From: Orientallactaga sibirica
Lineage: Eukaryota; Chordata; Mammalia; Rodentia; Dipodidae
Assembly: GCA_036365145.1 (NCBI GenBank)
Contig: JAEOAD010000982.1
Location: forward strand, 6,908,001-6,972,000
DNA: 64,000 nucleotides
Direction of reading: 5' to 3'
Positions 1 through 64,000 of the stretch are shown in pieces (position 1 is the stretch's first letter; every line of letters starts with the position of its first letter). Made by a program: the position numbers and the translations under genes. The notes under the pieces were generated by a model. The model was not told where the DNA came from, did no database searches, and saw only the letters and a list, made by a program, of their open reading frames with translations.

Positions 1-259
1 GCTGGAAGCTGTGGTAGGCTTCTGTAATCCCAGCATGCTGTGAGATGGGAAGAGATGGGAGGCAGAGACAGGAGAATTTCCTCAGATGCTCATTGTGTGC
101 ACAGCAAAGGACAACAATAGAGCAAGATACAGAGAAAATCCCTGCCTGAAATAAGGTGGAAGGGAGAGGACTGACCTAAAAGTTATCCTCTAACCTCTAA
201 ACACACATGCACACGTGTGTACACACAGCAACATAGACATACACAAAAATAAAAAAAAA
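1..259 (+). repeat. B4-like SINE, 3' part
   Basis: B1-related text (GTAATCCCAGCATGCTG, GGAGGCAGAGACAGGAG), then CCTCTAACCTCTAAACACACA and a CA-rich, A-rich tail typical of B4-like composites. It is cut by the window start. Confidence 0.6.
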
Positions 260-449
260 GGCTGGGGAGATAACTTAGTGGTTAAGGTGCTTGCCTGCAA
301 AACCTAAGGACCCTGATTTGATTCCCCAGGACCCACATAAAGCCAGATGAACAAAGTGGCACATGCAACTGCAGTTCATTTGCAGCAGCTAGAAGCCCCG
401 TCATACCCATATTCTCTCCTTGAAAATAAATATTTTTAAAAATAAAAAA
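260..449 (+). repeat. tRNA-derived (B2-like) SINE
   Basis: Starts GGCTGGGGAGATAACTTAGTGG (A-box region) followed by a decayed B box (TTTGATTCC), the family body AAGCCAGATGAACAAAGTGGC and an A-rich tail. Confidence 0.9.
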
Positions 450-748
450 GTAAGGAAATTCTGACATGTGCTCCAACATGGATGAGCCTTAAAAAATGAT
501 GTTGGGTGAAATAAGCCAGCCACAAAGCATAAAATACTACATGATTCTGCTTATATGAGATGCCCAGAATAATCAGATTTATAGAGATATAAAGTGAAAT
601 GGTGATTTCCAGGGTTGGAGTGAGGCCAGAAAGGGAGAGTTGTTATTTAATGCATATTGAGCTTCAGTTTGACAAATAGATGGTGATGACTGCACATTAA
701 TATGAATGCATTTAGTACTACTAAAATGTATACTTAAAAGGGTTAGAA

Positions 749-751
<3 letters not shown>
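450..751 (+). repeat. Old L1 (L1M-type) 3'-UTR fragment
   Basis: Contains the recognisable mammalian L1M tail pattern: GACATGTGCTCCAACATGGAT, AAATAAGCCAGCCACAAAG, ATGATTCTGCTTATATGAG, and near the end ATGTATACTTAAAAGGGTT. Confidence 0.8.
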
Positions 752-783
<32 letters not shown>

Positions 784-830
784 CACACACATATATATAC
801 ATACATATATGCATATAGAAATATATATTA
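752..830. repeat. (TG)n microsatellite with AT-rich flank
   Basis: About 14 TG units followed by ATACATATATGCATA-type sequence. Confidence 0.9.
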
Positions 831-940
831 TACAAAAAAGAATCAATAATACGATGAATTCTCACTACCCTTCTATCCACCACCATCGCTAAAATATTTT
901 TATCAACTAATATTTAGAATCAACATGTCATAAATAATTT

Positions 941-1086
941 TGGTTTTTCAAGGTAGGGTCTCACTCTAGCTCAGGCTGACCTGGAATTCACTATGTAATC
1001 TCAGGGTGGCCTTGAACTCATAGCGATCCTCCTACCTCTGCCTTCTGAGTGCTGGGATTAAAGGCGTGCACCACCATGCTCAGGCT
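941..1086 (-). repeat. B1-type SINE
   Basis: Reverse-strand B1 (GGTTTTTCAAGGTAGGGTCT through GGGATTAAAGGCGTGCACCACC). Flanked by target-site duplications AACATGTCATA at 922-932 and 1087-1097. Confidence 0.92.
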
Positions 1087-1109
1087 AACATGTCATATTT
1101 ATTATTCCA

Positions 1110-1372
1110 ACTCAGTTGTATGATGTGTGTGTGCTTGTCAGAGGACAATCTACCGTTTTTTAAAACAGGGCCTCTCATTGGCCTGGAGCTCACCAATTAA
1201 CCTAGACTGGCTCTTCACCAAGATCCAGGGATCCTGCTGTTCCTGCCTGCTGTGATTATAGGTGTACTTTACTGTGCTGGACATTTTTACTTGGATACTG
1301 GGAATCAAACTCAGATCCTCATGCTTATGAGTTAAGCACTTCACCAACGTAGCTATATTCCCCAGTCTTTTG
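1110..1372 (-). repeat. B4-like SINE
   Basis: Reverse-strand B1+ID composite: TGGCCTGGAGCTCACCAATTAACC, then GGGAATCAAACTCAGATCC and a decayed ID head at 1340-1370. Confidence 0.7.
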
Positions 1373-1493
1373 TGTGTGTTTTTGAGGAATGGATGGCTTT
1401 GGGTCTGTGCTAGAACACCTTTCCTTTCCATGTATAATTTTCTGTTTGTATTGGTTAGCTAAAGTAAATATATTGTAAGTGGAAAATTAACAG

Positions 1494-1908
1494 TTTTTTT
1501 TTTTTTTGAGACAGGGTCTCATGTCCCCCAGGCTGGCTTCAGACCTACTATGTATGCAATGATGACCTTGAAATTATAATTCTCCTGTCTCTTTTAAAAA
1601 TATTTAACTTATTTAATTTATTTATTTGAGAGAATGAGAAAGAAGTGGAGGGTGGGGCAATGAATGAACTCTAGACACATGTGCCACGCAATGCATTTGG
1701 GTTTATGTGGGTACTAGGGAACTGAACCTGGGTCCGTTGGCTTTGCAGGCAAGCACCTTAACCACTAAGCCATCTCTCCAGCTCTGAGTCTTCTGTCTGT
1801 ACCTTCTGAGTAATAGGATTATAGGCATGTGCCACTATGCATAGTTTCTGTGGTACTGAGGGTAGAACCTAGGCAAGCACTCTACCAACTGAGTCACATC
1901 TCCAGCCC
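1494..1908 (-). repeat. B1+ID composite SINE, interrupted
   Basis: An old reverse-strand composite. The B1-like part is at 1494-1592 and the remaining B1/ID part at 1788-1908, ending CTACCAACTGAGTCACATCTCC. A tRNA SINE (1593-1787) has inserted into it. Confidence 0.75.
1593..1787 (-). repeat. tRNA-derived SINE nested in composite SINE
   Basis: Reverse-strand family member ending AACCACTAAGCCATCTCTCC, inserted inside the element at 1494-1908. Confidence 0.9.
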
Positions 1909-1970
1909 CAGGAAATTGATAACTTTTATATCCCTTAAAATTAGGGTTTCTAAAAAAAATTAGTGTTTCT

Positions 1971-2113
1971 GAACTGGGTGTGGTGGTGGATGCCTTTAAT
2001 CCCAGCACTTGGGAGGCAGAGCTAGGAGGATCCCTGTGCGTTTGAGGCCCCCGAGACTACAGAGTGAATTCCAGGTCAGCCTGAGCTAGAGTGAGACCCT
2101 ACCTTGAAAAATC
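1971..2113 (+). repeat. B1-type SINE
   Basis: GGTGTGGTGGTGGATGCC through GAGACCCTACCTTGAAAAATC. Flanked by the target duplication AGTGTTTCT at 1962-1970 and 2122-2130. Confidence 0.92.
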
Positions 2114-2130
2114 AAAAAAAGAGTGTTTCT

Positions 2131-2161
2131 TTTTTAAAGTATTTAATTTATTTATCTATTT

Positions 2162-2208
<47 letters not shown>

Positions 2209-2363
2209 TACGAATGGGTGCACCAGGGCCTCCAACCAATGCAGACAAACTCCAGATGATATGCCACTTTTTGCATCTGGCTTATGTGTGTTCTGGGGAA
2301 TCAAACCTTGGTCCTTAGGCTTCACAGACAAGTTCCTTAACTGCTAAGTCATCTCTTCAGTCC
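2131..2363 (-). repeat. tRNA-derived SINE with (GA)n tract
   Basis: Reverse-strand element with about 20 GA units at 2166-2203. It inserted in the 3' target copy of the preceding B1, so AGTGTTTCT occurs a third time at 2372-2380. Confidence 0.92.
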
Positions 2364-2382
2364 AAAAAAATAGTGTTTCTAA

Positions 2383-2470
2383 GGGCTGAAAAGATGGCTA
2401 AGCATTTAAGGTGTTTTTTGCTTGCAATGCCTTGAAGCATCAGTTCAATTCCCAAGCACAGGTGCAAAAA
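2383..2470 (+). repeat. Decayed tRNA/ID-type SINE fragment
   Basis: GGGCTGAAAAGATGGCTAAGC head and TCAGTTCAATTCCCAAGCAC B-box region; truncated. Confidence 0.6.
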
Positions 2471-3379
2471 GACAGATGTGGGGCTGGAATCAAGCAGCGG
2501 CATTATGGAGAAAGGGGTCCAACAGATCTGGGTTCAAACCTGAACTAAAATCAGCCCCCAATGTCCATGGGTTCCCCAGCTATGGATTTAACCAACCTTA
2601 GATAGGATCACTGCCTCTTTCTGTAAATACTGTTTTGTCTTTTGTTTCTCTGTATTTGCCTCCTGTCATTTCTGCTCTACCTCTTTCTTATTACATTTTG
2701 TTAATTTTTCTCCAACTTCCTAAAGGTAAGCTGTTTTTCTGCTCCTGTTTTCTTTTTTGTCTACTTGCTCTTGGTCTCAGCTAATGCCATGAAGCATATA
2801 ACCCCCCAAACACCCCCTTAGGCTGGTCCACCTTCCTTGCTTCTTCTCTACATCCACTCTTACACACTGTGCTCTGGCTGCTGTTCTAGCTGTAAGTCAC
2901 AGATACCTTAGTTCATCCTGGCTTAGTTTATAAGGAAATACTTGTTTTGCGCAACAGGAAGTTGTTAGTCGGGGCAGGATCTCAAGGACAGATTTCTTCT
3001 CTGCTTTGTTTCTCCTTGAGATGACCTCATGCTGTGGCCAGCAGGGGAAGTAGAGATAGACTTCTCAGTTTACATCCATCTAGTGGGCAAAAGCAGAGGA
3101 CTTCTCTCCATTTAGATGGTCCGCTAGATCCATCTTTGTTTTTCACTGTGACATCCTGTCTGCCCATTCCTGAACTCATTCTTGGTGAGACCTGATTCAG
3201 GTCTAGTGGTCTGTGATGATTGGCTGAAGGGAGGCAGTCAAGTGCCTCCAACTGTTCCTGCATGGTTCAGCAGACAGTTCTCCTTTATGCCAGAGTCCTG
3301 CTGCTTCGCTCTTCTGCATGATAATTGGTGGCATTCCCATCCTTTCCTTCGTTTTTTGAGATCACTACTAAAGGCTCCT
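2471..3379. other. Intron, no identified element
   Basis: About 0.9 kb of intron in which I see no exon, RNA gene or clear repeat. Short open frames on both strands here lack family resemblance. Confidence 0.5.
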
Positions 3380-3765
3380 TTGTATTAGTTGCTTTTCTTG
3401 TTGCCACAAAACACCTGACAAAAGCACCTTAGGGAATAAAGGGTTTATTTCGGCTCCCTGTAGTCCATTATGGAAGGGAGTGCAATCAGCAGGAGCATGA
3501 TGCACTCGTCATAGCCAGTGTGCTGTCAGAAAGCTGAGAGGGAAGAATGCTGGTGCTCAGTTCACTTTCTTCTTTTTTTCTTCTTTTCATGAAGTCTGGG
3601 ACTGTAGCCCATGGGATGGTGCCACCCACATCCAAGGTGTGTCCTTCCTCTCTCAGTTAAACCTTTCTGGAAACACTCTCATAGCCATACCCAGAAGTGT
3701 GTTTCCATAGCGATTCTATATCCTGTCAAGTTGTCAATGAAGATCAACCATCACACCGTTTCTGG
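3380..3765. repeat. Rodent interspersed repeat, family unassigned (copy 1)
   Basis: Resembles a common rodent repeat with TTGCTTTTCTTGTTGCCAC at one end, GTAGTCCATTATGGAAGGGA and later CAAGTTGTCAATGAAGATCA. A second, reduced and rearranged-looking relative lies near 57400-57680. Confidence 0.5.
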
Positions 3766-4057
3766 GCCAGGCTCTCAGCTAGTATATAGCAATCTACAAG
3801 GAGACCAGCCTGAGTTCCTTCTCTCAAGAGTCTACCATTTAAGAATCAGGTAGGCCTTTGACAACATGGGCAGGGTGAAGAGAACTTTGTGTACCAGGTT
3901 CTCAGGCATGCCTTGGTGGTGGTAGGAATGAAGGGGCCAGAGAAGATGCTCACGAAGGGCTCATTTCTAAGCTGATATTTCAACATTAGCGATGTCTCTT
4001 GCTTTTCCTGTAAAAAAAAAAAATCCCTAGTCTCTGATTTGGTCCCTTATCAATTCT

Positions 4058-4264
4058 TCTTACAGACCACATCAAAAAACTATAGCCTGTGAGCCTTATC
4101 TGGCAGTACCTGGCTTTGTAAATAAAGTTTTATTGGCACCCAACTATACCATTAATGTCTTGTGTTGACTGCTTCTTCTGTATCAGCAGATTTAGGTAGT
4201 ATGGCCCACAAAGCCTCTCATACTCTCTGGTCCTTCACAGAAAACATTTGACAACCCTGCTGTA
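4058..4264. repeat. hAT-Charlie-type MITE
   Basis: Matches the mammalian nonautonomous hAT pattern: ACTATAGCCTGTGAGCC, GTAAATAAAGTTTTATTGGC, ATGGCCCACAAAGCCT, ending ACAACCCTGC. The exact subfamily is not certain. Confidence 0.75.
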
Positions 4265-4305
4265 GAGTAGTAGAAAAATCCAATTTCTGTTTTCCAGAAT
4301 TTAGT

Positions 4306-4455
4306 TTTGTTGTATTTTTTGAGGTAGGGTTTCACTGTACACCAGGATGACCTGGAATTCACTATGTAGTCTCAGGGTGGCCTCGAACTCATGGTGATCC
4401 TCCTACCTCTGCCTCCTGAGTGCTGAGATTAAAGGCGTGCGCCACCACGCCCAGC
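4306..4455 (-). repeat. B1-type SINE
   Basis: Reverse-strand B1, TTTTTTGAGGTAGGGTTTCAC through GCGCCACCACGCCCAGC. Confidence 0.92.
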
Positions 4456-4919
4456 TTAGAAATTTTTATCTTATAAAAGGAGAGTTTCTCATTTGTAGTA
4501 TATATGAAAATTTAGCATAAAACCTTTCCAAGTAAACATTTATGTGCTGAAGAAGTATTTAAAGTCCCAACAAAATTAGTATTGTTTGGGAGATTATTAC
4601 ACATTTTTCTATATTCTCTATTTGTTTCCTGTTATTTCTTTCTCTGTTCCATGGGTAAATTGCACTCCTACCATTAAGACTTCTAGATTGACACTTTCTA
4701 GATGTACAGTTTCTAAATTTAGACACTGCATGACACTTGGTTCCTCCCTATGGGGGTAAAGGTACAGATCACTGGGGAAATTGAAAAGTCTGAATGTGAG
4801 ATACTTTTTTAAATGACCTTTGGACTTTTCATATACTTAAAATGAAAATAAGATTTGTTTAAAGAAAGGAGAAAAGTCTTTACTTGCTTTGAACAAATAG
4901 ATAATATGGGCATTACTGA
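4456..4919. other. Intron, AT-rich, no identified element
   Basis: No exon or definite repeat seen; AT-rich sequence. Confidence 0.45.
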
Positions 4920-5190
4920 CATGTTTGAAAAAAAATCCACTTAAAACCCTTCACACATTATGAAAGAAGAGGAAGAGATCTTCAGGGAGGTAAAAAAAAG
5001 AAAACAGAGGATAATGAAATACATGCAGTAGGAAAGCAGGGGAGGCACTAACTGGGGGAGGAAAGGGAGCCAGCTGGAGGTAGTGAAGGGAAACGAGGGT
5101 GGGGGCAGCATGGGGAGGGGAACAAATGAGAACAAAATATAATGATACATATGTATGAAGACCTTTGTATGCTAACTTAAAAATGAATTT
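4920..5190 (+). repeat. L1 3' end
   Basis: Purine-rich 3'-UTR (GGGGGAGGAAAGGGAGCC) followed by ATACATATGTATGAAGACC and TTTGTATGCTAACTTAAAAA, as in rodent L1 tails. Confidence 0.75.
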
Positions 5191-5690
5191 TAAAACTTGA
5201 AATAAAACAACAAAACCACTTTACTTGGAGTAAATCCATTCCCCTCACCTGCTCTTTCATTTGCTTGGAAGTCTGCCTTGTTCTTTGTGACACCCCCTCT
5301 CTAGGGGCCTTGGCAACAAAACCATTTGCAGCCCCTCCAGGATGCCCAGAGTTCTGAGTGATTTTGTTGCTCTGACCAGCATGCAATCAGCTGCTCAGTA
5401 AGACAGCTCTTCAGTGGTTTAGACTTCATTGCTCTTTTCTGTTTCATTGAATTGTACATTTTCTTTTAGATTCATCTTAAATCTTCTGTTAAAGACACTA
5501 TAAAGAGTAGCATCCATTCCCTTCCCCAAGTCATATTTCCTGTGAGAGACCTGGGTCCCAATTCTCTCCAGAAGACATCTGCACAGCTACATTAAGATGA
5601 ACCGTAAACAGTTGCAGATATTTGATCAAAAATGTTAATTGTACATGGTACAACCTAGTCTAAGAACACAGTAACACATATATATTGGTA
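5191..5690. other. Intron, no identified element
   Basis: About 500 bp with no exon or repeat recognised. Confidence 0.45.
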
Positions 5691-5691
5691 G

Positions 5692-5808
5692 ATTGTTTTT
5701 GGATGGAGTTCTTGCTATGTAGCCCAGACTATTCTTAAACTTGTGATTCTCCTCCTTCATCCTCCTGAGTTCTGGGGTTCTAGGGATGTGCCACCATATT
5801 TGGTATGG
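5692..5808 (-). repeat. Decayed B1-related SINE
   Basis: TTCTTGCTATGTAGCCCAGAC and CTCCTGAGTTCTGGGGTTC retain B1 order but are heavily diverged. Confidence 0.6.
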
Positions 5809-6215
5809 TTGTTTGAATGGATGCCTCCCCAGTAGATACAGGAGTTTATTAAAGTTTATAATTTAGATCTGCAGCCACCTGGCTGGTGGAGGTGTCACTG
5901 TGAGTAGATTCTAGGATCCAGTCCTAAGGCAGATCTGAATCCCAATATAAGATATGTAAAGTTCCTGAGTTCTGCCTGGAGTTCCTGAAGTACACATGTT
6001 TAATGTTTGCTTGATGGTTATTGAGTTTGTATTGTTCTAGTCTCTCTCTGTTATGTCTTATAGCAGAGGGAAATGTTTACTCTGTGCCTTTATATGTTGG
6101 AAGTTTTTAACTTGGTTTAATTTTACAGGACTCACAGCTATGAGAACATCTTAAATCTCAGATGAGAGTTGGGACATTAGAACTATCTTAAGTTGGTAAA
6201 GACTGTGGAGACCTT
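5809..6215. repeat. Unassigned rodent repeat, first part
   Basis: Starts GGTTGTTTGAATGGATGCCT and AGTTTATTAAAGTTTATAATTT. Nearly the same text recurs at 7509-7570 (GTAGTTTGAGTGGATGCC), and TGGAGACCTTT near 6210 resumes as GGGGACCTTTAAATT at 7439. The two parts look like one element split by the material between. Confidence 0.5.
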
Positions 6216-6785
6216 TTTTAAAAAAATTTATTCACTTTGGTAGGTGTTGAGTATCCCCAGGGTCTGTCTCCTTCACCCTGGTGCTGATTATTAGGAACAG
6301 AATGGAAACAGCACTCTTGCTTGTCTCCCCATTCCTCTGTGGATTCATCTGTGGCTTGGCTGAAGTGCAAGGGGTACTTTAGCTCCTCTGGTCTCACTAC
6401 CTTCTGAAAAAGAAGAACAGATTCTCCAATGGAGAGTGAAGTCAGTGTAGTTTAAATGGGATAAGCATTATTAATTTAGGGAGAATTTGATGTATATAAC
6501 CCCTCTTTTAGCCAAAGATTAGTGAGAGCTGACACTGGAGAGGCTCCTAAGAACTCACCACTGAAGTAGACTTAAAACTCACCCACCACAGCTCAGGGAA
6601 TTTTGTGGGTGAGGGGGCGGAAAGTTTCTAAGAGCCACAGGTTCAGACGTCATGCCCAGAGGCATTCCCTGCCCCCCCCCCAAATAACTGACTGCTGCTC
6701 CCGTAATACATAAACCACAACCCCATGGGGGAATATCTGCAATCCTACTGAGGAGAGTCCCTGATGGAATGGGGCAGGGATGATG
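6216..6785. other. Inserted material of unknown family
   Basis: Lies between the two parts of the split repeat. It contains a C8-10 run near 6673. No gene recognised. Confidence 0.4.
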
Positions 6786-6852
6786 GAAAAGAAGGCACCG
6801 ACACACATGATTAATCCATACTTAACATCTTGTTAATAATAATAAACATTTA
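6786..6852. repeat. Direct repeat arm 1 flanking a SINE
   Basis: GAAAAGAAGGCACCGACACA... ATCTTGTTAATAATAATAAA recurs, diverged, at 7142-7206 (GAAAAGAGGGTACCAACACA...). Confidence 0.75.
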
Positions 6853-6856
6853 AAAA

Positions 6857-7006
6857 GCAGGCTGGAAGCCGGGCGTGGTGGCGCACGCCTTTAATCCCAG
6901 CACTCGGGAGGCAGAGGTAGGATCGCCGAGAGTTCAAGGCCACCCTGAGACTACGTAGTTAATTCCAGGTCAGCCTGGGCCAGAGAGAGACCCTACCTCG
7001 AAAAAC

Positions 7007-7041
<35 letters not shown>

Positions 7042-7139
7042 CAGGCTGGTTAAGGTGTTTGCCTGAAAAGCCAAAGGATCCCTGTTTGATTCTCCAGGAC
7101 CCACATAAGCCAGATGCACAAGGGGGCGCATGCGTCTGG
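6857..7139 (+). repeat. tRNA-derived SINE split by a B1
   Basis: Head GCAGGCTGG at 6857-6865 and body TTAAGGTGTTTGCCTGAAAAG through GGCGCATGCGTCTGG at 7050-7139. A B1 sits between, with target duplication AAAGCAGGCTGG. Confidence 0.85.
6867..7039 (+). repeat. B1-type SINE, young, with long poly-A
   Basis: GCCGGGCGTGGTGGCGCACG through CTACCTCGAAAAACC and about 28 A. Intact head and long tail indicate recent insertion. Confidence 0.95.
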
Positions 7140-7141
7140 AA

Positions 7142-7206
7142 AGAAAAGAGGGTACCAACACATGATGTATCCATACAAAACATCTTGTTAATAATAATAA
7201 ACATTA
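7142..7206. repeat. Direct repeat arm 2 flanking a SINE
   Basis: Diverged second copy of 6786-6852. Confidence 0.75.
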
Positions 7207-7234
7207 AAAAAATATTAACAAAATGGTAAAAATA

Positions 7235-7435
7235 TTTATGTGCAAACACAGGGGTAAGAAAGAGAAAGGAGAGAGAGAGAGAATGGGCACTCCAGAGTCT
7301 CTTGTTGCTGCAAACAAACTACAGATGCATGTGCCACTTTGTGCATCTGGCTTTATGTGGGTACTGGGGAATCCAACCTAAGCTGTCAGACATTTCAAGC
7401 AAGAGCCTTGACTGCTTAGCCATCTCTTCAGTCTT
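7235..7435 (-). repeat. tRNA-derived SINE
   Basis: Reverse strand; AGAGAATGGGCACTCCAGAG through CTTAGCCATCTCTTCAGTC. Confidence 0.9.
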
Positions 7436-7590
7436 GTGGGGACCTTTAAATTTGGACTGAATGCAATTTATGGCGTGAGATGATTAGGAATCTATTGGGG
7501 CTGGGGTAGAATGTGGTAGTTTGAGTGGATGCCCCCAACAGGTACAGGCGTTTATTAAAGTCTGTAATTTAGGTTAAGAAAAGTCTTTTA
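7436..7590. repeat. Unassigned rodent repeat, second part
   Basis: Continuation of the element at 5809-6215, followed by a second start-like segment (GTGGTAGTTTGAGTGGATGC). Confidence 0.5.
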
Positions 7591-7591
7591 G

Positions 7592-7734
7592 AGCCGGGCG
7601 TGGTGGCGCACGCCTTTAATCCCAGCACTCGGGAGGCAGAGGTAGGAGGATCGCCGAGAGTTCGAGGCCACCCTGAGACTACATAGTTAATTCCAGGTCA
7701 GCCTGGACCAGAGTGAGACCCTACCTCGAAAAAC

Positions 7735-7770
<36 letters not shown>
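7592..7770 (+). repeat. B1-type SINE, young, with long poly-A
   Basis: Full B1 head to tail with GAGGATCGCCGAGAGTTCG core and about 30 A. Confidence 0.95.
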
Positions 7771-7772
<2 letters not shown>

Positions 7773-8680
7773 ATTTTAGTGACAGTTCACTTAAAACTAC
7801 ACCATTCTACAGTAGTTTGTGTAGTTATACCTATAATTTGACTTGGCCTCTAACACACTTTTATGATGATTCTGGTTAGTCATTATTATGAATAATGTAG
7901 CAGTGAGCATTATGCTTATTTCTTTCTACAGTCTTTGTGAGCTATCTACAGTATAACTTCCTAAAAACAGAGTTATGATTTTCATGTCTTTTTTGATGTT
8001 TTCCCTTGGAAGAACCTGTCAGAGCCTCTGGTCTCAGTTGTCCTCACTGACCCTATGATCCTTCATCCTCAGTAATACCATGGAATTGGAGCCTCAGTGC
8101 ACGTCAGGCAGCTCCTCTAGACAAATCCTGTGCACTTGTAAATCTGGCATAAACTTCCCTCTCTGTGGAAGATGTATGTGCTCACTGCCTAAAGGCAGCA
8201 GGGACACGCACACGCAGAGTGACAGTGCTGCTGAAGAGGGATAGGAGCCAGGAGTGTGTGTTTGTGAAGCCCTGTAGGTACACAGTATTCTAGTCATCTC
8301 TTCATCCTCGAGTGGGTGAGGAGCACATAGTGTTTCCCAGAAGTTCAGTAGCTAGAAAGGGAGGAAAGTAGAGGGCTTGGCTGGAAGGGGACAGTGGTAA
8401 GGCAGTGGCAGGTGTCAGTCTGAAAACTTGGCTGTGCTGCCTCCTTGGAAGAGAGCATGGGCATAGGGCTGTGCTGAGCCAATGCACTAGATGACAGAGT
8501 GGGGCTCTCGCCAGCCACTGACCCAAGTAATAAGAGGGCACTTGGCAAGCAGCTTCATGAACACTGTGCCACGTGGCTGTTTATGGATCAGGACTTGTGA
8601 TATTGCCTGATGTGGTCTTTTGTTGTGATGTGCTTTTCATCAGCTTATGAAACATTCCAGTGACTAGAATCCAAATGTTA
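7771..8680. other. Intron with old L1M-like start, otherwise unassigned
   Basis: Around 7775-7980 there is faint L1M 3' similarity (CACTTAAAACTACACCATTC, ATGAATAATGTAGCAGTGAGC). The rest is unassigned; no exon seen. Confidence 0.45.
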
Positions 8681-8683
8681 TTT

Positions 8684-8820
8684 TGTTTGTTTTTCAAGGT
8701 AGGGTCTCACTTTAGCCCAGGCTGACCTGGAATTCACTATGTAGTCTCGAATACACGGCGATCCTCCCACCTCTGCCTCCCAAGTGCTGGGATTAAAGGC
8801 TTGCATCACTGTACCTGGCC
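8684..8820 (-). repeat. B1-type SINE
   Basis: Reverse-strand B1 with a short internal deletion after GTAGTCTC. Confidence 0.9.
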
Positions 8821-8822
8821 AA

Positions 8823-9086
8823 ATTTTTTTTTTTTTTTTTTTTTAAAGCAAGCCCAGCAGATTGGCCTTTTTTATGAGAGACAGTGTGTGTGTGTGAGGG
8901 TAATTGTGCGCCAGGGCCTTCAGCCACTGTAATCGAACTCCAGACACGTGTGCCACCTTGTGGGCGTGTGTGAACTTGTGCATGTGTCACCTTGTGCATA
9001 TGGCTTAAGTTGGATCTGGGGAGTCAAGCATGGGTCCTTAGGCTTTGTAGGCAAGCATCTTAACCTCTAAGCCATCTTTCCAGCCT
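8823..9086 (-). repeat. tRNA-derived SINE, variant with 3'-end AGCCCAGCAGATTGG block
   Basis: Reverse strand. It carries the extra internal segment GGGCGTGTGTGAACTTGTGC between two CACCTTGTG copies and the block AAGCCCAGCAGATTGGCC. Same subfamily as 17031-17277 and 62292-62540. Confidence 0.9.
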
Positions 9087-9604
9087 CCAAATTTTATTGC
9101 TTTATTTTATATAAAAGAAATACCCCCTAACTCTGTGTTTCCTTGGTAACCATAATTTTAAAAGCAGAGATTAGAGATTCCTAATTTTTTAAGTTTAATT
9201 TCCATGGAACCAGCTTCCCAGTATAATGAAACCTATAGACCCCCCTTTAGAATAAAGTTTGTAAATTGACAAAACACAATGCATAAGATTACAAAGGAAA
9301 CCAGTCATGTTGAAATATTATCAAAATGTTGCAGAAACATACGTAGTGAATGTTCTTTTATTGGTGCATTAGACCCACAGTGGGTCTAAGAATGATCACT
9401 GGTGTAAGTACAGCTGAGATGTGTGTAAATGATTTTTCAGCATAACTGCACACATAAACTGAAAATGTCTACTCATGTAATGGGAAATAAATAAAATTCA
9501 GAGATCAGATAATACCTGTGTGGTCTGTTGTCTGTGTTCATAGTAGAAATAAAGGTCACATTTTAGTTTAGAAGATAGTAATTTTTTCTTTCTATCCAAG
9601 TTTA
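9087..9604. other. Intron, no identified element
   Basis: AT-rich intron; no exon or clear repeat. Confidence 0.45.
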
Positions 9605-9686
9605 TGTATTTATTACTGCTAGGGATGAAACTCAGGTTGTGCACATGCTAAGCAAGTGCTCTACCACTGAGCTGTGTCCCTAGCCA
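9605..9686 (-). repeat. ID-type SINE fragment
   Basis: Reverse strand: AGGGATGAAACTCAGG, then AAGTGCTCTACCACTGAGCT and CCTAGCC. Confidence 0.75.
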
Positions 9687-11069
9687 GATTTATAACCCTT
9701 GAATTATCTCTGCCGATGCAAGTTAAGGACCTCTGCTTATGAGGTTAAGCTCCTTTTTCCCTGTAAAAAGGGACATAGGGAATTTTTTTATTATTCTTGA
9801 AATCTTCCACTGCAGTGGCCATTTGTTGATACTCATCTCAAAATCCAGGAAACTCTATATTTGCTTATGGTTCTTTAAGATTCTTTAAGACTAAGCAAGA
9901 GAAGTAAATCCCAGATGAGGGTCTTTAGGATTTCTAGACGTTTGTCACAGTCCTTAAAGTGTTTGTGCTTTCTTGCTCCCTCTTTACCTCTCTCCTTCTG
10001 TCTCCTCCTTCCTTCTTTCCTTTCATTTTATCTCCCACTTTCCTCTGTGTCTATTCTCCTTTTCATTATCCTATTATCCGCCTCCCTCCTTGCCCACCCA
10101 CCATCTTTTAACTCTAAAGGTTTGGGGTCTGATATATTCATTTTTCAGCCTTTAAAAATAGATATATTGAAGGAAGTGTATTTGAAGGAAGGGAGAAAAT
10201 CTTAGTTGTGCTCAACAAATAACTTATATTTAGACTCTTTCCTCAATTTTTCCTTTTAAATCCTGCATTCTCATTTTAGTTGAATGACTCTGCATGAAGC
10301 ATTTAAAAGTAGATCAAACAAAACTCTATAAATATGTTGAATTCTTTGGGACATTTTGCCAATATCAGCCTGGCTGAAGCAGGAAAGAGCCATGTGCTTT
10401 ATATATTGTCTTTTCTCCTCTGAAAAAAAAATCCAGACTCCTTCTCCCAGAAAACTGGCTGCCTTGGGGATGTGCTCCTTGGAATGGTCTGGTGTAAGTT
10501 TGAACACTTGGATTAAGGGGTATTCTGAAAGGCCAAAACCAAGGCCTGGGACCAGTCTGAGGAAAGGGGGAAAACAGTAGTGTTTAGAGAACTTATTTAT
10601 TTTGTCTCTTTAGTGTGATTCTTTCATGTCACTCTAATCGGAAAGGTAGGATGATAAAAAGGAAATTGTTTGAGCTACTATAAATAATTAACCAAGCTGC
10701 CTCCTTACAAATTTATTAATGTTAGAATGTAAAGCCAAAAGTTTGAGAGGGTGGAGTCATGTTGGCAGGGAGCCCACCCCCTTGTTTACTTGAGAAAACT
10801 GAGGCCAAGAGCCTATCGTGGTTGCAGTGCTGGGCCCACTGGGCTGTCGTCTTCTTCTTTTTTTTTTTTTTTTTTTTGTGAACTAGGGGTTTGCTTGATG
10901 CATCGTAATGCTTTCAGTGTGTACTGTGTGTACTTGAACAAGAAAATCAGTATTCACCTGTCCTTGCATGGGGTAATTCATACATTTTTATAAGATGGTC
11001 ACGGTGGAGAACATTGAGTTCTTTCATGTCCATGACACCCAACTTATACATGTGGCTTCTTAGAAAATG
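9687..11069. other. Intron, largely unique
   Basis: About 1.4 kb without a recognised repeat except a poly-T at 10856-10877. A CT-rich stretch lies at 9970-10090. Open frames here show no known family. Confidence 0.5.
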
Positions 11070-11205
11070 TCTGAGCATGGCATGGTGGCACACAGACCTG
11101 TCATCCTTACACTTGGGAAGTAGAGCCAGGAGGATTTAGAAGTGCAAGGACATCCTTAACTACATAGCAAGTTTGAGACCCTATCTCTAACAAACAGCAA
11201 AACAA
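11070..11205 (+). repeat. Old B1-related SINE
   Basis: TGAGCATGGCATGGTGGCAC through TTTGAGACCCTATCTCTAAC, strongly diverged. Confidence 0.7.
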
Positions 11206-12300
11206 GTGGGAGGGAGGGAAAGAGGAAGAGAGGAAGAAAGGTCCCCACATTCAGCTCCTCTCTGTAGGAAGTCAGTTTATTAAGTGGATGGCTCTTTCTG
11301 TATTATGCTGGCAGTAGAAACTTAAAAAAAAATCCTGCTAATCAGCCAACTTTAAGATTGCTTTCAGTGACTTACTTAAACAGGGCACCTGATTTCAGAG
11401 TTTCTAGGGATGAAGAGGGACTTGATCTGGGATTTGTGTTTTTCCTTCTCAAAGTACATGACACCTGGGCCCACTTACTGAGTGAGTGTGGGCCTTTGTG
11501 AAGAAATAGCATCCACATAACCATAATAAGACATACGGGAGAGTTGGTAAATTAGTTGAATTTACTGAAGAAGGTGTGTACAAAAGAGTCAAGAGGTGTT
11601 AGGTTGAAAGGGTGGAGACAAACATGTAATGAAGATACACTGGTATAGTGGAGTGATGACCATGTTAGAGAAAAGCAGTGGTGGTTAGGAAAACCCAAGA
11701 AAAGCCCCCCTTGAGTGTATATGTGTTCCCATGAGTGAGTGGAGTGAGTGAGTGTGAATGAGTTCATTCAGTAGGTGGGCATAGGGAGCCCTGGGCCTGG
11801 ACAGAGATGGCTGGCTGGGCTGTGTGAGCTGGAAGGAATCGTGGAGGGAAAGCAACCTTAATTATTCCCTGATGGGATATTGCGGCCTCCTCAGGACACT
11901 CTTAAAAGCATCTGACTAGAGTAGTAACTAGTGTGGGTTACAGATACGGCTCTGTCCCTCTGGAATCATACCACTTGTCTTCATGAGCTTCTTGTCATTA
12001 GGAGGTGAGAGCCCCCTTGTCATTAAGCCTGTGAAATGCATCTTTTATCTGATTTAATTGGTACTTATTTACTCGTGGAATAGGAACCCACTATTAATGC
12101 CATTTAAGCATGCTAAAAAAAATAAGTTTCCTATACAAGATAATTATTTTAGTAGGTGACTATGATGTTTAAAACAAAACCCATTACATGCAGTTATGTG
12201 CTTTTTGTAAAATCAAATTGATATGTAAAAGCATTTAAATGAGTCCATGTGCTTCACCCCAAGTACCACTATTATGGGTGCATAGCCTGCCACCCATTTT
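11206..12300. other. Intron, largely unique
   Basis: No exon or definite repeat; a GAGT-rich patch occurs near 11730-11765. Confidence 0.45.
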
Positions 12301-12725
12301 TGTGCTTATACAAATGTGTTTGTGTACATTCATGGAATTGTATTAGGCCCTCAAAAATAAGTTGACTTTTGAATTAATTAATTTATTCACTAATAAACAT
12401 TTGCTGAATGCATACTCTGCTCCTTTCTGGGTGATCAGGAGTAAGTAAAACAGTGATGGTGCTTATTCTGTTTTCATAAAATTGGGATTATATACACGTG
12501 ATATTTGGTATTTCAATGTACTACGAACACATTTTTACATCAGTATCCATACAGAATGTTGTATTTAATGACTAATAAATATAAAATGATTTATTCAACC
12601 CTTTCCCTCTTAGTAAATATTCAAGATGTTTTACATAGAGACCTGTATGTATGCACATTTGCTATTAAAAACAGTGCTGCCCTGAATGTTGTTAGACATA
12701 TGTCTCTGGTTACTTAAATACTTTC
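12301..12725. repeat. Old L1M fragment
   Basis: Order of segments matches mammalian L1M 3' regions: CATCAGTATCCATACAGAATG, TGATTTATTCAACCCTTTCC, GCTATTAAAAACAGTGCTGCC. Confidence 0.6.
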
Positions 12726-12966
12726 TGTCTTTTAAGAGGACCAAACTTAAAATATACCTATTTTTGTTCATATAAATTAATGCTCTGCTATTTAGCATGA
12801 ATTATTATAAGTGGACTGTAAAGTTGTAAAAGAAAAACAGGTGTAGATGATTGTTTATGATGACATATGTTTCACACTACAATGCAGGTGGAAAAGGGAC
12901 CTTGGTGCATTCCAGGGTCTATCATTTTTCCATCCCTAACTATCTACAAGTCAAGATGTCACTGAC

Positions 12967-13198
12967 TTTTTTTTTTGAGAGACTCAGAGAGGGGGGGGGA
13001 GAGAATGAATGGGCACGCCAGCAGCCTCTCAGCCACTGTGAATGAACCTCCAGATGCGTATATCCCTTTGTGGACAAGTGTGGCATTGCACTCTTGCATC
13101 ACTTTGTGTCTGGCTAAACATGGGACCTGGAGAATCGAACAGGTGTTCTTAGGCTTAGCAGGCAGGCGCCTTAACCGCTAAGCCATCTCTCTAGCCCA
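12967..13198 (-). repeat. tRNA-derived SINE, long form with GCATTGC insert
   Basis: Reverse strand; contains GACAAGTGTGGCATTGCACTC, the extra segment of the long subfamily. First of three same-orientation SINEs in a row. Confidence 0.9.
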
Positions 13199-13205
13199 TG
13201 TCATT

Positions 13206-13416
13206 TTAAAAAAAAAAAATTTATTTATTTACTTACTTGAAAAAGAGGCAGAGAGAGAGAGAGAATGGGCACTCCAGGGCCTCTAGCCACTGCAAAGAAC
13301 TCCAGATACATGTGCCCCTTTGTGCATCTGGCTTACGTGGGTCCTGTAGAATCGAACTGGGATCCTTTGACTTTGTAGGCACACGCCTTAACCACTAAGC
13401 CATCTCTCCAGCCCAC
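13206..13416 (-). repeat. tRNA-derived SINE
   Basis: Second of three; separated from neighbours by short TGTCATTTTAAAA-type target sequence. Confidence 0.92.
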
Positions 13417-13426
13417 CTGTCATTTT

Positions 13427-13644
13427 AAAAAAAAAATATTTATTTTATTTATTTGACAGAGAGAACAAGGCAGAGAGATGGGAGGGGGAGAGAATGGGCA
13501 TACCAGGGCCTTCAGCCACTGCATATGAACTCCAGACACATGTGCCCCCTTGTGCATCTGGTTTACATGGGTCCTGGGGAATCAAAACTTGGTTCTTTGG
13601 CTTTGCAGGCAAATGCCTTAACCACTAAGCCATCTCTCCAGCCC
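13427..13644 (-). repeat. tRNA-derived SINE
   Basis: Third of three; ends AAGCCATCTCTCCAGCCC and is followed by TCATTGACTTTTT, matching the left flank TCACTGACTTTTT of the first. Confidence 0.92.
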
Positions 13645-13652
13645 TCATTGAC

Positions 13653-13808
13653 TTTTTTTGTTTTGTTTTTTTGAGACAAAGTCTCACTAAGTAGTCCTGG
13701 CTGGCTTGGAACTCACTTTGTAGACCAAGCTGTCCTTGAACTTGCAGCAGTCTTCCTGCCTGTGTCTCTTAAGTGCTGGGATTACAGGCATTTGTCACAA
13801 TGTCCAGC
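13653..13808 (-). repeat. B1-related SINE, older type
   Basis: Reverse strand; TTTGAGACAAAGTCTCACTA through GGGATTACAGGCATTTGTC. Closer to the murine B1 text than the young copies here. Confidence 0.85.
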
Positions 13809-14000
13809 TTATGCACTGATTTATAAGCAAACAATGGTAGGTACCCTGTGTAACCCTGTGTTGAGGCTTTACTTCTCTTACCTCCAACACTCCTTTTTTT
13901 CTTTAGTACGTCTCTTTCAGGGAGTTTGTATTGGCAAACTTAAGACCTGCAGACAATATGTGGAATAAATATTCATTAGTTCTTGAAGAAAACTTTTATC

Positions 14001-14201
14001 AGGGCTGGAGAGGTGGCTCAGCAGGTAAGGCGCTGGCCTACAAGCCTAACAACTTGGGACCTGGGTTTGATTTCCCTAGTACCCACATAAAGCCAAATGC
14101 ACAATGTGGCGCATGCATCGGAAGTTCATTTGCAGTGCCTAAAAGCCCTTGTGTACCTATTCTATAGTTCTCTTCCCCCCTCCTGAAATAAACAAGAAAC
14201 C
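14001..14201 (+). repeat. tRNA-derived SINE
   Basis: GGGCTGGAGAGGTGGCTCAGC through CCTCCTGAAATAAACAAG. Confidence 0.92.
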
Positions 14202-15800
14202 TTTTTATCAACAATTTTCATCATATACAACAATGTCTTTTGATCATAATCTCCTCCCATTACTTTCTCCTGTTCTTCCTTCTCTATCACCCTTCCACTG
14301 AGCCCCTTCTTCTTTCCAAATAGTTTCTCTTCTATTTTTATTCCATTTCTTTTTTATCCCTTTTTTAAAATTTATATTATTCTGATTTTACATTCATAAT
14401 ATTGGTTCCATTGTCCTCCTCCCTGTCCTCCCACTTTCAAAGGGACCCTCATCAATGGGGAATGTGGGTCGTGCATTGTGAGGTTAGTTAAGAGTTCTGG
14501 GGGGTAGGCCCCAGTCTCTGCATAATGCCCCAACTTGTGACTCTAACAATCTTTCTGCCCCCTCTTCCGTGAGTTTCCCTGAGCCACATTGGGGTCATTT
14601 TAGTTCTGTTTCAGTGATGAGGTTTTGGGAGCCTCTGTGTCTCTGGATATCTGGCTTAGTTGGATATTCCATTTCTTTTTGTTCACCCATCACTCAAAAA
14701 CATATTGATGGGCCCAGTATTATATGGGTTTTGTGCAAGTAACAACAGCTGCTGTGAGGTTATGAATGCAACAACCACTTTTTGTCTGGGAGATAGTATT
14801 GTAAGCACTCCTCCCCATCCTTTGGCTCTTAAATTCTTTTTACCACCTCTTCTGCAATGGACCCTGAGCCTTGGAAGGTGTGATAGAATGGTCTCATTTA
14901 GTGCTGAACACTCAACTATCACTTCTCAGCACTGAGTTGAGTCTCCCCAGTAGTCACCACCATCTGAAAAGAGAAACTTGTCTAACCCAAAGTGAAAGCA
15001 GCACTAATATATGGTCATAAACATAAATATTTAGAGGACAGTTTGGTGGGCATATAATATATCCACTTAGCCAATCAACTTTAGTAGCTTCTCCTCTTGG
15101 ATTTACAACTATTCTAGCCATAGGCTTTTGCCTAGGCTTTCAGTACCAGCTATAAATTTCCTCTCATGGAGTGGGTCTCAAATCTAATTGGAGAACAGTT
15201 GGTTACCTCCATAACAAACATGCCACTATTGCACTAGTGGGCACATCGTGCCTGTCTGGCCAGTTGTATAGCTCTCACGGTCCACTGGTGGTTAAGACAG
15301 CTGATGACATTTTTCCCTTAACAGGATGCATAGAACTTTCCAGCACTATGACAGATAGTCAGCAGAGAGGAGTCTTCCAGCTCAGGTCTTGCTTGATTTG
15401 TCAGTGTCCTACAACTGAAGCATGCATTGTCTTCAGCAGTAGGGCCTTACCATCTAGTTCTGGTGGACAGCCAAGAACCTTGGCAATCACCCATATTATT
15501 TGGGGATTCTCAGGGGCCTCCCCGAAAAGTAACTCACTGGAAGGTATTCCCACAATTGGCACTGGAATTTTCCTATAACAACCTATGGCTTCTGGGTGTA
15601 CCCTTATCCACCTACACAGGGTACTTTTACCCAAAGTCAGTGTCTGTCTGTCTGTCTCTTTCATTCATTAAATTATGAATCTATTTTAATTAGTTAATAA
15701 ATAAGTAGTTTTTCATATGGCTTATTCATAACATCTTTAGTTTGTTTAACTCTCCTCTTACCCACCCTCCCACCTCTTCCATATATTATTTAATCCATCC
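14202..15800 (-). repeat. L1 3'-UTR, reverse orientation
   Basis: Begins with the complement of an L1 tail (TTTTTATCAACAATTTTCAT, then TTTTGATCATAATCTCCTCC) and continues through family landmarks shared with the copy at 59575: CAGTTGGTTACCTCCATAAC, CTGTGAGGTTATGAATG, GGGCCTTACCATC. The 135-codon open frame at 15171-15578 lies wholly inside this UTR and is not a gene. Confidence 0.75.
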
Positions 15801-15959
15801 ATTTGTCAAGAATGGGCAGTGCATCTACTGACTGAGCTAGATGCTGGGGGTTATGGACAAATAAGAGAGGCTTATTGACCCCCAAAGGAGGGAGTGGACT
15901 CATCAACTGAAGAGGATACTTTGCATATCTGCAGTTTTGACTGTGTTTTGGCTCCTCCT

Positions 15960-16260
15960 TACCTGATTGTTCATCCCACTATGTTTTTCAGGCTTTGTGA
16001 GTGCCCTGGTTTCCTGTTGTGCCGTTAACCAGCTCTCAGGCTCTTTCCCTCAAGCTATCCTCCATACCTTGACACCTCGTATGTCTCCTTAAGTAACTGT
16101 CCCCATCATACCTGATTCCATGCTTCCCTGTTCAGAGATTTCCTCTGAATTCTCATAGCCCATAAAGTGAAGTCCTTATCCTTAGCTTGGCACCCAGAGT
16201 TGTCCCCTCCTACTGCCCCCAGCCTCTGAGACTCACTCCCAACCTCCCTTCTTGGTAGTA
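15960..16260. repeat. L2 fragment
   Basis: Weakly preserved L2 pattern, notably AAGTGAAGTCCTTATCCTTAG with CTTGGCACCCAGAGTTG. Confidence 0.5.
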
Positions 16261-16289
16261 TCTTGGGTTTGTGGAAGAAGAGGGCTAGA

Positions 16290-16456
16290 AAACACTATCT
16301 AACTCATGTGCCTTGGACCAGTTATCCACTCTTTGCTTATCCATAAAGATGGGGCCAACACCTCAAACCTCATAGGATTAAAGTGAGCACTGATGAAAGG
16401 CACTGAAGGCTTCAGGGCAAACATGGATCCTAGCACATAGGAGCTACTAACAGGTT
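16290..16456 (+). repeat. MIR SINE
   Basis: TGCCTTGGACCAGTTATCCAC, ATAAAGATGGGGCCAACACC, GATTAAAGTGAGCACTGATG and CTAGCACATAGGAGCTACTA follow the MIR core order. Confidence 0.75.
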
Positions 16457-16662
16457 CATTTACTTCATTGCCCAGAAGATGAAGTTATTTTTCTTTATGT
16501 AATGTTGGACTTTACCTGCCTCCCTCCTCACTTCTTAATGCTCAGAAGTCCTAGTAAGTGAATCCTCTCTGGTTCTCATTTTCTCTGATGAGGTGGAAGA
16601 AAGCGAGGACTAGCATATCTATCGGCACTTTTCAGATGGTCGCTTCTTGTGAAGTAGCATGC

Positions 16663-16861
16663 AGAAGGGCTAGAAAGATCACTCAGTGGTAAAGTGCTTA
16701 CTATGCAAGCATGAGGACCTGAGTTTAGAATATTGGTACTTACATAAAAGCCAGGAATACCTGTAATCCCAGAACTGGGGAAGCAGAGACAGGAGGATCC
16801 CTACACCCACACATACATATGCACTTGCATGCAACAGAGAGAGAAAGAGAGAGCGAGAGAA
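16663..16861 (+). repeat. B4-like/ID-B1 SINE with GA-rich tail
   Basis: GGGCTAGAAAGATCACTCAGTGG head, then CCTGTAATCCCAGAACTGGG. Flanking duplication TAGCATGC at 16655 and 16864. Confidence 0.75.
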
Positions 16862-17030
16862 ATAGCATGCAATGCAAAGATGTTGATGATAGACATCCTT
16901 TGGGAATCAAGGATGTTCATCTCTAGAGACCACACAGTGCTGGTTAGTTTGCATACAGCACATTTCCATGTCAACAGTTCTGTTGCAGCCAAGAGGGGCT
17001 TTGCAAAGAAAGACCTAAGAGATAGCATTT

Positions 17031-17277
17031 TTTTTTAAGGAAGCCCAACAGACTGGCCTTTTTTATGTGAGAGAGCAAGAGAGAGAGAGAATTGGCATGC
17101 CAGGGCTCCCAGCCACTACAATCAAACTGCAGATGCATGTGCCACCTTGTGCACATGTGTGACCTTTCACACTTGCATCACCTTGTGTCTGGTTTTACGT
17201 GGGACCTGGAGAGTCAAACATGGGTCCATAGGCTTTACAGGCAAGCACCTTAACCACTAAGCCATCTCTCTAGCTCA
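17031..17277 (-). repeat. tRNA-derived SINE, AGCCCAACAGACTGG variant
   Basis: Reverse strand with internal CACATGTGTGACCTTTCACAC segment between two CACCTTGTG copies. Confidence 0.9.
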
Positions 17278-17321
17278 AGAAGTATCTTTTATTATGGAGT
17301 CTGATTGGCTTCTGAAGTGTC

Positions 17322-17482
17322 CTTTTTTTTTTTTTTTTGGTTTTTCAAGGTAGGGTCTCACTGTGGTCCGGGCTGACCTGGAATTAGCTATGTAGTCTCA
17401 GGGTGGCCTTGAACTCATGGCAATCCTCCTACCTCTGCTCCCCAAGTGCTGGGATTAAAGGCGTGCGCCACCATGCCCGGCT
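17322..17482 (-). repeat. B1-type SINE
   Basis: Reverse strand; poly-T then GGTTTTTCAAGGTAGGGTC through CGCCACCATGCCCGGC. Confidence 0.93.
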
Positions 17483-17494
17483 CCTTTTCTTTTT

Positions 17495-17780
17495 CATGCA
17501 TGTACATTGTGTGTGTATGTGTAGTGTATATGTGTGCATGTACATGTGGGTGTCAAAGGACAATCTTTGGTAATGCCATCCACCTCCTTTGAGACAGGAT
17601 CTTTTATTGACCTGGAGCTTACCAATTAGGCTACCCTGGCTGGCCAATCAACCCCAGGGATCCTCCTGTCTTTGCCTCCCCAGCACTGTAACATTTTACA
17701 TGGCTACTGGGGATAGAACACACATCTTCATGCTTGTGAGACAAGTACTTTACCAACTGGGCTATCTTCCCAACCCAGTG
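17495..17780 (-). repeat. B4-like SINE
   Basis: Reverse strand: TGACCTGGAGCTTACCAATT, GGGATAGAACACACATCTTC, TTTACCAACTGGGCTATC. Confidence 0.8.
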
Positions 17781-18375
17781 TCTTTCTCCTTCTCTGAGTT
17801 GCATAAGAGTGAAACGGTCTGGCGAATAGCAACATTACCAGTAGAGGTTATGGATGCAGAGTCTGTATTTCTTCCCCTCCATCCAGAATCCATTTGATGT
17901 CCCAGGTGAAATGTGCAATTATCCACATTGATTTAGTTTGGGTTGTATTGTGTTTTCATCCCGAGTTAGAAAATGTGATCTTTTGCATAAATTGAAATTT
18001 CCAACTCAAGGACAACTTCTTTAAGAAGCCAATATGTTGTTCAGTAACATGGGGAGTTATTGCACCCCAGCAGTGTCTGCTAATGAACCATAGCAGATCT
18101 CTTCATATTCTCCATTCTCTTGCCTCCAGGAATCATTTCCAGAGCTTGGAATTGCTTAGTGCATCTGTTCCAAAGTCCTTTGGAGTAAAACCCCATTATA
18201 GAAGTATTCACCAGGGTTATGTGGTAGGATAATGCCATTAGATATTTAGTCATCTGATTTCTCTCCCTTGTGGGAAAAGATACCGAAGGTAGGCCCTATA
18301 GTAATGTGGTCATGGAAAGGTCGCATTGACTCTTGGCCAGATGTTCTTCCTTGAACAAACACATCTGTCTTGATG
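17781..18375. other. Intron, no identified element
   Basis: About 600 bp of unassigned intron. Confidence 0.45.
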
Positions 18376-18505
18376 TCTCTCTACATTGGCTATATGGTAG
18401 AATCACCTGGGGAGCTTTTAAAATCCAGATTCCCAGGCTACACTCTTGACTGATGACATAAGAATCTCTAGAGGTAGAGTCCAAGTTTTGGTATTTTCCC
18501 TCTTT
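18376..18505. repeat. hAT-Charlie MER5-type MITE remnant
   Basis: TAGAATCACCTGGGGAGCTT, CCCAGGCTACACTC, AAGAATCTCTAGAGGTAGAG follow the MER5-like pattern. Confidence 0.65.
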
Positions 18506-18626
18506 TTCCTCAAACTTTGACTGAAAAGATTTCAGATGTGCAAAAGAGTTGGTACAGTGACTACCCACCTAGGCTCACCAGTTGTCAGCATTTGCCATTT
18601 TTACTTTGCATCTACAACATTCCGCC

Positions 18627-18815
18627 TTTTAATAGTTATTTATTTATTTGGGGGGGGGATGAGAATGGGTGCACCAGGGCCTCCAGCCATTGCAAAGGAA
18701 CTCCAGACATATGTGTCACCTTGTCCATCTGGCTTTATGTGGGTACTGGCGAATTGAACTTGGGTCCTTAGGCTTTGAAGACAAGCACCTTAACCACTAA
18801 GCCATCTCTCCAGAC
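18627..18815 (-). repeat. tRNA-derived SINE nested in L1M
   Basis: Reverse strand; short form with a G9 run in place of the GA tract. Confidence 0.9.
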
Positions 18816-19007
18816 ACTTCATCCTTAAATACTTCAGAGTATGCTTCCTAAAATTGAGGACATTGTGCTGTACAACTGAAACAGAATTGATACACTTTGG
18901 AAATGTATAACATTAATATAATACTATTATCTAAAATTAGTCCCTGTTTAAATTTTCCCAGTTCTCCCAATAATGTCTTTATATTACAGTCTTTAAAAAA
19001 TTAGAAC

Positions 19008-19222
19008 CCAGGCCAGAGATATGGCTTAGGTTTAAGGTACTTGCCTGCAAAGCCAAAGAACCCAGGTTTGATTCTCCAGGACCCACGTAAGCCAGATGCA
19101 CATGGTGGGTGGCACATGCTTCTGGAGTTCCTTTGCAGTGGCTAGAGGCCCTGGTGTGTCCATTCTCTCTCTATCTGCCTCTCTCTCTCTCTCACTGAAA
19201 TAAAAAATAAAAATTTAAAATA
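19008..19222 (+). repeat. tRNA-derived SINE nested in L1M
   Basis: GGCCAGAGATATGGCTTAGG through (TC)n and A-rich tail. Target duplication ATTAGAACCC / ATTATAACCC. Confidence 0.92.
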
Positions 19223-19857
19223 TTATAACCCAATTAAGGATCATGCATTATATTTAGTTGTCATATTTTTAGTCTCTTAAAAGTTGACATAACATTTGTA
19301 CATATTTAATAATATTTTGTGATATTCAAGTTAAAATAAGAAAAAAAATCAGGGCAGTTTTTGTGGACTGTCCCTCATTTGAGAATTGCATGATAGTTTC
19401 CTGATGGCTAGATTGAAGCTAGTGCTTATGACAGGATTATCCCATAGGTACAGCCAGTCAGGAGGGACATGATGTTTGTCAATTTGCCTCATGACTGGCA
19501 GTGCTAACTTTGATCGATTGGGTAAGACTGTGCCTGTCAACTTTCTCTATTCTAAGGGGATTGACCATTTCCTTTTTCGATTTATAGTAATCTGAGAAAG
19601 ATACCTTGAGGCTCTTTAAATATCCTAATCCCCAGCAAGCTTCCAGTCAGTGGCTTTAGGAACTACTGATTCTTGTCGGAATCAATGATGGTTGCTATTA
19701 AAGATTCGGACCTGGGTTGAATGGAGAGGCACTGATATGAACTTTCAGTAGAATGGATGGGAGCAGATTCTCAGGGGGTTAATGGAAGAAGCTCACAGGA
19801 AAAAGGAAATCCCTTACTTTTATATCTTCTCTTACTTTATTTTACTTTTTTAGTTTT

Positions 19858-20005
19858 TTTTTTTTTTTTTTTTGAGGTAGGCTCTAGTCCAGGCTGATCT
19901 AAAATTCACCATGTAGTCCCAGGGTGGCTTCGAATTCATGGTGATCTTCATACTCTTCTGCTTCCTGAGTTTTGGGATTAAAGGCCTGCACCATCATGCC
20001 TGGCT
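19858..20005 (-). repeat. B1-type SINE
   Basis: Reverse strand; diverged copy directly before a second B1. Confidence 0.88.
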
Positions 20006-20019
20006 TTGTTTTGTTTTGG

Positions 20020-20166
20020 TTTGGTTTTTTGAGGTAGGGTCTCACTGAAGCTCAGGCTGACCTGGAATTCACTATGTAGTCTCAGAGTGGCCTAGAACTC
20101 ATGGCGATCCTCCTACCTCTGCCTCCCAAGTGCTGGGATTAAAGACGTGAACCACCACACCCGACC
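20020..20166 (-). repeat. B1-type SINE
   Basis: Reverse strand; fresher than its left neighbour. Flanked by TCATGCC[T/A]GGCTTT repeats at 19993 and 20168. Confidence 0.92.
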
Positions 20167-20239
20167 ATCATGCCAGGCTTTTTATAATCTCTTTAAGGGG
20201 AGAGATTTCTCATTAGAAATGAGTGAGGTAAGAGGTGGA

Positions 20240-20652
20240 TATACAACTTGGGTTATTTGATGGTATATATTGATTGTCAGTGTGTCAGGACCTCGAATCA
20301 CCAGTCAGAGATAAGTAGATTAGGTTTGCCTTGGGGCATGCCTATAAGGGATTCTCTTGATTTGGTTAATTGAGGTGGGAAGACCCACCTTAACTAGCAC
20401 CATTTCATGTGTCTAGGCTGAGGTACTGGACCGTATAAAAAGGACAGAGCTGTCTGAGCACCCGTATTTCAGTGCTCTCTGCTTCCTCACTATGGACTGT
20501 AAGTGGCAAGCTACATCCAGCTCCTGTCACCATGTCTTCCAAGCCACAATAGACTGTAACCTGGAATTGTGTCCTGAAATAACCCCTTCCTCGTAGAAAT
20601 TGATTTTGATGGATGTTTTGTCCAAGCAGCAAGAAGGCAACTAATACAGGTT
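20240..20652. repeat. Rodent RMER1/LTR-like interspersed repeat
   Basis: Resembles a common mouse repeat: GAGGTGGGAAGACCCACC, GTATAAAAAGGACAGAGC, TGCTCTCTGCTTCCTCAC, CCTGAAATAACCCCTTCC. It has a TATA-like box near 20433 and a degenerate polyadenylation-like site near 20576. Family name uncertain. Confidence 0.5.
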
Positions 20653-21480
20653 GCTAGGGACTAGGAGAAGGCACAGGGTAAGTTGTAAAGTCAGAAGTCA
20701 GGACTTGAGCTGGTCCTGCTATCCCACACAGGCTGCCAGCTCTCTTTCTTTATACCTGGGATGAGAAGGGGATGATGGTACAATTGGTGTGACTACTTGT
20801 CTGTGTGGTGCTGGCATCTGTCCTTTTACAGAGACAGCAGCCTATATTCTAACAGATACTAAATGGTAATATCTATTTCTACTTTATCTATATTCACTGG
20901 TCAGTATTCTTTTGTTACAAAAAAGAGCTTTCATTTCTCAACCCTTAACCATCTAATCATGTCTGCCTATCTGTCTGGCTTTTTGCCTATTGAACGTACC
21001 AGTATTGCCTCATGATTTTATCGGAAATGAATAAATAGTAACTATCCCACAGTACATTCTGTTATTTTGCCAGATGTGCCCACTGAAAGGCCTATGAAGC
21101 TGACTCTTGTGTCCTTCTATTAATTTGATATACCCTGCTATTTCAGTCGCATCTGGTATTTTCTTTGCCCCAGCCCTGGAATAAGCCATTTTCTATGGAG
21201 ACCTAGTTCCTTAAAGACTGCCATTTAGGAAGGTAAGGGAAGTTTTATAAAGGCTTCTTGGGTAACGTCAGTGTGCAGCCAAGACTGGGCACTACTGGGA
21301 TTGAATCCTTCAGAAAGAGATCACCTGTCCTCACAAGGTATTTCCTTATCAGCTGTGAATATCATGCTGATTCATTACCCCAGGTTTAGAATTTTGTGAA
21401 CATTATCATGTGGGGAGATAGCTTTAAATGTAGGTCTCTAGCTTCTGCCACCCCAGAAATTGAATTTCAGTAAATCTACC
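20653..21480. other. Intron, no identified element
   Basis: About 830 bp without a recognised exon or repeat. Confidence 0.45.
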
Positions 21481-21832
21481 CTGGATTTTTGTTGTTGTTT
21501 TTGTTTTCGCACACACACACACCCTTGCAGTGCCCCATCCACTTGTCTGCAGCTGGGGTTGGTCACCTGTGGTGGCTGGAGTGGAATGTCAGGTGTCCTG
21601 CTCCTTTGATCTTCCACTGGGCTTGTTTTGAGCTAATCTGTTTTTGCTGATTCTGGAGCTTGTAGGGCTTGGTCGATTCTTGGGTCTGTACTCCTCTGTG
21701 GGACTGGGGTTGTAGGCATCTAGCTGTTTTACATGGGATCTGGAGATTTAAACTCTGGTGGTTTCAGAGCCTTCAGGCTCTCATGCTTACCTAGGAAGCA
21801 CACTTAACTGCTGAGCCATCTGTCCAGCCCTA
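21481..21832. repeat. Unassigned repeat ending in a SINE head
   Basis: (CA)n near 21512, unassigned body, and at the right end TTAACTGCTGAGCCATCTGTCC, the reverse head of a tRNA SINE. Confidence 0.45.
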
Positions 21833-21839
21833 CCTGGAA

Positions 21840-22079
21840 TTTTAAAAACTATAAATTTATTTATTTAGACAGAGAGAGAGGTACAGAGATAGAGACAGAC
21901 AGACAGACAGACAGACACAGAGAGAATGGATACACTAGGACATCTTGCCATTGCAAACAAACTCCAGAGATGCATGCAACACTTTGAATCTGGCTTTATG
22001 TAGGGACTGGGGAATTGAACTCCAGGCTGGTAGGCTTTGCAAGCAAGCACCTTTAACCATTGGGCCATCTCCCCAGCTT
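21840..22079 (-). repeat. tRNA-derived SINE with (CAGA)n tract
   Basis: Reverse strand; CAGA units at 21897-21916. Confidence 0.9.
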
Positions 22080-22139
22080 ATGTATTGTATTTATTTATCT
22101 ATTTTTAACAGATTAAACCCTTTTTAATTTTTTTTAAAG

Positions 22140-22360
22140 TATAGCCTTTTTAAAGTTTTATTTGTTTGTTTGAGAGAGTCAGAGAGAGAGAGACAGACAG
22201 ACAGAGAGAATGGGCACACCAGGGCCTCCAGCCACCACAAACGAACTCCAGACACATGCGCCGCCTTGTGCATCTGGCTTACATGGGTCCTGGGGAATCG
22301 AACCTGGGTCCTTTGACTTTGCAGGCAAATGCCTTAACCGCTAAGCCATCGCTTCAGCCC
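22140..22360 (-). repeat. tRNA-derived SINE
   Basis: Reverse strand; AGAGAATGGGCACACCAGGG through TAAGCCATCGCTTCAGCCC. Confidence 0.93.
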
Positions 22361-23058
22361 ACCAGATTATATTCTTTTATTCCTTCACCCCTGTTCAGGT
22401 CTCCTGGGACCCCCCCCATGGGGCTATAGGATTTACTGTGGGGTCATTAAGGCCTCAGTCAGTCCCAGTGGGATAATGGGGGATTGCCCCTCAGAGTATT
22501 TCCACCCACTCAGTGGCTCTTAGAATCTTTCTGCACCATCTTCTGCAATGTTCCCTGAGCCATGGCAGGCCTGTTGGCACTCTGATTTAGTGTTGAGTTC
22601 TTTGTAGCCTCTAGATTTCTGCTTTGATAGGTTGTGCTTGATGGCTGTGTCTGCCGCCATCACCCTGGAGCTGGTTGTCAGGCTAGCAGTAAGGGCAGTG
22701 TTTATGGTGCCACTTCCACTGTACATTCCAGCCCACGTATTTTGATGTTATTTTCCCAATTGCCCACTCTTACTCCTCTTCGTGCCACTAAAACCTTTCT
22801 TCTTCCCAATTAATCTCCATCCTGTTTTCATGCCTTTTTTGACTCAGTGAGTTAAAGTGAGGTTACTTGTATGAGCATGATTTGGGGGTTATTTACTGAA
22901 ATATGGGCAAATTACTGGCAGCTACAACATTGGATAGCATGAATTCCCTTCTCCAGCAACTATTAGCTGCCATTAGCTTCTCTGGGAGGTGTGCAGCTCT
23001 GCACTTTTAACATTCTGGAACAGCTTGGGGAAAATTCCAGAAGTGGCTTTGAACACTA
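22361..23058. repeat. L1 3'-UTR-related fragment
   Basis: Contains TCTTCTGCAATGTTCCCTGAG, shared with the L1 UTR at 14845, then GGGGGTTATTTACTGAAATATG and CAGCAACTATTAGCTGCC, reminiscent of rodent L1 UTRs. Confidence 0.55.
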
Positions 23059-23059
23059 G

Positions 23060-23157
23060 GAATTATGTAGTCTCAGAGTGGCCTCGAACTTATGGCAATC
23101 CCCCTTCCTCTGCCTCCCAAGTGTTGGAATTAAAAGCATGTGCCACCACACCCAGCC
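23060..23157 (-). repeat. B1-type SINE, truncated
   Basis: Reverse strand; starts mid-element at ATTATGTAGTCTCAGAGTGG. Confidence 0.85.
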
Positions 23158-23294
23158 CTTTTCACTTTCTAATCTCACCTTTTAACCATGTACCATGTTA
23201 GTCCAGCTAGTTCTTTCTTCATCCTTAAGACAGAGCTGTGAATTCCTATTAGGAGTAACCAGATGCATAAAAGGCATGTCTAGAATTATATCAC

Positions 23295-23475
23295 CTGGTT
23301 TGAAATCTTGGGCCCTCTACTTATAAGCTGGATCTTTATCAAACTCCTTATCTGAAAAAAAGGGTCAGTAATCTACCCAGAGTTTTGATGTGAAATAAAA
23401 TTGGTAATACAAGTAAAGTATCTAATAGTCTTAGGTATTAAGTAATCAATAAATGTTAGCTGCTGGTTATTTTTT
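23295..23475 (+). repeat. MIR SINE
   Basis: TGGGCCCTCTACTTATAAGC, CTGAAAAAAAGGGTCAGTAATC, AGTAATCAATAAATGTTAGCTG in MIR order. Confidence 0.7.
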
Positions 23476-23477
23476 AG

Positions 23478-23712
23478 TCCACTTTTGTAAACAAATTTAC
23501 TGAGATTTAATTCACATGAAATTGTGGCTTTAAATAGATTTGGGTTGTATATGTATCATCATAGTCTACTTTCAGAGCATTGCTGATAATCCATGAGGCT
23601 CTTTTTTGACAGAAATTCTTTTAGAGCAACATAATGTCATCTATTAATGTATTTTATGTTTATTATTTTAAAGTACCAAAGGAAGTTCCTTAAAATTATT
23701 TTTATTCAGATA
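23478..23712. repeat. Old L1M fragment
   Basis: AAATTTACTGAGATTTAATTC, ACATGAAATTGTGGC match the L1M tail theme. Confidence 0.5.
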
Positions 23713-24290
23713 GTTTAATTTTTATTGACAATTTTCATACATGTACACAATGTATTTTGATCATAGTCCCCTCCCATTATTTTCTTTTGTCCTCCATCCC
23801 TCTTCTGCACGGTCCTTTCTTTTCCAACTAGCTCTTCTTCTAGTTTAATCTCGCTTGTTTGCCTTCTTCTATCATCTATGACAACATGTTGATGGGCCGA
23901 GGGTTGGGCAACTAACAACAGCCACTGTGAGGCCATGAATTCAATGGCCACTTAAATGTCCGGAAGACACTATTCCAAAGCACTTCTCCTTCTCTGGCTC
24001 TTACCTGCTTTCTGCCTCCTCTTCTGCAGTCTTCCCTGAGCCGTGGTGGGTATAACAAACATTTGGTGCTGTACACTGAGCTGTCATTCTTTCTCAGCAC
24101 TTTGATGAGTCTCCGGTCTCCCCAGTCTTTAACGCTGTTTATAAAAAGAAGCTTTTCTGACCGAAAGTCAGTGCTGGACTAATGTCTAAACATACATATG
24201 TATATTTAGAGGAAAATCTGATGAGCACAACACATCCATTTAACCAAGCAATAGTAGTTTAGTGGCTGTTTTAACTAAACTTGTTAGTGT
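23713..24290 (-). repeat. L1 3'-UTR, reverse orientation
   Basis: AATTTTTATTGACAATTTTC then TTTTGATCATAGTCCCCTCC and CATGTTGATGGGCCGAGGG; same family as 14202 and 59575. Confidence 0.75.
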
Positions 24291-24590
24291 GCCTAGCTTG
24301 TCTTAAGTGTGTACCTATAGTTTTGTATATGATTGTGTACTCATGTGTGTATTTCATGATTAACATACTATAAGGCTCTAAAGTAGGAATGTTCTGAATA
24401 CACCTTATTTCAGTAAACTATGTGTGCATACTCATTTGCATGGCTATTATATCCATTCTGTCTTTCAGTTATGTATGAAGAGATAAGTGGCCCTACCTAG
24501 GAAACAGTGACACAGAACAGTCACAGTGGTGCTACTACGAATGAGAAAACATACATTTTCTCCGCGCTTTCTAGTTTTTCTAATGTTGTA
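24291..24590. other. Intron, no identified element
   Basis: Nothing recognised. Confidence 0.4.
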
Positions 24591-24591
24591 A

Positions 24592-24882
24592 TTGTGTGTG
24601 TGTGTGTGTAAAACAGAGTCTCATGTAGCCTACACTGGCCACAAATTTGTTATGTAGCTGAGGCTGACCTTGAAGTACTGATCCTCCTGATATTTTGCTT
24701 CTGCCTCCCAAGTGGATTGCAGGTGATATTTTTGATTTTACTGAGACAGTGTTTCAGTCTGTAGTCCAGGATGGCCTGGAACTCACTCCCTGTGTAGCCC
24801 AGGCTGTCCTCATACTTGTAGCAATCATCTTACCTGAGCTTCACAAGTTATGGGATTACAGGGGTGAGCCACTATGCCAAGC
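24592..24882 (-). repeat. Two old B1-related SINEs in series
   Basis: (TG)n at 24596-24609. B1-like copies at 24613-24728 (GAGTCTCATGTAGCCTACACT) and 24745-24882 (ATGGCCTGGAACTCACTCCC). Confidence 0.65.
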
Positions 24883-25075
24883 TATATAATATTTGAAAAA
24901 AAACACATAAAGGGCTGGAGAGATGTCTCTGCAGTTAAGGTACTTTATTGCAAAGCCTGACAGCCTGGGTTCAGTTACCCAGTGCCCACATAAAACCAGA
25001 TGCACGTGTCTGGAGTTCATTTGCTGTGGCAAGAGGCCCTGGCATGCCCATTCTCTCTCCTCCCTCCCTCTTTTA

Positions 25076-25290
25076 ACTTTTTAAATTTTATTTATTTATT
25101 TGCAAGTAGAAACAGATAGAAGAGAGCATGAGAGAGAATGGATATACTAGGGCCTCCAGGCACTGCAAATGACTCCAGATGCATGTGCCACTTTGTGCAT
25201 CTCACTTTATGTGGATACTAGGGATTTGAACTTGGGTCGTTAGGCTCTACAGGCAAGTATGTTAACTGCTGAGAAATAGCTCCAGGTCTT
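25076..25290 (-). repeat. tRNA-derived SINE, nested
   Basis: Reverse strand, inside the element at 24912-25569. Confidence 0.9.
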
Positions 25291-25291
25291 T

Positions 25292-25522
25292 TTTTAAAAC
25301 AAAAAACTATTTTAATTATTTTTTGAGAGAGAAAAAGAGGCAGAGAGAGAGAGAGAAGGAGGAGGAGAGAAAATGGGCACATTAGGGCCCCTAGCCACTG
25401 CAAATGAACTCCAGACACATGTACCACCTTGTGCATCTGGCTTACATAGGTACTGGAGAATCAAACTTGGGACCTTAGGCTTTGCAGGCAAGTGCCTTGA
25501 CCACTAAGCCATTTTTTCAGCC
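25292..25522 (-). repeat. tRNA-derived SINE, nested
   Basis: Reverse strand, directly after the previous one; TTAGGGCCCCTAGCCACTGC. Confidence 0.9.
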
Positions 25523-25569
25523 CCCTCCATCCTTTCCTCCCTGAAAATATGTAAATAAAAATAAACGTA

Positions 25570-26369
25570 AAGGAGAGTTGTGGAGGGTTATGATCATGGT
25601 ACCTTGTCTATATATGTGGAAGTTGTCAAGATAAAGTTAAACACAAAATGTTTCTTTGTAGACTTAGTTTAATCCACAGGGAGGAAAAAACCCAGTAATG
25701 TGTGTTAAAACTGGAGTTTGCATCAAGAACTCCATATTCAGTTCATCAGGGCAGGAAGAGGTAGCTCAAGCTAGGGGATTCTAAATCCTGGGCATGAGCA
25801 CACTATGTTTATCCCCAATTCTCAAAAAACAAAATAAACAGAAAGGGAAATGATGTCCTTGTCCTTTTTGAGGATTGTCGACTCACTAGTACACATCATG
25901 GCAATATTTGTGACAGAGTCTCACTGTGTAGCCCAGACTGGCCTCAAGCTCAGGATCCTCCTGCCTATGTAATATTGGGTCCGTGTTTGTCATCATGGAT
26001 GATGGATAAAGACAAAGTATGAGAGAAAAATAGTGAATGGCATCCTTAAACTTTGTGATATTTAGATGGATGGAAACAACTGGAATATACTGTCTCCCAA
26101 CGTCACGCACCCCATCCTTGAAGTGGTAGGACTGGTATACAACTTGAGGTCAGTGATACATAGAGTTGAGGACTAGAAAAACAGCAGTCCTATAGTGGAG
26201 CTCTCTATAATGAAAGCTGTTGTGAAGACCTGGGGTGTTGCCACATGGTGGTATAGGAAACAACTAGTACAGACTGCAGAGAATTTGTGTCTGGATATAA
26301 ATTTGAATTAGTTCACCAGGACTGGAAAGAAACCTCTGCACTCAGGCCAAGGAAATACTGTTACTTAAC
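25570..26369. other. Intron with a B1 scrap
   Basis: A short B1-like piece at 25903-25975 (GACAGAGTCTCACTGTGTAGC). The rest is unassigned. Confidence 0.45.
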
Positions 26370-26502
26370 AGAGTGGTGATACATAGGGCAAGTCACCGAT
26401 CTCTGGTTTCCTCATTTGCAAAATGGTTGTTCATCCTGGCTCTTTGCAACTTACGTGGCTGGCCCAATGTGATGTTTCTCATAAATGCTTTCAAAATAAT
26501 CA
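26370..26502 (+). repeat. MIR SINE
   Basis: GGGCAAGTCACCGATCTCTGG, TTTCCTCATTTGCAAAATGG are diagnostic. Confidence 0.75.
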
Positions 26503-26504
26503 CA

Positions 26505-26600
26505 AGCTGGTGGGCATGGTGGTGCACACCTGTAATTCTAGTATTTGGGATGCAGAGACAGGAGGATCATGAGTTTGAGGCTATGTCACAAACAAACAAG
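26505..26600 (+). repeat. Old B1-related SINE fragment
   Basis: GGTGGGCATGGTGGTGCACACC through ATGAGTTTGAGGC. Confidence 0.7.
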
Positions 26601-27445
26601 CTCCACAAAATTATAATAAGCTGTCCCAGCATAGGGTGAATACCAGGTCCTGCTTGAGTTCAAGTCAGATGGCCTTTAGCATCACGTGCTCTGAGCCCTT
26701 TCCTTGTGCTCTTTATAGGGACTGACTTCCTGTGTTTTCCAACAGGATTTGTCTTACAGGATTTTATGCTCCAAGTTGAGAAAGCATTTTGAGGCTTTTA
26801 AAAAAAATATTGACTGGCCCTATAGAGAGAAATTAGTGAATGCATGGATAGCAGGCAAGCCTTTATGGAAGCCCAATTCATAGACCTGGTTCTAGATAAA
26901 TCTGATGATTGTGTTCAAGTTCTGAATCTGTTGGATTAGTTGTTTTTCTAAGAAAAAGTCTTACCTTTGCTATTTGTGCAGTGTTGGGATAAAAGTTATG
27001 CTTTACAGGGTGTTCTTAGGGGATACGAACTTGCATATTAAGATTTTGGGTTTTTAAAATTATAATTATTGGTGCATGTTAACTAAATACGGCTTTAGCT
27101 AACACTAAGCCTTCCGTTGTTATTATTAAGTCATTTTGATTGGGACTTGGGTGACTTCTGTGGTTATCATTTTTCAGACATTTGTTATTTTACTTGTTTT
27201 ATATTCAGATTTGTGTCTTTAGGTTTCATTTCACCTTTACATCTAGAAAATGAAAAATTGTAAAGACTCCTAGAACTTCATTTTAAGGGATGTATATGGG
27301 GCAGAGGGCACAAGAGGAGTACTAAGAGCTTGTCACATAGGTGGTCTTGCCTACAATGCGACACTTGCATCTTTTCTAGTAACAGAGAATTTGGTTTGCC
27401 ATCTATGATGTCAGGAGCTATGGGGCAGTGGTGGTAGTTTTACGG
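26601..27445. other. Intron, largely unique
   Basis: No exon, RNA gene or clear repeat. Confidence 0.5.
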
Positions 27446-27797
27446 TTTGTTTTGGGTATGTAAATGTGCATGTATGTGCGTGCTCACATGTGTAAGTGCA
27501 GGTGCATGCCTGCCACAGTGCATGAGTGGTGGTCAGAGAATAATTTCGGGTGTCTGCCTTAGCCTTCCACCTTATTTGAGGCATGGTCTCTTACTGTTGT
27601 TGTTCACCACTATGTTCCCCAAGCTAGCTGGCTTGCAAACATCCAGGAAATTATGTGTCTGCCTCTCTTATCACCACAGTGTGCTGGAATTATAGACACT
27701 CATGCTACAGTATCTGGCTTTATGTGGGTCCTGGGGGTTAAAACTCAGAAACTCACACATGGCAGTTGTTTTATACACTGAGGCATCTCCCCAGTCC
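27446..27797 (-). repeat. B4-like SINE, old
   Basis: Reverse strand, TG-rich start, then GGTCCTGGGGGTTAAAACTC and CACTGAGGCATCTCCCCAGTC. Confidence 0.65.
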
Positions 27798-27807
27798 TGT
27801 TTGTCTA

Positions 27808-27918
27808 TTTTTGAGACATGATCTGACTCTATGGCCCATGCTAGCCTCTAACTCAGGATTCTCCTGCCTTAGCCCTCTGAGGGCTTGGATTACAGGCCTG
27901 CACCATCACACCCAGCTC
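27808..27918 (-). repeat. Old B1-related SINE
   Basis: TTTTTGAGACATGATCTGAC through GGATTACAGGCCTGCACC. Confidence 0.7.
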
Positions 27919-29477
27919 TAGTGGTGTCATTCTTGGCACTGCGTTTCTATTCCACTAGCCTTGCACCTTGGAGAAACAAGGTGAAATGGATCCTCTAGCC
28001 TACAGAGAGCCAGGCCCTCCTTAGGGTTGCATGGCTCACTTTGCTGACAGGTTGCATTGCTCACTTACAAGGGACTTGAGAGCTCTGCATTTGTTCATAT
28101 TAAGATTCAACAGCTTGTGACTCTGCACAAAGGCATGGAGATCATTAGTGTACTCACTGGAGATGTGATTTGACAAGATATTGATTCTGAACTTCTGCTT
28201 GCTTCTCTGTTCAACCCTTTCTTCCTTAGTAAGAGACAGAGAGAGAAATGAAACAGAACTAGGCCACTGGCTTTTGAAAAATATTGATCAGGGAGCACAT
28301 AGCTGTAGTTCAGACACTTTCCCCTTTGTGTGATGTCATGCTGTGTGGGGGCCTAATGGGTCCTGTAATCACCCCTGCAGGGATTTCTTCTTCAGGAAAA
28401 AAGATCAGGAAAGAAAAAGAATCCCCAGAAGCAATACCCAGAAATAATTTCCACGTTTCTAAGTGCATTTCTTTGAAGTCGTTGATCCCTTTGGTTTTCT
28501 AGGCCATGTGGTGGTATGAAGAAGTGGTATGATGGTCAGCTGTGAACAACAAGCCTCTGAACATTGTCCATCTCACTTCCTAATTTCTATCACCTCTCCC
28601 TGGCTTTGGCCTCCACTGCTGCATGTCTGTATGTTAGACACACACACACCCCTTACCCCACATGCATGTTCATTCTCATCACAATGCACATGTGTGGTAT
28701 GGGTGTGCTTTGGACAGCTGCATCTGTATTTGCACTAGCTATGAGTCAGGCTCCCAGGTGGGCCCCACTGGGTGAATGACGTGGCATAACCTTGAGTATC
28801 CTCTGGTCAAGTGAAGTGTGGCCTTGGCTTTTACTTTGATTTGCCTGGATTGGTTCTGTGAATGCAGCCAGGGATCCTGTTAATGGATCCCCTGGGGCAG
28901 AAGTAGAGCTGTTAAACCCCACAGGACACTTGAAATGACACCAGGAATAGGGTGAACTCAAAGTGGCAGCTGCTTATCAGGCCCAAGTTCTAGTATGTTG
29001 AAAGGGTGCCATTGAGTAAGAAAAATGCCAGCACACCTCCTCTTTTGCTTTGCACATTTGGGGAAAACGCCCTCTGCCTTTGCTAGCCTTAAAGCAGAAC
29101 ATTCTTGTTTCCCTACTCCATCATATCAGCTTTTATTACAAACCAATAGTAGCAAATATAAAGCCTCATCCCTGGAAACCTGTTTAAGGCAACACTGTGC
29201 TTCAGCGCTTCATGGTGGGATTTCTGCCTTCTGCACCAATGGATTCGTTTCTCATCACCATGCTGTCCTGACCCAGCAGCTTTTGAACAACCAAGAAGCA
29301 TTGCTCTGCTTTTTAATGCCTCTCTAAGAGACCAGGGCTGCTGTGCCTCTAGCCATATCCCAGGCAGCATACTTGAGACAAGTCAGCTTTATTTGCCTGC
29401 ATGCCTAGAAAGCCTCCCTTTAAAACCTTAGTTTAGGAGAAGATTTGTATCTAAATATTTTTGCTTTTTCTATCCAG
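27919..29477. other. Repeat-poor intron before SH3B exon
   Basis: About 1.5 kb just upstream of the exon at 29478, with no recognised SINE. A short (CA)n is at 28640. Open frames are unsupported. Confidence 0.5.
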
Positions 29478-29581
29478 GTGAGCGACGGAGGCGCCGATGC
29501 CAGGTGGCATTCAGCTACCTGCCCCAGAATGACGATGAGCTGGAACTGAAAGTCGGTGACATCATAGAAGTGGTAGGAGAG
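29478..29581 (+). CDS. SH3KBP1: SH3KBP1 (CIN85) internal exon, first half of SH3 domain B
   Basis: This 104-bp exon encodes residues of CIN85, a cytoplasmic adaptor that links CBL ubiquitin ligases, endophilins and cytoskeletal partners during receptor endocytosis. It starts after a TATCCAG acceptor with two bases that finish a Gly codon, then reads [20 protein letters not shown] and continues to ...VVGE (34 full codons, about residues 97-130 of the human protein, counted from memory). The RT-loop motif [14 protein letters not shown] is typical of CIN85/CD2AP SH3 domains, which prefer PxxxPR ligands. The exon ends in phase 0 before a GTAAGC donor. The ALYDY-type strand is VAFSYL here. The paralogue CD2AP is less likely, because the residues match SH3KBP1 as I remember it without an evident change. 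The frame also runs into the intron to a stop near 29689, which is not part of the spliced message. Confidence 0.97.
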
Positions 29582-30011
29582 GTAAGCGAGTGGTTAGTGG
29601 CCTTTTTGCCTCATGTGGCCATCAACCCCACCTGTTCACCCAGCCCCAAGGAGCCCTTGCTGCCAAATGCACAGCTCCACTGGCCTTGATATGGGATGTT
29701 GGAACTTGCAGAGACCTTAGAGATCATCTGGTTGAATTTCTTACAGAGGAATGCTTATAGGCCACTTGGGGTCAGATGTGGGACATTGTGAAGCCATTGA
29801 CTCTGTAACACAACATGCTAAGTACCATTGAAATTCCACCAACTTTCTTTTCTGCTTTAGTTAATGAGAGAGACCGGGAGTTCACATTGGCTGAGATCTA
29901 TCTCTAGAATATAGATTAAATATTCATGATGCGGAAAACCGTAGATTTAGGAAGAAGGAGTATATATTTAAAGACCAAACATATAACAGCTGTGATGATA
30001 TTCCCTTGTTT
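29582..30011. other. Intron start after SH3B exon, unique
   Basis: Begins GTAAGC; no repeat recognised to 30011. Confidence 0.5.
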
Positions 30012-30086
30012 GTGGTTCTGGGAACAAACTCAAGGTCTCACAGATGCTAAGCAAGTACTCTACCACTGAACTATCCTCCCAACCCT
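30012..30086 (-). repeat. ID-type SINE fragment
   Basis: Reverse strand: AAACTCAAGGTCTCACAGATGC, CAAGTACTCTACCACTGAAC. Confidence 0.7.
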
Positions 30087-30099
30087 GTCATGGAGTTCT

Positions 30100-30235
30100 T
30101 TGTACGTTAGCCCACTTATTCATCATGACTGCTTTGTTGTATAGATAAGTAAAAGGCCCTCAAGAGACTCTTACCAGAGGCAAGGCTGAGGGGAAAAGCC
30201 AGGTCCACTGACTCTGACTCAGAAAACTCTCCTTT
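30100..30235 (-). repeat. MIR-like remnant
   Basis: CTTACCAGAGGCAAGGCTGAG, AAAGCCAGGTCCACTGACTC resemble a reverse MIR; weak. Confidence 0.4.
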
Positions 30236-31045
30236 CTGCTGTGTCACTTTCCCATGTCTTGTTTGGTCCTATATAATTCCAGAACCATCCCTGCTGGTAA
30301 AATGTTCCTGCAGGTACTGGGTAGGTTGCCCAGGTTCTACTCCCTCATGCCTGGGGGGATCTTGGGCCTTCCACTTAGAACCTTGTCATTCATTCTGATT
30401 CATTCCTTTCCTTTGTACACAGAAATATAGTTTTCTGTTTGCTTTTGTTTCCTAAATATCAGTTAACCTGACAGAAGTCCATGATTTATAGAAAAGAAAG
30501 ATAGAATTTGAAGAGGACTATAATAAGCAAATCATCATGTGTGTAGAAGGGATAGAGTTGATCCTGGAAGCTGGGTTTCTCTGACTCATAAAGACTAACC
30601 TGAATCTATGTCTGTGTTTTCCTTCACTCATAAGTGACGGATCTGTAAGATGAAAAGGGTAGCCACAAGAGAACCATGGGAGAGCAAAACATTAAAAATG
30701 ACTGAAAGCATTACTTGATTAAGATGGCTAAGTCAGGTGCCAAGCCTTGCAGTGCTCAACATGACAATAAGACAGAAACTTTTGGGGTTATCTTTTCTAC
30801 AGGATGAATCATTTGCATTCCTGCCATTCAAAGTTTATTTTCATTGCTATTTGAAAGAGTTACTTGCATTGCTTTCAGATTTTGTAAACTAGCCTCAAAA
30901 ATAGTATGAAACAAAGGTATGTGTCTCCAGAGTAGCCGTGAATGGGGTTCTTGGTGTAGTGTTGGGAGGACATGCTGTAACTTCCTTTGCCACTAAGTTC
31001 TGGAAAACTTGTGTTAATATATATTTTTGTTACTTAAAAATCTAG
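30236..31045. other. Intron, largely unique
   Basis: No element recognised. Confidence 0.45.
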
Positions 31046-31318
31046 AGGGCTGGAGAGATGGCTTAGTGGTTAAGGCGCCTGCCTCCTAAGCCTAAGAATT
31101 CTGGTTCCAGTCTCCAGCGGTTCCAATCTCCAGGTCCCACGTTTAGCCAGATGCAAAGTGACACAAGGGCGCAATGCTGCACTTGCCCACAAGGGGGCGC
31201 ATGCATCTGGATTTCGTTCACAGCAGCTGAGAGGCTGCTGGCTCGCCCATCTCTGTCTTCCTCTCCCTCTCTCTCTGTCTCTCTCCAAAAAAATAAAAAA
31301 ATAAAAAATAAAAAGTCT
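31046..31318 (+). repeat. tRNA-derived SINE, long form
   Basis: Complete forward copy of the expanded subfamily: duplicated B-box-like segment (GGTTCCAGTCTCCAGCGG then GGTTCCAATCTCCAGG) and the GGGCGCAATGCTGCACTTG insert; A-rich tail. Confidence 0.93.
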
Positions 31319-31364
31319 AGTGTGAAACAGGGAACATAGGAAACATTTATCAAATGAGTGGGAG

Positions 31365-31885
31365 GCTGGGGAGATAGCTTAGTCAGTAAAGTGCTTGCCT
31401 TACAAGTATAAGAACCTGTGTTCACTCCATAAAAAAAAAACAAAAACGCTGGACATGGTTACACATGCCTGTAATATCAGCACAGGGGAGGTGGAGACAG
31501 GTAGATTCCTGGGATTATTGGCTAGCCAGTCTAGCATACTTGGTGAGCACCAGGCCAATAATGACTGTATCTCAAAAAGAAATGGATGAAGCTGGGCGTG
31601 GTGGCGCACGCCTTTAATCCCAGCACTCGGGAGGCAGAGGTAGGAGGATTGCTAAGAGTTCGAAGCCACCCTGAGACTACATAGTTAATTCCAGGTCAGC
31701 CTGGACCAGAGTGAGATCCTACTTTGAAAAACCAAAAAAAAAAAAAAAAAAAAAAAAAGAAAGAAAGAAATGGACGACACACATGAGGAATGACACCCAG
31801 GTTGTCCTCTGCTCTCTACACACATACACACATATGCATCTGCAGTACAATATGTGTGCCCACATACACATGAATATGCATACAC
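31365..31885 (+). repeat. B4-like SINE interrupted by a B1
   Basis: Head GGCTGGGGAGATAGCTTAGTC, B1-like part CCTGTAATATCAGCACAGGG to 31590; tail at 31762-31885 (GACACCCAGGTTGTCCTCTG, CA-rich). Confidence 0.8.
31591..31760 (+). repeat. B1-type SINE nested in B4, long poly-A
   Basis: GCTGGGCGTGGTGGCGCACG through poly-A. Target duplication AGAAATGGA[T/C]GA on both sides. Confidence 0.94.
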
Positions 31886-32224
31886 ATATGCACACCAAAA
31901 GAAGAAAGTTAAGTGAGTGCAACATGAAAGGACAATAATAAAACATTCCCATGATAGACGACTTCCTTAAGATGGTAACTATGGAAAAAATTCTAGAGAA
32001 AAAAAATAAGTAGATGTGACTAATAAAAATGTTTTAAAATGTTGGTATGATTTGAGGTAGTTAAGCTAAAGAAAAATAACAAATAAGAAAAAACTGTAAG
32101 TTATAACAAAAAGTTAGATATGTAACATATGAAAGCTATATTAGGAAGCTGCTAAAACAATGGTAAATAATATTTGAATCTGCCATAAACACAAATTCCA
32201 CAAGGGAGAAAATATTTTGTTAAT

Positions 32225-32335
32225 GTTTTTACACATAGTCTCACTAGCTAGCCCAAACTGACCTCAAACTTATAATCCTGTTGCCTCAGCAGTGTTGGGA
32301 TTTCAGGCATGTATCACCATATCTGCCTCTGGGGG
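32225..32335 (-). repeat. Old B1-related SINE (duplicated at 34828-34937)
   Basis: TAGTCTCACTAGCTAGCCCAA through GGGATTTCAGGCATGTATC. Confidence 0.65.
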
Positions 32336-32648
32336 AGAAGTCTTAACTATGTGAAAATATTCCTCCATTTTCTTAGTTAAAGAAACACAAATTAAGACAA
32401 TAATAGATTTCTGCTTAAATAAGCAGAAATTTTCAACATTTAGTATGTCTAAAAATTTCAGTGCTAAAACTTTTCAGTGCTCAGTATTACTGGTGAATTT
32501 TTAATCCATGTATGGTACTTTATATGAACCGATTTATCAAGATAGGTCAGTATCTATAAAAATATGAATAAAACTCTGACTGTGATCTCATTTCTAAGAA
32601 TTTATGTGAATAAAATAGTTAACAATGGAAAAAAATGACACAGGAATT

Positions 32649-32813
32649 TTTTTTTTGTTTTTTTGTTTTGGTTTTTTGAGGTAGGTTCTCACTCTAGCCC
32701 AAGCTGACCTGGAATTCACTCTGTATTCTTAGGGTGGCCTTGAACTTTTGGCGATCCTCCTACCTCTGCTTTCTGAGTGCTGGGATTAAAGGCGTGCACC
32801 ACCACGCCTGGCT
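32649..32813 (-). repeat. B1-type SINE (duplicated at 35259-35422)
   Basis: Reverse strand; GGTTTTTTGAGGTAGGTTC through CACCACCACGCCTGGC. Confidence 0.92.
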
Positions 32814-32865
32814 TAGAAAATGTTAATAGCAGCAGTGTTTGTGATAATAAAAATTAATCAATGGG

Positions 32866-33018
32866 AGCTGGGCATGGTGGTGCACACCTTTAATCCCAGC
32901 CCTTGGGAGGCTGAGGTAGGAGGATTGCTATGAGTTCGAGGCTACCCTGAGACTACATAGTGAATTCCATGTCAGCCTGGGCTACATTGAAACCCTGCCT
33001 CAAAAAAACCAAAACAAA
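32866..33018 (+). repeat. B1-type SINE (duplicated at 35475-35628)
   Basis: GAGCTGGGCATGGTGGTGCAC through CTGCCTCAAAAAAACC. Confidence 0.92.
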
Positions 33019-33157
33019 AATTAATCAAAGGGAATTAAGTTGTGTCATCCAGTTAAAAGATTGTAAAGCCATTAAGATGGTACACACAGAGAGAGCTCTT
33101 TGAGTATGTATTTATTATGATGTTCTGTTTTAAAATTCTTGGTTATATTCTACTAAG

Positions 33158-33285
33158 CTGAGAGCTTTTCAATGGAAGGGACTGGTTTTTATCTGTTTTT
33201 ATATTCAAGGTACCTGGAATAGAGCTGAATCCTAATATGCACATTAATAAATGCTTGCTAAATAAGTGTGTGAATGAATGGAAAT
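33158..33285 (+). repeat. L2 3' tail (duplicated at 35768-35895)
   Basis: GAAGGGACTGGTTTTTATCTG, ACCTGGAATAGAGCTGAATCC, ATAAATGCTTGCTAAATAAG and TGAATGAATG are the L2 end pattern. Confidence 0.7.
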
Positions 33286-33792
33286 ATGAGAACAGTTTTT
33301 CCAAAATAAATGAACAGGTCGGAACACAAAATTGCATGTACTACATAATCATGTAAAAAAATAAATGCATGTAATCAAAGATTGAAATGAGCAATAATTG
33401 AAAATGATCTTGTCACAGATGATTTTTCTTTGTAAAGACAAAGAAAGTGATTAATATATTCCTGGGGAAAATTCCTGTTGGCTGTGGGCAAAGTGAGTGT
33501 GGGTTGCTGAAGGAGAGGAACAGTTGTCATGCTGTGACTGTACTCACCCTAGATGACAGGAGCCGTTTGCCACCCGCAACTCCAGGCTCCTTTCAACTTG
33601 CAACCAGATGACTTCTGGGCTATATTCTTGGTTCACTTCCATGGGAAAAAGAAAAAGTAGCCATAGAGCCTATGATATTTACAAAAAGCTAATTGGCCTT
33701 TTAATCCACGTTTTTAAAATCCTACATTTTAAAAATCCTATCAGGAATTTCCTATTGTTCTAATTTACTTGTGATATTGTAGATATTGTAAC

Positions 33793-33796
<4 letters not shown>

Positions 33797-33833
<37 letters not shown>

Positions 33834-34070
33834 AGAGAGACACAGAGATAGAGAGGGAGAGGAAGACAGAATGGGCGTGCCAGCAGCCTCTCAACTGCTT
33901 TGAACGAAATCCAGATACGTACGCCCCCTTGTGGTCAAGTGCGGCATTGCGCCCTTGTGTTACTTTGCATCTGGCCAAACGTGGGACCTGGAGATTGGAA
34001 CTGGTGGAGATTGGAACCAGCGATCTTAGGCTTAGGAGGCAGGGGCCTTAACTGCCATCTCTCCAGCCCC
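33797..34070 (-). repeat. tRNA-derived SINE, long form (duplicated at 36407-36666)
   Basis: Reverse strand, with GTCAAGTGCGGCATTGCGCCC insert. The poly-T is about 36 here against about 22 in the second copy. Confidence 0.93.
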
Positions 34071-34112
34071 AGATGTTTTTTTGCCATTATGACTGTATAA
34101 AAATCTGTCCAA

Positions 34113-34270
34113 AGCCGGACGTGGTGGTACACGTCTTTAATCCCAGTGCTTGGGAGGCAGAGATAGGAGGATCGCTGTGAGTTTGACACCACCCTGAGAC
34201 TACATAGTGAATTCCAGGTCATCCTGGACCAGAGTGAGACCCTACCTCAAAAAACCAAACAAACAAACAA
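34113..34270 (+). repeat. B1-type SINE (duplicated at 36711-36868)
   Basis: AGCCGGACGTGGTGGTACACG through ACCTCAAAAAACC and AAAC repeats. Confidence 0.92.
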
Positions 34271-34329
34271 AAATCTATCCTTTTCTCTGCTAATGGATGT
34301 TGGTTAAGTGCTAATGGATATCTCTTGTA

Positions 34330-34491
34330 TGATTCCACTTGAAACTGTAGACAAAAATCAGAGTCCTAAGTAAAATCCTTTACATCACAGGGAAGATCAA
34401 AGTAAGGATATGAAGGGAGGAGAATTAACAAAAAGAAGTTTGTTTGAAAATGCCATAATGAAACCCAATATTGTACATGCTTATTTAAAAA
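34330..34491 (+). repeat. L1 3' end, cut by the duplication junction
   Basis: GGAGGAGAATTAAC, TGAAAATGCCATAATGAAAC, then TGCTTATTTAAAA where the second unit begins. The intact counterpart is at 36938-37098. Confidence 0.75.
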
Positions 34492-37088
34492 ACATATGCA
34501 CACCAAAAGAAGAAAGTTAAGTGAGTGCAACATGAAAGGACAATAATAAAACATTCCCATGATAGACGACTTCCTTAAGATGGTAACTATGGAAAAAATT
34601 CTAGAGAAAAAAATAAGTAGATGTGACTAATAAAAATGTTTTAAAATGTTGGTATGATTTGAGGTAGTTAAGCTAAAGAAAAAATAACAAATAAGAAAAA
34701 ACTGTAAGTTATAACAAAAAGTTAGATATGTAACATATGAAAGCTATATTAGGAAGCTGCTAAAACAATGGTAAATAATATTTGAATCTGCCATAAACAC
34801 AAATTCCACAAGGAGAAAATATTTTGTTAATGTTTTTACACATAGTCTCACTAGCTAGCCCAAACTGACCTCAAACTTATAATCCTGTTGCCTCAGCAGT
34901 GTTGGGATTTCAGGCATGTATCACCATATCTGCCTCTGGGGAGAAGTCTTAACTATGTGAAAATATTCCTCCATTTTCTTAGTTAAAGAAACACAATTAA
35001 ATTAAGACAATAATAGATTTCTGCTTAAATAAGCAGAAATTTTCAACATTTAGTATGTCTAAAAATTTCAGTGCTAAAACTTTTCAGTGCTCAGTATTAC
35101 TGGTGAATTTTTAATCCATGTATGGTACTTTATATGAACCGATTTATCAAGATAGGTCAGTATCTATAAAAATATGAATAAAACTCTGACTGTGATCTCA
35201 TTTCTAAGAATTTATGTGAATAAAATAGTTAACAATGGAAAAAAATGACACAGGAATTTTTTTTTTGTTTTTTTGTTTTGGTTTTTTGAGGTAGGTTCTC
35301 ACTCTAGCCCAAGCTGACCTGGAATTCACTCTGTATTCTTAGGGTGGCCTTGAACTTTGGCGATCCTCCTACCTCTGCTTTCTGAGTGCTGGGATTAAAG
35401 GCGTGCACCACCACGCCTGGCTTAGAAAATGTTAATAGCAGCAGTGTTTGTGATAATAAAAATTAATCAATGGGAGCTGGGCATGGTGGTGCACACCTTT
35501 AATCCCAGCCCTTGGGAGGCTGAGGTAGGAGGATTGCTATGAGTTCGAGGGCTACCCTGAGACTACATAGTGAATTCCATGTCAGCCTGGGCTACATTGA
35601 AACCCTGCCTCAAAAAAACCAAAACAAAAATTAATCAAAGGGAATTAAGTTGTGTCATCCAGTTAAAAGATTGTAAAGCCATTAAGATGGTACACACAGA
35701 GAGAGCTCTTTGAGTATGTATTTATTATGATGTTCTGTTTTAAAATTCTTGGTTATATTCTACTAAGCTGAGAGCTTTTCAATGGAAGGGACTGGTTTTT
35801 ATCTGTTTTTATATTCAAGGTACCTGGAATAGAGCTGAATCCTAATATGCACATTAATAAATGCTTGCTAAATAAGTGTGTGAATGAATGGAAATATGAG
35901 AACAGTTTTTCCAAAATAAATGAACAGGTCGGAACACAAAATTGCATGTACTACATAATCATGTAAAAAAAAATAAATGCATGTAATCAAAGATTGAAAT
36001 GAGCAATAATTGAAAATGATCTTGTCACAGATGATTTTTCTTTGTAAAGACAAAGAAAGTGATTAATATATTCCTGGGGAAAATTCCTGTTGGCTGTGGG
36101 CAAAGTGAGTGTGGGTTGCTGAAGGAGAGGAACAGTTGTCATGCTGTGACTGTACTCACCCTAGATGACAGGAGCCGTTTGCCACCCGCAACTCCAGGCT
36201 CCTTTCAACTTGCAACCAGATGACTTCTGGGCTATATTCTTGGTTCACTTCCATGGGAAAAAGAAAAAGTAGCCATAGAGCCTATGATATTTACAAAAAG
36301 CTAATTGGCCTTTTAATCCACGTTTTTAAAATCCTACATTTTAAAAATCCTATCAGGAATTTCCTATTGTTCTAATTTACTTGTGATATTGTAGATATTG
36401 TAACGGTTTTTTTTTTTTTTTTTTTTTGTGGAGAGAGACACAGAGATAGAGAGGGAGAGGAAGACAGAATGGGCGTGCCAGCAGCCTCTCAACTGCTTTG
36501 AACGAAATCCAGATACGTACGCCCCCTTGTGGTCAAGTGCGGCATTGCGCCCTTGTGTTACTTTGCATCTGGCCAAACGTGGGACCTGGAGATTGGAACT
36601 GGTGGAGATTGGAACCAGCGATCTTAGGCTTAGGAGGCAGGGGCCTTAACTGCCATCTCTCCAGCCCCAGATGTTTTTTTGCCATTATGACTGTATAAAA
36701 ATCTGTCCAAAGCCGGACGTGGTGGTACACGTCTTTAATCCCAGTGCTTGGGAGGCAGAGATAGGAGGATCGCTGTGAGTTTGACACCACCCTGAGACTA
36801 CATAGTGAATTCCAGGTCATCCTGGACCAGAGTGAGACCCTACCTCAAAAAACCAAACAAACAAACAAAAATCTATCCTTTTCTCTGCTAATGGATGTTG
36901 GTTAAGTGCTAATGGATATCTCTTGTATGATTCCACTTGAAACTGTAGACAAAAATCAGAGTCCTAAGTAAAATCCTTTACATCACAGGGAAGATCAAAG
37001 TAAGGATATGAAGGGAGGAGAATTAACAAAAAGAAGTTTGTTTGAAAATGCCATAATGAAACCCAATATTGTACATGCTTATTTAAAA
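34492..37088 (+). repeat. Tandem duplication unit, copy 2 (about 2.6 kb)
   Basis: Direct repeat of 31884-34491 at an offset of 2608 bp, changing to 2612 and then 2598 as small indels accumulate. It ends at TTATTTAAAA and continues into the unbroken L1 tail (ATTTTAAATG), so this right end is the ancestral one. The junction between copies (ATTTAAAA then ACATATG) shows at most a base or so of shared sequence. It is intronic in SH3KBP1 and contains no exon. Confidence 0.95.
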
Positions 37089-37098
37089 ATTTTAAATG

Positions 37099-37250
37099 AA
37101 GGCTGGGCATGGTGGCACATGCCTTTAATCACAGCACTCAGAAGGCAGGGGTAGGAGGATCGCTGTGAGTTCAAGGCCACCCTGAGACTACATAGTGAAT
37201 TCCAGGTCAGCCTGAACTAAAGTCAGACCCTACCTCGAAAAACCCCCCAA
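37099..37250 (+). repeat. B1-type SINE
   Basis: GAAGGCTGGGCATGGTGGCAC through CTACCTCGAAAAACCCCC. Lies just past the duplication and is single-copy. Confidence 0.92.
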
Positions 37251-37527
37251 AATTTTTTTAAATAAAAATATATGTGTATCATTTTTTTTTAGGATTTTCT
37301 GCTTGATTCACTTTTCAAAAAAAAAACAGTTTATACATTCAGAATCCTTTTAAGAGTTGTCTGTCAGTGACAAAAAATGTACATGTGTTTTGGTGTATAC
37401 AACTCTGTAATACCTATCAATTAACTTGTTAATCACTAAGAAGATAACCTAATTGGTAAATACACAATATATTTAGTGTAAATCTGTGAATAGATTGGTT
37501 AATTCAGTTGCATCTTAAAGCATATTT
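37251..37527. other. Intron, AT-rich, no identified element
   Basis: Likely old L1-derived but not assignable by eye. Confidence 0.4.
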
Positions 37528-37649
37528 TTCCTGAGTGCTGGGGTTATAGGCATGTGCCCCCTCCTCTGGCTTATGTGCCACTGGGGATCAAATCCAGGGC
37601 CTTATAAATGTTAGACACACACTCTACCAACTGAGTTACATCTCCAGCC
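37528..37649 (-). repeat. B1+ID composite SINE fragment
   Basis: CCTGAGTGCTGGGGTTATAGG, GGGGATCAAATCCAGGGCC, CTCTACCAACTGAGTTACATC. Confidence 0.75.
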
Positions 37650-38035
37650 TTGTTTTTGCTTTTGAAGGGTGCATTGAAGCCTCTGTTTGTCTACCTATGT
37701 TATCTAGAGTCCACAGAAGGAGCTTATGTTGTCCCATGTTAGATGAGCCTGGCCTTAGCCAGTCTCTCACAGTGGTGGCTGGAATGATGTTCAGAGATTT
37801 TTGCTTTCATGTGCTTTTTTCAACGGTTAGTTTTGGAAGCATTTTTCAGTGGTTCCCAGTCAAGTTGGTTGGAGACTAAGGGCTGCAGGCTCAGAGTTAA
37901 AGTGTGATCTGGCTTTGTGGTTTGCAGAGTTGATAATTTACGCATTCAAAAAATGTATGTACCATCCTCTTTATGCCCGTAGAAGGAGATTAACTCAGCT
38001 AGAATTAAATAAACTCTTGAAAAGAGTTAAATTGT
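37650..38035. other. Intron, no identified element
   Basis: Nothing recognised. Confidence 0.4.
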
Positions 38036-38640
38036 AGTATAGCCTATTTATATGAAGTTTTTGTTTTTTTTTGTGGGGAGCAAAACCCATCAAAGGTGAT
38101 AGAAATCAAATTAGTGATTGCTTAGAGGCAGGTTGATTGGGAAAGGGCACTGTGAATTTTATGGACTATTGAAAATGCTGTTTGTTGATGGAGGAGTGGG
38201 TTATGGTGGACATTTTTCAAAACTGGCCCACAGTATGTTAATATTTGTGTATTTTTTACAGGTTTCATAATATCATTTATTTATTTATTTGACAGAGAGA
38301 AAGAGGGAGATAGAGAGAATGGGTACATCAGGGCTTCCAGCCAAGAACTCCAGACGCATGAGTCCCCTGTGCATCTGGCTTACTTGGGTCTTAGGGAATT
38401 AAACCTGGGTCTTTTGGCTTTGTAGGCAAATCCCTTAAACACTAAGCCATCCCTCCAGCCCCAATATTAGTTTTTTGTAATTTATTTTTTTGTTTATATT
38501 ATTCTAATTTTACATTCATATTGGTGACTCCATTATCCTCCTCCCTGTCCTCCCCCCTCCAACGGGACCCTCATCAAGATTTGTATATTTTTGTAAAGTA
38601 TACTTTGACTTTAAAGAAACTGGACAAGTATCTTAATGTT
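38036..38640 (+). repeat. Old L1M 3' end, interrupted
   Basis: TGATAGAAATCAAATTAGTG, GATTGCTTAGAGGCAGGTTG, then GTAAAGTATACTTTGACTTT at 38595 form the L1M tail. Inserted are a tRNA SINE (38278-38461) and a short piece related to the L1 UTR at 14355 (38465-38575). Confidence 0.65.
38278..38461 (-). repeat. tRNA-derived SINE nested in L1M
   Basis: Reverse strand; short copy with a deletion in the body. Confidence 0.9.
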
Positions 38641-39534
38641 TTTCTAGTGTTTTAACATTTTGCAAAATACCTTCAACTTCTTTTTATAAGTAGGAGAAAC
38701 CGCTAGTATTGAAGTGTTCATGTGATTTTTCTTTTTTCTGGAGAAATTTTGAGGAAAATTTTAGGAAAACTAAGGTGTTGATTTTAGATTCTGATATGTT
38801 TATTTTATTTATGGAAAGAGAACTGTTTTTAGAACAGTGAAACTGACTTCACTGGCTTGTGTATCTTTCCCTTTAACTTCCACTGAACTCCCCCTTTCAG
38901 TTTGCTCCTGACTAGAATTTAGTGAACAAAGTAGTAATTAAATGGAAAAAAATGTTTGCACCCCTGACGTGGATTTTTCTGTGTGGCTATTTATACCCTC
39001 AGATGGGCTTTAGGCTTGTTAAAGTTTCTATTCTCTTCTCAGCAAACTGACAGGTTAAAAAAAAAAAACCTTCAAGGACCTACCTGTTCAGAAAAAATAG
39101 GTATCAAAGGGAAAGTGCATCATCTTTTCACTCCCAGACACCTTCTTCTCTGCTTAACAAATGTGGGTGTTTGCATCGTTGAGTAGGGGTATTGAACTTT
39201 GCCTGCTGTTTCTTCAACTTCCAAGACACTAAGATCTAGAAATCACTTCCTTAGCCCCCTAAGCCTATTTAGAAGTGATTGCTTGTCAGCCATGAGGCGC
39301 CGGGATCTACACTCTAAAATGTTCATATACTCAGCCTTTCTCAAAATCACTAGGTGGGCATGAGCACTTGTATGCACATAATGGCAGCTAGAGGAAGAAG
39401 CTCCCGAGGTCATGCTCCTCCATAGGCAGTTTATGGTCCTTGGAGGAGGAAGAAACATTTCTTTCACTGGCTGGGAAGGAGCCCATGCTCCTGTAAAAAT
39501 CCCTTATCCAAGATTCTGTAAGAATTCCCAATGA
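38641..39534. other. Intron, largely unique
   Basis: No exon or clear repeat. Confidence 0.45.
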
Positions 39535-39862
39535 CATTCACCAGGTATTATGAAGAAGGGGAGCAATGGGAACGAGAGGGGGATAAGGCAATAAGAGAAG
39601 ATAACAGTAGGTAAATATGATAAAAATACAATGTAGACTGACCATGGTGGCGCAAACCTTTAATCCCAGCACTTAGGAGGCAGAAGTAAGAGGATCGCCA
39701 TGAGTTTGAGGCCACCCTGAGACTACAGAGTGAATTCCAGGTCAGCCTGAGCTAGAGTGAGACCCTACCTCAAAAAAATATATGTTATATGTGTCTATGA
39801 AAGTGTCATAATGAAACTTATTATAATATATAATTAACATATGTTAATGAATAAAAAAGAAA
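39535..39862 (+). repeat. L1 3' end interrupted by a B1
   Basis: GAAGAAGGGGAGCAATGGGA purine-rich UTR, then after the B1 GAAAGTGTCATAATGAAAC and an A-rich end. Confidence 0.75.
39634..39778 (+). repeat. B1-type SINE nested in L1 tail
   Basis: GACTGACCATGGTGGCGCAAAC through CCCTACCTCAAAAAAATA. Confidence 0.92.
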
Positions 39863-41510
39863 GGGAAAGAAACAGTAGGTGAAACTGCCCTGCAGCCAGC
39901 TTTGAGCCATAGATAGAATTTTCTCTTGGGGCAAAGTCATGGGACCTAGGGCTGGGCAGGTTGGCCACAGAGAGGGCCAAGTGGGGTTTGTTCTTAGTTT
40001 AGAGCCAGGGACTACAGAAGATTAATGAGTCAGGATGGGGTGAGCTTGGGGAGAAGGTGGACATTCTGTCCCCTTTGTTACGTTCCTTGGGCAGAAGTTG
40101 TCGGCTTTTGGTGCTATTTATACTCTGTACTACAAGGGACACACTTCCTTCTGCCTTTAAATCCAGAAGCAGCAGTACAAGCCAGCTTGACTTCTGAGCA
40201 GGAGGTGTATGAGTGCTTCATGTTCTTCTTTTGTTGCAGGGGTTTCTCTAGGCCAATTCACCAAAGAATCTGTCCCAAAGTCCCGAGGTAGTACGAGATA
40301 AATGCTCATTAAATATTGATGGGATTGGTGACCCTGAGATGGCCACATAGGCTTGGTATTGCAGAACCTAATTAAGAACAGCCAGGGTCAGGATTTCTGT
40401 ATCCCTTCTGCTCCTCACAGGAAAGAAAACAATCCTGTTGTGAGGGAGTCCGGACCTCGTAGACTCCATGGAGGACATCTACCAGTCATTTCCCTGCTAG
40501 TCATGCATTCATTGGCACTGTGATTTACTTCTGGGATAAATTAATAAAGGGATGTTACCATTCTAGGCTTCAGTGCCCCTGTTTTTATGTAGGAAGTTAA
40601 ATTAGAGTATCTCTGAAGGGGGCCAGTGTGAGAGTAAGGATAATTTTTCTCCTATCTTCCGGCTCAGTCTTGAGACAAAACCAGCAGACTATAGGAAGAA
40701 ATTGTACTGCACTGTTCTCATTGGTTCTGGGGCCAAGCCCTCCCCCAGGAAGGGCTCAGGTCACAAAGAAACATGCCTCATACACACAGCATGTGCAATT
40801 GGAAGTATGTCCCCTCAGGGGATGAGCAGTGATTTTATTGTCTGCCTCTCCACTGCCTGTGTGGCTAATGATAGACCTCTGTCATTTTCTCATTGACCTC
40901 TCTTACTGTGCTGTGATAGTAATATAGGCATCTGGGGGCATGGTAAGGTGAAGATACCTCTATGTTGTCCCAGCAGGCAGCTGCTGATCCTACATATCAG
41001 GAGCACTTCCCTCCAGGATCTCAGGCTAGAGCTGCTTATTACTAGGAACAAGGACATTTCAGACATCATCAAACTGAATGGCATGGAATTGGACCCGCTG
41101 CCCTATGCAGCCAGGGATTATCCCACAGATTGCTCATTTGTGATTCCTGCCCTGGGTTTTTGTCTTGCCCTGTGAATCCTGGGAGGAAGAAGGTCATTGT
41201 GTGGTTCTTTATTCAGAGATATCACAAAGGACCCTGTGCTAGAAATTCTGTGCCTATTGATATTCAGGCTCACAGTGAATCTTCCTAACCATCTTAATCC
41301 TATGAAAAGCTCCTTGAAAGAATAATATATATCAGTTGAATTGGCGTAGAAACATGGAAATGCTATTCAATGAAAATGCTATTGAATGCCAGTTCACATT
41401 GAATAGTCATTTGTGGATGCTGTTGTATACATTCTTTCCTTAAGACTTTGTGGCTATGCAAATGTAATCACCACTCTGCAAGTCGGAATCCCATGAGTTC
41501 CCTAACAAAT
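39863..41510. other. Repeat-poor intron
   Basis: About 1.6 kb, mostly unassigned. A MIR-like piece at 40495-40620 (CACTGTGATTTACTTCTGGG, TAGAGTATCTCTGAAGGG). No exon recognised. Confidence 0.45.
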
Positions 41511-41900
41511 GCTTGGAACATATTGTTCTGGTTGTCTCCATTCCACAGGCTTCATCAGCCCCTCACCTATTTCCGGAATGTCCTGTACATCCCTTCCCTA
41601 ATGATAGCTGCTGTTTCTAATTTCTTTAAGGCTCACCTTCATTTGGCTTACTCTTCCCCCAAAGCCTTCATTTTACAATCCCAGATCTCATTGAGCTCAA
41701 CTTGAAATAAGCAGTTTGATTTGTGCTAAGTCATGGTTTGTTCTTATTTATTTACCTGGCGTTGCTGATGTTTTTAGTCACACTTTTCTATCTTGGAAGA
41801 TTATCCCCTCACCTTAGCAAAAGTAGAAATATATCCTGTATAGTTCTGTATTCCCAGCTCTTAGTATAGAACCATAGTACATATCCCTCTATGCTACTTG
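41511..41900. repeat. L2-like remnant
   Basis: Weak resemblance to L2 protein-derived region (TGGAACATATTGTTCTGG, TAAGGCTCACCTTC). Confidence 0.35.
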
Positions 41901-42035
41901 TGCCATATATTAATTATTCCCATTATGCAGATGAAGAAAGGGGGTTCATGGTGGTAGGAAAACTTTGAATAAGGTCACATAACTGCTAAGTTTCAGGGTA
42001 GGATTTGACCTGGGCCTTGAGCTTTAATTTTCTTT
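41901..42035 (-). repeat. MIR SINE
   Basis: CCCATTATGCAGATGAAGAAAG, AAGGTCACATAACTGCTAAG, GGATTTGACCTGGGCC are the reverse MIR order. Confidence 0.8.
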
Positions 42036-42540
42036 GTTATTTGTTTGAATTTGTAGCCCTTAAATTCTTGTTTTTTGACTTGGCCTGCTAATATATGCAT
42101 GTAGAAAAAATTCCAAAGATTCTAGATCTCTTTCTATTATTCCGCATGATATTGTTAACTTAATCCTCAAAATGACCTTATTTCCTCCAAAAAAGTCAGG
42201 TAACTATTCTTATGTCTCTGTTCTGTTAGTAAGTCCACCACAAATTCATAGGACTTTTTTTTTAACCACTCTCTCCCTTACAACTCATACCTCAAACGGG
42301 CCTCAAAACTGAATCTACCTTGCCCATCCTCACTGATCAAACCTTTGCTTCCTGCCCATATGACTGTGGCCTTCATACCTCTAATCCTTTTTCCCCTTTC
42401 AGTTCATTCTAGGGACTTACAGAAACCTACAAGGAATCCTTCTACTTTCTGAGTGCTTAGCCTATGACTTCCTAACTATTTTCATTAGACTGTCACTTTG
42501 CTTTGTTCATCTGGGGAAACCATTCAATTTTTTTTCTTTT
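42036..42540. other. Intron, no identified element
   Basis: Nothing recognised. Confidence 0.4.
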
Positions 42541-42742
42541 TCTTTTTTTAATACCTCTGGGAATAGAACCCTGAGCTTTGTGCATGCTAGGCAGAATCTC
42601 TACCAGTGAGCCATATCCACAGCCCTTGATATCAGTAGGCAGTACTGGTCAGCCTCAAACGTAACTATTTATCTCCTGCCCCTACCTCTGCCTCTGCCTC
42701 TCAAGTGCTAAAATTGTAGGTATGTGCCACCATACCTGGCTT
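42541..42742 (-). repeat. ID-type plus B1-type SINE remnants
   Basis: ID part GAATAGAACCCTGAGCTTTG with CTCTACCAGTGAGCCATATCC; B1 part CCTCTCAAGTGCTAAAATTG. Confidence 0.7.
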
Positions 42743-42927
42743 CATTCACAGTTTTTAATGATTTTAAGTCCATAAAGTAAAACCACTTAGTGTTATAAAG
42801 GAAACAATTTGTATTTAAGTAGACCTCAAACTCTTGTATAAACAAACTTTGATACAGAAATCTATGTGATTCCTTTCTAATACATTAAATAACCAATGCC
42901 TCCCAACATGTATAATAAGGTATGCTA

Positions 42928-43130
42928 GGAGCTGGGGAGATGGCTCAGCAGTTAAAAGCACTTGCTTGCAAAGCCTGTTGGCCTGGGTTTGAATTGCAAG
43001 TACACACATAAAGCCAGATGCACAAAGTGATACATGCTTCTGGAGTTCACTTGCAATAGCAAGAGGCTGTGGTGCACTCATTTCTCTCTCTCTCTTTCTC
43101 CTTGCAAATGAATGAATAAATAATTAAATG
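42928..43130 (+). repeat. tRNA-derived SINE
   Basis: GGAGCTGGGGAGATGGCTCAGC through (TC)n and AATAAATAATTAAA tail. Confidence 0.92.
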
Positions 43131-43526
43131 GTGAAAATAATGTATATCACTATTTCAAAGTAAGAGTATAGATAATATTTTCAGATACAGCATCTATCAT
43201 AGAATATGAAAATATTTTATGATTTTTTGGTGATGAGTCACAAGTCCTAGTACTAGTGTGTTTACATTCATAATCAAAGGAAATGGCAAAGTTTGGTGAT
43301 GAAAATTAAATATTACTTTTTGTTCATTTGTGTTAGTGCATTCCACATTAATCCCCCTTTCTTAGTTTGAGTCTCAAGACTGTGTGGCCTGCTCTCTTGT
43401 TCCCTGGTTACTTTTAAGCTATGGGCTCTTCCCCTGTCTCTATGTGTATTTTCTTGTGCATTGAAGAGGTAGGATGCACTTATAATCTAACTCTACAACT
43501 TTGTTCTTCTCTTTGATTCTGCACAG
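43131..43526. other. Intron upstream of SH3B second exon
   Basis: AT-rich, repeat-free; ends in the exon acceptor. Confidence 0.5.
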
Positions 43527-43656
43527 GTAGAGGAAGGATGGTGGGAAGGTGTTCTCAATGGGAAGACTGGAATGTTTCCCTCCAACTTCATCAAGGAGCT
43601 GTCGGGGGAGTCAGATGAACTTGGTATTTCCCAGGATGAGCAGCTGTCCAAGTCAA
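43527..43656 (+). CDS. SH3KBP1: SH3KBP1 (CIN85) internal exon, second half of SH3 domain B
   Basis: A 130-bp exon following a TTCTGCACAG acceptor. It begins in phase 0 with [20 protein letters not shown] and continues FIKEL, the conserved WW, n-Src/distal loop and FPSNF 3-10 helix segments that complete SH3B. After the domain comes an acidic tail, [18 protein letters not shown]. Together with the exon at 29478-29581 this makes a full SH3 fold of about 60 residues. The second Trp pair and the Pro/Asn of the FPSNF motif form the ligand groove in this family. The exon leaves one base (A) of a Ser or Arg codon and ends at a GTAAGG donor. This phase-1 end can join either to the cassette exon at 44195 (giving Arg) or directly to the exon at 56483 (giving Ser), both in frame. 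About residues 131-173 in human numbering. Confidence 0.97.
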
Positions 43657-44194
43657 GTAAGGAAGTCTACCCCAGTGAACAGGAACGGGAGGGAGAGACC
43701 AGCAGGCTCTGTCCCAGCCTCCTTTCTCTAACATGTTCTATACTGAAAGGCTGTGACAGAAGCTTGTGGGAATTTTACTGGTTATCCTACTTTAACCCAC
43801 TGTGGTTTATTGAGTTCATCACTGTAAAGATAAGACCTGTAGCCAGGCATTCTACACACATCTCTGCATAGGTGACTGCTAGCTCTCATGCTGTGATAAT
43901 GCTGCCTCATGGGTGGTGCAGGTTGCTATGCCTCCATACACTTCTAGAATATTATTTATCATTAAGTACATCATTACTTTTAAAATGAATCCAATGAGAT
44001 TGTCAGTATTTCTGTGTTCCTTGAAGAACTTTGAGAAAAATAATAAAATTAACAGAATCGTGGTGGTAGGAAGTACTTGCCAGTTCAGGTAAAGTATGTC
44101 AAGACAGACAGCTTAGAGTCCATGACCTACCTTGGATGAGGAAGTATTTCCTTCTGTGATGGTGAGAACGAACTTCAGGTCTTTTTTTCTCCAG
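43657..44194 (+). other. Short intron between SH3B exon and cassette exon a
   Basis: 538 bp, repeat-free. The exon frame stays open across the donor to TAG at 43869-43871, and an AATAAA lies at 44042-44047. Confidence 0.6.
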
Positions 44195-44251
44195 GGCCTG
44201 AAGGTCTCCCTCCAGTTTCTCTGCTGCCCTTTCCAGCTCATGGAGCAAAAG
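44195..44251 (+). CDS. SH3KBP1: SH3KBP1 alternative cassette exon a (19 codons)
   Basis: A 57-bp exon bounded by a strong pyrimidine-rich acceptor (CTTTTTTTCTCCAG) and a weaker GTCAGG donor. Spliced in phase 1 after the previous exon, it encodes RPEGLPPVSLLPFPAHGAK, a proline-rich insert. It leaves one base (G) that pairs with GA of the next cassette exon to form Gly. The human 665-residue isoform lacks this segment. From memory, the mouse protein of about 709 residues carries a closely similar one, and 57 + 75 bp equals exactly the 44-residue difference. The insert falls in the linker between SH3B and SH3C. It has PxxP-like content but no PxxxPR motif. Skipping does not break the frame, and the weak donor agrees with alternative use. 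Lower certainty than the flanking constitutive exons because it is short. Confidence 0.85.
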
Positions 44252-46260
44252 GTCAGGCCCAGGAAGCTTTGTCCTCCCAGTCACTAACTTCCCATGTGGG
44301 CGTCTGTGTTTATCTTGTACCGTGTTGAGCCAAGGTCATGAGCATGAATGTTGCAGGAGGCTTGAGTGTGTCTTAGTGATGTGACACCTTGACAAGAGGA
44401 CAACTCAGTTTTGCTAAAACAATTTTTAAATGTCTTCCTTTTCCATTTGAAAAAAAAAAATGACTTGAATGATGTTTTTAAGTTGGTTTGGTGTTCCTCT
44501 TATTTAACCAGTAGTATGATTCGAAGTAAAGCTGCTTCCAGAGAAATGTTTAGGTAATCTCCTTTGCTTGGTGTTTCAACAGCAGCTCTAGGTCACATAG
44601 CCTGTCATACATAAATATAGCTTCACTGGCTGGTTATCTCAGTGGCTTTAGCAGGATTCTTCCTTTCACTGCCAAAGTCTGAGACCCTCTGGCCCAAAAC
44701 TCTGTTCTACCTTAGAATCTAGGATAGGATGAACTAGGAGGGAGTCTGGAACAAGTGAAGTATCTTGGAGCTCTGGCTACCTTCTGCTGCCTGAGTTCTG
44801 GGGGTTTTCCACTAACATGGTCCAGCACATGAGTAGGGCAGTAAGAGTTACTCTTATCCCTTAAATCCAAATTAGAAGTTTAGCTGCCCTGCAATCTTCT
44901 TTTGTACACTGGAAGAGTATTGTGCTTGGTATTTAGGTCCTATAATACCAACACTGTACTTCAGGAACATTGTGGATTAAATATACTGTCTTGAGAGGAA
45001 GTCCAAATCAGGCAATTATAACTTTATTTCTACAAGGAAATTCATTATGAGTTCCAATAACAGTAATGTATATAAACCGCTTCACCCATGGCATACATGA
45101 TAGCTCTCACTGTTGATCAAGATTGACTGTTAGGACATAATCAGTGTTGAACTGTTTGGAAGCTATTTGCTTACTCTTTGATACCATGGCCCCTGAAGCA
45201 TGTCTGGATTTGGACATTACTTTGCAGTTCTTCTACTGATGCAGAAATGGAGATTTGGGGAATATTGGGCACCCTCTTTGGGAAAGCCTTGACCTTTAGT
45301 GTCCTGCCATCATAGCTATATGCTCTCAGAGGTGGAAAGTTTAAGAAGAATACATCCTATAGTTTTTGGAACTATTGAAACAAGTTGTCTGCCACACATT
45401 CCAGGTCAAAAACATGACGAGCTGACCCTGCATAAACTTTCTACTTAATTGCAGATGGTGTTGGAATTCTTGGTGTGGGAGGCTTGGGAGGCTGAATGGA
45501 ATGGTCCTCCCAATCACCTGGCCTTCCTTCACCTCCCCCCAGGACACATTTAATAATTAGATTCTGGTTGGGGATCAGGAATATCCAGTATTCCCAGGAA
45601 CCATGTTTCGTCCATGGGATCTGTCTGTTGGTAAGAGGCTTTTGAGGTCCCTGGAGAAGCATGGTCTTCTAACAAGGATGGATAGTTATGATAAAAATAT
45701 GACTCATAATATTCCTATATGAATAGTTAAAGAAAACAGGCCCATCTCTCCATCTGCCTGTCTGTATCTGTTTATCTGCCCTTCTTTCTCTTCTCTCAGA
45801 TTTCTTAATTCATTTATTCAATCTCTTTTGAGTTCCTATTTTAGTAAGATTCTCTCTGAAGTCCTGAAGATCCACAGAAAAACCAGATGTGGATATGACC
45901 CCCTGATGTCAGTAAACTCACCTTTCCTAGAAGCTCAGGAAAGTGCCCCAGGAGCTAACATCTGAGGAAGAGTGGGTGCATAGGCAGGGAGGCCAGTCCC
46001 ATAATGATAGGGAGTGATGGTGGTCACAAAGGGCTTCTTAGAAGCACAAGTGTGAGAATAATGTCCCTGTCAGTTTGTAAATTGAAACCATCTCTTGAAA
46101 GAGAAAAATAGCAACTCTGAGTGTTCTAGTAGGATTTTTAGTAGCTGTTCACAGTTTGGATTTGCTTCAGTATGTGATTATGTTAAAAATACATGCAGTC
46201 AGATCAGATCTCCAGCATAAATTATATATACTGACAGGATTTGTCCAAGTAAGACCTTTG
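44252..46260. other. Repeat-poor intron
   Basis: About 2 kb with no recognised SINE or L1; unassigned. Confidence 0.5.
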
Positions 46261-46270
46261 GTTTTAAAGT

Positions 46271-46322
<52 letters not shown>

Positions 46323-46502
46323 GAGAGAGAGACAGATTGACACAGAGAGCATGGGTGCTCCAGGGCCTCCAGCCACTGCAAACGAACTCCAGATGCGTGT
46401 GCCCCCTTGTGCATTTGGCTTACATGGGTCCTGGGGAATTGATCCTGGGTCTTTTGGCTTTGCAGGCAAGTGCTTTAACCACTATTCCATCTCTCCAGTC
46501 CA
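46261..46502 (-). repeat. tRNA-derived SINE with (ATTT)n tail
   Basis: About 13 TTTA units at 46269-46321, then AGAGAGAGAGACAGATTG and the reverse SINE body. Confidence 0.93.
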
Positions 46503-46955
46503 ACCTTTGGTTTTAGAATCATCTGCTTATTCTCTCCCACAGAGAATAGTCTTAGGACTTTGTGCTTTACTTCTTTGAAAAATGTTTTGAAATGATTAAG
46601 ATTCATAGGAGATTGTAAAAACAAACACCAACTATCTAATGTATACTTTATCCAGTTTCCTCCATTGATAACACCTCTTATAATTATGGTAAATGTATAT
46701 TTGCCTTTATCCTATAGCTGAAAAATGTAAAACATAGTTAGTGCACAAAAGACATCTAGGGTTTTCCCTGCTCTGAGCTATAATGTACTCGATAAAAGTC
46801 TTTGTTAGACTGATTATTTAATACACTTAATAAACGAGTTCATTTAGCACAGAGATTGCTTAATTAATACATGACTCTCAGAATAAGCTAAATCCTAATT
46901 ACCTATTGGTAATTTTTAGAGATAAAAGTGATATTATTAGGGTGAGAATTTTCTC
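46503..46955. other. Intron, AT-rich
   Basis: Possibly old L1; not assignable. Confidence 0.4.
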
Positions 46956-47221
46956 CCTCCCTCTCTCCCTCCCTCCCTCCCTCCCTCCCTCCCTTCCTCG
47001 TTATTTGAGAGAAAGAGGTAGAAATAGGCAGGAAGAGAGAGAGAGAGAGGGAGAGGGAGAGAATGGGCTCTCCAGGGCCTCTAGCCACTGCAAACGAACT
47101 CCAGATGTGTGTATCCCCTTGTGCATCTGGCTTACGTGGGTCTTTGGAGAATTGAGCCTCGAACCAGGGTCCTGAGGATTCACATGCAAGTGTTTAACCG
47201 CTAAGCCATCTCTCCAGCCCT
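46956..47221 (-). repeat. (CTCC)n plus tRNA-derived SINE
   Basis: CTCC units at 46956-46998, then reverse SINE through CTAAGCCATCTCTCCAGCCC. Confidence 0.92.
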
Positions 47222-47393
47222 CTTTTTTCAAGATACATAAAATGTATTCTAGTATGAAGAGAACATTGTATACAATGAGTCCTTGTATAACTTTTTATTT
47301 CACACATGCATATACACACAATTTTACTTTTGAATGTATGCATGCTTTTTGGTGTTTGTATTTTCTACATTTCTACTTAAAAAATTAAATCAT

Positions 47394-47440
47394 ACATACA
47401 TGCATACATACATACATACATACATACATACATTCATATG
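47394..47440. repeat. (CATA)n microsatellite
   Basis: About nine ACAT units. Confidence 0.9.
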
Positions 47441-47572
47441 TATATATAAATGGATAAATCTGATACAAGAAACTTTGGCATACCATTGATTACTTGTCAC
47501 GTGATAAGTATTTAATAAATGCTTAATGTATCCTTTATTACTCCAAGAATGCATTTTTTAAAGATTTTTTTA

Positions 47573-47843
47573 TTATTTTTTATTTTTTTTTGGAAAGAGA
47601 CACAGACAGAGATAGACAGAGAGGGAGAGGGAGACAGAGATGGGCACGCCAGCAGTCTCTCAGCTGCTATGAACAAAATCCAGATGTGTGTGCCATCTTG
47701 TGGGCAAGTGCGGCATTGCGCCCTTGCGTCACTTTGCATCTGGCTAAACGTGGGACCTGGAGATTGGAACCGCTGGAGATTGGAACCAGCATTCTTAGGC
47801 TTAGGAGGCAGGTGCCTTAACCGCTAAGCCACTCTCCAGCCCA
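47573..47843 (-). repeat. tRNA-derived SINE, long form
   Basis: Reverse strand; has the AAGTGCGGCATTGCGCCC insert and duplicated GATTGGAACC segment. Target duplication AAGAATGCATTTTT at 47546 and 47843. Confidence 0.93.
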
Positions 47844-48064
47844 AGAATGCATTTTTATTCATGAGAGGTAAATACTTCCAAAACTTGCTTTTTTCTTATT
47901 CTGATATTATTTTACACATAACAGTTGGTTATCAAAACCTTCAAGCTTTCATAGGTCTTTTGTTCAGGGTAATCTCGTCTCCCAAGGAAAGAGTTAGAAC
48001 AATTATATTGGTTGATCATAGCTTTGTAGTATCAGAAACTTTTTGTTCATATTTAAATTTGAAA

Positions 48065-48420
48065 ACATCATGCCAAAAAGATAATGCAGTGGGTAGAGTA
48101 CTTGCTGTGCAAGTATGAGGACTTGAGTTTATATTACTAGCACCTATGTAAAATGCTGGATGTTGTGGCATACGTCTATAATCTCAGCACTGGGGAGGTG
48201 GAGGCAGAGAACCTCTGGTGCTTAATGGCTAGATAGTCTAACCCAATCTGTGTGCTTCAGGTTCAGTGAGAGACCCTGTCTCAAGTAATAAGGAGAGTAA
48301 CTGAAGAAGATACCTTATGTTGACCTCTGGCCTCCACCCTTATAAACATGCACATACACATGAAAACACACATGCCTACACATATACACATGCACCTCAT
48401 ACATATATACACATGCTAAA
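48065..48420 (+). repeat. B4-like SINE
   Basis: ID-like head GATAATGCAGTGGGTAGAG, TGCTGGATGTTGTGGCATACG, TGACCTCTGGCCTCCACCC and CA-rich tail. Confidence 0.85.
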
Positions 48421-48499
48421 ACTGAAACTTGAAAACATCTTTACTTATCTAGAACTTGTAAAACCTTTAAAAGTAGTTTTTCCAAAAAGATTTTTATAA

Positions 48500-49310
48500 A
48501 CTTTTAGCTATAGACAATTTCTAACATATGCAAAAGTAAGAATAATACAATAAACTCTGTGTACCCATCACTCTGTTCAGAGATTATCAACCTGTAGCCA
48601 GTTTGTTAATTATAGCCTTCTATACTCTTGTCACATATTATATTAAAGAAAATCTCAGATAGTATATAATTTCATCCATAAATATTTTAATATGTATCAA
48701 TAAAATGTTTTTAAATAACACTATCACAGCAATACAAAGTTGCAGCAATTCCTTAAAATAATTCAACATATGGTCAGTGTTAACTTTCCTCTAAGAGTCA
48801 CATTTGTTGATTTGAATCTGGATCTAAATCAGACACACATGTAGTGATTAGATGACATGTTTCCAGTTTCTCTGATTTTGTAGATTTCTTCTTCATTCCT
48901 CTCATTTTCTTTGCAATTTTTTTTTGCTGAAGAAGCTAAGTTCCTTTATCCTTATTTTCCCATAGTCTGGTTTGTGATGGTTTCATATCTGCTGTTGTTT
49001 ATTTTGTATTCCTATAAATTGATAATTAGATCTAGGGATATGAGTAGATTAAGGTTTTATGTATATATGCATTTATTTTGCAACTCTTCCTAGGTGTGCT
49101 ACATGGTCCACCTGAAGGCATAATGTCAGGATGTCTTTGTTTTTGAATGTTATCAGCCTTTGAGTATCACTCAGCTCTAGTCACTAGGGGTTATGACTTT
49201 TTAATGAATGAAATAGGTTCCCACATACTACACGAACTCATCCATGAACTCATCTAGAAAAGGTATTATGTAAATTTGATTATTCAGAAACAGAATATAC
49301 AACTGTTTGT
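48500..49310. repeat. Old L1M 3' region
   Basis: GTACCCATCACTCTGTTCAG, GAAAATCTCAGATAGTATAT, ATAAATATTTTAATATG, same family as 18515-19620. Confidence 0.6.
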
Positions 49311-49850
49311 GTAAGTAGTGCAGACTATTAGAGGTGGACAGGAATTTTGAGATCATTTATCCTGGTATCAGATGACAGCACTAAAGCTCAGTGTAATTAA
49401 GTCTCAGGTGTAAAGTGGCTTTTGAATAGGAGGCCAAAATGGCATGTAGGCTTTTGAAACACATTCTGGTGTCATCTCCACTATGCAAACAGGTCAACTT
49501 CTCACAGACCATCTGCGACATTTCAAACCTGGCTAAAGTTGAGCTTATTTGTTATGATCACAGATCATGGTTAATGAAATGCCTTTTCATTCATTGTGCA
49601 CATGCTACTATTGACTAACCCAAAGTGGAACAAATAATCAAAAGTCATAATCACAGAGTATCCTCACTGTAAGATTTATTTGGATTTAGCAAATAAAACT
49701 ATGTATGAGTATTGTCCAACTTTGATTTCATAAGTATTTTGCTTCACATTTGAAATATATAGCTCATCTATTTTTAATATATTTTAATATTACTTGATTT
49801 CAAATAGATATTGTAACCTAAAAGTTATTCTTATTAAAAATATTTGAAGT
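49311..49850. other. Intron with a short MIR-like piece
   Basis: MIR-like text near 49375-49430 (ACAGCACTAAAGCTCAGTG); the rest unassigned. Confidence 0.4.
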
Positions 49851-50010
49851 TGGGTGTGGTGGCACACGCCTTTAATCCCAGCACTCGGGAGGCAGAGGTA
49901 GGAAGATCACCGTGAGTTCGAGGCCACCCTGAGACTACATAGGGAATTCCAGGTCAGCCTGAGCTAGAGTGAGACCCAACCTCGGACCCCCCCCCAAAAA
50001 AAAAAAAGAA
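49851..50010 (+). repeat. B1-type SINE
   Basis: GTTGGGTGTGGTGGCACACG through ACCTCGGACCCCCCCCC and A tail. Confidence 0.92.
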
Positions 50011-50020
50011 AATATATTTG

Positions 50021-50203
50021 AGGGCTGGAGAGATGGGTCAGTGGTTAAGGTACTTGCCTGTAACATCTAACAACTCAGGTTCAATTCCCTAGTACCCACA
50101 TAGAGCCATACACACAAAGTGGGACACGCTTTTAGAGATCTTTACAACAGCTAGAGGTCCTGATGAGCCCATTCTCCCCATTCTCTCTCTCTCTCTCTCT
50201 CTT
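50021..50203 (+). repeat. tRNA-derived SINE
   Basis: AGGGCTGGAGAGATGGGTCAG through (TC)n. Confidence 0.92.
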
Positions 50204-50340
50204 CCTGCCAGGCTTGGTGGCACATGCCTTTAATCTTAGGACTTGGGAGGCCAAGGTAGGAGTATCACTGTGAGTTCAAGGCCAGCCTGAGTTTACATAG
50301 TGAATTCCAGGTCAACCTGGGCTAGAGCAAGACCCTATCT

Positions 50341-50371
<31 letters not shown>
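50204..50371 (+). repeat. B1-type SINE with (TA)n tail
   Basis: GCCAGGCTTGGTGGCACATG through CTATCTTAAATA and about 14 TA units. Confidence 0.92.
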
Positions 50372-50372
<1 letters not shown>

Positions 50373-50374
<2 letters not shown>

Positions 50375-50482
50375 TGAACTGAGATGTATCACAGTTGGTA
50401 GAGTGCTTGCCTAGATCCTGGATTGGATCCTTAGCAAATTATAAATCAGGCGTGGTGGTGCATGGTTGTAATTCTAGGCATT
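50373..50482 (+). repeat. ID-B1 composite fragment
   Basis: GTTGGTAGAGTGCTTGCCTAG then CAGGCGTGGTGGTGCATGG. Confidence 0.7.
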
Positions 50483-50804
50483 AAGACATGGTTTTTCTAC
50501 TTCAGTGATTTCCAGACTGGTCCCTTGGCAGAATACATGAAAATTCTGTTGGCCTTGGAGGAACATCAACAGAATCTTGACTTTTCCCTCTTACACTTAC
50601 TTTTTTTCTGATATGGAAAGGACTGCTGATATTCAGTGTTAAAGGGTCTGGCTCACAGAACAGCTGTGGTCCTTAGGCGTAATATTGGCTTGATGGCTGA
50701 AAAATAGAATATGATTTGCTCCAAAAAAACCTAGTGACTAACTTGCTTTGTTTTTATCATTGATATCTTCAAGAGCTTCAAGTCTAACAAATACATTTCA
50801 CTGA
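50483..50804. other. Intron, no identified element
   Basis: Unassigned. Confidence 0.4.
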
Positions 50805-50940
50805 TCCCATGCAGAGTCTTACTTTGTAACTCAAGCTGGCCTGGAACTCACTAAATAGCCCAGGCTGGTCTCAGACTTGTGATCTCTTGCTGCAGCCTTC
50901 TCAGTAGCTGGGATTGCATATGTGTACCATGAGGCTTCAT
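50805..50940 (-). repeat. Old B1-related SINE
   Basis: GCAGAGTCTTACTTTGTAAC, AGTAGCTGGGATTGCATATG. Confidence 0.7.
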
Positions 50941-50966
50941 GGATAGCCTGTGACTTGAATACCTAA

Positions 50967-51131
50967 CTTTTTTTTTTTTTTTTTTTTGGTTTTTCGAGGT
51001 AGGGTCTCACTTTAGCTCAGGCTGACCTGGAATTCACTATATAGTCTCAGGGTGGCCTCGAACTCACAGCGATCCTCCTACCTCTGCCTCCCAAGTGCTG
51101 GGATTAAAGGCGTGCGCCACCACGCCCGACG
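50967..51131 (-). repeat. B1-type SINE
   Basis: Reverse strand, poly-T then GGTTTTTCGAGGTAGGGTC. Target duplication GAATACCTAACTTTT at 50957 and 51131. Confidence 0.95.
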
Positions 51132-51998
51132 AATACCTAACTTTTTGTTCTACTTGGATGCAGCATATTATGTTCAAAAGGGAAGATTTCAAAATAAAGA
51201 TGTATACCACCATGCCTGTAAGACATAGAAACTGGTAATAGCTCATTCCATTTAAAGTGTTGGTCTGATCATTCATAATCTCCTTTATCTCAGAAGTGTC
51301 AAGGCTCTGAAGGTGACATGATGGTTGCTATTGGGTTTCCCATTTTTGTGCTGAGTGTTTATAAAAAGTAAGACAAGTTTCTCTCTCCCTCCCTTCTCAG
51401 TTCCACTCTCTGCTTCTTGGAATAGCCTCCCCTTTTCATCCCTCACACTTACGAAAGTAGGCCTGGGCCCCAGTTTGAATATTTAGTTCACAAACCATAA
51501 AGAATTATTTCCTATAGTAATGGATTCATTCATTGAATTTGTTTTTAGCAAATCACTCTACCTGATAATGATACTCTGTAGTGTGTGTGTATGTGTGTGA
51601 GAAGATGGGTGGGTAGATATAAGTTCACCCAAATTGAGGCAGTATGTGTATGTTCTGTGTACTTACTTTGGTCCCAGTGATATTTGGGCTTTAACTATGT
51701 GTGTTCAGTCTTATGATATTGTAACACAAACATTTGAATCTGGATGAGTCCTATGTCCACATGCTTTAGTATTAGGACGAGTAGAGCTAAACCTCAATTA
51801 GGATGTTTCAAGAAAATATTTTGGGGGTTCTGTATGCTAAACAGAACCCCCTTACATTGATATGGATACTATTGTTGGTTTTAAACCTCATTAGTAAGAC
51901 CTCCCCTCTAGTACGTTAATACATTGTTTGTCTTGCTTAAAAGTACTGAGGATGCTAAATCTTTTATTTACTTATTTATTCATTCATTCATTTATTTA
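51132..51998. other. Intron, no identified element
   Basis: Short (GT)n near 51583-51600; otherwise unassigned. Confidence 0.45.
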
Positions 51999-52072
51999 GG
52001 CTCTGAGGTCAAAACCAGGGCCTTGTGTATGCATGAGTGACCACTCTACCACTCAGCCATGCCCTCAGCCTG
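51999..52072 (-). repeat. ID-type SINE fragment
   Basis: AGGTCAAAACCAGGGCCTTG and CTCTACCACTCAGCCATGCC. Confidence 0.7.
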
Positions 52073-52493
52073 ACAAATTTTTTAAGGAGAGTTCTATGTC
52101 TTGTTTAGAATATTGGGGCTTGGTTATCTGTTTTTATTACATGTGGCATACATCTATTTATTCTTAGGTCATACTCTCCAAGAGAAGATAGTACTACACA
52201 GTTGACCTAATGGAGAAATCCAATGAATTGGGTTCTCGTTGATTAATTGAGGATTTTGTTCTATTCTTACATTAAAGTGTTGAAATAGCGGCCAGATTTT
52301 TGCCAGGCATAATCGACATGCCAATCATTTGCAGAGGCAAGTCCCTAATTTGGGTGTGTGCATTGCTCTTATGGTTGCATGGGGACTTTGGGCTCATTCT
52401 GTAACCTTCTTAAACTCTGCCTAATGGTCTTATATTAATTTTATGGGTGAAGCTCTTGCAGTGGTTTCCTTGAAGGCAAGTTCAGTTAAAAGA
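52073..52493. other. Intron upstream of cassette exon b
   Basis: Repeat-free. Confidence 0.5.
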
Positions 52494-52581
52494 CTCTTCC
52501 TCTTCCTTCTTTTGCCATCATTTGCTCCCCTGCCCTCTCTCTTGTTTTTCTCTCCCCTTCTCTTCTCTCATTCACTGTCAG
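52494..52581 (+). promoter_or_regulatory. Long polypyrimidine tract of cassette exon b acceptor
   Basis: About 88 bases, mostly C and T with CTCTCT, TTCTCT and CCTTCT motifs, run straight into the CTGTCAG acceptor of the 75-bp cassette exon. Repeated CU-rich motifs of this kind are binding sites for PTB-type splicing repressors in known genes. That would fit alternative use of the exon; the protein involved is inference. Confidence 0.5.
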
Positions 52582-52656
52582 GAAAGACTACCTTTGAAGG
52601 GACAATTCTGTACCGAGCTGCACCGGGAAAGACGGAGGGCCACAGACGCTATTACA
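52582..52656 (+). CDS. SH3KBP1: SH3KBP1 alternative cassette exon b (25 codons)
   Basis: A 75-bp exon preceded by an unusually long pyrimidine tract and CTGTCAG, and followed by a strong GTGAGT donor. In phase 1 it reads (G/R)[19 protein letters not shown] then HRRYY, and ends with one base that joins GC of the exon at 56483 to give Ser. It is basic and carries three tyrosines (ILYR, RRYY) in the linker between SH3B and SH3C. It joins in frame after cassette exon a (Gly at the junction) or directly after the 43527 exon (Arg at the junction). From memory this is part of the longer rodent CIN85/Ruk form and is missing from the commonest human form. No domain is recognised in it; possible phosphorylation of the tyrosines is inference only. 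Confidence 0.88.
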
Positions 52657-53736
52657 GTGAGTGATTTTATCGGCAGGAGCAAATTGTAAAGATAAGATCT
52701 GGGTACTTGTGGTTTTTGATGCAGCTGCACTTTCCTGAGCTGAGCTGCTCATGCTTATGCCAAATGTCTGCGTGAATTTCTAATGCAAGGACATGGACTT
52801 ATTTGCCGATAATAAGTGTCATCTCCTTGGTATGTGCTACAAGAGCATTTTCACCTTCAGCCCCTGGCACTTTCTTGTTTGCTTCCTGCTTCTATCATGT
52901 ATGTGATATGCGTGCATGAACCATGCGTGTAGAGAAGGGAGCAGCAATAGCATTTGTTATGGCATATGTATTCGTACCAATATCTCTAGGCTTCTGGGTG
53001 GTGGAAGATGGCTTCTGGCAATGACATCAACCTCTCATAGTTGCCGCTTTTTCCAAGTGGGTCATTCGTCCTTGTGTGATTCAAAGAAGATTTTGGCATG
53101 GAAGTCCATGCCAGAAATGGTGTTTTGCTTTGCTCATTCACCTAATCCCCACACGGCAGAATTCTTTTGGCTGGATCCATGTGTAGCCTTTTGTGTTGTG
53201 AAATATGGCTGCCAAATTTGAAGGAAAAGATATGAATGACATGAATAAATTAATTTCATGATACCCTTAGCACAGTCCTTGCTACATTGTAAGCACTATA
53301 TGTGTGTGCTAAATTAAAAATAATCAAGAATGGCTCTGATCTGTGTTGGAAGGGTAGTGGAAATTACACTGAAATGGACACGTTCAGGACTGGTGGAAGC
53401 AAATTTGAGGAGACTTTATTCTTTTTTTTTCATCTTGAAGAAAGCATTTCTCTCTTACTATACATATGCACATGTACATACATACAAGAGGAGGTTCAGG
53501 AATGAACGCCCAAGCTGTCCTTCTCAAACTGTCTGGGTGAAGTTTACTTTTCTTTTTATTCCACCATAGCCTGATGCACGGACCTACTGCACTTGACTTA
53601 ACACGCAGCGTGCTTCACGTGCTCTCTGGGAATTTGACAGACCTCGGAGTGGCCTGTGACCTTTCTACCTCCATGCATTTCCCTGGCCACATATCTAGAA
53701 GTCACCACAGTGCTTACTGCAAAAATGCTAAATTTG
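52657..53736. other. Repeat-poor intron after cassette exon b
   Basis: About 1.1 kb without recognised repeats. Short open frames (for example 52916-53221) show no family. Confidence 0.5.
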
Positions 53737-54075
53737 GAGCTGGGGAGATGGCTCAGTGGGCAAAGTGCTTGTCCTCCAAGCATGCGAACCTGAGTGCAGA
53801 GCCCCAGCACCTATATAAAATGCTAGGTGTGGAGGTGTATACCTGTAATCCCAGTACTGGGGAGGCAGAGAGTGAAACCCTGAGACTTTCTGTCTAGCTA
53901 GTGTCACTGAATTACTGAGCTCCAAGTTCAGTAAGATACCCTGTCTCAAAGAATAAGATGTGAAGGAATGAGGACGACCCTAACAATGACCTCTGGCCTC
54001 CACCACACACACACACTCATACACACACATCTACACACATGTGCATGAACACATATACACAGATACACAAAAAGA
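53737..54075 (+). repeat. B4-like SINE
   Basis: GGAGCTGGGGAGATGGCTCAG, GTAATCCCAGTACTGGGGAGG, TGACCTCTGGCCTCCACC and CA-rich tail. Confidence 0.88.
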
Positions 54076-56482
54076 ATAACAGCAAAATGCTAACATCATT
54101 TCTAAACATGCACTTACCTTGTATTAATAACAAGCCTTTCATAAACTGGCTCTAATCTACAATTTACTCTCTAGGTTTCACTGCCTATAATTGTTATCTG
54201 CCATTCTGAGGATGACATGGAACATTTTATTAAACAACATGCCTCTTGGGCACCAGTAGCTGAAAGGTACAGCACCAAACATACATGAAAATGAATTTAC
54301 CTTTCTTCCCTTCCAAAGGGAAGGAACTTGATATTACTTCCTAATGCACATATTTAGTTATGTCATTAATATTCTTAAAAATGACAAAGCTGGGCTGCCA
54401 AAATTTCTGGAAGAAAAATCTGCCGTGTGTTTCCTTCTGAGGCCATGCTTGTGTGATTGAGTGATGTGCAACCTCTCCCTGTGCAACAGAACATTTCTTA
54501 CAAGGATTAATATAATGGTATTAAGATGAGCCCGAAGGCAGCGAATCCCTAAAACTGTAAACTTGGTGAAATTAGGATGGCATTGATGACATTATTATGG
54601 CTGTAGCTAATAGTGAACAGTATAAGGGTCCTTAAAATTCCCTTCAATAAAGATGTAAAACAGACTTGCCCTGCTGCCTTCTGGTATTGATGGGGGTGTG
54701 TGTGGTGGTAATAGTGGTTTCATTCCACTATTTCTTTAGTTCGCATCCCCCCCAAAATGGTTCTTTCTAAACATGAGGGAGAATATGCAAGCCATTTATC
54801 ATGTAGAAAGAATCCATACAGCAAAATAAGAACATGTTCAAGGGGAAATGACACAATATTTAGATTCCAAAATTATATCTTTCAGCAGGGATATTTCCAG
54901 AAACAATGAATAAATAAACACATAAATGGGTAGCTAATCCAGGGGGTTCTCCATGTTTGCAAACTTGGGTCCTGTGGATTGCAGCCGACCCCCAGCTCCT
55001 TATGGGTTGTGCCTCATTGTTCAGTCCTCCATTCTTGCTCACAAATGCTTTGCTTCAGTTAATTAAAATAAACACCAGGGACCTTCCTCCTCCCCCACTC
55101 TTTTGGCTTAGAAATGCTATTTTGTGGAAAATAGCAGCAACAACAAAGGAATCCATTGTTTTAAGGATGTGATTTTGAAACTTGTTAGCATTTATAATGA
55201 CCTTTCTATATGCTATCTGTTTTCATTTAACAGTTTCTTCCTGCTCTGAGACTTCCTCACTTGAATGACTTCAGCATTTTATGATATTTTATGTGAGCAA
55301 TTATTTGGTGTATCATTATTATACACTAGGAGGCCACCTTACCTGTAGGAAGATAATGCACAATTGGCCAGTAGCGAACTAAATTTGATGGCATATTTTC
55401 AGTCCTGAGGGCATTGGTATGCTCAGGAGATGGGTAGTAAATGGTCAGACACTATCCTATACATATAAAGGCTTTGAAATACAGTTCGATGACAGAATTT
55501 AGTAATCCATAAACTATCTTTTGAATACTGTCCTTTGATGGCATAATTAGTGTCCTGACCGTCAAAGGAAGAACATGTACCCAGAAACTAACTAGATACA
55601 AGTAGGTTCTTCCTTTTAGGAACATGGGCAGAGCCAGGGGAAAAGGATCTGGGGAGGTAAGTGCATATATTGTCTTACTGATAATTATCTTATGCCTCCC
55701 AACTCATGCCCCAAGAGGTCAAAGGAAGAGTATCATATTTTCTTTAAAAAGGGATTCAGCTTTGGGAAGATGATGGTGTTAAAAGAGAGAGGAAGTACCA
55801 TAGGCATGGGGGATTCTACCCTCTGGGAGGGTAGCTTTCTTCCTCTCTTTACCAAACACCATCATCTTGCTAGTGGAACTGTCATAATGTCAAGTTTGGT
55901 TTAATGTTTTCCTAGAGAAATATGTCTGCATGCACTTATTCCTTGTGAAATTATCCAAAGAGATTTAATTCTTTGGCAGTCATAATTTTGTGTGGTTTAA
56001 TTGCTAATTTGTTTCAATTGCTTTTAGCTTTACAGTTTCCCTTTAGGAAATGTTACTTTCATTGCTAATTGCTAATTGACGTGAGTCAGAGAGTTTGGAG
56101 GTACAGTGTGTGGTACTGACTTGACTAGGGAGGTGACAAGGGAGTGGGGAGGGCTGATGTTGCACAAGCCATGTGCAAACAGATTTGGACTAGAACCAGG
56201 CTCCTACTGAAGTGAGGTGAAATGTCATAATGTCACATATGCAAAGAGATCTGCTTTAAATAAGATTTTCTTAAAAGTTACTTTGATTTATTGCTTAAAG
56301 TCAAAATCTACTGTTAGGAATATCAGATAAAACTCAGAGAGAGCCAAAGTCAGCATACTCAACACATTGAATGCAAAAAGCCCAGTCACACTTTAGAGGT
56401 GGCTCCTGGCTGTCTGAGAAGGTCTTCTTTAGGGCTCTGGATGGTTTCTGAGCTCTTTCTCTCCCCACTCCCCTTTTGACAG
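54076..56482. other. Repeat-poor intron upstream of linker exon
   Basis: About 2.4 kb in which I recognise no SINE or L1, the longest such run in the window. It holds a TAAT-rich patch with an AP-1-like site near 55995-56090. Confidence 0.55.
55995..56090. promoter_or_regulatory. Candidate intronic enhancer: homeodomain-like and AP-1-like sites
   Basis: Several TAATTGCTAATT-type motifs (55998-56010, 56061-56077) followed by TGAGTCA at 56082-56088, a consensus AP-1 site. Repeat-poor setting about 400 bp before the linker exon. Function is inference. Confidence 0.3.
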
Positions 56483-56688
56483 GCTTAAGGGAAACCACAG
56501 GCTCCGAGAGTGATGGGGGTGACTCAAGCAGTACCAAGTCCGAAGGTGCCAATGGGACAGTGGCAACTGCAGCCATTCAGCCCAAGAAAGTTAAAGGAGT
56601 GGGCTTTGGAGATATTTTCAAAGACAAGCCAATCAAACTAAGACCAAGGTCAATTGAAGTAGAAAATGACTTCCTGCCAGTAGAAAAG
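56483..56688 (+). CDS. SH3KBP1: SH3KBP1 (CIN85) internal exon, linker between SH3B and SH3C
   Basis: A 206-bp exon after a CTTTTGACAG acceptor. GC completes a Ser codon, then 68 codons read [20 protein letters not shown], followed by [40 protein letters not shown] and NDFLPVEK. The exon ends in phase 0 at a GTATGT donor. It is a low-complexity acidic/Ser-rich stretch followed by a basic conserved block, [22 protein letters not shown], which has a counterpart in the paralogue CD2AP. It lies just before SH3C, whose exon should start with TIGKK and is not in this window. In the human protein this corresponds to about residues 175-242. The residues agree with human SH3KBP1 as I remember it. Confidence 0.97.
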
Positions 56689-56927
56689 GTATGTTTGACA
56701 GTTTTTGTTTGATTTCATTGTAATGCAAAATATCCAAAAGTACATCTTGAGTTTGACATCAGATGTTTCTGGGACCTCTTTTGAGGCTTCAAAGTTTTCC
56801 TTTGTTAGCTGTTCTCCATCCTCCCTTTTTTGTTCACCTTCCATGTAGGAATAGTTTTCTTATGGCTCTCTTGTGTCAGTCAGCTACTATATCATCACTA
56901 TTAGAAAATAAAGCTTCAGATAAAGTT
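56689..56927. other. Intron start after linker exon, unique
   Basis: Begins GTATGT; no repeat. Confidence 0.5.
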
Positions 56928-57375
56928 TGGGCTGGGGTAGTAGCCTCATTGGTAAAATGCTTGCTTTGCAAGTGTGAGGGCCTCTCTTTGACCACCAGTA
57001 CCCATGTATAAAACAAGCAAAAGAAAACAAAACAAGGCAAAGCAAAACCAAAAACAGGCATGCTGATGCACACTTGTAATCCCAGTGCTTAGGAGGTGGA
57101 GACAGGTGAATCTCCCACTCACTAACCAGCCAGTCTAGCCTACTTGGTGAGCTCCAGGCCAGTGAGAGACCCTGTCTTGAAAGTAGCGGATGGGAGCCAG
57201 GCGTGGTGGCACACGCCTTCAATCCTAACACTTGGGAGCCTGGGGTAGGAGGATCACTGTGAGTTCAAGGCCACCCTGAGACTACATAGTGAATTCCAGG
57301 CCAGCCTGAAACTGGAGTGGCCTGAGGAATGATACCTGAAGTTGTCCTCTTAAACTTGACATGCATGTATACACA
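56928..57375 (+). repeat. B4-like SINE interrupted by a B1
   Basis: Head TTTGGGCTGGGGTAGTAGCC, B1-like part to 57185, tail resuming near 57318 (GAATGATACCTGAAGTTGTC). Confidence 0.75.
57192..57318 (+). repeat. B1-type SINE nested in B4
   Basis: GGAGCCAGGCGTGGTGGCAC through CAGCCTGAAACTGGAGTGG; 3' end lost. Confidence 0.9.
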
Positions 57376-57399
57376 CATGTATTCACACTCACTAAGAGT

Positions 57400-57680
57400 G
57401 TGTACAAAGAGAGAAAATGTCTATTTAACTCACAGTTTTGGAGCATCCAGTCCATAATTGATTGGTCCCATTGGGCTTGACGTGGAACAAAATGGTTTAT
57501 CTCATGAGCCAAATAGCAGAGAGAAGAAAGAGCCAGGAACCCATAATCCCCTTCAAGGGCACATCTGCAATGATCTAAGGACCTCTCATCACACCTCACC
57601 TCTCACAGATTCTGCAACTTCCCAATAATACTACCCTGGGGACCAAGCTTTTAACACACTAGTCTTTGAACAACATCAAG
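57400..57680. repeat. Rodent interspersed repeat, family unassigned (copy 2)
   Basis: TTTAACTCACAGTTTTGGAGC, CAGTCCATAATTGATTGG, CCTGGGGACCAAGCTTTTAA; related to the element at 3380-3765. Confidence 0.5.
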
Positions 57681-57803
57681 GTACATACATACAATATATT
57701 TATATGCATACACACATATGTATTACCTCTGTAGGGAATGTTTCTCGATATGACTTTTAAGTGGCCCAGCACGTTTCCATATCCCTTCTTGAAAAGTCCC
57801 TCA

Positions 57804-58003
57804 TGGGGCTGGAGAGATGGTTTAGCAGTTTAGGCATTTGCCTGCAAAGCCAAAGGACCCCAGTTTGATTTCCCAGGACCCACGTAAGCCAGATGCACAA
57901 GGTGGCACATGTGTCTGGAGTTTGTTTGCAGTGGCTGGAGGCCCTGGCGCACCCATACTCTCTCTCTCTCTCAAATGCATAAACAAAAACAAAATTTTTT
58001 TAA
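57804..58003 (+). repeat. tRNA-derived SINE
   Basis: GGGGCTGGAGAGATGGTTTAG through (TC)n and A-rich tail. Confidence 0.93.
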
Positions 58004-58596
58004 AGTCCTTCATATCTGCACCCAGCTAAACATATGACCCTGATATCTTTTATATACCCAACAGTCTTTCTCCTTTCCTTGTACAGTTCTCTAATGCTTT
58101 GTGCTAGAGTGTGTTGACTATGATTCTGCATTGGATAAAAGCAGTTGTACTAAGAGTTAGCTGGAGACGATTTCAGATTCCCGAAAGGAAGTCTCCTGTA
58201 TGTGTGAATGATGAAGACAGCCTGTGTTCTGATTCCCTGGGTTGCTCTCATCAGGAAGCTGGCTGTTTTCTTTTGCCTCTGGTTCTGGGTTGGTGAGGGG
58301 TAGATAGCATGTTGCTGCTGAGTACACGGTTGCTATGGCAACCCACCCAGAGCCATAGCTCTGTGGCTGCTGATGACGTCTACTGTGGTATACTTCTGAG
58401 CATCATAGCCTTGCTTAGGAGTTGATAAATAGTGTGGAATTTTCCAAGTTATAATAAGCTACACTCGTGCTGTGCTTAAGGAATGGTTGTTAATTTGATT
58501 TAGTGATGAGATTTTTTTCTCCTATGTTTGTGCCAGCAGGTTTGGGGGATGGGGTATTGGCAAGTTTTCAAATGCAGGTTCATTGGTGGCTTTTAA
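58004..58596. other. Repeat-free intron with X-box-like site
   Basis: About 590 bp without a recognised repeat. Confidence 0.5.
58329..58381. promoter_or_regulatory. RFX X-box-like palindrome plus CRE-like site
   Basis: GTTGCTATGGCAAC at 58329-58342 fits the palindromic RFX consensus, and TGACGTCT at 58374-58381 is a near-consensus CRE. Both sit in repeat-free intron. Binding is inference. Confidence 0.4.
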
Positions 58597-58626
58597 ATGT
58601 GTTTTTTTTTTTTTTTTTTTTTTTTT
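58597..58626. repeat. Poly-T tract
   Basis: About 26 T with no recognisable SINE attached. Confidence 0.9.
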
Positions 58627-59006
58627 AGTGAGATGAAACTTTAAAGGTTGCATCATGTTCTACAGCTATTGAACCTATACCATCCACTCTGCCCGTACCA
58701 ACTTTGCCAATTATCACCATGCATTAGAAGCCGATTCTGGGGAGGGAACTGTTTGGACATTTAGTTCCTTAGAGGAAAGGCCAAGAGGAAGAAATTACAG
58801 ACTGCTTAACTTAAACTCTTCCTTTGTTGAACCTTCTCTGAACCAGTTTTGCTCTTTTCATTAATCAGTATGTGATGTTTCTCACAAATGGAAACCTATT
58901 TCATTAGTAGCTCAGCTTTGTGAGCACACATCTGTCTTCTATGGTTACCTCTAGATTCCTGGAAGTATTCATGAAAAGAGAGCCTTCATTTTTCTAAAGA
59001 ATAATA
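58627..59006. other. Intron, no identified element
   Basis: Unassigned. Confidence 0.45.
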
Positions 59007-59150
59007 GAGGTCAGGCATGGCAGTGCATACCCTTAATCCCAGTACTTGGGAGGCAGAAGTAGGAGGACTGCTGTGAATTCGAGGCCACCCTGAGACTACA
59101 TAGTAAATTCCAGGTTATCCTGGGATAGAGTGAGATCCTATATCAAAAAA
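59007..59150 (+). repeat. B1-type SINE
   Basis: GGTCAGGCATGGCAGTGCATAC through CCTATATCAAAAAAAAG. Confidence 0.92.
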
Positions 59151-59170
59151 AAGAAGAAGAAGAAGAACGG

Positions 59171-59390
59171 AAGGCTGGAGAGATGGCTTAGAGGTCATAT
59201 CACTTGCCTGCCAAGTGTAAGGACCTGAGTTCTTTTCCCTAGTACCCACATAAAGCCAGATGCACAAGGTGGCACACACGTCTGGAGTTTGTTTACAGTG
59301 GCTAGAGGTCTTGGCATGCCAATTCTCTCTCCCTGTCACTCTCTCTCTCTCTCGCTCTCTCAAATAAATAAATAAAATATTTTTTAAAAG
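59171..59390 (+). repeat. tRNA-derived SINE
   Basis: AAGGCTGGAGAGATGGCTTAG through (TC)n and AATAAATAAATAAAA. Confidence 0.93.
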
Positions 59391-60008
59391 AATAATGGAA
59401 TTTTTCCATTTTATTCAAGTATTTGAAATGAACATGACCATTGACTCAATCAAGTTGGTATGGTGTAACTTTTATTATTGCTATTAATATTTATTTTAAC
59501 TGACAATAATATGAGTTGTTATTAATATCAGTGTCAATGTAAAATATATAATAGTTCTAGTTTTGCTTATTCTTTTTTTAACTTTTATTGACAACTTCCA
59601 TAAATATAGATAATATACCATGATCATAATCCCCTCTCACTACCTTCCTTTTCCTCCTCCCAAATCCCCCCTCCACTGAATCCCCTCTTTTAAACTATAC
59701 TCTCTTCTACTTTTATGTCATTATTTTTTCTCTTTTGTTATTTAGGTCTTGTGTAGGTAGCATCAGCCACTGTGAGGTCATGAATATCATGGCCACTTTA
59801 TGTCTGGAGGACAATATTGTAAGCACTCCTTGCCTTTTTTGGCGTTTACAGTCTTTCTACCACCTCTTTCACAAATCATCCCTGAGCCTGAAAGGGTGTG
59901 ATAGAGATGTCTCGCTACGCTATAACTTCTCAAGACTGGTGAGTTTTGAATCACCCCAGTGGTCACTGCTATCTGAAAAGAGAAGCTTCTCTAATCAAAA
60001 GTAAGAGT

Positions 60009-60215
60009 GGGCTGGAGAGATGGCTTAGCAGTTAAGGCATTTGCCTACAAAGCCTAAGGACCTAGGCTCAATTCCCCAGTACCCACGTAAACCAGATGCA
60101 CAAGGTGGCGCATGTATCTGGAGTTCATTTGCAGTGGCTAGAGGCCCTGGTACACCTGTTTTTCCTGTCTCTATCTGCCTCTGTTTCTCAAAAAAATAAA
60201 TAATATATTTAAAAA
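60009..60215 (+). repeat. tRNA-derived SINE nested in L1
   Basis: GGCTGGAGAGATGGCTTAGC through AAAAAAATAAATAATATA. Target duplication AAAAGTAAGAGT / AAAAGTGAGAGT. Confidence 0.94.
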
Positions 60216-60299
60216 GTGAGAGTAGAGGGCAGTTTGGTGGGCATAATATATTCACTTTGCCAGATAGCAGTAGTAGTTTTCCCCCTGGGGAACGCCATA

Positions 60300-60465
60300 G
60301 GCTTTTTTTTTTTTTTTTTTTTTTTGGTTTTTCGAGGTAGGGTCTCACTAGCCCAGGCTGACCTGTAATTCACTGTAGTCTTAGGGTGGCCTTGAACTCT
60401 TGGTGATCCTCCTACCTCTACCTCCCAAGTGCTAGGATTAAAGGTGTGCACCACCACGCCCAGCT
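60300..60465 (-). repeat. B1-type SINE nested in L1
   Basis: Poly-T, GGTTTTTCGAGGTAGGGTC through CACCACGCCCAGC. Target duplication TAGGCTTTT. Confidence 0.94.
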
Positions 60466-61020
60466 TAGGCTTTTGATTAGGTTTTCAGTACCAGGAAGGA
60501 ATTCCTTCCTGTGAAGAGGAAGGACCTCAAATCCAATCAGAAATCAGTTGGTTTCCCCCATGACAGACATGCCACCATTGTACCAATTGGTATATTTGTC
60601 CTGGCTGGCCAGCCATGAAGCTTGCAGTCTACCACTGGTTAAGCTCGTTGATGACTTTTGTCCCCCAACAGGCTGCATAGCTCTTTCCAGCATCTTGACA
60701 GTCAACAGGGAGGAGGCTTTTAGCTCAGCTCTAATTTGATTTCTGAGTGAACCTATAACCCATGCACATGGACTCTTTAGCAATAGGGTCTTACCACCTT
60801 GTTTTGGTGGGCAATAGCCTGTAATGTTTGGGGGGGGGCATTAGAGGCCTCCCTGGCCAACAACTCACTGGAAGGCACCCATTCTTGGCACTGAAATTTT
60901 TCTAGAAACTGAGTATAAAATTATCCACCTCCACAGTCTACTTATGCTCAAAATTTATTTTTTAACATATATATTATTAGCTAGTGAAGAGGTAGGTTTC
61001 CATATGGCTTATTTAGGACA

Positions 61021-61146
61021 TTTTTTTGAGCTTAGGGTCTCAATGTAGCACAGGCTGATCTGTCTTAGGGTGGCCTTGAACTCACAGTAATCATACATCT
61101 GCCTCCCAAATGCTGGGATTAAAGGTATGTGCCACCATGCCCAGCC
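61021..61146 (-). repeat. B1-type SINE nested in L1
   Basis: TTTTTTTGAGCTTAGGGTCTC through GTGCCACCATGCCCAGCC; internal deletion. Target duplication GGACATTTTTT / GAACATTTTTT. Confidence 0.88.
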
Positions 61147-61149
61147 AGA

Positions 61150-61394
61150 ACATTTTTTTAAAAAATATTTTATGTATTTATTTATTTGAGTAAGAGGGAA
61201 GGAAGGAAGAGAAGAAGGGAGGGAGGTAGGAAAGAAAGAAATTGGGCCCACAAGGGCTTCTAGCCACTGCAAACGAACTCCAGATATATGTGCTACCTTG
61301 TGCATTTGGCTTTATGTGGGCCCTGGGAATCAAACCTTGGTCATTAGGCTTTGCAGGCAAGTGCCTTAACTGGTGAGCCATCTCTCCAGCCTCC
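61150..61394 (-). repeat. tRNA-derived SINE nested in L1
   Basis: Reverse strand; GAAGGAA-rich tract then body. Confidence 0.9.
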
Positions 61395-61404
61395 ACAACT
61401 TTTT

Positions 61405-61612
61405 AAATTTTTAAAAATTTTTTTTTATTTTTAATTATTTATTTGAAAGAGGGGGCGAGAATAGGTGTGTCAGGGCCTTCAGCCACTACAAACAAACTCC
61501 AGATGCATTTGCCACCTTGTGCATCTGGCTTATGTGGGTCCTGAAGTATCCAGCGTGGATCCTTTGGCTTTGTAGGCAAGCACCTTAACCACTAAGTCAT
61601 CTCTTCAGCCCC
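61405..61612 (-). repeat. tRNA-derived SINE nested in L1
   Basis: Reverse strand; GAGAATAGGTGTGTCAGGGC through CTAAGTCATCTCTTCAGCCC. Confidence 0.9.
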
Positions 61613-61670
61613 CATTTTTAAATTTTGATTAACCATCCTCCTATCCCCTTCTCTCCTCCACAATTTTTTG

Positions 61671-61746
61671 TATGGTCCTGAATTCCTGGGCTCAAGCAAT
61701 TCTATTGCCTCAGCTTCCCAAGTGGTGCATGCCACCACACTCAGCC
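61671..61746 (-). repeat. Old B1/7SL-type fragment
   Basis: TCCTGGGCTCAAGCAATTCTATTG, CAGCTTCCCAAGTGG, GCATGCCACCACAC. Confidence 0.65.
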
Positions 61747-62291
61747 ACTCATAAGTTTATATCTCATCACACCTTTTCCTAGCACCACAGAGATGCATGC
61801 TTGCCTTCCTATTTCAACATATGCACTTGGCAGATTTTAAATCTATATTAATTCGTCCAAACCAAAATTCCTCTACCTCTTCCTCCTTCCTTTTCTTTTA
61901 CCCACGACTTTCCCTATCTGTATTGAAGGCAGTGCTATCCTGTTCTTTGTTAGAACAAAAGCCCTTGGGTTGTTCCTAGCTGCCCTACCAGGAAACCCCA
62001 TCACCGCTGCCTAACTGTGTCCAGCATCCACTCACTGACATCTCATCACTTTCATTTCTTCCTAACAGGGTTTTTGGTTCCTTCTCTCTGGTGCATACTG
62101 GGTACTTAGAATTGTATGTGACACATAGTAGGTGTTCAATAAGTATTAATGGAAATAATATATAAATGTGTTAAAACAGCATTTTGGAGATTAGACAGCT
62201 ATAAAATGAGGGGACTGGGTAAAATTATAGAGCAGGGCTATACTTGAAAATATAGGAATTGTTTGGTTGTCAGTAATTTTGTGAAATAGAG
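61747..62291. other. Intron with L2/MIR tail scrap
   Basis: ACACATAGTAGGTGTTCAATAAG near 62122 is an L2/MIR-type end. The rest is unassigned. Confidence 0.45.
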
Positions 62292-62540
62292 TTTTTTTGA
62301 GACAAACTCCACAGACTGTCCATTTTTTATGCAAGAGAATGAGAGCAAGGGAACTGATGTGCCATGGCCTCCAGCCACTGCAATCGAACTCCAGTCGCAT
62401 GTTCCACCTTGTGCACATGTGCAACCTTACACTTGTGATACCTTGTGCATCTGGCTTACATGGGATCTGGAGAGAGATCGAACATGGTCCTTAGGCTTCA
62501 CAGGCAAGTGCCTTAACCATTAAGCCATCTTTCCAGCCCG
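62292..62540 (-). repeat. tRNA-derived SINE, AAACTCCACAGACTG variant
   Basis: Reverse strand; has the ACATGTGCAACCTTACACTTG expansion between two ACCTTGTG copies. Confidence 0.9.
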
Positions 62541-62616
62541 AGAGATTTTTTTTTGGCATTTGTAGTGGTGACATGAAACATTAATTTCATCATAGTTGTG
62601 TAATATATAGATAGGT

Positions 62617-62640
62617 ATGCATGCATGCATGCATGCATGT
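62617..62640. repeat. (TGCA)n microsatellite
   Basis: About five ATGC units, then ATGTATATGCACACATG. Confidence 0.85.
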
Positions 62641-63357
62641 ATATGCACACATGTGTATGCATCCTGATTCCAGCTTTTTTACAGAATGAAACCATGTGCT
62701 AGAACCGAACCCTTAACTCATTTTTCAGTATGAAGCCTCTGAAACAAGCATAAACTTCCCAGCCTGCTTTACTGGTTGCAGACAACTTTTACAGTATCTG
62801 AAAAGATATGAATCTATTTCCACACTCTCGCTTCCCCCAGGTGTTGGTGACATGGATAGTTGCATAAATTTACAGATCCAGTATGCTATTGTGCAACCTG
62901 GCATGAGAGATGATGAGTGTGATATTGTTTTATTAATGTACCATGTGGTTCTTCCCACTCTTGAGATGGTTTTTTGTTTAAGATTTATATTTAAGGAAGA
63001 AAATTTCCTTTGAGAATGGCACTTGCTGTTTTGATTTTTGCCAAAGCACAAGTTGTTTTGCATGTGGCAAATGAGCATATCTTGCACTTATACTGGGATC
63101 ATTGACTTTCTGACATGGCTGATTTAGTAATGTATAGGAAGGGGGAGGAATCTTATAGTTATGTGTAGCTGCAAGCATCACATGTATACTTTCTATTCAA
63201 GTTTGTGAAGTATTTACATTCACTTTCCAGTCTCAGCAGGTAGTGTTGTGCTTATGTTAGTCCTGTTTTAATCCATGGCACTGAAAGTTAATGATTAGAC
63301 TATATTTCAGGCAAAATATTATATAATATTCCTCTATCACCCCTGAAAAATGAGACG
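62641..63357. other. Repeat-free intron
   Basis: About 0.7 kb with no recognised repeat. The 120-codon minus-strand open frame 62725-63087 has no known family and no splice or start support. Confidence 0.5.
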
Positions 63358-63520
63358 TGAAACCAGACAGGTGACACATGCCTATAATCATAACACTCAG
63401 GAGGCTGAGGCTGAGGTGATGATTGAAAATTCACTGCTAGCCTAAGCTACATAACAAGTTTCATGTCAGCCTAGGTAGTATAGAGAGACTGAGTTCCAAG
63501 ACAGTCAACAAAACAAACAG
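63358..63520 (+). repeat. Old B1-related SINE
   Basis: CAGGTGACACATGCCTATAATC, AACTCAGGAGGCTGAGGC-like order, A-rich end. Confidence 0.65.
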
Positions 63521-63754
63521 TGAATATAGTTTTTCTTCTGTATCTTATTAAGCTGACAGGAAAAGCCACATTTATGAATTGTTAAATACTGCCAAATGAA
63601 TATGCCCAGAAATGATTGGTGTAATGTACCATTCAACTGAAATATTTTCAGACAAAATCATTTAATATCTCAGATTTGCTTTCAGTAATCTGGAACATGG
63701 AAGAGTGGGCAGAAGGTATAGGAGACAAGATTGGTGATGAGTTGATTATTTTGT

Positions 63755-63870
63755 TTTCACACAGGGTCTTATGTAGCCTAGTCTGACTTTGAACTTGCTA
63801 TGTAACTGAGGATGACTTTGAACTCTTGATCCTCTTGCCTCCACCTTCAAAGAGCTGGGATTGCAGCCAG
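63755..63870 (-). repeat. Old B1-related SINE
   Basis: ACAGGGTCTTATGTAGCCTAG, TGACTTTGAACTCTTGATCC. Confidence 0.7.
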
Positions 63871-63908
63871 AAAGGTGTATACATAAGAGTTTGTCACACT
63901 ATACAGTA

Positions 63909-64000
63909 TTTTTTTTTTGGAGATAGTCAAAGAGACAAAGAAAGAGAGAGAGAGAGAGGCAGAGAATGGGCGCACCAGCAGCCTCTCAGCTGCTGTGAAC
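63909..64000 (-). repeat. tRNA-derived SINE, long form, cut by window end
   Basis: TTTTTTTTGGAGATAGTCAAAG, GCACCAGCAGCCTCTCAGC matches the start of the expanded subfamily. Confidence 0.9.

What the first reader, a model, noticed from the sequence alone, without database searches (positions are those of the whole stretch)
31884..37088. Near-perfect 2.6-kb tandem duplication in an SH3KBP1 intron
Two head-to-tail copies run collinearly from 31884 and 34492. The differences I saw are nearly all homopolymer length changes, one 4-base insertion and a poly-T length change (about 36 against 22). If real, the duplication is very young, with at most a base or so of microhomology at the junction inside an L1 tail. 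The homopolymer-biased differences are also what uncorrected long-read error or a false duplication in assembly would give.
Basis: partly seen in the sequence, partly recalled or inferred. Interest (0 to 1): 0.75.

Follow-up and report, generated by a model that had tools for sequence, protein, structure and literature searches.

The report
Probable false duplication in rodent intron
A 2.6-kb stretch of a rodent gene's intron appears twice in a row, but the two copies differ almost only by small length changes typical of long-read sequencing error, so an assembly mistake is somewhat more likely than a new piece of biology.

Summary
The repeat is present in the sequence as given: copy 1 is 31884-34491 (2608 b), copy 2 is 34492-37089 (2598 b), head to tail, with no filler, no N and 0 bp of microhomology at the joint. 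It lies in an SH3KBP1 intron, between coding exons near 29.5 and 43.5 kb. The SINEs suggest a jerboa-family rodent (inference).

Outside one poly-T tract (38 against 21 T), the copies differ at 8 places, and 8 of 8 are indels: seven 1-2 base changes in runs of 2-9 bases and one 4-base insertion. Sixteen SINE copies elsewhere in the window show 177 substitutions and 6 indel events against their consensus, so this is not an ordinary mutation spectrum. It resembles residual long-read consensus error. The differences therefore cannot date the event.

Leading reading (0.6): a false 'homotype' duplication, overlapping contig ends joined untrimmed. A genuine, very young or polymorphic tandem duplication (0.37) is not excluded; the absence of a gap and the short unit speak for it. 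No reads were available. Junction-spanning reads and depth would decide. Interest is low either way.

The parts
31884..34491 (+). copy 1 of the tandem unit (2608 b)
   Evidence: self-alignment and global alignment
34492..37089 (+). copy 2 of the tandem unit (2598 b)
   Evidence: self-alignment and global alignment
34491..34492 (.). the joint between the copies: blunt, 0 bp microhomology, no filler, no N
33795..33832 (+). poly-T of copy 1, 38 T; the longest T run in the window
36407..36427 (+). poly-T of copy 2, 21 T, followed by GTGG
32389..32390 (+). place in copy 1 where copy 2 has 4 more bases (at 34995)
29477..29590 (+). SH3KBP1 coding exon upstream of the repeat (match range, not exact splice sites)
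   Evidence: tblastn, 97.4% identity
43521..43658 (+). SH3KBP1 coding exon downstream of the repeat (match range)
   Evidence: tblastn, 95.7% identity; Pfam SH3

Best explanation
A false 'homotype' duplication made during assembly. The end of one contig (at 34491) and the start of the next (at 34492) came from the same place and overlapped by 2.6 kb; they were joined end to end without trimming, and any gap between them was closed. The true locus would hold one unit. Shown: the copies are alike except for run-length and other small indel differences, and the joint is blunt. Inferred: that two contig ends met here, that a gap was closed, and that the genome has one copy.
For: 8 of 8 differences outside the poly-T are indels, seven of them in runs of 2-9 bases, against 177 substitutions to 6 indel events in 16 SINE copies of the same window. 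The VGP paper says that short indels are the commonest error of CLR contigs, and that overlaps at contig boundaries give false tandem copies of differing consensus quality (PMC8081667, passages); gaps were also closed by the Arrow step. False copies hold more erroneous k-mers and are sometimes connected by incorrect gap filling (PMC9516828, passages). The 8 differences crowd to the start of the unit (p 0.003-0.012 over five nulls; with the poly-T included 0.013-0.037), as weak coverage at a contig start would give. Both differences that SINE relatives polarise well are odd in copy 2. The joint is blunt, as an arbitrary contig end often gives by chance.
Against: There is no N at the joint, whereas both papers say that a gap is usual between false copies, and Ko et al. 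describe a true tandem duplication lying within one contig. [quoted passage not shown] 2.6 kb is short for that (recalled typical lengths). Residual indels would also be left in a true duplication, since short reads cannot be placed there (inference). The poly-T edge, if anything, makes copy 1 the odd one. The position test is post hoc on 8 or 9 points. Sequencing technology and species are unknown.
Confidence: 0.6

Rival explanations
1. A genuine, very young tandem duplication, possibly polymorphic or private to the sequenced animal, formed by end joining or a replication template switch with a blunt joint. The indel differences would be unpolished long-read errors laid over two identical copies.
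For: 0 substitutions outside the poly-T edge fits an age near zero. There is no gap or filler at the joint. The left breakpoint lies in a 22-base alternating purine-pyrimidine run (31874-31895), one of 11 such runs of 22 or more in the window; CNV breakpoints are enriched for non-B DNA motifs (PMC4056370, passages). Short reads cannot polish identical copies (inference).
Against: It needs sequencing errors as well as a duplication. Blunt joints are a minority of human CNV breakpoints in the table seen: 58 of 302 (19%) and 82 of 743 (11%), the first set deletions only. The errors would be expected in both copies without a skew to the unit's start.
Confidence: 0.37
2. An older real duplication kept alike by gene conversion between the copies.
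For: Head-to-tail copies can be homogenised (general knowledge), and no substitutions separate these.
Against: Identity runs to both ends of the unit without diverged edges, and the indel differences would still need another cause.
Confidence: 0.03

Closest known systems
Homotype false duplication at contig boundaries (PMC8081667 and PMC9516828; passages of both seen, and one short section of the first)
   Same: Head-to-tail copies of one locus, no substitutions between them, indel-type differences, blunt joint.
   Different: No gap between the copies, whereas a gap is usual; the unit (2.6 kb) is short for a corrected long read; depth not tested.
Young, polymorphic intronic tandem duplication (ordinary copy-number variant)
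   Same: Direct orientation, kb size, intronic place, near identity, no gap.
   Different: The differences between the copies do not follow a mutation spectrum; presence in an animal is untested.

Membership tests
Homotype false duplication | Two copies of one locus without haplotype-type (substitution) differences | tested here: met
   0 substitutions outside the poly-T edge
Homotype false duplication | Differences look like sequencing errors | tested here: met
   8 of 8 indels outside the poly-T, seven in homopolymers; control 177 substitutions to 6 indel events
[quoted passage not shown]
   No N between the copies; a depth gap could not be looked for without reads
Homotype false duplication | Read depth below that expected of two copies; excess k-mer copy number in the assembly | not testable with these tools
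   No reads available
Heterotype (two-haplotype) false duplication | Haplotype-specific variants between the copies | tested here: not met
   No substitutions outside the poly-T edge; low heterozygosity could hide it
Genuine tandem duplication | Direct adjacent copies with a defined joint | tested here: met
   an artefact meets this too
Genuine tandem duplication | Differences between the copies follow a mutation spectrum | tested here: not met
   8 indels to 0 substitutions outside the poly-T; a near-zero-age duplication with sequencing errors would fail this as well
Genuine tandem duplication | Joint present in the animal's DNA | not testable with these tools
   Needs reads or PCR

The most novel reading that the evidence does not exclude
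A real, effectively zero-age 2.6-kb tandem duplication in this rodent's SH3KBP1 intron, perhaps private to the sequenced animal, formed by blunt joining at an alternating purine-pyrimidine tract.
Probability: 0.35. Interest if true: 0.15.

Novelty: not a real feature. Interest (0 to 1): 0.08.

Why it matters
Mainly as a caution: a gapless false duplication can pass for a young segmental duplication. Comparing indels with substitutions between the copies, with SINE copies of the same window as the control, shows from sequence alone that the differences are largely technical and cannot date the event. If the duplication is real, it would be an ordinary intronic copy-number variant.

Tried and rejected
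A chance match or a shared repeat family as the cause was rejected: the match spans the whole 2.6 kb, and non-SINE pieces of the unit have only weak matches, or none, elsewhere in the window besides the other copy.

A heterotype (two-haplotype) false duplication was considered and is unlikely, as no substitutions separate the copies; low heterozygosity could hide it.

Polarising the differences. Two lie in B1-like SINEs and both are odd in copy 2. At the poly-T edge, copy 2 keeps a CC before the A tail that copy 1 lacks. The CC is seen in 3 of 20 other listed SINE ends, among them the two elements closest to this one, and is absent in 17 of 20 (closeness), so this only tentatively makes copy 1 the odd one. 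For the 4-base insertion, copy 1 reads open across a stretch that I recall as resembling an L1 ORF2 motif; the PDB search with that peptide found nothing, so I do not count it. The other five differences were not polarised.

Rfam gave no match in the window at gathering thresholds. Own-genome searches did not complete, so other copies in the genome were not looked for.

Papers: PMC8081667 was seen as passages and one short section; PMC9516828, PMC3439969, PMC4056370 and PMC8466645 as passages. PMC3439969 added nothing used here. PMC12240836 and the jerboa assembly papers were seen as search listings only.

Full report
What is there. Self-alignment of the window gives one long direct repeat: 31884-34491 against 34492-37089, 2616 columns, 98.93% identity, 2 mismatches and 26 gap bases. 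The copies abut exactly. The base before copy 1 is C while the unit ends in A; the base after copy 2 is T while the unit begins with A. The joint thus has 0 bp of microhomology and no filler, and the window holds no N.

Setting. tblastn with the human SH3KBP1 protein, typed from recall, finds three exons on the plus strand at 29477-29590, 43521-43658 and 56479-56694, at 97.4, 95.7 and 94.4% identity in ungapped matches. The second matches three SH3 models in Pfam, two of them above their cut-offs. The repeat lies in the intron between the first two. With one seed each, the window has 36 hits to a B1-like SINE and 33 to a B2/Dip-like SINE, the copies inside the duplication included. The Dip SINE is specific to Dipodidae, and its Dip_b2 variant is marked by a 16-bp sequence (PMC8466645, passages); a 16-base near-tandem unit is found in two of the elements here (31103-31133 and 47757-47787). 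I infer a jerboa-family rodent. That the elements are Dip rests on recall and this one feature, since no letters were compared; the species is not established.

The differences. Outside a poly-T tract there are 8 differences and 8 of 8 are indels. Six change a run by one base and one by two bases, in runs of 2 to 9 bases; the eighth is a 4-base insertion in copy 2. The ninth difference is the poly-T (38 against 21 T), whose edge contains both mismatches. As a control, 16 SINE copies outside the duplication, chosen by hand as near full-length from the 36 hits, were compared with their consensus over its first 130 bases: 177 substitutions and 6 indel events. At that ratio, 8 indels of 8 has a probability of about 1e-12. 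This control carries old changes, and short homopolymers mutate somewhat faster than other sites, so the figure is a guide only. [quoted passage not shown] the text is cut there, and its tandem-repeat figure was not seen (PMC12240836). The differences are thus mainly technical. With 0 substitutions in about 2570 bases, the 95% upper limit on true divergence is about 0.12% (3/2570, own arithmetic).

Which copy is odd. Of the 36 B1-like hits, 30 were long enough to align; 6 of the 30 lie in the duplication, which leaves 24 rows for comparison. The base that copy 2 lacks near 35356 is filled in 24 of 24 rows. The extra G of copy 2 near 35549 is absent in 22 of 24; the two exceptions are poorly aligned rows, and one of the 22 lies in a larger gap. 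Both differences make copy 2 the odd one. At the poly-T edge the sign is reversed but weak: a CC before the A tail is kept by copy 2, missing in copy 1, and present in 3 of 20 other ends, two of which belong to the closest relatives. The 8 differences have a mean offset of 620 in a unit of 2608 bases; against a uniform null and four run-weighted nulls p is 0.003 to 0.012. With the poly-T included as a ninth point the mean is 764 and p is 0.013 to 0.037. This test was thought of after seeing the data.

Mechanism. Before short-read polishing, the commonest errors of CLR assemblies were short indels; [quoted passage not shown] The same paper's gap-filling section says that Arrow closed about as many gaps as PBJelly. 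Ko et al. found that false copies are most often separated by a gap and sometimes connected by incorrect gap filling, that they hold more erroneous k-mers, and that an allele-specific true tandem duplication lay within one contig (PMC9516828, passages). A gapless version of the contig-overlap process explains the blunt joint, the identity, the indel-only differences and their skew. It does not by itself explain why no gap is left, and 2.6 kb is short for a corrected read. A near-zero-age true duplication explains the identity and the missing gap, and needs residual errors on top, which is plausible where short reads cannot be placed. Blunt joints are 19% and 11% of human CNV breakpoints and 35% of fly ones in the table seen in PMC4056370. 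I put the artefact at 0.6, a real young duplication at 0.37 and an old homogenised one at 0.03; these odds are judgement, not computed.

Limits. No reads, depth, second assembly or repeat library were available, and the own-genome search did not complete. Sequencing technology and species are unknown, so the link to CLR-type pipelines is by analogy. Whether the joint lies in an L1 tail is neither confirmed nor excluded.

Noticed in passing
13109-13644: Imperfect tandem array of period 230, 2.4 copies, 82% matches; three B2/Dip-like SINE hits follow each other there on the minus strand, so it is probably SINEs inserted side by side or a duplicated SINE.
   Followed up: no
31103-31133 and 47757-47787: A 16-base near-tandem unit inside two B2/Dip-like SINEs, which would fit the 16-bp feature of the Dip_b2 variant of jerboas (PMC8466645, passages).
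   Followed up: partly
31874-31895: A 22-base alternating purine-pyrimidine run spans the left end of the unit; the window has 56 such runs of 12 or more bases, 11 of them of 22 or more, 995 bases in all, so chance is possible.
   Followed up: partly
33795-33832: The 38-T run of copy 1 is the longest T run in the window; the other eight runs of 15 or more T are 16-25 long, which may mean that its length is overstated.
   Followed up: partly
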